A stretch of DNA of 35,381 nt, taken from contig PLBE01000245.1 of NCBI GenBank assembly GCA_003134435.1, forward strand, positions 14,877 to 50,257, read 5' to 3'. The notes under the pieces were generated by a model, which was given only the letters and a program-made list of their open reading frames with translations, did not search any database and was not told the origin of the DNA. Made by a program: the position numbers and the translations under genes. Origin of the DNA: Acidobacteriaceae bacterium. Its GTDB lineage: Bacteria > Acidobacteriota > Terriglobia > Terriglobales > Acidobacteriaceae. This document shows, in pieces, positions 1 through 35,381 of the stretch (its first letter is position 1; each line of letters opens with the position of its first letter).

Positions 1-94
1 ATTCGGAACGCACCCGCAACTGCACCAGGCCGTTGTACATCGCGATCAGGAAGACGCCCAACAGGACGATAACTGCAAGCAACGCTAGAAGCAT
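1..94 (-). CDS. lemA: LemA family protein, N-terminal fragment (cut by window edge)
   Basis: Only the first 31 codons are in the window; the gene continues past the left edge. The visible residues are one strongly hydrophobic N-terminal helix followed by YNGLVQLR and a charged RSE. This is the membrane anchor plus the conserved YNxLV motif at the start of LemA proteins, which anchor to the membrane with a coiled helical domain. A Shine-Dalgarno-like GGAGAG lies just upstream of the ATG on the minus strand, supporting this start. LemA's molecular function is poorly known. The assignment rests on a short stretch, but the motif is characteristic. Confidence 0.72.
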   Translation of the reverse strand, partial: MLLALLAVIVLLGVFLIAMYNGLVQLRVRSE

Positions 95-229
95 TTGGAC
101 TCTCCTCAACGCGAATTAACGCGACCTTAGCACAGCGGTTTGCGGCCAGCAATGCAGGGTTTGATTCTTGTTGCCGGGTTAGCTGCCTTCAAGTCACGAA
201 GGCACCCGAGAGAAATCAGCAACTTGTTT

Positions 230-1264
230 TTACTGCCTGGGAGCGAAGTATCCGCGGCGGGCGCGGACTTGCAGATCTTTTTTCAGAGCGGTGATCTGGA
301 TAGAGCGATAACGGCCGTCGGCGTCGAAGTCCGCGGGCTTATAGGAAACGGCGTACTGGCTGCGCAGTTCGTCTTCGATGGCGGCGAATGAACGAGTGAT
401 GTCCTTCATCTTGTACGGGAAAAAGGCGCGGCCACCGGTGGCGGAAGCAAGATCCTCGAGAACCTTATCGCCCCGCAGAATCAGACCGCTGTCGTCGGTG
501 GAGATGGCGTAGATGAGGACCTCGGCGCGTTCGGCCATTTCGATGGCTTGGGCGCGGGTGTATTCGCTCTGATTGTCTTCTCCGTCGCTGAGAATGACGA
601 TAGCCTTGCGAACGGGATGGGCGGAATGCTCGCGCATGAGCTTTTCCTTGCAGGCCTTATAAATTGCGTCATAGAGCGCGGTGCCCCCGCCATTGCTCAG
701 GCGCTGAATTCCGGCCGCGAGCAACGGCACTTTGTCGGTGAAATCCTGGGTGAGGTGGCTTTCTTTATTGAATCCGACGACGAAGGCTCGGTCATAGCCA
801 GGACGAAGGATGTGCTGCAAAAATCCAGTGGCGGCTTCTTTTTCAAATCCGAAGCGCCCTTGCACCGAACCGCTGACGTCCATGAGCAGGCCAAGCTCGA
901 TGGGCAGATCGGTTTCGGGGCGGAAGTTGAGAATCGACTGTACCGGCTTGTGGTCGTCAAGAATGGCGAAATCGGACTGGTTTAGATTACGTACGAATTT
1001 GCCGTGGTGGTCGGTAGCGATGAAGAGAACGTGGACCTCGTCGACCCGGCTCTTGATGGTGAGGATGGGCTGATCCGACTCGTCGCTGTCCACGGCTGAC
1101 GGAAGAGCGGCAACGCTAGTGGCGTCGACGGCAACAGCCGAGGCGGCGACTACGTAGGGAGCGGTTTGAGCGCTGGCGGCAACAGGCAGAGCAACCGCGA
1201 CGGCGATTGCGCATATGAGACGGGCGAAGAACCCTGCCGGTCTAAGTTTGTTGCGCTTCGTCAT
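230..1264 (-). CDS. Secreted VWFA-related domain protein
   Basis: This 344-aa protein begins with basic residues and a hydrophobic stretch ending in an AxA-type cleavage site around residue 32, so it is probably exported. A von Willebrand factor A domain follows. The MIDAS metal site is visible as D129-x-S131-x-S133 in LLMDVSGSV, with a later GGGTALYDA segment (threonine loop) and an ILSDGEDN strand (aspartate loop). The N-terminal part (DDHKPVQSI, then a strand before the domain) matches the VWFA-related family that is greatly expanded in Acidobacteriota. VWA domains bind protein partners through a metal ion; the partner here is unknown. It lies 135 bp downstream of and on the same strand as nothing else identifiable, and lemA follows it on the same strand. 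Family call is firm, role is not. Confidence 0.9.
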   Translation of the reverse strand: MTKRNKLRPAGFFARLICAIAVAVALPVAASAQTAPYVVAASAVAVDATSVAALPSAVDSDESDQPILTIKSRVDEVHVLFIATDHHGKFVRNLNQSDFAILDDHKPVQSILNFRPETDLPIELGLLMDVSGSVQGRFGFEKEAATGFLQHILRPGYDRAFVVGFNKESHLTQDFTDKVPLLAAGIQRLSNGGGTALYDAIYKACKEKLMREHSAHPVRKAIVILSDGEDNQSEYTRAQAIEMAERAEVLIYAISTDDSGLILRGDKVLEDLASATGGRAFFPYKMKDITRSFAAIEDELRSQYAVSYKPADFDADGRYRSIQITALKKDLQVRARRGYFAPRQ

Positions 1265-1738
1265 TTCGTCATTCTTTCGCCGGAATCGTTCGCCATAATT
1301 GCGCTGACTTGGGCGGGATTACGAAACCTCCAAACAGTTCGATGCACGCCGAAGGCCGAAACCGCTTAGTTGAATGTAGGCTGCGGCCGGGTGTGCGTCC
1401 AAGTTACAAAAGGAGTACGCAGGCAGTGCTCAATATAACCACATGATAACCACATGCTGGTCAATAGGTTAGAAATCGCGGTCGGGCGAGTAGTCTGGAA
1501 CTGGTTTGAAAATCGGCGCGCAGAAATCGCGGGCGACTTTCGGGCGAGAAAATCTCCAGGTTGTTTTTTCATGAATGGGCGCGTTCCATGCAAAAATTTC
1601 TGAAACCGCGAGGGCAGTTCTTGGAGTTGTACTTTCGAATGGAACCGTGGTGTCAGCTTTGGAGGGCGCCGGTGATAGTCTGAAAATCAACAAACGGAAA
1701 GTCTCGGAAGGCCGCATCCGGCGCTTGGAGTGGTAAAA
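1265..1738. other. Intergenic region between divergent genes, no convincing gene
   Basis: These 474 bases separate the minus-strand VWA gene from the plus-strand persulfide dioxygenase gene and should hold both promoters. I could not pick a convincing -35/-10 pair. The small open frames here have no recognisable protein character and no good ribosome binding sites. The only repeat I see is an 11-base tandem duplication at 1435-1456. Confidence 0.6.
1435..1456. repeat. Tandem duplication of an 11-base unit
   Basis: ATAACCACATG occurs twice head to tail (1435-1445 and 1446-1456). It lies in the divergent promoter region upstream of the persulfide dioxygenase gene. Two adjacent copies one helical turn apart could be a regulator site or a simple slippage duplication; the sequence alone does not decide. 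Confidence 0.6.
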
Positions 1739-3154
1739 ATGTACTTTGAACAGTTTTATTTGACATGCCTGGCCCACGCTTCGTACATGATTGGGTCGGA
1801 GGGCGAGGCAGCAGTGGTGGATCCGCAACGCGATGTGGACATCTACCTGAAGGCGGCCGAGGAGAAGAATCTTGTAATCCGGCACATTTTCGAAACTCAT
1901 CTGCACGCCGACTTTGTTTCGGGACACAAAGAACTAGCGGCCCGCACCGGGGCGAAAATCTACATTGGAGCGCAGGCCAACGCCGAGTTTTCTCACGTTC
2001 CGCTGACGGACGGTTCTGAGGTGAAGATGGGGGCGGTGCGAATTCGCGCGTTAGAGACGCCGGGCCATACGCCGGAGAGCGTCTGCCTGGTGATCACGGA
2101 CGAAGATCAACGTTCGGAAGCGAAATCAGCGCAACCCTCGGCGGTGCTGACGGGAGATACATTGTTTATTGGCGATGTTGGACGCCCCGATCTTTCCCGT
2201 ACCCATACGCCGCGCGAACTGGCGGGATTGCTCTACGACAGCCTGCACCAGAAGTTGATGACGCTGCCGGATGGGGTCATGGTGTATCCGGCGCACGGCG
2301 CGGGTTCACTGTGTGGACGCGCCATGCGGGCGGAGCGCTCTTCCACGATTGGCCAGGAGCGGCTTACCAACTATGCGCTGCAGATCGCTACCCGGGAAGA
2401 ATTCATCGGGCGGTTGACGACCAACCTTCCGGCTCGTCCCGAGTATTTTCTTGAGGATGCCGAGATCAATCGGTCGGGAGCGGCGACGTTGACAGAATTG
2501 CCGCCTCTCCCGGCGCTCTCTCCGGCCGAGGTGCAGGCGCTGCTGCGGGAGAATGCCAATCTGCTTGATCTTCGCGCGGGCGAGGAATTTGCGGCGGGAC
2601 ACGTGCCGGAGTCGATCAGCATCGCGCTTTCGGGACAGTTTGCGTCGTGGGCAGGAGGTATTTTAGGGATCCACTCGAAGCCAGTTTTGATCGGCGATAG
2701 TGAGGCGCAGATCGAGGAAGCGCGACTGCGGCTGGCTCGCGTCGGCATCGAAGACTTGCGAGGGTATCTCGCGGGCGGCCTGGCGGCTTGGCGGAAAGCT
2801 AGGCTGCCGCTAGTGAAGACGGCCCAGATTTCGGTCCAGGAACTGAGCCAGAAACTGCGGGAGGGAAGTTTGCGTTCTGTGGATGTTCTGGACGTGCGCC
2901 GCGAAGGCGAATGGCAAGCCGGTCACATTCCGCAGGTGCAATGCCGGGCGCTGGATACTTTTGCGCAAGGACTGCCCGCCAGCGATCGGGAGCGCGTGGT
3001 TGCGGTGCATTGCAAGAGCGGTTACCGCAGCATGATTGCCTGCAGTCTGCTGGAGCGCGCCGGCTACCACAATGTGATCAATGTGGCCGGAGGCTTCGAT
3101 GCGTGGCATGCCGCCGGATTGCCTGAAGTAGTGGAGCAATTCGCCAGGGCGTGA
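1739..3154 (+). CDS. Persulfide dioxygenase-rhodanese fusion (CstB-like MBL-fold protein)
   Basis: This 471-aa protein has an N-terminal metallo-beta-lactamase domain of the ETHE1/persulfide dioxygenase type and two C-terminal rhodanese domains. The metal motif is THLHADF (H54, H56, D58), with H110 in PGHTPES and D140 in GDTLFIGDVGRPDL. Phe replaces the last His of the usual HxHxDH, which fits a mononuclear iron enzyme. The first rhodanese domain (about 265-355) has no catalytic Cys and is a pseudo-rhodanese. The second (about 370-465) has an active loop with C425 in HCKSGYRS. This order matches staphylococcal CstB, which oxidises persulfides and moves sulfane sulfur to thiosulfate, so the likely role is sulfide/persulfide detoxification in the cytoplasm. 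The ATG at 1739 is preferred because GGAG at 1727-1730 is well spaced from it; the in-frame GTG at 1730 overlaps that site. Confidence 0.92.
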   Translation: MYFEQFYLTCLAHASYMIGSEGEAAVVDPQRDVDIYLKAAEEKNLVIRHIFETHLHADFVSGHKELAARTGAKIYIGAQANAEFSHVPLTDGSEVKMGAVRIRALETPGHTPESVCLVITDEDQRSEAKSAQPSAVLTGDTLFIGDVGRPDLSRTHTPRELAGLLYDSLHQKLMTLPDGVMVYPAHGAGSLCGRAMRAERSSTIGQERLTNYALQIATREEFIGRLTTNLPARPEYFLEDAEINRSGAATLTELPPLPALSPAEVQALLRENANLLDLRAGEEFAAGHVPESISIALSGQFASWAGGILGIHSKPVLIGDSEAQIEEARLRLARVGIEDLRGYLAGGLAAWRKARLPLVKTAQISVQELSQKLREGSLRSVDVLDVRREGEWQAGHIPQVQCRALDTFAQGLPASDRERVVAVHCKSGYRSMIACSLLERAGYHNVINVAGGFDAWHAAGLPEVVEQFARA

Positions 3155-3224
3155 TCGTTTGGCCCGTGTGCTCTGTCGTGAACGTGGCCAACGGCATCTT
3201 TGGAGGGAATCGAGAGAATCCGCC

Positions 3225-4124
3225 CTACTCAGTGCCGGCGACTTGCGCTTTGCTCAGGAGTGTTTCGTGACGGGCGGGGAGTCGGGGCAACGCCGCCATC
3301 AGGCGGCGGGTATAGGGGTGCACGGGTGCGGTGAAAACCTGTTCCGTCGAGCCGCTTTCCACGATCTCGCCTTGGTGCAAGATGGCGATGCGATGGCAGA
3401 TTCCGGCGACCGAAGGGAGATCGTGCGAGATGTAGAGGATCGACATTCCGGTCTCGCGATTGAGTCGCGCAAACAACTCCAGGATTTCCGACTGTGTGAT
3501 CACGTCGAGCGCGCTGGTTGCTTCATCGGCGATTAGAAGGGCGGGGCGGTGCATGATCGCCATCGCGATCAGCACGCGTTGTGCCTGGCCAACGCTCAGT
3601 TGAGAGGAGCGCTTGCGCAGGAAGTCAGGGTCCTCGTGTTGGCTGGGCAGGCTCACATTTTGCAAAGCGGCATCGATGGCGCGGTCGCAGTCGTCGCCGG
3701 AACCGGAGGAAGTCTGGTTTATCGCAGTCCCGCTGGTATTGCTGGCGCCGTGTACGCGCCATGCTTCCCTTAACTGCGTCCGGATTTGAAGCGCGGGATT
3801 CAGCGAGGCCAGCGGACTCTGCAGCACGAGGCTCAGGGAGCGCCCACGCAGGCCGCGCAATTCCCGCTCGGGCATGGCCAGCAGGTCGACGCCTTGAAAC
3901 AAAATGCTGCCTTCGACGATGGCGCGCTGGCGTCCAAGTAATCCCAGGATAGCCAGCGCCAACGTGCTTTTGCCGGACCCACTCTGACCGACCAGGCCCA
4001 CCACCTCGCCGGGCGCGATATCCAGCGAGACTCCGCGGAGTACGGGAGCTTTGCCAGGGTAGCGCACCGTCACCTGAGCACAGAGCAGGCTTGCGGAGTC
4101 ATCGGGCGTTGCCGGCGACGTCAT
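3225..4124 (-). CDS. Peptide/nickel-type ABC transporter ATP-binding protein
   Basis: This 299-aa ATPase has Walker A GQSGSGKST (46-54), Q-loop Q102, signature LSVGQ (176-180), Walker B LLIADE (196-201) and switch H234. The end (HPYTRRLMAALP) is typical of the oligopeptide/dipeptide subfamily (DppD/OppD). It should energise the importer encoded just upstream on the same strand, 174 bp away. Two oddities are visible. The signature has Val where the family has Gly (LSGGQ). A Ser/Thr/Gly-rich insertion sits in the helical subdomain at about 127-147. Peptide importers normally use two different ATPases; only one is present, and the next gene downstream is convergent. Either it works as a homodimer or a second ATPase lies elsewhere. 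Confidence 0.9.
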   Translation of the reverse strand: MTSPATPDDSASLLCAQVTVRYPGKAPVLRGVSLDIAPGEVVGLVGQSGSGKSTLALAILGLLGRQRAIVEGSILFQGVDLLAMPERELRGLRGRSLSLVLQSPLASLNPALQIRTQLREAWRVHGASNTSGTAINQTSSGSGDDCDRAIDAALQNVSLPSQHEDPDFLRKRSSQLSVGQAQRVLIAMAIMHRPALLIADEATSALDVITQSEILELFARLNRETGMSILYISHDLPSVAGICHRIAILHQGEIVESGSTEQVFTAPVHPYTRRLMAALPRLPARHETLLSKAQVAGTE

Positions 4125-4298
4125 GGGATCGGTCTCATATTTTTTATTGTCATCGTCATCAATGGCGAGTCGGCGTGATGTCTGGCCCTCAGCGGTTCGA
4201 GCTGCCGCTGACCCTGCGCCAGGTTACAGCGCTTTCGAATCCGCGCCCATTCAACGCAAACTTGAAATCGACGTTGTTTTAACAAGCTGCAAACTCGC

Positions 4299-5942
4299 TT
4301 AACGACTGGCCTGAACGGTTGCGTTCAGGGTGAGCCGCTCGGCGTTCCAGAACGTCTGCGGGGCGAGGATGACGGGATTGGCACCCTGGACCGCGTTGGA
4401 GACGGCAGACAGCGCATTCACATTCACCAGGTAGATAAACGGCACCTGGTCGGCAACGATTTCCTGCACGCGATCAAAGCTCTCCTTGCGCTTCTTCTCA
4501 TCCGCTGTCGACGCTTGTGCCCGCATCAGGCGGTCAATCTCGGCCTCCCATGCGGTTTCTGGAGATTTCTGCTGCGGATTCCAGGCGTGATTTTCCGCCG
4601 AACTCAACCAGATGTTCATTTGGCCGTTGGGATCGAGGTCGATGTTACGGAAGCCCAGCATGGCGGCCTCGTAATTGAATTTTTGTGAAATCCGTTCGAT
4701 GAGCGAGGGAAAGTCGAGGGTCACGACGTTGACCTTGATGCCAAGGTCCGCAAGATCCTCTTGTACCATGACGGCCATTCGTTCTCTCGGCTTATTGCCT
4801 GCATTGGTGACGATCGAAAACTCGACCGCATTGCCGCTCTTGTCGTATAAGAAGCCGCTTTGCTGGTGGAAACCGTCGGATTGAAGCAGTTTGAGCGCGG
4901 ACACGGGGCGGTATGGCTCAGCTTGCAGCTTGCTGTTGAACCAGAATTTATTTGCCGGCGAAACCGGTCCAACCGCAGGCTGGGCGTGACCATTGAAGAC
5001 CACGCGGCTCATATCCGCGCGGTTGATGGCCTGAGAAATCGCCCGCCGGAAATTAGTGGAGCGGAACCAGGCCCGCTTGTACTCGGGGATGGGAGCGTTC
5101 GCCACCTGGTTAAACCACATGAATTCAGAGTCGAGCGAAGCCCCGGCATCGTGGGCCAGCCCCGGCGAACTGGCGGCCAGTCGGTCGAAGTATTCGCTGT
5201 CCATGACGTTGATCAAGTCCAGTTCGCCGCGCTTGAAGCGCAACATTTCGACGTCGCGATTCGGTTGAATGTCGAGCCGGATGGAATCGAGATACGGCAG
5301 ACGATGACCTTGAGAATCCTTTTTCCAGTAGTTGGGATTGCGTCGCAGCAGCACGGTCGATCCCGCCTTGTATTCCGCCACCATGAAGGGGCCGAGCACG
5401 GCGGCTGTCTTTTTCGGAGAATGCGCGGACATGATGGCCACCTGATCGAACAGGCGATCAAGTCCGGCAACCGCAGCGGGGAAAACGATCGAGATCTGGT
5501 CGGGAGCGATGATTTTGGTGCTGACAGCGCCGCTTCCCGATCGGAAGGCGTCCCCGGTCGGAGAGTGCAGAGCAGGATCCATGAGCCTTTGGATCGTGAA
5601 GGCAACGTCCTCCGAGGAAAACGGGCTGCCGTCGGAGAACGTTATGCCGTGCCGGAGCTTGAAAGTGATCTGCTTGCCGTCCTTTGCTACCTTCCATGAT
5701 TCCGCCAATTCGGGCTCGAGAGCCTGCGTGCGTCGATTGCTGCGTATCAACACACCCGCAGTCAGGTAGCGGACGGCAAGTGACGAATCGTCGTCCACCA
5801 GCAGCGGATCGAAAGTCTTCGGTTCGGAGTGCAGACAGAAGCGTAGCTCGCCCCCGGATTGGGCGAGAGTTGAGCCACAAACACAAAGAACGGCGAGACA
5901 AAGAAAAAGAGCAAGTCGCAAGCATCCTCGGCGGCCGATCAT
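4299..5942 (-). CDS. ABC transporter substrate-binding protein, family 5 (peptide type)
   Basis: This 547-aa protein has a cleavable signal peptide (hydrophobic core about 8-25, cleavage near LAQ-S). I see no clear lipobox. It has the family 5 layout: an early SEPKTFDPLL segment, then AESWKVAKDGKQITFKLR and FSDGSPFSSEDVAFT, which is the classic DppA/OppA pattern. Length is normal for the family. It is exported to capture a peptide or similar ligand and deliver it to the permease pair. Its ATG overlaps the TGA of the upstream permease gene by four bases, so the two are translationally coupled. Ligand cannot be read from sequence. Confidence 0.92.
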   Translation of the reverse strand: MIGRRGCLRLALFLCLAVLCVCGSTLAQSGGELRFCLHSEPKTFDPLLVDDDSSLAVRYLTAGVLIRSNRRTQALEPELAESWKVAKDGKQITFKLRHGITFSDGSPFSSEDVAFTIQRLMDPALHSPTGDAFRSGSGAVSTKIIAPDQISIVFPAAVAGLDRLFDQVAIMSAHSPKKTAAVLGPFMVAEYKAGSTVLLRRNPNYWKKDSQGHRLPYLDSIRLDIQPNRDVEMLRFKRGELDLINVMDSEYFDRLAASSPGLAHDAGASLDSEFMWFNQVANAPIPEYKRAWFRSTNFRRAISQAINRADMSRVVFNGHAQPAVGPVSPANKFWFNSKLQAEPYRPVSALKLLQSDGFHQQSGFLYDKSGNAVEFSIVTNAGNKPRERMAVMVQEDLADLGIKVNVVTLDFPSLIERISQKFNYEAAMLGFRNIDLDPNGQMNIWLSSAENHAWNPQQKSPETAWEAEIDRLMRAQASTADEKKRKESFDRVQEIVADQVPFIYLVNVNALSAVSNAVQGANPVILAPQTFWNAERLTLNATVQASR

Positions 5943-6745
5943 GCGGTTACCTCCTCGTTCGACAAGAGCAGTTGAAACGACGTTAGGACAACGATCAGCA
6001 GCAGCAATGGCACCAGGCGCCAGGGCTCTTCGCGGAATGAAATCAGCCCCTCGAGCTCGCGCAGCAGACTGCCCCAGGAGGGCAGCGGTTCGGCAACGCC
6101 GAGGCCGAGGATGCCCAGATTGGCTTCGCTCAGGATGAAAACTGGAATGGAAATCCAGAACTGGGCATAAAGCACCGGCTTAAGATTGGGCAGGACGTGG
6201 ACCAGGAAAAGGCGTGGACCATGCAGGCCGGAAGCCCGAGCCTGCAAGACAAAATCGGAGTTGCGCAAAGCATCGGCACTGGTCGAAAGCACCCGCGCGG
6301 AAGCGGCCCAGCCTAGCAGGCCAAGGATGAAGAACGTGATTACAACCGAGACCAGGGGAGAAACGTTCAAAGGTAGGAGCGCGCGCACCGTGATCAGCAG
6401 GAAAAGCCAGGGCAGGGAGAGAAATAAGTCGGTAAAACCCCGGGCGAGGCGGAGCCAGATTCCGCCTAAGTACCCGGCGAGCCCGCCCACCAGCGCCGCC
6501 AAAAGAGTAGAAACCAAGGCGGCGGCGGGAGCAAGCAGCAGCGAGATGCGGGTGCCGTAAAGGACGCGCGCGAAGCGGTCCCGGCCCAGTTCATCGGTGC
6601 CAAGAAGATGCTGAGCGGAAGGCGGCGCGCTGGGGGCGTCGCGAAACTGTTTCGCATAGCCGGTGGGCGCCAGCCAATTTGCGGCGAGCGACGCCGCGCA
6701 CACGGCGAGCACCACAACCCACGCGAATTTGCGGGCAACGATCAT
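5939..6745 (-). CDS. ABC transporter permease, DppC-like
   Basis: This 268-aa inner-membrane protein has an N-terminal helix, then the HLLGTDELGRDRFARVLYGTRISL segment diagnostic of DppC/OppC-type permeases. Several further helices follow, with an EAA-like loop (ASGLHGPRLFLVHVLPNL) that contacts the ATPase. It would form the membrane channel with the DppB-like partner, whose gene ends 7 bp before this one starts. The 3' end overlaps the binding-protein gene by four bases. Length is slightly short for the family but all key parts are present. Confidence 0.92.
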   Translation of the reverse strand: MIVARKFAWVVVLAVCAASLAANWLAPTGYAKQFRDAPSAPPSAQHLLGTDELGRDRFARVLYGTRISLLLAPAAALVSTLLAALVGGLAGYLGGIWLRLARGFTDLFLSLPWLFLLITVRALLPLNVSPLVSVVITFFILGLLGWAASARVLSTSADALRNSDFVLQARASGLHGPRLFLVHVLPNLKPVLYAQFWISIPVFILSEANLGILGLGVAEPLPSWGSLLRELEGLISFREEPWRLVPLLLLIVVLTSFQLLLSNEEVTA

Positions 6746-6752
6746 GTAGCTT

Positions 6753-7649
6753 TCACGCTAAGTCGACGCCGCGCTGCGGTTCATGGGGCCTCAACATGTA
6801 GTTCATTACATCGGCCCCCGAGTTCGCCAGCAAGGTTACGAGCGTAACCAACACGGTCAGGTTGACTAACAACGGAAGATCCCTGGAGAGCGCGGCCTGC
6901 CAGGCGAGTTGACCGATGCCTGGCAACCCGCATAAGGCCTCGACGGGAATGCTGGCGCCGAGGGCGATGCTCACGGTGATGCCGCCCAGAGCGATCATCT
7001 GCGGACCGGTGATCGGAAGCACATGCCAGGCCAGGATGCGAACCTCGCCGAGTCCGCGGGCGCGGGCAGCGGTGATGTGGGGCAAAGCGTAGGCCTTGGC
7101 GAGCAGATTGCGCGCATAGCGGTAGATTTTGGGAAACACGATCAGGGCGATCGCCAGATATCCGGGGGCGTTGAGGATTACGGAAAGCAAGGCCAGGACG
7201 GCAGCCGGGATACAAAGGAAAGCGCCACTGAGAGTAATCCCGAAAACTTCATAAAGCGGGCGACGCCAGAGGCAGGCGCTGAAGGCAAGGGTCGTGGCCA
7301 GCACCCATGCGAGCAACAGGCCCATGCCAACCACGCGCGCGGTAACCGGCCAACGCTCGCGCAAAAGAGTCAGCACGGGTTGACCGAGAGCGTGAGAAAC
7401 GCCAAGATCGCCGCGCGCGGCTCCCCGCAGGTAGCTGGTGTAGTAGAGGAGAATGTTGTGTTCGGCGGCGCGCGAATGGCGGAGAGCATTGACGCTCTCG
7501 GCGCTTAGGCTAGGATCAAGTTCGCGCTCATCGGCATCGAAACCGGGAGCCAGTCGCACCAGCGTGGCCGAGAGCAGTCCGCCCAGCAGGACCAGTGCAA
7601 TGATCGATCCTAGTTTCCGTGCGATTCTATGTAAGACGTTTCGCAACAT
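6753..7649 (-). CDS. ABC transporter permease, DppB-like
   Basis: This 298-aa inner-membrane protein has an N-terminal helix, a periplasmic segment with the RGDLGVSHALGQPV pattern of DppB/OppB permeases, and then five or so helices. The EAA-like coupling loop ITAARARGLGEVRILAWHVLP is clear, as is the late CGLPGIGQLAWQAALSRDLP motif. It is the first gene of the four-gene importer. The upstream HD-GYP/GGDEF gene ends only 41 bp before this start on the same strand, so read-through from that gene is possible. Confidence 0.92.
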   Translation of the reverse strand: MLRNVLHRIARKLGSIIALVLLGGLLSATLVRLAPGFDADERELDPSLSAESVNALRHSRAAEHNILLYYTSYLRGAARGDLGVSHALGQPVLTLLRERWPVTARVVGMGLLLAWVLATTLAFSACLWRRPLYEVFGITLSGAFLCIPAAVLALLSVILNAPGYLAIALIVFPKIYRYARNLLAKAYALPHITAARARGLGEVRILAWHVLPITGPQMIALGGITVSIALGASIPVEALCGLPGIGQLAWQAALSRDLPLLVNLTVLVTLVTLLANSGADVMNYMLRPHEPQRGVDLA

Positions 7650-7690
7650 ATTCGTGAGATACGAATGAAACCTGCAAATTCCGGAGCCTG

Positions 7691-10159
7691 CTAGTTCACT
7701 GCCGCGTTGCGCGCCCGGTTGGGCGCAAGACTGGGGTTGTTGCTTTCCGATCCGGATTCGGCGTGGTGAACGTTCTTCATGGAGTACATGCGGCGGTCGG
7801 CCTCGGCCAGCAGTTGCTCGATGTCGAAACTATCCTCCGGACAGAACGCCGTGCCCACGCTGAGGCCAACCAGATCGCGGCCGGCGATTTTCCTGCCCGC
7901 TGCCACCGCGAGTTGATGCAGGCGGTTGGCCTTTTCGCTGGCTGCTTCTCCACTGAGTCCCGGAACCACGATCACGAATTCGTCTCCGCCCATGCGAGCG
8001 ACATAATCGTAGCCGCGGCATGTTTCTTTCAGGTGGCCGGCAAAATCCTTCAGCAGGTTGTCGCCCTCGAGGTGGCCGTAGAGATCGTTAATTTGCTTGA
8101 AGTTGTCGAGGTCGCAGACCATTACCGCCAGTGGAGTGCCGGTGCGGCGGCAGCGCGCCAGTTCGCGCGAGAGGTGAACGAACAACGAGCGGGCGTTGGG
8201 CAGTCCCGTCAGGTAGTCGGTGGTCGCCGAGTCTTCCGCCTGCTGATACTTGAGGGCATTTTCGACGGAGAGCGCGATCTTGGAACTGACGGCGAGCAGG
8301 ATGCGGAGATGATCCGCTGAAAAAGCGTCGCGATCGGCACGATACATGGCGAGTACGCCGACCACGCCATTGAGTCCTTCGAGCGGCACGGCGAGAATGG
8401 AACGCAGAGCAGTGAATTTAGCCGGATCGCTCAAATATCCAGCTTCGGCCTCGGGATTGCCATTGACGATCGGCTTGCGTTTTTCCGCGACCCAGCCGCA
8501 GAGCCCTTCGCCCAGGCCGATATTCAGGGAAGAAAGCAGCCGGAAGTTGTCGCCGCTGACGAGTTCCGGCACGAGTCTGCCATCCTTTAATAAAAAGACG
8601 GCCATCGAATCGTAAGGGATCATTTTGCGCAGCCGCATGGAAAGCACGGAAAGCGTTTCGCCAAGACTCAGGGAATTGCCCAGGTCCTGGCTGAGTTCGA
8701 ACATGGTCTGCGCTTCCTGGCGGGCGGAGGCAATCGAGGAGAGAAAATCCGAGTCGTTCGCCGGGCTCGGAATCGTCGCGGGCTGATGGAGTCCATCGGA
8801 GGGTTGTACACCCGCCTGTATCCCAACCTCGGTCGATAGAGTCGCCTCTTCGGCAGTCATCGAATCCGATTGCACCATGATTTCCAATTCCCGATAGCGG
8901 CGCTTCAGGACTTCGACGACTCTGGGTTCGAAGGCGGTACCCGACATAGCGGCAATTTTCTCCATTGCCGCGTCGAGGGACATGGCGTTTCGGTACTGGC
9001 GATGCGAAGCCAGTGCGTCGAGAGAATCGACGGCTCCGAGCACGCGCGCGCCCATCGGAATCTGTTCTCCTTTGAGGCCGTCGGGATAGCCCGTGCCGTC
9101 CCAGCGCTCGTGGTGCGAGCGAACGATGGCTGCAACCGGATAGGGAAATGCGACCCGCTGCAGGATTTCGGCGCCCACCAAGGAGTGGATTTTCATCTTC
9201 TCGAATTCTTCCGGCGTCAGGCGCCCCGGTTTGTTGATGATGTGTTCGGGAATTGCCAGTTTGCCGATGTCATGGAGCAGGGCAGCCGCACGCAGAGCTT
9301 CGATTTCATCCTCGGGGAACCCGAGTTCCTTCGCGACCGCAACCGTGAATACGCGCACGCGCTGCAAGTGCTTGTGCGAAGTGTGGTCCTTGGCTTCGAT
9401 GGCCAGCGCCAGGGACTCGATGGTGCGCAAGTGCAGTGAGGCAACTTCTTCGGCGTGCCGCTTTTCGATCTCGACCTGCTTCTTTTCCTGCGCCAGTTTG
9501 GCGAGATAGAGATGATAGGAGCGATAGACCCAGTAGATCAGCGGGAGGACCAGGAGCGAGGTCTGCCATCCCACCTGTTTACTGAGGAAGCCCACCGCAA
9601 AAACGACCGCCGCGCCGACCATGTAAAAGGGAAAGGACCAGAAATGACACTCGGTCCACACCTTATACGCCGGCTTACCTTCGGTGAGCGATATGATGAC
9701 CGCGACCGGAACTGTGTTCGCCACAAAGAAAATCAGGGCGGTGACCACCAGCAGCGGCAAAGTTCCGGCACCCAACACTCGCTGCAAACCGTGATATGCG
9801 AAGTAAGACACGGTGATGGCATTCGCCATCATGCTGAAGACATTGAAGGCGATCTTGATGAGATCCGGTCTCTGTCGCTTTCCGAATAAGCACTGAGCGA
9901 GGGTCGCAGTGCAGCCCAGAATCAGCGTCTCGGGAAGGTTAAGTTCGAGCACGCCCAGCAAAATGAACAAGAAGTTGACCGACATGGTTCCGTCGATGCC
10001 GGGCAGTTGAATCTTAAGACTTGAAGCAAGTACAGCGACCAGCAGGTAACAGAGGAATCGCGTCAGGTCGACACTCTGCCAATGCCACAGGGCGTACCCC
10101 AACGCAGACATCCCGAGGGCTGCCGTGACGCCGATAAACAATCTCGCCCGAGTGGACAT
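7691..10159 (-). CDS. Membrane HD-GYP / GAF / GGDEF cyclic-di-GMP protein
   Basis: This 822-aa protein starts with six or so membrane helices (about 5-215). A short coiled segment and an HD-GYP domain follow (about 240-415), with HD at H296-D297 in LLHDIGK and HHERWDGTGYP at 349-359. A GAF domain lies at about 480-635 and a GGDEF domain at about 645-795. The GGDEF signature is intact (724-728) and is preceded five residues earlier by RGYD (715-718), the RxxD inhibitory site. It therefore has the motifs to break down and to make c-di-GMP, an unusual pairing in one chain. The membrane part and GAF domain should sense signals. It is divergent from a PilZ-fused sigma-54 activator and sits 41 bp upstream of the peptide importer. 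The ATG has no strong Shine-Dalgarno sequence. Confidence 0.93.
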   Translation of the reverse strand: MSTRARLFIGVTAALGMSALGYALWHWQSVDLTRFLCYLLVAVLASSLKIQLPGIDGTMSVNFLFILLGVLELNLPETLILGCTATLAQCLFGKRQRPDLIKIAFNVFSMMANAITVSYFAYHGLQRVLGAGTLPLLVVTALIFFVANTVPVAVIISLTEGKPAYKVWTECHFWSFPFYMVGAAVVFAVGFLSKQVGWQTSLLVLPLIYWVYRSYHLYLAKLAQEKKQVEIEKRHAEEVASLHLRTIESLALAIEAKDHTSHKHLQRVRVFTVAVAKELGFPEDEIEALRAAALLHDIGKLAIPEHIINKPGRLTPEEFEKMKIHSLVGAEILQRVAFPYPVAAIVRSHHERWDGTGYPDGLKGEQIPMGARVLGAVDSLDALASHRQYRNAMSLDAAMEKIAAMSGTAFEPRVVEVLKRRYRELEIMVQSDSMTAEEATLSTEVGIQAGVQPSDGLHQPATIPSPANDSDFLSSIASARQEAQTMFELSQDLGNSLSLGETLSVLSMRLRKMIPYDSMAVFLLKDGRLVPELVSGDNFRLLSSLNIGLGEGLCGWVAEKRKPIVNGNPEAEAGYLSDPAKFTALRSILAVPLEGLNGVVGVLAMYRADRDAFSADHLRILLAVSSKIALSVENALKYQQAEDSATTDYLTGLPNARSLFVHLSRELARCRRTGTPLAVMVCDLDNFKQINDLYGHLEGDNLLKDFAGHLKETCRGYDYVARMGGDEFVIVVPGLSGEAASEKANRLHQLAVAAGRKIAGRDLVGLSVGTAFCPEDSFDIEQLLAEADRRMYSMKNVHHAESGSESNNPSLAPNRARNAAVN

Positions 10160-10674
10160 AAGCCGACCCGCAACTCTACTAGGTTAGACGGCGTGCACCT
10201 ACACAACCACGTCGCTGATTTTCATTCGCTCCGATACGGCATTGAATCCACGGCAGTTGTATTGCCGATCCCGCGGCAGCTCCAAGTAAACTGCCGAATT
10301 GTCCCCCTGGGTTTGCTGCTATGGCCACTTTGGCTCATGAGCATCGGATACCAGGCGCCGGAAAATCTGGTTCTCCTGTTGTATCGGATACTAGTTCAGA
10401 GTCCGAGGCACCGATAATTACGCAGGTAACTACCGGTAAAAAGCGGCAACCAGTCGGAGCGGGCCGAGAATACTTCAGCTCGGCTTGACTCTGACTTTGG
10501 GATAGTTACTTCGGTGTGAGGGGCAGGGACGACAATCCCACGAAATGAACGGGATTATGGCAGCATCGTGTAGAGGGGCGCAGATTAGAAACTGCTTTAA
10601 GAGGTTTGCAGGAGCTTCTGAGATCCAACGCTCGCAATCCCCTTCTTGGCGGGCTTAAGCTGAACGACAACGAA
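10160..10674. other. Divergent intergenic region, no convincing gene
   Basis: These roughly 515 bases separate the HD-GYP/GGDEF gene from the sigma-54 activator gene. No open frame here looks like a protein. An in-frame TTG at 10606 could extend the activator by 23 residues, but GAGG at 10601-10604 is too close to it. I looked for GG-N10-GC sigma-54 promoters and found none convincing; TTGGCGGGCTTAAGC near 10646 has the wrong spacing. Confidence 0.55.
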
Positions 10675-12516
10675 ATGTCAATTTCAACGAAGACTCCGCC
10701 AGCTGAGAGCGTGAAGAAATCCGCAACTGGGAGCCAGGGCCGCGCTGCCGCCACTCCGGCCCGTCAAACCGTTCTTTCCCGCGTCGCACTGCATCCATTA
10801 CCGGATTTCGCATTCAACGCTGACCTTCATGGAATCATCACCAGTTGTAGTCTGCATTCCGCGCTTGATGGATGCGGACAAGGCTTCACGTCGAAGGAAC
10901 TGGTGGGCGGAAGAATCGGCGATTTTTATGGCGTTGGGCAGGCTGCGCTCTCCGGCACGGTAATTTCTGAAGTTCTCGAGAAAGGGCGTTTCGAGGGCGA
11001 GTTCCGCTGCCGCACCAAGTCCGGGCAGGAGGTCGACGTTCATCTGTGCTTGATGCTGCTGTGCGACGCGAACTCGGCGCCGGTTGCGATTCTGGGATTC
11101 TCCAGTAGTCACAGACAATGGGACAAGGGCGAGAACAAGTCGCAGGCGGCCGCTCCTTTGCCAGGGCGAGCTGCGGTTGAGTCCGGCGACATGCCACTGG
11201 CGCGGCGAGAGATCGACGGCACACAATTTCTGATTGCCAGCCCGCTCATGCATAAATTCATGGGCATGGTGGACCGCGTGGCGGGACACACCGAGACCGT
11301 CCTGGTCACGGGCGAAACCGGTACCGGCAAAGAGTTGGTGGCGCGTACCATCCACGGATCTTCATATCGCCACAAGAATCCACTCATCGATATCAACTGC
11401 GCCGCTCTTCCCGAACATCTGGTGGAGAGCGAGTTGTTCGGTTACGAGAAGGGAGCCTTCAGTGGCGCCGATTCCTCGAAGCCGGGTCTATTTGAACTGG
11501 CCGACAAGAGCACGATTTTTCTGGATGAAATTGGCGAACTACAGCCTCAGATCCAGGTCAAATTGTTGCGCGTACTCGACGGCGCTCCATATTACCGTTT
11601 GGGCGGGAACAAGAAAATCACGGTAGACGTCCGGGTCGTTGCCGCCACCAATCAGGATCTGGAGTTGGCCGTAAAGGAGGGGCGCTTCCGCAAGGATCTT
11701 TTCCACCGCCTGAGCCAATTCCAGTTACGCGTTCCGCCACTGCGAGAACGTCCCGAAGACATTGCCGAGTTGGCGCGTCACTTCCTGTCGCTGAAGACGG
11801 CCGACAGAGTTTTTACCGCAGATGCCTTGCTTGCCCTGCAGGCGCACTCCTGGCCGGGCAATATCCGTGAGCTCCGAAACCTGGTTGCGAAACTCGCGAT
11901 GGCGACGGAGGACCCGCAGATTACCGGTGCTGAAGTTGTCGCCGAGTTGCATGGTGACGTCGGCGCCCCACCCCGCGCTCACGGCGCGATGCCGCTGGGC
12001 AACCTGGAAAGCATGGAAGAGCAGATGATCATTCGGGCGCTCGAGCAGACCGGCGGGCGCCGTGCTCAGGCTGCCGAGCAGCTCGGAATTTCCCGCCGTA
12101 CGCTAAGCCGGAAACTGCGCGAGTATGAAATTAACGTGGCTGCTGGCGAGGGCTCGGCCAAACTCGGAACCATCAGTCAGGAACAACAGAAGTTCTTCCG
12201 CGCTAAAGTCAACCTGACCGTGACCTTGAGAAATTCGCATGGAAAGGAATTGCAGGTGCAGGCGGTGAACCTGAGCACCGGAGGCATGGGGCTCGATGTA
12301 GTGAGCGATCCGGCCAATTTTTCCGGTCTCATCGATGTCAGTTTCCTGTTGCCTGACAGCGAAATCGTAATTCAGGCCAAAGGACGGTTAGTGTGGGCCG
12401 ATGCTGGAGGAAGAGCAGGCCTGCGATTTATCGTGGTCGAACCCGCCCTCTTCGAGAAATTGCATCATTGGACAAATCGGAAGATGAAGGACGAGGGGTG
12501 GGAAGTTCCAACCTGA
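10675..12516 (+). CDS. Sigma-54 activator with PAS, AAA+, Fis-type HTH and PilZ domains
   Basis: This 613-aa protein has a PAS-like sensor (about 37-142) and a sigma-54 activator AAA+ domain (about 180-410). The AAA+ domain has Walker A GETGTGKE (213-220), the sigma-54 contact loop as GAFSGA (260-265, Thr changed to Ser) and FLDEIGEL as Walker B. A Fis-type helix-turn-helix follows (about 442-484), then a PilZ domain (about 502-602). In the PilZ domain NLSTGG is intact (N532, S534, G537), but the RxxxR motif is reduced to Q505-x3-R509, so c-di-GMP binding is uncertain. It activates transcription at RpoN promoters; the targets are unknown, with the downstream bactofilin a candidate. It is divergent from a c-di-GMP enzyme. 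The start is uncertain: ATG 10675 is used here, TTG 10606 is the alternative. Confidence 0.9.
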   Translation: MSISTKTPPAESVKKSATGSQGRAAATPARQTVLSRVALHPLPDFAFNADLHGIITSCSLHSALDGCGQGFTSKELVGGRIGDFYGVGQAALSGTVISEVLEKGRFEGEFRCRTKSGQEVDVHLCLMLLCDANSAPVAILGFSSSHRQWDKGENKSQAAAPLPGRAAVESGDMPLARREIDGTQFLIASPLMHKFMGMVDRVAGHTETVLVTGETGTGKELVARTIHGSSYRHKNPLIDINCAALPEHLVESELFGYEKGAFSGADSSKPGLFELADKSTIFLDEIGELQPQIQVKLLRVLDGAPYYRLGGNKKITVDVRVVAATNQDLELAVKEGRFRKDLFHRLSQFQLRVPPLRERPEDIAELARHFLSLKTADRVFTADALLALQAHSWPGNIRELRNLVAKLAMATEDPQITGAEVVAELHGDVGAPPRAHGAMPLGNLESMEEQMIIRALEQTGGRRAQAAEQLGISRRTLSRKLREYEINVAAGEGSAKLGTISQEQQKFFRAKVNLTVTLRNSHGKELQVQAVNLSTGGMGLDVVSDPANFSGLIDVSFLLPDSEIVIQAKGRLVWADAGGRAGLRFIVVEPALFEKLHHWTNRKMKDEGWEVPT

Positions 12517-12614
12517 GTGCACGGCGCAAACTCTGAGCGGACACCGCCTTCTGTAATCTGTTGTCGCGCGTTCTTTCGTGAGACTCTCTAACCTGCCGTT
12601 TTGAAGCCCATCGA

Positions 12615-12651
12615 CCGCGACCGCAGGGCCAACTCACCGCTGCGGTCGCGG
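12615..12651 (+). promoter_or_regulatory. GC-rich hairpin in the bactofilin leader
   Basis: A perfect 12-bp inverted repeat (12615-12626 with 12640-12651, arm CCGCGACCGCAG) encloses a 13-base loop. It ends about 8 bases before the GTGAGG ribosome binding site of the bactofilin gene. No U-tract follows, so it is not a standard intrinsic terminator. It could be a protein site, an mRNA-stabilising stem or an attenuating leader structure. Confidence 0.6.
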
Positions 12652-12671
12652 ATCTCAAGTGAGGTTCATTC

Positions 12672-13160
12672 ATGTTGCAGTCTCCGGAACCGAAGTACTC
12701 TCCAAACCCGTCGCCCGCCAATAGTTACAATCCCGTCAAGCCTGCTGGCTTCCCCGCGGATCAGGCCAACATCGGGCGCTCGCTGGTTATCAAGGGTGAA
12801 GTCACGGGCGCGGAATCGCTTTTCATTGACGGACGCGTCGAAGGCTCGATCAACGTTCCCGGCAATCGCGTCACCATTGGCCGCAACGGCAACGTTGCAG
12901 CCAACATCACCGCTCAAGAAGTTGTGATCATGGGCAAAGTGCATGGCAACGTGGATTGTGAGGATCGACTGGACATCCGCGGCGAAGGTCTGCTCTCGGG
13001 CGACGTGATCACGCATCGCATCAGCGTCGAAGAAGGTGCCATTCTCAAGGGCGGCGTGGAGGTACGCAATCCCGAAAAGAAAGATCACAAGACCCACATG
13101 CAAGACCATAGCCGGCAGGAAGCATCCAAAACAGTAACCGCAAGCGCGGGCAACGCGTAA
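12672..13160 (+). CDS. Bactofilin (polymer-forming cytoskeletal protein)
   Basis: This 162-aa protein has the bactofilin layout: a Pro/Ser/Asn-rich N-terminal tail (1-30), a core of short repeated beta turns (about 34-135) and a charged C-terminal tail. The core shows the right-handed beta-helix rhythm, for example GRSLVIKGEVTGAESLFIDG, VEGSINVPGNRVTIG and DRLDIRGEGLLSGDV. Bactofilins polymerise without nucleotides at the inner face of the membrane and scaffold cell-wall or polar structures. The gene follows the PilZ-fused activator by 155 bp on the same strand and has a hairpin in its leader. A strong bidirectional terminator-like palindrome lies downstream. Confidence 0.95.
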   Translation: MLQSPEPKYSPNPSPANSYNPVKPAGFPADQANIGRSLVIKGEVTGAESLFIDGRVEGSINVPGNRVTIGRNGNVAANITAQEVVIMGKVHGNVDCEDRLDIRGEGLLSGDVITHRISVEEGAILKGGVEVRNPEKKDHKTHMQDHSRQEASKTVTASAGNA

Positions 13161-13225
13161 TTTCTCAAGACGGAATCGAAAGTTGTAGCCAAGAGAAAAT
13201 TGAACCAAGAAAGTTCAACGAAGAA

Positions 13226-13340
13226 GGTTCAACCAAGAGGAAAAAACGATGGAGGGATGGGCAAGTCCCTCGTCCAGTCGGGCGAGATGCGCATCCCTCC
13301 ATCGTTTTTTTCGGTCAGTGGGGCCTTCCTTGGTCGAACC
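13226..13340. repeat. Nested inverted repeat between convergent genes
   Basis: Three concentric arms are visible. The outer arms are 13226-13237 and 13329-13340, matching at 11 of 12 positions (GGTTCAACCAAG type). The middle arms are 13241-13259 and 13292-13310, a perfect 19-bp match. The inner arms are 13269-13275 and 13280-13286, 7 bp with one G-T pair and a 4-base loop. The whole element fills the space between the bactofilin and msrB stops. The outer arm unit is also loosely repeated directly at about 13201-13237. Confidence 0.8.
13241..13311. terminator. Bidirectional intrinsic terminator
   Basis: The 19-bp perfect stem begins with six A and ends with seven T, so each strand reads as a GC-containing stem followed by a U-tract. 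It sits between the convergent bactofilin and msrB genes and can end both transcripts. The 32-base loop is longer than usual but folds into a further 7-bp hairpin. Confidence 0.75.
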
Positions 13341-13342
13341 AC

Positions 13343-13753
13343 TTACTTCTTCGGCTTGAAGTCGAGAGATGCCGAATTCATGCAATAACGCAGTCCGGTT
13401 GGTCCGGGCCCATCCGGAAACACGTGTCCCAGATGCGCATCGCAGCGGGCACAGCGCGCCTCGGTTCTGGTCATTCCATAACTGGTGTCGGTATGTTCCG
13501 AGATATTCTTGCGGTCGGCGGCCGCGAAGAAACTCGGCCAGCCTGTTCCAGAATCGAACTTCGTATCCGAGCCAAACAGCAGCGCGCCGCAACAGACGCA
13601 ATGGTATGTCCCATCATCGTGCTTGTTCCAGTACTGGCCGCTGAAAGCGCGCTCCGTGCCGCACGCGCGTGCCACCTGGTACTGCTCCGGAGTGAGTTGC
13701 TCTTTCCACTCGGCTTCGGTCTTGGCGATTTTGTCGCTGAGTTTTTCGCTCAT
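13343..13753 (-). CDS. msrB: Peptide-methionine (R)-S-oxide reductase
   Basis: This 136-aa enzyme reduces methionine-R-sulfoxide in proteins. The zinc site is CxxC at C52/C55 and C101/C104. The catalytic Cys is C124 in [12 protein letters not shown], close to the family RYCxNSxxLxF motif. The conserved [11 protein letters not shown] and SGTGWPSFF segments are present, and length is standard for a single-domain MsrB. The ATG at 13753 is chosen because GGAG is well spaced upstream; the frame stays open further upstream, but that extension has no family similarity. It is probably cytoplasmic because no signal peptide is seen. Confidence 0.96.
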
Positions 13754-13886
13754 GTTGAGTCTCCAGCAATTAAGATGTGGATCGGGCAGGAAAGTTGCAA
13801 ATCGACCGCGGATGACGAAGATCAGTGAAGGCGCTCTTCCTCTGGCGCAAGTGCAGACGAGTTTAGAACAATCGTCGATACCAGCG

Positions 13887-14540
13887 CTAGTGCGACAATG
13901 ACTGATTGGCGCCCAGCAACAGACCAATGCCCGCGCGTTTGCGCAGCTCCGCGAGCAGGGCGTTCGCGGCGTTCAGGTAAGTGCGGTTGGAATCGGAGGT
14001 ATCGGCCCACACCGCTTCGTAGACAATCTTTGCCGCTTCTTTCGCATCGATGTGGAAAGCGGCTTCCATGCGATCGGCTTGCTGGCGAGCTTCGCTGTAG
14101 CAGCTGTGGCAGACAGCGGCGGGTTCGGTAGCTCCGCTGTGCTGGTGTTCGAGAACGCACCGAAAGGTGGTTGCGGCGTTGATCTGAGTGTGGGAAGCGA
14201 AGGCTTGTGACTTGAGCTCTCGCAGCAGGCGTGCGTGTTCGTCGTCGATAGGAGCGCTGCTGGCTGGCGGCGCCGCGGAAGTCGCAGGGATAGAGTGCGA
14301 CACCGGTGCGGTAGGGGACACCCGTTCCGGCGACTTGCAGATTGGGCAGACATGCATGTCAGCTGGATAGTAGGCATGGCAGCGCGCGCAAGGCAGGCCG
14401 TAACCGATGATCTTCTTCTCTTTCTCCGGAGCCGAAGGGATCTTGGGTGCGGCCGTCTGCGGCGTGTGCCGCTCTGGGGCCGAGAGTGCGGCAGGACTGA
14501 CAGACTTTTCGCGGGCTGGCTTGGTCGCGCTGGTTTCCAT
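13887..14540 (-). CDS. Zinc-ribbon hypothetical protein
   Basis: I do not recognise this 217-aa protein. The N-terminal 45 residues are rich in Pro, Ala, Ser and Lys and look disordered. A zinc-ribbon-like motif follows, C51-x2-C54-x10-C65-x2-C68. After a second Pro/Ala linker there is a helical part with another cysteine cluster (C128, C144-x2-C147) and a C-terminal helical region. No membrane segment or signal peptide is seen, so it is probably cytoplasmic. It is on the same strand as msrB (133 bp upstream of it) and the TPR gene. The two cysteine clusters suggest metal binding; nothing indicates a specific role. Confidence 0.72.
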
Positions 14541-14684
14541 AGGATGGCCCCGGCGGTGCTACGGGCACCGCGTTCTTGCTCTCATGATCTTAGGTTTGTC
14601 GGGGTTAGAAGGCGATGTCACGTCGGTGCATACCGAAGGTAACTTGTGGAGAGGGCAGGCGCGTCAAACTGCCGTCTCTCCTCG

Positions 14685-16241
14685 TCACTTCGAAGTGCTG
14701 ATCAGGCGGACGACTTCCTGCATGCGGGCTCGGTAAAGACTCTGGCTCGGATCCATGCGGGAAGCGATTTCGAGCTCTCCGAGGGCCTCTTCGTACTGGT
14801 TGAGAGCCATTAGACAGGCGGCGAGCGAATAGTGATTCTGGGCGCTCGGTTCGAGCCGGAGGGCCTCGCGAAATTCCTTTTCGGCCTCGGTCAGTTGTTG
14901 GGTATTCACTAGGGCGGTCCCCAGATAGTGATGAGCCAGGCCGGATTCGGGATTAAGCGAAACGGCTTCGCGGAGTACGTCGACGGCCTCCCGGTCTCTC
15001 CCGGAAAGCAGCAAGGCCTGTCCCAGGACGCGATGTTCGGCCGCTCCAGCGGGATTATCGGCGATGGCCGCCTGCAACTCGCGGATGGCGAAAGGGTAGT
15101 TCCGCCTGGACATGTAAGCGCGGGCCAGGCAGTTATGGCCGCCTTCCCACCCCGGGCTCTGGCGATAGAGATCCTGGAATTCGGCGATGGCGGCATCGAA
15201 GTCTTCCTTGTCGCAGAGGGTATTTCCGAGATTGTTGCGGATGCTGGCTTCGTCGGGGTTGAGACGCTTAGCGGTGCGATATTCGGCGATTGCTTCATCC
15301 ATTTTGCCCTGATCGTGCAGGACGACGCCCAGATTGCTATGGGCCTCCCAGAAGTTGGGGCGCAGGGTGATGGCGTGGCGGTAGGCAACGGCGGCGCGGC
15401 GCAAATCGCCTTGATCGCGATGGGTAATTCCGACATCGAAGTAGACGTCGGCGTTGGCGGGCGAGGAGGTGGGTTCGCGGGTCAGCGCTTCGTCAAAGGC
15501 GTGCAGCGCGGCATCGTAGCGGCCATCGGCGTAGAGTGCAAGTCCGAGATAACGGTAGGCTTCGGCGTTGGCGGGATCCATGCTGAGGGCTGTGCGCGCT
15601 TCGGCGAGGGCGTCATCGGCATCATCGTTGCGGTAGAAGAGGTAGGAGAGTTGGCTGTGGGTTTCGGGGAAGCCGGGCTGCAGCCGAGACGATTCCGTGA
15701 ATGCGTCGAGCGCTTCGTCAAAACGGTCCTGTCGGCGCAGGATTGTCCCGAGAACAAAATAGAGCGTAGCGTGAATCGGGTCATTCTCAGACTGGTCGCG
15801 CAGCAGGGCGCGGATACTGTCTTCGGCGGCGTTTAGGTTCTGGTCGTGAACCAGAGCGGCAATGTGCGTGGCCGGAGTGGAGCAGTTACTGGTCGTAGTG
15901 GCGGCAGACTTGCGGTCGGGACTGCGATCAACACTGTGGTCGCCAGCACGAGCCGGACTTACAAGCGCCAAGCTTTCGATCAAGTTCGGGTCTGCTCCGG
16001 CCTTTAGCAGGGCGGCGGTGCATTGCCGGAGGCACGGCGAAGATGCGTGGCAAAAGAAGTCGCGGTTGTGGTCGGGCGATTCGAGTTGAGTGCGGGCTAG
16101 GCGCTGGATTCGGGCGCTAGAAATGCCACCGGCCAGCCAGAGAAAGATGGAATCGGAAGGTGAAGTGGATGGGACTTGCTCAGCCAGTAGGGGGCCTGCC
16201 GCCAGCAGAAGCAAAAGCCAAGTCAGGAAACAGCGTTTCAC
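14685..16241 (-). CDS. Exported TPR-repeat protein
   Basis: This 518-aa protein has a signal peptide (hydrophobic core about 7-18, cleavage near LLA-E). A variable region with several cysteines runs to about 130. About ten consecutive tetratricopeptide repeats follow, to near residue 505, with clear examples such as AEAYRYLGLALYADGRYDAA and WEAHSNLGVVLHDQGKMDEA. TPR arrays form a superhelix that binds other proteins. The protein is probably periplasmic or attached to the outer envelope; partner and role are unknown. It lies 144 bp upstream of the zinc-ribbon gene on the same strand. Confidence 0.92.
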   Translation of the reverse strand: MKRCFLTWLLLLLAAGPLLAEQVPSTSPSDSIFLWLAGGISSARIQRLARTQLESPDHNRDFFCHASSPCLRQCTAALLKAGADPNLIESLALVSPARAGDHSVDRSPDRKSAATTTSNCSTPATHIAALVHDQNLNAAEDSIRALLRDQSENDPIHATLYFVLGTILRRQDRFDEALDAFTESSRLQPGFPETHSQLSYLFYRNDDADDALAEARTALSMDPANAEAYRYLGLALYADGRYDAALHAFDEALTREPTSSPANADVYFDVGITHRDQGDLRRAAVAYRHAITLRPNFWEAHSNLGVVLHDQGKMDEAIAEYRTAKRLNPDEASIRNNLGNTLCDKEDFDAAIAEFQDLYRQSPGWEGGHNCLARAYMSRRNYPFAIRELQAAIADNPAGAAEHRVLGQALLLSGRDREAVDVLREAVSLNPESGLAHHYLGTALVNTQQLTEAEKEFREALRLEPSAQNHYSLAACLMALNQYEEALGELEIASRMDPSQSLYRARMQEVVRLISTSK

Positions 16242-16519
16242 GAAACCCTCCGGGCGCTCTTGGGGGTTGTAAGCCCGAAAACAGCCCTGTGGCCAAAATA
16301 GTCGGGGGAGCGTCCGGCCGATAGGTCACGGAAGTAATTTTGAGGGACATGCCCAACTGCGGACGGGAAGGGATAGTCGAGGATGGCTGAATCGGTGGTA
16401 TTTCATAAAGATCCACTCGAAATCGCTGAATCGGCGAGACGGTGGCAGAGAGGTGGAGTACACTATCAGATGGTGATGCTGTCTGGCGTTGCCGTTCGGT
16501 ATTTCCGTTCGGAGGTTTT

Positions 16520-16723
16520 ATGTTAGAAGGTCTGTTTCAACCCATGCATCTGCTGGTGATCTTCTTTATCGCGTTGCTGGTGTTTGGCCCCAAGAAGTTG
16601 CCCGAGTTGGGCAAGGGGCTGGGCGAGGGTATTCGTGCATTGAAAGACGGTATGAAAGATCAAAACAACAGCGAAGCGAAGGCCGAAGTCAAGCCCGAGG
16701 TCAAGCCGGAAAATAAGGCTTGA
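16520..16723 (+). CDS. tatA: Twin-arginine translocase subunit TatA/TatE
   Basis: This 67-aa protein has the TatA layout. There is a short N-terminus, one membrane helix (about 9-22), the hinge FGPKKLPELGKGLGEGI forming the amphipathic helix, and a charged Lys/Glu tail with KPEVKPE repeats. TatA oligomers form the conduit for folded twin-arginine proteins at the inner membrane. No tatB or tatC is nearby, which is common when tatA stands alone. The ATG at 16520 follows GGAGG at 16511-16515; the spacing is short (4 bases) but no better start exists. Family members TatA, TatB and TatE cannot be fully separated by sequence, but the length favours TatA/E. Confidence 0.95.
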   Translation: MLEGLFQPMHLLVIFFIALLVFGPKKLPELGKGLGEGIRALKDGMKDQNNSEAKAEVKPEVKPENKA

Positions 16724-16788
16724 AGTTCCGTTTTCAGATCTGCCCGGCAACTTTCTTCTTCACGCGTGCCGGATTCTCGTTTGTTCGA

Positions 16789-16794
16789 TATAAT
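16789..16794 (+). promoter_or_regulatory. Possible -10 element of the DUF481 gene
   Basis: TATAAT matches the sigma-70 -10 consensus exactly and lies 148 bp before the GTG start of the DUF481 gene. I see no good -35 hexamer at 16-18 bases upstream, so the call is tentative. If used, it would give a leader of about 140 bases. Confidence 0.35.
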
Positions 16795-16826
16795 TTCTGC
16801 ATCCAAAACTAAGTAATTGAGTGGCT

Positions 16827-16935
16827 GGAGGTTTTGTACCCACCTCCTGGCAGCGGGAGTTTGTTGTGTCCGCTAAGTTGATGTAGAACGTCCGGAACTA
16901 AGAAGTCCATTCCATTCTTTAATCCCTTAGGAGGG
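16827..16935 (+). promoter_or_regulatory. Structured 5' leader with competing pairings around the ribosome binding site
   Basis: GGAGGT (16827-16832) can pair with ACCTCC (16842-16847) across a 9-base loop. The overlapping CCTCCT (16843-16848) can instead pair with the ribosome binding site AGGAGG (16929-16934) of the DUF481 gene. A second small stem AGCGG/CCGCT follows the first. The two pairings exclude each other, which is the layout of a leader that can hide or expose its ribosome binding site. I do not match it to a known riboswitch. Confidence 0.35.
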
Positions 16936-16941
16936 TTTTTT

Positions 16942-18105
16942 GTGCATAAGAAACTGTTGGTAGGTATTTGTCTTTTATTTGCGATACCGGTATTAGCGAT
17001 CTCGGCGCTCGCCGACCAGGTCGTCCTGAAAAACGGCGACCGCTTGACGGGGTCGATTTCCAAGTCCGATGGTAAAGAACTCGTCATCAAGACCGATTAT
17101 GCGGGCGATGTAACCGTGAAGTTTGACGCAATTCAGAGTATTACTTCGGCAGGCGATTTGAACGTCACGCTGGGGGGCAAGACGGTAGTCGGTCCTGTAA
17201 CCACGAATGGAGACAATGTGGTGGTTACCACGAAGGCTGCGGGATCGGTCGAGGCGCCGAAAGCCTCGGTCACTTTAGTGCGCAGTCCGGCCGAGCAGGC
17301 GGCGTATGAGAAGAGCTTGCACCCGGGATTTGCAGAAGGCTGGGCGGGCGGCGCGAATCTGGGCTTTGCCCTGACGGCCGGCAACAGCGAAACCAAGAAT
17401 CTGAACATCGGTTTCAACGCGATCCGCACAGGGTTCCACGACAAGCTGATTCTCTACGAAACCACGACGTACGCGACCACGGGCAAACTCGCTCTGCAAC
17501 CTATCTCTCCTTCGCAAGTGACAGCGAACTCGAACAGCGGTGGACTCCGTTACGACCACGACTTCAGTCCGCGCGTGTTTGGATTCGGGAGTGCGGACTT
17601 CTTCAACAATTCACTGCAAAATCTCGATCTCCGCTACATTCTCGGAGGCGGCATTGGCTTGCACGCGATCAAGACTCCGAGCACGACGCTTGATCTGCTG
17701 GCTGGCATCAACTATACGCATGAAAGCTTCTCGGATCTGATGGAAACGAATCCGGCGCCGCCACCGACTACGCTCACGTATAACCATTCCGATCGCACAG
17801 CTGCATTGACGGTTGGAGATAATTTCACCCACAAGGTCGGAAAGAGCAGCGTCTTCACCCAGAGTTTTCTGCTCTATCCGAGCTTCAGTCAGACGAATAT
17901 CGCGTTTCCAGGGTTCACGCCCGATGATGTGCGGATTTTACGCGGGGCGGTCAACCTGGGCTTCGTGACCAAGTTGCATAAGTGGCTGGGCTGGCAAATC
18001 ACGATGGCGGACGTATTCGACAACCATCCGCTGGCATCGAATCCTCCGATCGAAAGGAACGACATCACGCTGGCGACTGGTCTGAACTTTTCGTTCACGC
18101 ACTAG
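16942..18105 (+). CDS. DUF481 (YdiY-type) outer-membrane protein
   Basis: This 387-aa protein has a signal peptide (core about 5-18, cleavage near ALA-D). A small N-terminal region follows (about 25-110) with the pattern VVLKNGDRLTGSISKSDGKELVIKT, and then a DUF481 beta-barrel domain (about 125-387). The barrel shows alternating strands such as WAGGANLGFALTAGNSETKNLNIGF and LRYDHDFSPRVFGFGSADFF, and ends in a strand with aromatic residues. DUF481 proteins are outer-membrane barrels of unclear function. The start is GTG at 16942, supported by a strong TTAGGAGGG six bases upstream. An intrinsic terminator lies 29 bp past the stop. Confidence 0.92.
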   Translation: MHKKLLVGICLLFAIPVLAISALADQVVLKNGDRLTGSISKSDGKELVIKTDYAGDVTVKFDAIQSITSAGDLNVTLGGKTVVGPVTTNGDNVVVTTKAAGSVEAPKASVTLVRSPAEQAAYEKSLHPGFAEGWAGGANLGFALTAGNSETKNLNIGFNAIRTGFHDKLILYETTTYATTGKLALQPISPSQVTANSNSGGLRYDHDFSPRVFGFGSADFFNNSLQNLDLRYILGGGIGLHAIKTPSTTLDLLAGINYTHESFSDLMETNPAPPPTTLTYNHSDRTAALTVGDNFTHKVGKSSVFTQSFLLYPSFSQTNIAFPGFTPDDVRILRGAVNLGFVTKLHKWLGWQITMADVFDNHPLASNPPIERNDITLATGLNFSFTH

Positions 18106-18133
18106 ATTCGTCGCGAGTGAGCACAGGTCATGT

Positions 18134-18163
18134 GGGGACGGGCTTTGCTCGTCCCCTGTTTTG
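18134..18163 (+). terminator. Intrinsic terminator after the DUF481 gene
   Basis: GGGGACG (18134-18140) pairs with CGTCCCC (18150-18156). The stem extends inwards by three pairs, including one G-T, leaving a 3-base loop. A T-rich run (TGTTTTG) follows. It lies 29 bp after the DUF481 stop and separates that gene from the amidase. Confidence 0.75.
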
Positions 18164-18223
18164 TCGCCTTTCGAAAACCGAGTTACTCTCTGATATATTT
18201 GGCGTTTCTTCGGAGGTCTATCC

Positions 18224-19105
18224 ATGTCCCGGAACGTGCGCTGTGGTCTGATCCAGGCAAGCAATGCGCTCAGTGCGAACCGCTCGCTGCCAGAGGTCAA
18301 GAAAGCGATGATCGAGAAGCACCTGAAGCTGATCGAGCAAGCGGCGAAAAAGAAGGTCAAGATTCTCTGCCTGCAGGAGCTTTTCTATGGTCCGTATTTC
18401 TGCGCGGAGCAGGACATTCGCTGGTACGACCTCACGGAACGGGTTCCCGACGGACCAACGACCAAGTTGATGCAAAAGATCGCGGCCAGGCACAAGATGG
18501 TGATCGTGGTTCCGGTTTATGAAGAGCAGATGCCGGGCTTGTACTTCAATAGTGCTGCCGTGATCGATGCCGACGGTAAGTATCTGGGCAAATATCGCAA
18601 GCACCATATTCCGCATGTGCACCCGGGATTCTGGGAGAAGTTTTATTTCACGCCAGGCGACCTGGGCTATCCGGTTTTTGAAACGAAGTATGCTCGAGTT
18701 GGCGTCTACATTTGTTATGACCGTCATTTTCCCGAGGGCGCGCGCGTGCTCGGATTGAATGGCGCGGAAATTGTCTTCAATCCCTCCGCCACGGTAGCGG
18801 GACTGTCGGAATATTTGTGGGAACTGGAGCAACCGGCGCATGCTGCGGCGAATGGCTACTTCGTGGGCGCGATCAACCGCGTGGGCAGGGAGAAGCCATG
18901 GAATATCGGCGAGTTTTACGGCAAAAGCTATTTCTGCAACCCGCGAGGCAAGATTGTGGCCCAGGCCAGCCGTACTAGGGATGAAGTGCTGGTCGCCGAT
19001 CTCGATCTCGATATGATTCAGGAAGTGAGAAGAGTCTGGCAGTTTTATCGTGACCGCCGTCCGGAGACTTACGGTGCGCTGACGACGCAGACGGGCCAAG
19101 AATAG
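18224..19105 (+). CDS. Beta-ureidopropionase / N-carbamoyl amidase (nitrilase superfamily)
   Basis: This 293-aa cytoplasmic enzyme is a carbon-nitrogen hydrolase. The catalytic triad is visible as E52 (LCLQELF), K126 (GKYRKHHIP) and C164 (YICYDRHFPEGAR). The segment FWEKFYFTPGDLGYPVFE is typical of the N-carbamoyl-beta-alanine / N-carbamoylputrescine amidase branch. The neighbouring dihydropyrimidinase and NCS1 transporter favour PydC-type beta-ureidopropionase: N-carbamoyl-beta-alanine to beta-alanine, CO2 and ammonia. An N-carbamoyl-D-amino acid amidase of a hydantoin pathway, or N-carbamoylputrescine amidase, remain possible. The ATG has CGGAGG at good spacing. A 22-bp inverted repeat starts one base after the stop. 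Confidence 0.9.
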   Translation: MSRNVRCGLIQASNALSANRSLPEVKKAMIEKHLKLIEQAAKKKVKILCLQELFYGPYFCAEQDIRWYDLTERVPDGPTTKLMQKIAARHKMVIVVPVYEEQMPGLYFNSAAVIDADGKYLGKYRKHHIPHVHPGFWEKFYFTPGDLGYPVFETKYARVGVYICYDRHFPEGARVLGLNGAEIVFNPSATVAGLSEYLWELEQPAHAAANGYFVGAINRVGREKPWNIGEFYGKSYFCNPRGKIVAQASRTRDEVLVADLDLDMIQEVRRVWQFYRDRRPETYGALTTQTGQE

Positions 19106-19167
19106 TTCTCAGTTCCCGGTTCTCAGTTCTCAGTGTGCCGGTTTTACTGAGAACCGGGAACTGAGAA
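19106..19167. repeat. Perfect 22-bp inverted repeat between amidase and transporter genes
   Basis: Bases 19106-19127 and 19146-19167 are exact reverse complements, separated by an 18-base loop. The arm is itself built from repeated TTCTCAGT units around TCCCGG, and the loop begins with one more partial copy. The left arm starts right after the amidase stop and the right arm ends 11 bases before the transporter ATG. There is no U-tract after it, so it is not a typical intrinsic terminator. Confidence 0.85.
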
Positions 19168-19178
19168 TTCTTACCGAT

Positions 19179-20591
19179 ATGTCTCCGACTTCGCGAATCG
19201 AATCCAGTCCGTTGTATAACGCCGACCTCGCGCCCGCGACCTCCGAGCGGCGCACCTGGGGCACCTACAGTTTTGCCGCGCTCTGGGTATCGATGTCGGT
19301 CAATATTCTGACTTACATGCTGGCCGCCAGCTTGATCCAGGGAGGGATGAACTGGAAGCAGGCGGTTGCCACCGTGTTCATCGGCAATACGATTGTGCTT
19401 ATCCCCATGCTGTTGAACTCGCATCCGGGAGCGCGCTACGGCATTCCGTTTCCGGTGCTGGCGCGGGCTTCGTTCGGAGTGCTGGGGGCGAATTTCGCGG
19501 CCGTGTTGCGTGCCCTAGTTGCCTGTGGATGGTTTGGCATTCAGACATGGATTGGGGGCGAGGCGATGAACACTTTGATCACGACCCTCGCGCCCACCTG
19601 GGGACAGGTCGCGCATGGCGATGCGATCTGCTTCCTCGCATTCTGGCTGATCAATCTGGCGGTGATTCTCAAAGGGATTGAGTACATTCGAGTGCTGCAA
19701 GGAAACAGCGCGCCGATTCTGCTGGCGGTGGGTCTCTTGCTGCTGGCGTGGGCGTACAAGTCGGCGGGTGGGTTTGGACCCATGCTAGCGGCGCCATCGC
19801 GCTTCGCGAGTTTTCCGGATTTTCTGAAGTTTCTGATCCCCGCGCTCAATGGGACAGTCGGTTTCTGGGCCACGTTGTCGCTGAACATCCCGGACTTCAC
19901 GCGCTTTGCACGCAGCCAGAGGCAACAGATCATTGGGCAAGCGCTCGGCCTGCCAACGACGATGACACTGTATTCGCTGATTGGAATCCTGGTGACTTCG
20001 GCGACAGTGGTGATCTATGGCACCGCGATCTGGGATCCAGTGCAGTTGCTGAGCCGGTTTCATTCGCCCTTGGCCGCGGTGATTTCGCTGCTGGCGATTC
20101 TGCTGGCGACGTTGAATGTAAACATCGGTGCCAATGTCGTTTCTCCGGCGAATGATTTTTCCAACCTGTGGCCGCGAAAAATCAGCTTTCGGACCGGCGG
20201 CGTAATCACCTGCTTCATGGGAATCGCTCTGATGCCGTGGAAGCTGCTGTCCAGCTACAGCACCTTCATCTTCGGCTGGCTGGGCGGTTACGCCGCGTTC
20301 CTGGGGCCGGTCGCGGGCATCATGATCTGCGACTACTTCGTGATCCGACGGCGAGTTCTGGTTGTTGATGATCTGTACTTGCGTGGTGGGGTCTACGAAT
20401 ATTCGCGTGGCTTTAACTGGCTGGCAGCCCTTGCGCTGGTTCTGGGAGCGGGCACGGCGCTGGTGGGATTGATCGTCGCTCCGTTGCGGGCGTTGTACGA
20501 CTATTCGTGGTTTGTTGGATTTGTGGTTTCATTTTGCGCTTACTATGGGCTGATGAAGCTATGGGCTGGCCCGAAAACGCCGATGTCGTAG
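19179..20591 (+). CDS. NCS1 family nucleobase/hydantoin transporter
   Basis: This 470-aa inner-membrane protein has about twelve helices and the NCS1 (Mhp1/CodB/Fur-type) pattern. The LSN signature region LASLIQGGMNWKQAVA, the substrate-site GWFGIQTWIGGEA and the cytoplasmic NIPDFTRFARSQRQQIIGQALGLP are all present. Family members import cytosine, uracil, allantoin or hydantoins with Na+ or H+. Its place between an amidase and a dihydropyrimidinase points to uptake of a pyrimidine, dihydropyrimidine or hydantoin. The ATG has no Shine-Dalgarno sequence and lies 11 bases after a strong hairpin, so translation may be controlled or coupled to the upstream gene. Confidence 0.93.
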   Translation: MSPTSRIESSPLYNADLAPATSERRTWGTYSFAALWVSMSVNILTYMLAASLIQGGMNWKQAVATVFIGNTIVLIPMLLNSHPGARYGIPFPVLARASFGVLGANFAAVLRALVACGWFGIQTWIGGEAMNTLITTLAPTWGQVAHGDAICFLAFWLINLAVILKGIEYIRVLQGNSAPILLAVGLLLLAWAYKSAGGFGPMLAAPSRFASFPDFLKFLIPALNGTVGFWATLSLNIPDFTRFARSQRQQIIGQALGLPTTMTLYSLIGILVTSATVVIYGTAIWDPVQLLSRFHSPLAAVISLLAILLATLNVNIGANVVSPANDFSNLWPRKISFRTGGVITCFMGIALMPWKLLSSYSTFIFGWLGGYAAFLGPVAGIMICDYFVIRRRVLVVDDLYLRGGVYEYSRGFNWLAALALVLGAGTALVGLIVAPLRALYDYSWFVGFVVSFCAYYGLMKLWAGPKTPMS

Positions 20592-20652
20592 CTGTCGTGA
20601 TGAGATTGCTCTTATCGCCGATGCCCGTTAGGAGTTGCAATCCTGGTTTTTA

Positions 20653-21645
20653 TCATCGAAAGGCCGGCACCACTTCCTCCTTATATTTCTCCAGTGTATC
20701 CTCTTCGTCTCCGCACATCAGATAGATGTTGAACTGAGTAACCCCTGCGCGAGCGAGCGCGCGAATTTTCTCAACGTGCGCCTCGGCGGGACCGAGCAGG
20801 CAGAAGCGGTCGGTCACTTCATCGGACACGAAGTTGCGGTTGCTGCTGTCGACTTCGCAGTGGTGAAGGTAATCGTAGTCTCCACGGTCGCGTATGTAGG
20901 AGGTCAGGGCAGGCGGGAGTTCTTCGGGCTTGTAGCGCGAAACCAGATCCACCACGTGATTCGAAACCAGGGCAGGGAACCAGCGCACGCGTTCTCGGCC
21001 GACTTTGATGTCGTCGGAAACCCAGACCGGCGCGGCGGCCATGATCTCGATTTTTCGCGGATCTTTGCCTGCGGCTTCGGCTCCTTTCTTGACGAAGCCG
21101 ATGCACCACTCGATCAGATCGGGATCGGCGAATTGCAAGACCACTCCGTCGCCGACTCGACCCGCCAACTCGAGGACTTTCGGTCCGTATCCCGCGACCC
21201 AGACCGGCGGAACGCCTCCGGTGGCCCAGCTAAGGCGCGCGGGACAGCCATCGTATTCGATTTCCTTTCCGCCTGTGAGGTCGCGGAAGGCCTTCACCGA
21301 CTCCTCCAACTGCGCGACCGTGACTGGCTTTTTGCCTAGCACTCGTCGCGAACTATCGCCGCGGCCGATGCCCAGTTGCATGCGTCCGCCGGAGATTAAG
21401 TTCAGGGTCGCAAACAGACTCGATGTCACCGTGATGTCGCGGGTCGCGGGATTGGTCACACAGGTGCCGAGGCGCATCCTCTTTGTGTTGGTCGCCATCA
21501 AGGTAAGCATGGGATAAGGTTCGAGCCAGAGGACATGGGAATCGAAGATCCAGCCGTAGTCGAATCCTGAAGCTTCCGCTTGACGGGTGAGATGGACGAT
21601 GCGGTCGACTGTCATGTCGGGTTTGATGGTGATGCCGAAGTGCAT
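20653..21645 (-). CDS. LLM-class flavin/F420-dependent oxidoreductase
   Basis: This 330-aa protein belongs to the luciferase-like monooxygenase superfamily, in the branch resembling F420-dependent methylene-H4MPT reductase. Key segments are MHFGITIKPDM at the N-terminus, LGTCVTNPATRD, SGGRMQLGIGRGDSSRR (cofactor phosphate loop) and PVWVAGYGPKVLELAGRVGDGVVLQ. It should be cytoplasmic. It sits on the opposite strand between the transporter and hydantoinase genes, within a pyrimidine/hydantoin locus. That position suggests a redox step in the same pathway, but the substrate is unknown. It does not closely resemble RutA. The ATG at 21645 is chosen over an upstream in-frame ATG because GAGGGGA precedes it and the family sequence begins there. 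Confidence 0.88.
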   Translation of the reverse strand: MHFGITIKPDMTVDRIVHLTRQAEASGFDYGWIFDSHVLWLEPYPMLTLMATNTKRMRLGTCVTNPATRDITVTSSLFATLNLISGGRMQLGIGRGDSSRRVLGKKPVTVAQLEESVKAFRDLTGGKEIEYDGCPARLSWATGGVPPVWVAGYGPKVLELAGRVGDGVVLQFADPDLIEWCIGFVKKGAEAAGKDPRKIEIMAAAPVWVSDDIKVGRERVRWFPALVSNHVVDLVSRYKPEELPPALTSYIRDRGDYDYLHHCEVDSSNRNFVSDEVTDRFCLLGPAEAHVEKIRALARAGVTQFNIYLMCGDEEDTLEKYKEEVVPAFR

Positions 21646-21800
21646 AGTGTCCCCTCGCCTGGATTGTGAGCTACGCCTCGTGTGTTCGGCAGTGTGGCGG
21701 CTGGGCGGGGCGCACAACGCTCCACCACCAAAATCGGCGCTCACAGTTTCGGTAGGTTAACATAAAGTTCTTACTTCGCCGACAAGGAGAAGACAGAGTC

Positions 21801-23192
21801 ATGGGCTTTGACACCATTATCGTCAACGGGCGCGTTGCCACCGCAACCGACACTTACACCAGCGATATTGCGATCAGCGACGGAAAGATCTCGGCCGTTG
21901 GGCAAAGCCTACCGCGTGAGAATGCGGGGAGAATTATCGAAGCGGCGGGCAGGTACGTGTTTCCGGGAGGAATCGACGTGCATACCCACCTCGACATGCC
22001 GTTTGGGGGAACGACGAGCGCGGATGATTTCGAGACTGGGACGCGCGCCGCGGCTTTTGGCGGGACGACTACTTTGATCGATTTCGCAATTCAGTACAAG
22101 GGCCAGACTCTGCGAACGGCGTTCGATGGGTGGATGCAAAAGGCTTCGGGCAAAGCGGTTTGCGATTTTGCGTTTCACTGCATCATCACGGACCTGGGGG
22201 ACGCGCAACTCGCCGAGATGAACGCGCTGGTGCGCGAAGGGGTTACGAGCTTCAAGTTGTTCATGGCGTATCCGGGCGTTTTCATGCTGGACGATGCGAG
22301 TATTTTCAAAGCGCTGCGGGCAACGGCGAAGAACGGCGGAATGGTCTGCATGCATGCCGAAAACGGGGGCGCGATTGATGTCATCGTGCAGCAGGCGCTG
22401 GCGGAAGGCAAGAAGGCGCCGAAGTATCATGCTTTGACACGTCCTACGACGGCGGAAGCGGAAGCCGTTTCGCGCGCGATTGCGCTGGCGGAAATGGCTG
22501 GAGCGCCTGTTTACATCGTGCATTTGAGTTGCAATGAGGCGCTCGAAAAAGTGCGTGAGGCGCGGGATCGCGGCCTGCCCGTCTACGCCGAGACTTGTCC
22601 GCAATATCTGTATCTCTCGCTCGAAAACTTCGATGCACCCGGTTTCGAGGGAGCGAAATATGTGTTTACGCCACCTTTGCGGGAGAAGTGGCATCAGGAA
22701 AAATTGTGGAATGGATTGAAAACCGATCATCTGCAGGTGGTTTCGACGGATCACTGTCCGTTTTGTTTCAAAGATCAGAAAGAGCTGGGACGCGACGATT
22801 TCACCAAGATTCCGAACGGAGGTCCGGGAATTGAGCATCGCATGAGCCTTATTTATTCGGGCGGGGTGGCGGGGGGACGATTCAGCGTAAACCGTTTCGT
22901 GGAGCTGGTTTCGACGACTCCGGCGAAATTGTTTGGGCTGTATCCGCGCAAAGGCACGATTGCCGTGGGCAGCGACGCTGACTTGGTGATCTTTGATCCG
23001 AATCGCAAGCATACGATCAGCGCAAAGACGCACCACATGCGCGTCGATTATTCGATGTTTGAGGGAATTCAGGTTACAGGTATGCCCGATGCGGTGCTGT
23101 CCCGCGGGCGTGTGGTGGTAGAAGGAGATAGGTTTCTGGGTCGAGCGGGGGCGGGAGACTTTCTCAAGCGGGCTCTCTACACCCAGCCCTAG
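21801..23192 (+). CDS. hydA: Dihydropyrimidinase / D-hydantoinase
   Basis: This 463-aa amidohydrolase opens dihydropyrimidine or hydantoin rings to N-carbamoyl amino acids. The binuclear metal site is visible: H61 and H63 (DVHTHLD), the bridging carboxylated K152 (TSFKLFMAYPG), H185, H241 (YIVHLSC) and D317 (STDHCPF). C-terminal segments NGGPGIEHRMSL and GTIAVGSDADLVIFD fit the dihydropyrimidinase family, and length is normal. AAGGAGAAG at proper spacing supports the ATG. It is divergent from the LLM gene across about 155 bp that should hold both promoters. With the amidase and the semialdehyde dehydrogenase it forms a reductive pyrimidine degradation route; a broader hydantoin substrate range cannot be excluded. 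Confidence 0.95.
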   Translation: MGFDTIIVNGRVATATDTYTSDIAISDGKISAVGQSLPRENAGRIIEAAGRYVFPGGIDVHTHLDMPFGGTTSADDFETGTRAAAFGGTTTLIDFAIQYKGQTLRTAFDGWMQKASGKAVCDFAFHCIITDLGDAQLAEMNALVREGVTSFKLFMAYPGVFMLDDASIFKALRATAKNGGMVCMHAENGGAIDVIVQQALAEGKKAPKYHALTRPTTAEAEAVSRAIALAEMAGAPVYIVHLSCNEALEKVREARDRGLPVYAETCPQYLYLSLENFDAPGFEGAKYVFTPPLREKWHQEKLWNGLKTDHLQVVSTDHCPFCFKDQKELGRDDFTKIPNGGPGIEHRMSLIYSGGVAGGRFSVNRFVELVSTTPAKLFGLYPRKGTIAVGSDADLVIFDPNRKHTISAKTHHMRVDYSMFEGIQVTGMPDAVLSRGRVVVEGDRFLGRAGAGDFLKRALYTQP

Positions 23193-23264
23193 CAGAGCGC
23201 TCCTGCGGAGGCGGGGATTCGCCCGCTTGGATCGGGACAAACCCGACCCCAAACAGCCTATGCT

Positions 23265-24818
23265 TTAATGCTTGTCGCCTTGCTCGACGAAGTATTTCCC
23301 AGTCTCTCCGGCAGAAAAATAGCGCGAAGTTACGGTCTTCTTGCGGGTGAAGAACTCGACCGCATCCCAGCCATGGACGTGCAGGTCGCCGAAGAAAGAA
23401 TCCTTCCAGCCGGAAAATGGAAAATAGGCGGGCGATGCGGCCACTCCGATATTCACCCCCACCATGCCGACTTCGATGCGACGGCTGTATTCGCGCACGG
23501 CGGCGCCGTTCTCTGTGAAAATCGACGTGCCATTGCCGCGGGGATCGCTATTCACCAGCGAAATCGCTTGTTCGAGCGTATCCACGTGCATCACGGAGAG
23601 TACGGGGCCAAAGATCTCTTCGCGGCATACGCGCATCTCGGGCTTGACGTGGTCCAGAATCGTTGGGCCGACAAAGTTTCCGCCGACGGGAACTCCTGCG
23701 GGACGCCTCCCATCCACGAGCAACTCCGCGCCTTCTTTCAACCCGCTCTCGATGGCTTGGTGAATGCGCTCGCAAGCGGCGCTCGAAATGACCGGTCCCA
23801 GGCTAGCTTTCGGATTCATGCCGTCTCCGGCAAGCAACTTTTCGGCGTCGGCTTTCAGGCGGTCCATGATTGCGGTTTGGGCGGAGCCCACTGTGACCAG
23901 AACGGAGCCAGCCATGCAGCGCTGGCCGGCATTGCCGAAAGCACTGCCGAGAACGTTCGAGACGGTTTTGTCGACGACCGCGTCCGGCATCACGACCATG
24001 TAATTCTTAGCGCCACCCAGCGCCTGCACGCGTTTGCCTTGTTCCGCGGCTCGGCGGTAGATGTATTTAGCAGTATTGACGGATCCGACGAAGGAAACGG
24101 CGCGAATTCCCGGACTGTCGAGGATTGCGTTAACCGCGTCATGCGCGCCATGCACTAGATTCACCACTCCGGGGGGCAGACCGATCTCTTCGAAAATGTG
24201 AAACATGATCTCCGAGGTGAGGGGAACCTGCTCGGACGGCTTCAAGACAAACGTGTTGCCGCAAACGATGGCGAAGGGCAGGAACCACATGGGCACCATG
24301 GCCGGAAAATTGAAGGGTGTGATAGCGGCGCACACGCCGATCGGCTGGCGAATGGATTCGGTATTGATGCCGCGGGCCACGCCTTCCAGGATCCGTCCCT
24401 GCATGGTCATGGGGGCCGCGCAGGCCACTTCGATGACTTCAAGAGAGCGCGTGATCTCGGCGCGGGCATCGGACAGCACCTTGCCTGATTCGCGGGTGAT
24501 GGAGGTGGCCAACTCGTCGATGCGCTGGCGGAATTTCTCCCGCAGCGCGAAGATGAACTCGGTGCGCTCGCCAATGGAACGTGTGCGCCAGTCGGGCAGG
24601 GCGGCGCTGGCGGCGGCGACCGCGGCTTCGATCTCGGCAACGCCCGAGAGCGGGAGGCGCGCCAGGACCTGGCCGTTCGCCGGGTTGGTCACGTCGAGAA
24701 GGGCGGATGCCTGCGCTTTTATCCAGCGGCCGCCGATGTAGTTAGAGAGAAGTCTCGCAGCGGATTTATCAATTGGCGTCTCGTGTGTCGCCGTTAGAGT
24801 ATTCGTTTCGGTTGTCAT
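23265..24818 (-). CDS. mmsA: CoA-acylating (methyl)malonate-semialdehyde dehydrogenase
   Basis: This 517-aa cytoplasmic aldehyde dehydrogenase has the MmsA pattern: ITPFNFPAMVPMWFLPFA, GSVNTAKYIY, ALGGAKNYMVVMPDA, and the catalytic C301 in GNAGQRCMAGS. The Glu that serves as general base in hydrolytic aldehyde dehydrogenases is replaced in the GGAKN segment, as expected for CoA-acylating enzymes. It converts malonate semialdehyde to acetyl-CoA (or methylmalonate semialdehyde to propionyl-CoA) with NAD+. Beside a pyrimidine locus, the malonate semialdehyde route from beta-alanine is the natural fit; the needed transaminase is not in the window. The start at 24818 follows AGGAGAG; the longer frame to 24920 lacks family similarity. 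It is convergent with hydA. Confidence 0.94.
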   Translation of the reverse strand: MTTETNTLTATHETPIDKSAARLLSNYIGGRWIKAQASALLDVTNPANGQVLARLPLSGVAEIEAAVAAASAALPDWRTRSIGERTEFIFALREKFRQRIDELATSITRESGKVLSDARAEITRSLEVIEVACAAPMTMQGRILEGVARGINTESIRQPIGVCAAITPFNFPAMVPMWFLPFAIVCGNTFVLKPSEQVPLTSEIMFHIFEEIGLPPGVVNLVHGAHDAVNAILDSPGIRAVSFVGSVNTAKYIYRRAAEQGKRVQALGGAKNYMVVMPDAVVDKTVSNVLGSAFGNAGQRCMAGSVLVTVGSAQTAIMDRLKADAEKLLAGDGMNPKASLGPVISSAACERIHQAIESGLKEGAELLVDGRRPAGVPVGGNFVGPTILDHVKPEMRVCREEIFGPVLSVMHVDTLEQAISLVNSDPRGNGTSIFTENGAAVREYSRRIEVGMVGVNIGVAASPAYFPFSGWKDSFFGDLHVHGWDAVEFFTRKKTVTSRYFSAGETGKYFVEQGDKH

Positions 24819-25212
24819 TGTTGGCTCTCCTGTGCGAGGCCGCAAGCAGTTGCCAGACGGGCAAAATGCGGCGAAAAACGGGGAATCCTCACGCAGCCCC
24901 CGATGGGTTGGTTTTATCACGTTTTAGGGCACAGGAACAGCACGGGCGCTAACTGGGCCTACGATCTACCCGTATTCTTCACGAATCGGTCAGCGCCCAT
25001 CTGAGAGGGTATAGTTTTACTGCACTGGAGCCCGGTCATCGTTTGTAGTTCCAGAGCATTCCGGTATTGAACCGGAGTCGTCATGCGGTTCTGAACCAGG
25101 TGCGTGAGCGTAGTCGACGCAATCCAGGCGCAGCGTCCGTGAGCAACGGCGATCACAGATAAGTAGAACACCGCTCGGCTTGACGAACGGGTCGTGCTCT
25201 AATCGCGCTGCA
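24819..25212. other. Intergenic region with a multi-stem inverted repeat, no gene
   Basis: These 394 bases lie upstream of mmsA and downstream of the FG-GAP gene, both minus strand. I see no credible coding frame; a 70-codon frame at 24959-25171 has no protein character. The main feature is the paired structure at 24944-24998. Confidence 0.55.
24944..24998. repeat. Two-level inverted repeat
   Basis: GGGCGCT (24944-24950) pairs with AGCGCCC (24992-24998). Inside, CCG plus ATTC (24970-24977, one bulged T) pairs with GAATCGG (24983-24989) around a 5-base loop. It may end the FG-GAP transcript or act in the mmsA leader. No U-tract adjoins it. Confidence 0.4.
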
Positions 25213-28077
25213 CTATTGGACCGTCACCTGCATCTGTACGGAGTGAGCTGTCCCGTTCCATGCTGTGGCTGCGACGGTAATCGTGTACGTCTGGGGCGGT
25301 AGCTTGCTGGACGTTCCGCTGCCGCAACCGCTCAACAGCATCAGGCTTGCCAACAAGGAGAATAGTGCGGTTGTGCCGAGTACTCGAGGAGTCCGCCAGA
25401 AGAACAGGCCTCCGAGGACTGGAATCATGGCCAAGGCCCAGAACGCCGGTCCGGAAGATGTTGCAGCGGCATTCGATTGGGCGGCGGTAATGGTCAGTTG
25501 GGAAGAGGACTTGGCCCCCTTGGTCAGGTGCAGGATGCTCGGTGTGAAGCCACAGGACAACGTTGCCGGCAGGTTCTGGCACTGCAGCTGAACCGAGCCG
25601 ATGAAATCGCCGCTGGGCGTCAAAGAGAACGTCGCCGTTGCGGTTCCACCAGGAGCGACCTGCATCGCCTGTGGATTCGCCGTAATCGAAAAGTCCGAGG
25701 CAGGTTGGGAGCCGGTCGTGTTGTACAAAACTGAGACGCCGCTAAAATTCGCATCGGCGGTGACCACATCGGGCCAGCCATCTTTGTTGACGTCCGCAAT
25801 CGCCACAGCCACGGAACCGCCGCCCGCCGGGAATTCCGAAGGTCCATAAAAGTTACCGGTGCCATCACCGAGAAATACTCCGACCGAACTAAAACCGGCG
25901 TTGGCATAGACAATGTCCAGGTTGCCGTCTCCGTTCATGTCGGTCAAGGCCACTTCTCCAGGGGCTGGATTCAACTGTGTCGGCAACGCCGTCGCAACAT
26001 AAGTGCTCGGCACAATGAAAGTGCCGTCTCCATTGCCATAGGCGAACGCGATAGCTCCAGCATCAGGCGAAGTGACTACGAGATCGCGGTAGCCATCCCC
26101 ATCGACGTCGGCGGAGGCAATACCGTAGATCGAGGGCAGGGTGGTATCGAAGTCGGGCGCGGCCGAGAAAGTCCCATCGCCATTGCCGAGGAGCACGGCG
26201 ACGCGGGATGTGCTGGTCATCGCGATACAGAGATCTGGCGTCCCGGCGTTATTGAGATCAGTGGCCACGAGTTCGTAACCTACGCCTGAAATGGGGTAGG
26301 TTCCGGCGAGCCTCAGCGAGCCTGTGCCATCGTTGAGCAGGATGTAAACCACCGGATCCTTCCCGGCCAAGGCGACATCGGGCCAACCGTCGCCATTAAA
26401 GTCGGCTATGACTATGCCGTTCGCAATGCCGGGAAGCGCAATCGACACGGGCGCCTGAAAGGTCCCGTCGCCATTTCCACGCAGGACTTCCACGGCGCCA
26501 GTTGCCCAGTTGGAGGCTACGATGTCGGCTTTGCCGTCCTTGTTAATGTCGCCGACCGCGACGTAGCTGAGGGCATCGCCTGCGGCGTAAGTGACTCCCT
26601 TGCCGAGGCTGCCATCTTTTTGCGTCAGGAATACGAGCACGCCCAAGCCCGGTGACGTGGAGCTTTGTCCGACTACGAAGTCGGGCCAGCTGTCGCCATT
26701 GAAATCCGCCGACGCGATGCTGAGGGCGGTGCCTGAGCTGTTTGTTCCTGGAGCGACGACGATGTTGCTCGTGGGTGCCGCCTGGAATGTTCCATCTCCG
26801 AAACCCATTGCCAGGACTACTGACGACTGATTGTCGGCAAAGGCGGCATCAAGATCGCCATCGCCATTGAAGTCCGCCAGCACGGCTTTGGTGGAGGGCG
26901 ATCCTCCGATGGCGAATTCCGCTGTAGGGGTATCGAAAGTGCCGTCGCCTTTTCCCATGAAGACCGAAAAATCCGACTCCGCGGCGTTGGTGACGATGAG
27001 ATCCGCGTGCCCATCCCAGTTCACATCGGCAAACGCGAGCGCCACCGGTTCATTGCCGCTCCAGAAGGAAACGCCATCCTGGACCAAGCTTCGACCGCCA
27101 TGGTTCAAGAAGACACTGACCGTGTTCCAGTATCCGTTCGCAGTTACCACGTCGAGAAGTCCATCGCCGTTGATATCGCCAACGGCAACTGAATCAGAGC
27201 CAACGGCGCCTGCATTTTGTCCATCATTGCTTTGAAAGGAAATCCCGGGGAGGAAACCGCCGGCGCCATCTCCGGGATAGAGAGTGCTATTGGTAACGAA
27301 ATCCAGGTTGCCATCCCGATCAATGTCCGCCAGTATTCCCACGGAGGCCTGACCTGGGAAAGCTGTCAGTTGGGGAGGCGCGAAGTTGCCCTGTCCGTTG
27401 CCGATAAGGAATGCGGCCTGGTTCGAGTTCCCATCGACCACTAGCACGTCGAGTTTCTGATCGTGGTTGACATCCCACAAGGCGGCAGCGACCGGATCGC
27501 TGATGGAAGTGGCGATGTTCTGTGGCGCAGCGAAAGTTCCATCTCCGTTCGAGAGCAGAACATCCATCGAATTTCGATGTACCAGTACGATGTCGTCTTT
27601 TCCGTCCTTGTTGACGTCTCCGGCTAGGATAAAGTCTCCTGTTGCGAATGACACGGGAGTAAGGATCGGAGAGTTCGAGAGCTGACCTCCGACATTGAGC
27701 AGAACAGCCAGGTAAACACCCGAAGGCGATCCACTATTGCCGATGAGGGTCGCCACATCGGTCAGCTTGTCGCCATTGAAGTCGCCGCTGGCTAGGGGAT
27801 AGGCGGCGGTTCCATCTGATTCAATCCGCGTCGCCGACAGGAATGCCACTGCCGGAGAAGGAGGCGCTGACGCGTAAGGGTTGGCGTGAATGCGCCTACC
27901 GGAACTCCTGGCATGGTTCCTTAAGCGCGCGTTTCCATTCCATGACGGTTGGCTAACCTGCTGGAAGGGCCTGAAGGAGGCTTGCTTCTCCGGTGCTAGC
28001 GACTGGCCAAAAAGCGTCTGGATAGAAGCGAGCACAACCAACACCAGTGAGGTACCCGAAAAAACTTTAGTCTTCAT
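25213..28077 (-). CDS. Secreted FG-GAP/VCBS repeat protein with C-terminal Ig-like domain
   Basis: This 954-aa protein has a signal peptide (core about 8-22, cleavage near LFG-Q). Fourteen FG-GAP/VCBS repeats follow, each with a calcium-loop motif of the form DxNxDGxxD, from DFNGDKLTD to DVNKDGWPD. Fourteen repeats would suit two seven-bladed propellers. One repeat (DLNNAGTPD) has lost its central acidic residues. An Ig-like domain follows (about 775-855), then a hydrophobic helix, a small basic patch, a second hydrophobic stretch ending in a lipobox-like LLSGCG, and a final beta-rich tail. This tail arrangement recurs in large exported acidobacterial proteins. It is probably surface-attached; the ligand is unknown. 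The ATG at 28077 follows GGGGAGA. Confidence 0.92.
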   Translation of the reverse strand: MKTKVFSGTSLVLVVLASIQTLFGQSLAPEKQASFRPFQQVSQPSWNGNARLRNHARSSGRRIHANPYASAPPSPAVAFLSATRIESDGTAAYPLASGDFNGDKLTDVATLIGNSGSPSGVYLAVLLNVGGQLSNSPILTPVSFATGDFILAGDVNKDGKDDIVLVHRNSMDVLLSNGDGTFAAPQNIATSISDPVAAALWDVNHDQKLDVLVVDGNSNQAAFLIGNGQGNFAPPQLTAFPGQASVGILADIDRDGNLDFVTNSTLYPGDGAGGFLPGISFQSNDGQNAGAVGSDSVAVGDINGDGLLDVVTANGYWNTVSVFLNHGGRSLVQDGVSFWSGNEPVALAFADVNWDGHADLIVTNAAESDFSVFMGKGDGTFDTPTAEFAIGGSPSTKAVLADFNGDGDLDAAFADNQSSVVLAMGFGDGTFQAAPTSNIVVAPGTNSSGTALSIASADFNGDSWPDFVVGQSSTSPGLGVLVFLTQKDGSLGKGVTYAAGDALSYVAVGDINKDGKADIVASNWATGAVEVLRGNGDGTFQAPVSIALPGIANGIVIADFNGDGWPDVALAGKDPVVYILLNDGTGSLRLAGTYPISGVGYELVATDLNNAGTPDLCIAMTSTSRVAVLLGNGDGTFSAAPDFDTTLPSIYGIASADVDGDGYRDLVVTSPDAGAIAFAYGNGDGTFIVPSTYVATALPTQLNPAPGEVALTDMNGDGNLDIVYANAGFSSVGVFLGDGTGNFYGPSEFPAGGGSVAVAIADVNKDGWPDVVTADANFSGVSVLYNTTGSQPASDFSITANPQAMQVAPGGTATATFSLTPSGDFIGSVQLQCQNLPATLSCGFTPSILHLTKGAKSSSQLTITAAQSNAAATSSGPAFWALAMIPVLGGLFFWRTPRVLGTTALFSLLASLMLLSGCGSGTSSKLPPQTYTITVAATAWNGTAHSVQMQVTVQ

Positions 28078-28504
28078 CTTTCTCCCCGCCTTCGACAGGT
28101 TCCTTCGCAATACGAATGCTCAAATTGACGAGCGTTCGGCAGGATCCTTATCGGCACTTGGCGCTGGAAGATTAAGAGCCCGAGCGGCGAGAGAGTACTT
28201 TGGTGCTGACAAACTGAATCCGAGAGCGGGGATTTGCTGTTTCCCGAGGAAACTTAAGGACATATTCTGCGGAAACAGCTTCTGATTCGGCGAAACCGAC
28301 GAGAGGAGCGACATAGTCCGCGAACAACAGCCAGAAAGGAGTGCAAAATCCTGAAACTAGGACCGAGTTCATTTGGGTGAAAGAACGCTCGCCGCAAAAG
28401 GAAGAGAATCGAGGACGGATCCGGTCCATGGAGGCGAATACTCATTGCTACCGAGCAGTTCAATTCAAAACAGAGGAGTGTGGGCATCGCGGTCGCGCGA
28501 GCGG
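28078..28504. other. Intergenic region upstream of the FG-GAP gene, no gene seen
   Basis: These 427 bases separate the FG-GAP gene from the response-regulator gene; both are on the minus strand. Short open frames overlap on both strands but none has a ribosome binding site or protein character. I checked for a sigma-54 -24/-12 promoter because an activator gene lies next door, and found none with correct spacing. Confidence 0.5.
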
Positions 28505-29878
28505 TCAAGCGGATAGATTGGCCTGTTGATCCAATTGACGAACACGCCGGGCCAGCATCCCATATACGGTCGCCCGGCTGACGCCCAGGATTTCAGCGGC
28601 TCTGGCCTTGTTACCATCGACCAGTTTCAGGACATACTCTAAGTGGCGGGCCTGAACTTCTTCGAGGGTCATGAAGGGCACTGCTTTTTCAGGGCTGGCG
28701 ATCGGCGAACGTATTGCTTCCGGCAGATCAACATCGCCGATGATCTTGCCCTGAGCCATGATGCAAGCGTTCCCGATTACATTTTCCAGTTCCCGCACGT
28801 TTCCCGGCCATAGATGCCGGTTCAGAAGAATCTGGGCGCGTCTGGAAATCCCGTTAAGCTTCTTGCCATACTTAAGGGAGAAATGCTGCAGGAAGTGCCG
28901 CTGCAACAGGGGCAGGTCTTCCCTGCGTTCGGCTAGAGGTGGAAGCTGGATTTCAATCATGGATAGCCGGTAGAAAAGGTCTTCGCGGAACTTGCCTTTC
29001 GCCGCCAGTTCTCGAACATTCTGATTTGTGGCCGCAATCACATGCACATCGACCGTGCTGGTGACGGGGGAGCCGACGCGCTGCAACTCTTGATTCTGCA
29101 GCACACGGAGCAACTTGGCCTGGGCCGGCAACGACAATTCACCGATTTCATCGAGAAACAGAGTGCCACGGTTCGCGTACTCAAACAGGCCAGCTCGATC
29201 GCGGATTGCGCCGGTGAACGATCCCTTTACATGGCCAAACAATTGACTTTCCAACAGAGTTTCCGTCAGGGCTGAACAGTTGCAAACGACGAATTTTTCG
29301 CGGGAACGAGGACTCAGGTTGTGCAGAGCCCGGGCGATCAACTCCTTACCGGTTCCGGTCGGTCCGGTGATGAGCGCGGTCTGAAACAGAGGAGCAACCC
29401 GGCGGACCTTGGAGAAAACTTCGAGCATTCTGGGACTGCGACCCACCATGCCCTGGAACTGGTAGACCTCGAGGAGTTCGTTATCGAGTTCGTGGGTATG
29501 TCTTCGGGTCTCAGCCTGGGTGATGAGGCCCGAAACCAATGCTCGCACTTTCACGGGGTCCAACGGTTTGGCAAGCAGGTCACTGGCCCCTCTGGCAGCG
29601 GCGGCCAGCGCTGCCGTCGGGGTCCAGCGATCGGTCATGAGAACGACTTCGAGCGCTGAATCATATGCAAACAAATCGTGCAGCGGCAACTCCCCATCGT
29701 CGAACTCTGCATCCAAGAGCACCATTAGGGGCAGGAAGTCGTGATAGAACCTCATACCCTCGGCCCGGTCGCTCGCCCTCATGACGGCTACAGGCAAGCC
29801 CAGAAGTGCGCGGCCAAAATCCTCCGACACCCCAACATCGCGATCAATCACCAATACCGAGTAGACTGGATCAGACAT
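28505..29878 (-). CDS. NtrC-type sigma-54 response regulator
   Basis: This 457-aa protein has a receiver domain (about 5-120) with acidic D12 and D14, phosphoacceptor D56 and K104 (LLAKPLD). The AAA+ domain follows (about 140-375) with Walker A GPTGTGKE (172-179), the sigma-54 loop as GSFTGA (209-214, usual Ala changed to Ser) and FLDEIGEL Walker B (241-248). A Fis-type helix-turn-helix (about 420-447, [20 protein letters not shown]) ends the protein. It should be activated by phosphorylation and drive RpoN-dependent genes. No histidine kinase is in the window, so it is an orphan here; the adjacent FG-GAP gene is a possible target. ATG 29878 is used; an in-frame TTG at 29893 has a slightly better GAAGAG upstream. 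Confidence 0.92.
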
Positions 29879-30751
29879 AGACGAAACGGGCAAAGCGACA
29901 ACTCTTCTAGAGCCTGCTCACGACAAATTGGACCAAGTACGTCCAAAAAACCGCGATATCAAGATCTTCGCTTGCCCAGTGTCTAGGAGGCTGCGGGTTG
30001 CGCGGATTAAGATGACACCATTCGCTACCGGAACATATTGACGAGGTTTTTCCGGGAAAGCCCAAGGCGCCTGCGGGCAGGACGGGAGCTGATGCTCGTC
30101 ATGCCCTTGCTGGAACCACGCGGCCAAGGCTGAGTCGATCAACGTTGACATCGCGACACCCTGATAGCTATCCAAGGTTAGGAGCACGCCGGATGCCAGA
30201 CAGCACGCCCTTGGATCTTGCGGAGATCTGGCGCATTTTTGGGCGCAACACAAGGGAGCAATCGAGGTCTGTGCCGAAATTTCGGCTTTTGTGCCGGACC
30301 ATCGGCGCAGGGAGCGTTCGCTGCCCATTGAATGCTCGACACAGACTGCTTTGCTTCGTCGCAAGTGTCCCCGCATGGCTCGCTGATCTCGGGTTGGGCA
30401 AACCAAACTCATTAAATGGGCCGACGATCTCACCAGGTTCTCGAATGCGTCCGCAGGTTAAAGGATGGAGCTTAGATTTGGCTGTGGCGACGCTCGGGTT
30501 TACGAATTCCGGAAAGTGCAGTGGGGAATCGCAGGGGTGGCGCTCGACAGATGACATAATCATTGGCGGAAGCAAACGTGAAAACATCACGCACCAAGCT
30601 GCAGTACTTCGTTACGAAAACCGAACAATACAGTTGAAAACTCCGGCAAGAACTTGGTATAAGGCAATTAAGCAGCGGTGTGAAAGCGATTTCATCCTCT
30701 TGCGTTTTCAGCCGCCGCATGGGGGAGCCTCCCACAACGCAGGAGGACGAA
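29879..30751. other. 873-base stretch without a convincing gene
   Basis: This is the longest stretch in the window with no gene I can support. Frames at 29918-30433 (minus) and 30145-30897 (plus) stay open, but their translations lack hydrophobic cores, domain motifs and good ribosome binding sites, and the plus frame overruns the next gene. A possible 77-codon minus-strand reading from ATG 30151 is the best of them and still weak. It may be decayed coding DNA or a regulatory/RNA region. A sigma-70-like promoter lies at its right end. Confidence 0.5.
30634..30663 (+). promoter_or_regulatory. Sigma-70-like promoter of the XRE regulator gene
   Basis: TTGAAA (30634-30639) and TATAAG (30658-30663) are separated by 18 bases, a good fit to housekeeping promoters. 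They lie about 90 bp before the regulator's ATG, giving a leader of roughly 80 bases. Confidence 0.5.
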
Positions 30752-31642
30752 ATGTTGTCCGCTGGGATGACTTTACGCAAACTACGCGACAGCCTGGGCC
30801 TCACAATGAGGGATGTCGAGAACGCCAGTGCGGTGGTTTCGCAGCGTCATGGCAGCCAGGAATACCTGATCCCGCCAAGTCGACTCTCCGACATTGAGAC
30901 GAAAGGTGTTGTTCCCAGTTTGTTCCGTATCTATTGCTTGGCGGCGATTTATCACAAACCGGTCGAAGAACTGTTACAGGTTTACGGAATCGATCCGGGC
31001 AGGATCAGCGCCGATTGGGATGCGGCGCAGCCCGCCAACTCACATCTGGTAACGCGAGAAAGCGAACGCGGCGAGTGCCGAATGCCCGTCAAAATGGATC
31101 CCGGGTTCGATCTTAGAGAAACCTCGGACCTCGGCCGCATGGTGCAACAGTGGGGCACCGTTCCATTTTCTTTGCTTGGCCATCTGGCCTCTCAGGATTA
31201 CACTTACGGCTTCATTGGCAGCCAGGATTTCACCATGTACCCGATTCTTCAGCCCGGAACATTTGTCCAGGTGGATGAATCGAGGCGCGAAGTCGTGGAA
31301 CGCCACTGGCGATCGGAGTATGAACGCCCCATCTATTTCGTGGAAACCAGGGACGGCTTTACGTGCTGCTGGTGCTCATGCCGGCTTAACTCGCTGGTTT
31401 TGCAGCCCCACCCACTCTCACCTGCGCCGGTGCGTATCCTTAAACATCCCCAGGAGGCGGAAGTGATAGGGCAAGTAGTCGGCGTCGCTATGCGACTGGG
31501 GAACCTGCGTTCTTCCGAGCTTCAAGAATCGAGAGGGTTTGCAGCACAGAGAACAGATGCAACTCTGTCTCTTTCGGACAGTGGGAAGGCAGCAACTGGT
31601 CTAGGTTTACCGCCAGTGCTGAAGCGCAAGACGGCGGGCTGA
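30752..31642 (+). CDS. XRE-type regulator with degenerate S24/LexA-like domain
   Basis: This 296-aa protein starts with a helix-turn-helix of the XRE type (about 5-80, LRKLRDSLGLTMRDVENAS through SRLSDIETKGVVPSLFRIYCLAAIY). A linker follows, then a region (about 150-250) resembling the S24/LexA fold: FTMYPILQPGTFVQVD corresponds to the SMxPxIxxGDxVxVD box. The usual catalytic Ser aligns with T161, and the Lys position falls in a Cys-rich segment (CCWCSC), so self-cleavage is unlikely. The last 45 residues look unstructured and overlap a gene on the other strand. The ATG at 30752 follows a strong AGGAGG. It probably regulates nearby genes, but no operator could be identified. Confidence 0.82.
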   Translation: MLSAGMTLRKLRDSLGLTMRDVENASAVVSQRHGSQEYLIPPSRLSDIETKGVVPSLFRIYCLAAIYHKPVEELLQVYGIDPGRISADWDAAQPANSHLVTRESERGECRMPVKMDPGFDLRETSDLGRMVQQWGTVPFSLLGHLASQDYTYGFIGSQDFTMYPILQPGTFVQVDESRREVVERHWRSEYERPIYFVETRDGFTCCWCSCRLNSLVLQPHPLSPAPVRILKHPQEAEVIGQVVGVAMRLGNLRSSELQESRGFAAQRTDATLSLSDSGKAATGLGLPPVLKRKTAG

Positions 31643-31904
31643 TCGCGTTCGTTTCGCGGGATTGTTCCAGATCTTCCAACAGATTCATCAATCGAGTCCG
31701 CAAAATAGTTCTAACCAGCGTCTTGTGGGCCTTGGTAAACGCGTTTTGCGCAGCCACCGAACCGTGCACTCGTTCAAATCCCCAGTGCACGTAGCCGCCT
31801 TTCTCGGAGCGTAGTTCCGCCAGATATTTCAGTTTCCCCCATATCCCGGGAATCTTTTCTATGGTTCGTCGACGAAGGTCTTCGTAAGCGGACGTGAGTG
31901 TCAT
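31488..31904 (-). CDS. Small hypothetical protein, convergent overlap with XRE gene
   Basis: I do not recognise this 138-aa protein by name. It is largely helical and charged, with a distinctive middle part (KLKYLAELRSEKGGYVHWGFERVHG, then FTKAHKTLVRTILRTRLMNLLEDLE) that looks like a real conserved core. No membrane segment or signal peptide is seen. The ATG at 31904 has AAGGTG upstream at reasonable spacing; the frame stays open further upstream, but that part would cross the divergent promoter of the next gene. Its 3' end overlaps the XRE gene tail by 155 bases on the opposite strand. It is divergent from the small peptide gene. Confidence 0.62.
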   Translation of the reverse strand: MTLTSAYEDLRRRTIEKIPGIWGKLKYLAELRSEKGGYVHWGFERVHGSVAAQNAFTKAHKTLVRTILRTRLMNLLEDLEQSRETNAISPPSCASALAVNLDQLLPSHCPKETELHLFSVLQTLSILEARKNAGSPVA

Positions 31905-32034
31905 AATTTCGCACCTTTTTGGCTTCCGATACATTTTCCGGAAAACTGGACTTGCTGCGATTCTTTCCCGAAGTTCGGCCCTTTGCACGAAACTACGCCA
32001 ACCGAATTCTAGTTCAATAACGAAAGGAAACGCT

Positions 32035-32169
32035 GTGAAAACACTCCTAACGAAGGTTACACTAATTCTGCTCGTACTCACAACTTTAGCGATAGTTCCG
32101 GTTGAACTCAGAGCGGACGGAAATCCCAGCCCAACCTGCGGTGGTAAGCTTTGTAACCCTGGGAAATAG
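32035..32169 (+). CDS. Small exported Cys-containing peptide
   Basis: This 44-codon gene begins with GTG at 32035, preceded by AAAGGAAA at good spacing. The peptide has two Lys near the start, a strong hydrophobic core (about 8-22) and a likely signal peptidase site after LRA. The predicted mature part is about 17 residues, DGNPSPTCGGKLCNPGK, with two cysteines four residues apart that could form a small disulfide loop. It is divergent from the 138-aa gene and 72 bp upstream of a seven-helix membrane protein. Function is unknown; a signal peptide-like messenger, toxin or structural micro-protein are all possible. A longer frame to the left exists but lacks a signal-peptide N-terminus. Confidence 0.6.
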   Translation: MKTLLTKVTLILLVLTTLAIVPVELRADGNPSPTCGGKLCNPGK

Positions 32170-32241
32170 CCGGTTTACAAGTTCGCACTTGAGCTCTGCC
32201 GGACCAGAGTGATACATTCCTGGGACGGCAATTTCAGGCGC

Positions 32242-33003
32242 ATGAACTCAACCTCTTTCGTATGGCTCTACCTCTGGACTGCCCCCCACGTTCTGCTTGC
32301 CGCAGTCGTGGGGGTCATGATGTGGAACCGTCGGTATCGAGCTTCCCCGATTTTCTTCGGCTACCTGCTGTTCGAAATGTTGCAGTTTTGCGTCTTGTTC
32401 GGCATGAGTCGTCTGGAGCCAGTGCCATGGTCGACATACCAGCAGATGTACCTGCTCGGTCGCGCCGGAAGCATTGCGTTTCGCTTTGCGATTATTCAGG
32501 AAATGCTGGAAGCATCGGTTGCGCACTGCGCGTCGCTGCGCAGAACCACAGCCCGGTTTCTCCGCTGTGCGGCGGCCTTGCTAGCGGTACTCGCCGCAGT
32601 GTTCATAGGTTCCGTTTACTCTTGGAGCATTCGCGAGATGGTCTTTCCCGTCTACGCGATCAACCACACGCTCGATATCGTTCAGTGCGGTCTTCTCACG
32701 CTCGTTTTCCTGTGGCACCGCTTTCTCGGACTTAGGATGGGCCCTTTAGTGGTTGGCATTGCCCTAGGCATGGGTTTAGTAGCAGGGCTTGAGCCGCTCA
32801 TGGATGCACTGAAGGACTTTCGAATAATGGATGCTCAAGTCGTCGATCTGCTGCAGATGGGGACCTATCACGTTTCGGTAGTGGTCTGGTTGTATTTTGC
32901 AAGCGTCAGGCAACAAAAAGAGGTTCGGTCGGACTCCGAAGTGGCGTCCTTGCTGGATGCCCGGAAGTGGGCTGTGGAGCTCGGGAGGTTGATGTCTCTA
33001 TGA
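32242..33003 (+). CDS. Seven-helix integral membrane protein of unknown function
   Basis: This 253-aa protein has about seven membrane helices spread over most of its length, starting at about residue 6, and a short charged cytoplasmic tail (SVRQQKEVRSDSEVASLLDARKW). I recognise no catalytic or transporter motif. The ATG at 32242 is used; an in-frame GTG at 32209 would add 11 polar residues before the first helix. Its TGA overlaps the next gene's ATG (ATGA), so the two are translationally coupled and probably act together. Such acidobacterial membrane proteins are often unnamed; sensor or receptor roles are only a guess. Confidence 0.8.
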   Translation: MNSTSFVWLYLWTAPHVLLAAVVGVMMWNRRYRASPIFFGYLLFEMLQFCVLFGMSRLEPVPWSTYQQMYLLGRAGSIAFRFAIIQEMLEASVAHCASLRRTTARFLRCAAALLAVLAAVFIGSVYSWSIREMVFPVYAINHTLDIVQCGLLTLVFLWHRFLGLRMGPLVVGIALGMGLVAGLEPLMDALKDFRIMDAQVVDLLQMGTYHVSVVVWLYFASVRQQKEVRSDSEVASLLDARKWAVELGRLMSL

Positions 33004-33497
33004 TTCCGATTGTTGCATTAACGGCAACGGCTGTGCTCTTCCTGCTTTTTCTGGCGGTCCAGGTTTGGTGGCAATCGGCCAATTCCACCGGAATCGAAAA
33101 GCTCTCGCCGGTGGACTTGGAAGCTTTCCGCAATCTCACCGATCCGGAAGAGGAGCGATTCCTCCGAGCGAACCTTTCGGCCAAGGAGTTCAGGAGGATC
33201 CAACGAACGCGCCTGCGCGCGGCAGCCATGTACATCTCCGTTATCTCCAAGAACGCGGGTAGACTCGTGGTCATCGGCCGATCCGTGAGTGCGCATCCAG
33301 ACGCGGAAACCGCTGCGGTGGGGCTTGATGTAGTACATCGCGCGCTGCAACTGAAACTGTGGTGCTCATTATCACTCTTGAAGTTAAACCTAACTGCAAT
33401 CTGGCCGACCCTCATGTCCCCATCCAGCAGAATCGCCGACCACTATCTGAACGTGACTTCCCTGACCGCGTCTCTACCGAAAAAGTTGGCAGCATGA
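33000..33497 (+). CDS. Single-helix membrane protein coupled to the seven-helix protein
   Basis: This 165-aa protein starts with one hydrophobic helix (about 2-20) followed by a soluble helical domain. That domain contains LSPVDLEAFRNLTDPEEERFLRANLSAKEFRRIQRTRLRAA, a charged alpha-helical segment. I know no name for it. It is probably anchored at the inner membrane with the domain in the cytoplasm. The start codon overlaps the upstream stop by four bases, and GGAGG lies upstream at long spacing (11 bases) within the upstream gene. It presumably forms a complex with, or is regulated by, the seven-helix protein. Confidence 0.78.
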   Translation: MIPIVALTATAVLFLLFLAVQVWWQSANSTGIEKLSPVDLEAFRNLTDPEEERFLRANLSAKEFRRIQRTRLRAAAMYISVISKNAGRLVVIGRSVSAHPDAETAAVGLDVVHRALQLKLWCSLSLLKLNLTAIWPTLMSPSSRIADHYLNVTSLTASLPKKLAA

Positions 33498-33698
33498 CTG
33501 GCGCAGATCCGTTGTTTCGCTGTGATGCCCAGGTTCAACGCTTCGCCTGTTGACTTCCAGACATTCGTAGACCAAACTTACCTCGTATTTCCTGCTGGCT
33601 TTTTTTGCCTCGATTCTCCTCCGAACGGAGCCAGTCTGATCAGCGTGAGCGGGATACTTCGAGCCACAGTCCTTAAGCGAGAAGAAGGGAGGAACAAA

Positions 33699-34967
33699 AT
33701 GAATGCAGCCAAGACAAGGGTCTGGTCGATGTCCGTTGAGAGCTCGGCGGCATTTGCTCAACGTTGCGTGGCGTTCGCTTTCCTCTACACCCTGTGGGCG
33801 ATGACAGGTCCGAGGGCGCTGGCGCAAACGGAAACCGTGCTCTACAGCTTCACGGGGGCTACGGATGGAGGGTTTCCCGTCGAAGGTTTGATCCGGGACG
33901 CAGAGGGCAATCTCTACGGTACAACACCAGCAGGCGGCCTGCTTGACAAAGGTTGCGGAAGCGGCGGCTGTGGCACTGTGTTTGAGATAACTCCAACTGG
34001 CGCCGAAACCGTGCTTTACGCCTTCACGGGGAAAAACGGAGACGGGAAAGCCCCGTTCTCCCGTCTGATGCTCGACTGGAATGACAATCTTTATGGCACA
34101 ACGCTCTACGGCGGTGATGCGGGCAAGGGCATCGTCTTTGAGATTATTTCGGGCGGTGCGGAGACGGTGCTCTACAGTTTCGCCGGGGGAACGGACGGGG
34201 CCTTCCCCGGGTCCGGATTGATCCGCGATTCGAAGGGCAATTTATGGGGCACGACCTCCGGCGGAGGTCACTACCACGGTACTGTTTTTGAACTCAGTCC
34301 GGCAGGCGTTGAGAAGGTAGTCTTCAGCTTCCCAGGGCAGGAAGGGACGTCACCCGGAGGCGCTCTGACCCTGGAATCAGGCAATTTTTATGGCACATCC
34401 TCGTTAGGAGGCGGCGGTTCCGGCTGCGCTCCCCCAGGCTGCGGCCTGATTTTTGAAGTGACCCCAGATGGCGAAGGAAGAACGATGTATACCTTTACCG
34501 GCGGCGCGGACGGTGCTCGTCCCACTGGCAGCTTGGTTCGGGACGCGCAAGGCAATCTATATGGCACCGCCGCTTGGGGAGGGACACTAAACTCCTCTTG
34601 CCCCCAGGGCTGCGGTACTGTGTATCAACTCTCGCCCGGAACGGGCAGTACGTGGGACCTGGCGGTACTCCACAGCTTCGCCGGCGAAGGGGACGGGTAT
34701 CATCCTGTCGCCAGTCTGGCACGGGATGCGAAGGGCAATCTCTATGGCATAACCAGCGGGGATAATTGTTCGAGCCTGGCGTGCTCGGGAACGGTTTTTG
34801 CGATTATGGCAAACGGAAGCGAGACGGTGCTCCACAACTTCACTGGAGGGGCGGATGGGCTGCACCCCTACGGCGATTTGGTCCGCGACAAGCAAGGCAA
34901 TCTATACGGAACAACGGAGCGCGGCGGCGCCTTTGACAGCGGCACAGTGTACGAGGTGACCCCATAG
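33699..34967 (+). CDS. Exported GloVer tandem-repeat protein
   Basis: This 422-aa protein has an N-terminal signal peptide (hydrophobic part about 22-40, cleavage near ALA-Q). Seven tandem repeats of the TIGR03803 type follow, each with the pattern TVLYSFTGGxDGxxP, then GLIRDxxGNLYGTT, then GTVFELxPxG. Seven repeats are what a seven-bladed beta-propeller needs. Several inter-repeat loops carry Cys pairs (CGSGGCG, CAPPGCG, CPQGCG, CSSLACSG) that may form disulfides outside the cell. The protein ends right after the last repeat, with no sorting tail. GGGAGG seven bases before the ATG at 33699 fixes the start. Function is unknown; such repeats are common in exported acidobacterial and verrucomicrobial proteins. 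Confidence 0.9.
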   Translation: MNAAKTRVWSMSVESSAAFAQRCVAFAFLYTLWAMTGPRALAQTETVLYSFTGATDGGFPVEGLIRDAEGNLYGTTPAGGLLDKGCGSGGCGTVFEITPTGAETVLYAFTGKNGDGKAPFSRLMLDWNDNLYGTTLYGGDAGKGIVFEIISGGAETVLYSFAGGTDGAFPGSGLIRDSKGNLWGTTSGGGHYHGTVFELSPAGVEKVVFSFPGQEGTSPGGALTLESGNFYGTSSLGGGGSGCAPPGCGLIFEVTPDGEGRTMYTFTGGADGARPTGSLVRDAQGNLYGTAAWGGTLNSSCPQGCGTVYQLSPGTGSTWDLAVLHSFAGEGDGYHPVASLARDAKGNLYGITSGDNCSSLACSGTVFAIMANGSETVLHNFTGGADGLHPYGDLVRDKQGNLYGTTERGGAFDSGTVYEVTP

Positions 34968-35220
34968 TTACTCGCGGCGTCGAGGAGGATTTCAGGCCAG
35001 GATGCTCTGGAATGCCCCGCAAGCGAGGATAGAGAATTCCGCCGCCTGTCGTGAACAAGTGCAGAACCGTAACCCAAGGAAGGGCCCATCCAACGCGTTC
35101 CGCGGATGTCCAAACAGCGCTGGACACCATTCCAGGGAAGTGAGATCATTCCACGAGTTACGAGGACGCAACCAAGGACACCCTACGGAAATCACGAAGC
35201 AAATAGACGCAATTAGAAGC

Positions 35221-35297
35221 AGGCGCGTAGCTCAGTTGGTTAGAGCGCTACCTTGACACGGTAGAGGTCAGGAGTTCGAGTCTCCTCGTGCCTACCA
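35221..35297 (+). tRNA. tRNA-Val (anticodon GAC)
   Basis: The cloverleaf is complete. The acceptor stem is 35221-35227 with 35287-35293 (one G-T pair), and the D arm contains GCTCAGTTGGTTAGAGC. The anticodon stem CTACC/GGTAG encloses the loop TTGACAC with anticodon GAC at 35255-35257. The T arm is AGGAG-TTCGAGT-CTCCT. Discriminator A at 35294 is followed by an encoded CCA (35295-35297). GAC reads valine codons GUC and GUU. Confidence 0.97.
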
Positions 35298-35381
35298 TTT
35301 CTTCGGTCACGTAGTTTGCCCATTTGCTCCGCGAAGTCCAAAGGGCTCCATTCAGAAAATGTCTTGGCTCAGCGTGAAATG

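Follow-up and report, generated by a model that had tools for sequence, protein, structure and literature searches.

A probable reductive pyrimidine degradation locus in a soil bacterium with an LLM oxidoreductase as its proposed first enzyme

Within a stretch of 35,381 nucleotides from an Acidobacteriaceae bacterium (termed here the window, meaning the whole of the DNA analysed), five neighbouring genes probably constitute a soil bacterium's reductive pyrimidine (Pyd-type) locus in which the first enzyme is an LLM oxidoreductase that is non-homologous to PydA; no activity has been shown. The most likely role of this protein is that of an F420H2-dependent uracil/thymine reductase replacing PydA, its cofactor, substrate and direction being inferred; F420 is a rare, vitamin-like cofactor that the family of this enzyme is presumed to use. 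The gene identities, an F420 operon in the same genome, the lack of any PydA above cut-off, a conserved linkage and a phylogenetic profile are computed.

All five open reading frames of the locus are intact, and their family matches bear out the preliminary description, which had named an amidase, an NCS1 transporter, an LLM enzyme, a dihydropyrimidinase and an acylating dehydrogenase. A carbon-nitrogen hydrolase and probable beta-ureidopropionase, in the PydC role (18224..19105, forward strand; PF00795, 221 bits), precedes an NCS1-family nucleobase/allantoin-type transporter (19179..20591, forward; TIGR00800 ncs1, 396 bits, cut-off 353), the TIGR03842 LLM oxidoreductase proposed here as the F420H2-dependent reductase (20653..21645, reverse; 428 bits, cut-off 295), a dihydropyrimidinase/hydantoinase in the PydB role (21801..23192, forward; TIGR02033, 641 bits, cut-off 393) and a CoA-acylating (methyl)malonate-semialdehyde dehydrogenase (23265..24818, reverse; TIGR01722 MMSDH, 585 bits, cut-off 448). 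The closest solved chains of the last are acylating MMSDHs (top match 474 bits), and those of the dihydropyrimidinase are D-hydantoinases and dihydropyrimidinases; residues H61, H63, K152, H185, H241 and D317 of the latter, which we take to be its metal ligands, are invariant among 10 aligned relatives. The amidase is closest among solved chains to beta-ureidopropionases (211, 211 and 206 bits), followed by an N-carbamoylputrescine amidohydrolase (198 bits), and scores 106 bits against N-carbamoyl-D-amino-acid amidohydrolase. It passes no NCBIfam cut-off, and because its top match there, the N-carbamoylputrescine amidase model TIGR03381, reaches 253 bits and stays below the cut-off of 410, its exact substrate is unsettled: judged by family, it could also be an N-carbamoylputrescine amidase. 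The LLM gene lies on the opposite strand, convergent with the transporter gene and divergent from that of the dihydropyrimidinase, and is therefore not in one operon with them here. The start codons of the LLM and dihydropyrimidinase genes are 155 bp apart, and 16 aligned intergenic stretches between the two genes have in common a short AT-rich segment close to where the dihydropyrimidinase gene starts.

Dihydropyrimidine dehydrogenase, described beforehand as missing from the window, is indeed absent: the window contains no PydA, and none above cut-off was found in the genome, whose two PF01180 genes reach 149 and 75 bits with PreA and so fall short of its cut-off of 335. A further scoring covered 10 of the 20 first-look candidates of the genome. 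On these searches, a PydA above cut-off elsewhere in the genome was rejected.

The match of the LLM protein to TIGR03842 (F420_CPS_4043) extends over positions 1-329 of 329. Its predicted structure (model pLDDT 89.9) has a Mer-like fold, and the 15 entries of highest Z in a fold search are all F420-dependent enzymes. This ranking of a modelled structure favours F420 enzymes, but a cofactor cannot be read off a common fold, and binding and use of F420 are inferred. The nearest solved relative is Mer, the F420-dependent methylene-tetrahydromethanopterin reductase (8qpl, 1z69; 143 bits by sequence, fold Z 38.6), whose Asp96 and residue 178 positions are retained. A plain Mer is nevertheless ruled out, since the protein falls under both Mer family cut-offs (177 bits against 276, and 157 bits against 349) and carries Thr6 in place of Glu6, for which the accessible part of PMC11094777 gives a catalytic role; the relatives have T (64), C (8) or V (7) at this position, so that 79 of 79 lack Glu.

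The fold matches also include RutA (6sgm, 6sgl, 5wan), which likewise has the LLM fold and has uracil as its substrate; by this resemblance the protein could be an FMN-dependent, RutA-like monooxygenase that opens the uracil ring oxidatively. We give this reading hardly any credence: the RutA entries reach a Z of at most 26.7 compared with 38.6 for Mer, the family of the protein is TIGR03842, and no RutA model occurs among the best 25 of its 27 NCBIfam matches. Ring opening by RutA depends on FMN and O2, and with it the dihydropyrimidinase would have no function. The likeness to RutA lies in the LLM fold and in uracil being the substrate of RutA, whereas the chemistry of ring opening, the fold score and the family model set the two apart; family and fold rank disfavour a RutA-type oxygenase.

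The genes for making the cofactor, which the preliminary description had recommended looking for, are present: cofG-D-C-E-H-npdG form one run elsewhere in the genome, on a separate contig (G000:C59), each gene exceeding a curated cut-off, which refutes the notion that F420 is missing from the host. Genomes were compared in two sets, one from the window's phylum and one from a second phylum, phylum assignment being inferred. In the window's phylum, CofD over cut-off occurs in 13 of 14 LLM genomes versus 6 of 135 others; the 14 include a genome with an LLM of 191 bits, below the TIGR03842 cut-off (G148), without which the counts become 12/13 versus 7/136. One genome of this phylum (G131) has an LLM and no CofD match, and its second LLM (197 bits) was left out of the counts. 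The corresponding numbers in the second phylum are 30 of 34 versus 85 of 167, and F420 genes there can adjoin the LLM and dihydropyrimidinase genes or separate them, as in G209, where they lie between the two. On plasmids of Leisingera and Paracoccus, F420 genes and the LLM gene share a single same-strand run, with no annotated hydantoinase inside 12 kb of the Paracoccus LLM. Fisher p-values for these genome comparisons assume independent genomes, which these are not.

The pairing of LLM and dihydropyrimidinase genes is beyond chance. They adjoin at 34 of 38 related loci (43 loci minus L057-L061, which are partial matches of 29-38% identity), and at the remaining four a contig end lies within 1.1 kb of the LLM gene on one side; where 3 kb are available on both sides, the two adjoin in 23 of 23 cases. 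In the second phylum, all 34 TIGR03842 genomes have a dihydropyrimidinase over cut-off, encoded within 6 kb of the LLM in 31, and an aminotransferase gene is present at several of these loci. The linkage is hence conserved across phyla, a check put forward at the outset, and the outcome named in advance as refuting, a PydA elsewhere combined with no conserved co-occurrence, was not met.

Linkage within the window's phylum is looser, with the dihydropyrimidinase gene no more than 1.2 kb from the LLM gene in only 4 of 13 LLM genomes; in the other nine the genes are not adjacent, lying 276-280 kb apart in two and on separate contigs in seven. This separation, together with the absence of a shared operon in the window, would suit an LLM that acts beside the pathway, for instance by oxidising a side product or supplying F420H2, while an unrecognised enzyme reduces uracil. 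So would five of the 34 LLM-bearing genomes in the second phylum, four of which also carry a short PreA-like protein and the fifth (G154) PreA itself. We nonetheless find such a side role quite unlikely, because in the window's phylum LLM and PreA or PreA-like proteins are mutually exclusive over 40 dihydropyrimidinase genomes, and because no PreA was detected at E 1e-60 in 29 of the second phylum's 34 LLM genomes.

The exclusion has its limits. Among 53 dihydropyrimidinase genomes of the window's phylum, 27 have PreA or a PreA-like protein (nine of these being short PreA-like proteins below the PreA cut-off), 13 have the LLM, none has both and 13 have neither. We considered dihydropyrimidinase levels of 393, 500 and 570 bits; at the last, which was set post hoc, 37 genomes remain, 13 with the LLM, 24 with PreA or PreA-like proteins, and none with both or neither. 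PreA also exceeds its cut-off in two genomes (G068, G030) that lack a dihydropyrimidinase above its own threshold. The LLM is spread over six families and eight genera, PreA or PreA-like proteins (29 genomes) over 12 families and 19 genera, and their holders overlap in one family and in no genus. The second phylum contains 36 dihydropyrimidinase genomes with neither, and its five genomes carrying both led us to reject strict exclusion as a general rule.

In one of these genomes (G293) a PreA-like protein and the LLM are encoded in a single cluster, as if their substrates differed, and for uric-acid clusters of Chloroflexota a yanthine reductase of the luciferase family, dependent on F420, has been put forward from gene neighbourhood only (PMC12507026, 2025, as far as its accessible text goes). 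The LLM might accordingly be an F420-dependent reductase of another N-heterocycle, for example a product of purine breakdown such as yanthine, or a 5-substituted pyrimidine, with the locus not serving plain uracil or thymine, a possibility that we regard as unlikely without dismissing it. Against it, the genes for the later steps (a beta-ureidopropionase-like amidase, an acylating MMSDH and, at several loci in the second phylum, an aminotransferase) are in keeping with beta-alanine and its methyl analogue. Cassettes of this kind also occur with a PreA-like protein in place of a missing LLM (G042, G107), and the five-gene locus of the window includes neither SsnA nor a xanthine dehydrogenase.

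With the LLM as a uracil/thymine reductase, the pathway can be laid out as follows. The products of cofG-D-C-E-H would make F420, which NpdG would reduce with NADPH, and F420H2 would be held in the Mer-like TIM barrel of the LLM, from where a hydride would pass to C6 of uracil or thymine and a proton to C5, the receiving atoms being inferred. The dihydropyrimidinase would then open dihydrouracil and the amidase would decarbamoylate the product; after transamination by an enzyme presumably encoded outside the locus, the acylating dehydrogenase would oxidise the product to acetyl-CoA, or to propionyl-CoA in the case of thymine. The earlier proposal of a route from uracil to acetyl-CoA with the LLM in the place of dihydropyrimidine dehydrogenase is thereby supported, with substrate and cofactor inferred, while its broader suggestion of a reduction or oxidation acting on a ring or on a side product narrows to reduction of the pyrimidine ring. 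As candidates for the beta-alanine transaminase the genome encodes five class III homologues, none of which could be singled out, the best being 40% identical to the query encoded beside the G074 dihydropyrimidinase. No orthologue of that query was found among the five, and six other LLM genomes have a class III transaminase at least 57% identical to it.

More widely, we lean toward regarding TIGR03842 as a family of F420H2-dependent dihydropyrimidine dehydrogenases, an unrelated second solution for uracil and thymine reduction in Acidobacteriota, Chloroflexota and some Alphaproteobacteria. It is frequently linked with genes for F420 biosynthesis and would give these soil and marine bacteria one concrete reason to make the cofactor. 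If that holds, the reductive uracil pathway can begin with a non-homologous enzyme that relies on a different cofactor, a family so far known only by number gains an assayable function, F420 serves a physiological purpose in bacteria of the Acidobacteriota, Chloroflexota and Rhodobacterales, and genomes without PydA may still degrade pyrimidines reductively. TIGR03842 is mentioned in no open-access paper searched, and among the matches listed from the open-access literature we found no proposal of an F420-dependent LLM enzyme for pyrimidines, only PMC12507026 being relevant; the accessible portions of PMC8397731, PMC10143877, PMC8305020 and PMC4959651 contain no such proposal.

The yanthine reductase of PMC12507026, so far as the available portion describes it, resembles our proposal in that an LLM enzyme replaces a PydA-like one in a reductive N-heterocycle pathway, and differs in its substrate and in its partner enzymes (SsnA). 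The Pyd pathway itself comprises PydA, PydB, PydC, PydD and a malonic semialdehyde dehydrogenase, and the locus shares with it a dihydropyrimidinase, a probable ureidopropionase-type amidase, an NCS1 transporter and an acylating semialdehyde dehydrogenase, with an aminotransferase in several related loci. Unlike the Pyd pathway, however, it has an amidase of the nitrilase (CN_hydrolase) fold and, where PydA would be expected, a TIGR03842 LLM with no PydA above cut-off; the electron donors known for PydA, according to the part of PMC7332683 that could be consulted, are NADPH, NADH and ferredoxin, and not F420.

The preliminary description had recognised a pyrimidine degradation locus in which a luciferase-like oxidoreductase (LLM) stands where the dihydropyrimidine dehydrogenase (PydA/PreA) would be expected, and had left the role of LLM open; we infer that it is most likely an F420H2-dependent uracil/thymine reductase replacing PydA. 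All five ORFs proved intact and of the families already named: an amidase (18224-19105, + strand), an NCS1 transporter (19179-20591, +), LLM (20653-21645, −), a dihydropyrimidinase (21801-23192, +) and a CoA-acylating (methyl)malonate-semialdehyde dehydrogenase (MMSDH; 23265-24818, −). LLM and dihydropyrimidinase lie head to head, 155 bp from start to start, and conservation in the region between them (21646-21800; 16 stretches aligned) is confined to a few AT-rich bases close to where dihydropyrimidinase starts, perhaps its promoter. The amidase-NCS1 gap (19104-19169) holds a perfect palindrome of 24 bp, with 18 bases in the loop and an RNA fold of −42 kcal/mol (z −7.9), which may be an attenuator or a mobile repeat; its 21-base arm has a single site within the window, and similar arms directly adjoin NCS1 in three other loci (L019, L022, L027).

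The window covers 14877-50257 of contig G000:C97 in an assembly of 5.75 Mb and 261 contigs. This assembly has an estimated contamination of 4.4%, and its phylum, Acidobacteriota, was inferred from the sources of the closest LLMs: those 85-92% identical to the window's come nearly all from Acidobacteriaceae, Terriglobales or Terriglobia MAGs, one coming from a Candidatus Eremiobacterota MAG. There (L024:2522-7449) LLM is 89% identical and its neighbours, in a different order, only 44-63%, a mismatch that, as far as sequences can tell, points to a transferred or recombined gene or to chimeric binning.

Conservation of the LLM-hydantoinase neighbourhood, a check that the preliminary description had proposed, was confirmed. 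Scanning genome_contigs with LLM as query gave 43 loci, of which five weak ones were left out; with neighbours called at a minimum of 40% identity, dihydropyrimidinase was near LLM in 34 of the remaining 38, amidase in 30, NCS1 in 27 and MMSDH in 9, and 20 had the window's order of dihydropyrimidinase, LLM, NCS1 and amidase. The four loci without dihydropyrimidinase have a contig end within 1.1 kb of LLM on one side; where at least 3 kb was available on both sides, the counts were 23/23, 21/23, 18/23 and 8/23, respectively. In six Chloroflexi/Chloroflexota loci (L046-L051), amidase shares its strand with LLM, as does dihydropyrimidinase where present. On a Haloterrigena alkaliphila plasmid (L065:5333-8987), two distant LLM proteins (30-34% identical) lie near hydantoinase A/B (oxoprolinase-type) genes, which is, by sequence comparison, another LLM-hydantoinase pairing with unrelated hydantoinases.

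No PreA above the cut-off of 335 bits was found in the window's genome, where a PF01180 search returned two genes, PyrD and a PRK07565 protein, scoring 149 and 75 bits against PreA. Across the same 149 genomes of the phylum, searched for LLM, PreA, CofD and dihydropyrimidinase, LLM (E 1e-40) was present in 14, in 13 of them at 44% identity or more; PreA exceeded its cut-off in 20, and nine more have a shorter PreA-like protein (285-318 bits). Among the 53 genomes with dihydropyrimidinase above cut-off, 13 have LLM, 27 PreA or PreA-like, none both and 13 neither; a threshold of at least 570 bits, set post hoc, leaves 37 genomes, which divide into 13, 24, none and none. The window's own family includes both LLM genomes and PreA/PreA-like genomes, in different genera. 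In 20/27 genomes dihydropyrimidinase has PreA or PreA-like within 10 kb; LLM lies within 1.2 kb of dihydropyrimidinase in 4/13, 276-280 kb away in two and on a separate contig in seven, in two of which (G132 and G009) amidase and NCS1 adjoin LLM instead.

Exclusion is not supported by a second phylum (201 genomes, that of the Chloroflexi locus L046), which supports linkage only, because PreA is rare there (8/201 at E 1e-60). TIGR03842 exceeded its cut-off in 34 genomes, all with dihydropyrimidinase above cut-off, within 6 kb in 31. Against a simple either/or rule, LLM is accompanied in G154 by PreA (606 bits) as well as a PreA-like protein, and in four other genomes (G187, G285, G293, G309) by a PreA-like protein alone (288-294 bits); in G293 a single cluster holds aminotransferase, PreA-like, NCS1, amidase, LLM, dihydropyrimidinase and MMSDH, and the reason for both enzymes is unexplained. 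Neither LLM nor PreA/PreA-like was found in 36 of the 73 dihydropyrimidinase genomes of this phylum.

The F420 biosynthesis genes that the preliminary description had suggested seeking are present in the window's genome: cofG, cofD, cofC, cofE, cofH and npdG form one run on another contig (G000:C59), each above a curated cut-off. CofD exceeded its cut-off in 13/14 LLM genomes of the window's phylum versus 6/135 others, and in 30/34 versus 85/167 in the second phylum, where cofD lies 1.4 to 12 kb from LLM in at least six genomes and, in G209, npdG, cofE, cofC and cofD stand between dihydropyrimidinase and LLM. On a Leisingera caerulea plasmid, cofG-H-D-C-E-npdG-LLM is one same-strand run (LLM 45% identical), head to head with transhydrogenase subunits, an aminotransferase, a Zn-dependent hydrolase and dihydropyrimidinase hydA. 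A Paracoccus alcaliphilus plasmid has the same run, and no hydantoinase is annotated within 12 kb of it.

With TIGR03842 (cut-off 295) LLM reaches 428 bits; it stays under the cut-offs of the F420-dependent methylene-tetrahydromethanopterin reductase (Mer) families. Its closest solved relatives by sequence are Mer enzymes. For an AlphaFold2 model (alignment of 34 sequences, mean pLDDT 89.9), the top 15 VIA-align entries by Z, among the best 50 of 997, are all F420-dependent: Mer at 38.6-37.3, F420 alcohol dehydrogenase at 33.5 and FGD-type enzymes at 32.6-30.5, with the first FMN-type entry at 29.1 and the best RutA entry at 26.7. This likeness of a predicted fold points to F420 but is no proof of the cofactor. 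In a survey of 83 distinct aligned LLM sequences, the 79 sharing 43% identity or more with that of the window were counted. None of these has Glu where Mer has its catalytic Glu6: the residue there is Thr in 64, Cys in 8 and Val in 7. The positions matching Mer Asp96 (Asp97 here) and Mer residue 178 (Gln171 here) are invariant. Residue 178 is named Gln in the available part of the Mer study (PMC11094777) but, counted along the alignment, is Asn in the deposited sequence. Ring-recognising residues thus look kept and the methylene-activating residue lost, a pattern that is only suggestive of a pyrimidine substrate.

In the proposed reaction, NADPH would reduce F420 via NpdG, LLM would pass the hydride from reduced F420 to uracil, and dihydropyrimidinase, amidase, a transaminase and the acylating dehydrogenase would complete the pathway. 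No gene stood out as a beta-alanine transaminase: the best class III aminotransferase homologue in the window's genome is 40% identical to the one adjoining dihydropyrimidinase in G074, of which six LLM genomes (G074 included) have homologues at 57-100% identity. The class III aminotransferase of L044 scores 554 bits against NF004718 (cut-off 472), and its protein cluster recurs in L047, L048, L049, L051 and L024. LLM is assigned the same reaction as PreA-like mainly because two cassettes in the window's phylum resemble the window's, one with NCS1, PreA-like, dihydropyrimidinase and amidase (G042) and one with MMSDH, NCS1, PreA-like and dihydropyrimidinase (G107). The short PreA-like proteins in Pyd-type cassettes at L119:5336-6370 (G293; 290 bits) and L128:5291-6340 (G042; 318 bits) have matches that stop short of the PreA model end, which we take to be the place of the ferredoxin domain.

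In the open-access literature searched, we found no proposal of an F420-dependent LLM reductase for pyrimidines, and we rate the LLM-type locus as a variant of the known pyrimidine pathway, apparently not proposed there before. The electron donors known for PydA, according to the available part of one account, are NADPH, NADH and ferredoxin (PMC7332683), and for uric-acid clusters of Chloroflexota, as far as the accessible text of a 2025 study goes, an F420-dependent luciferase-family yanthine reductase has been proposed from gene neighbourhoods (PMC12507026).
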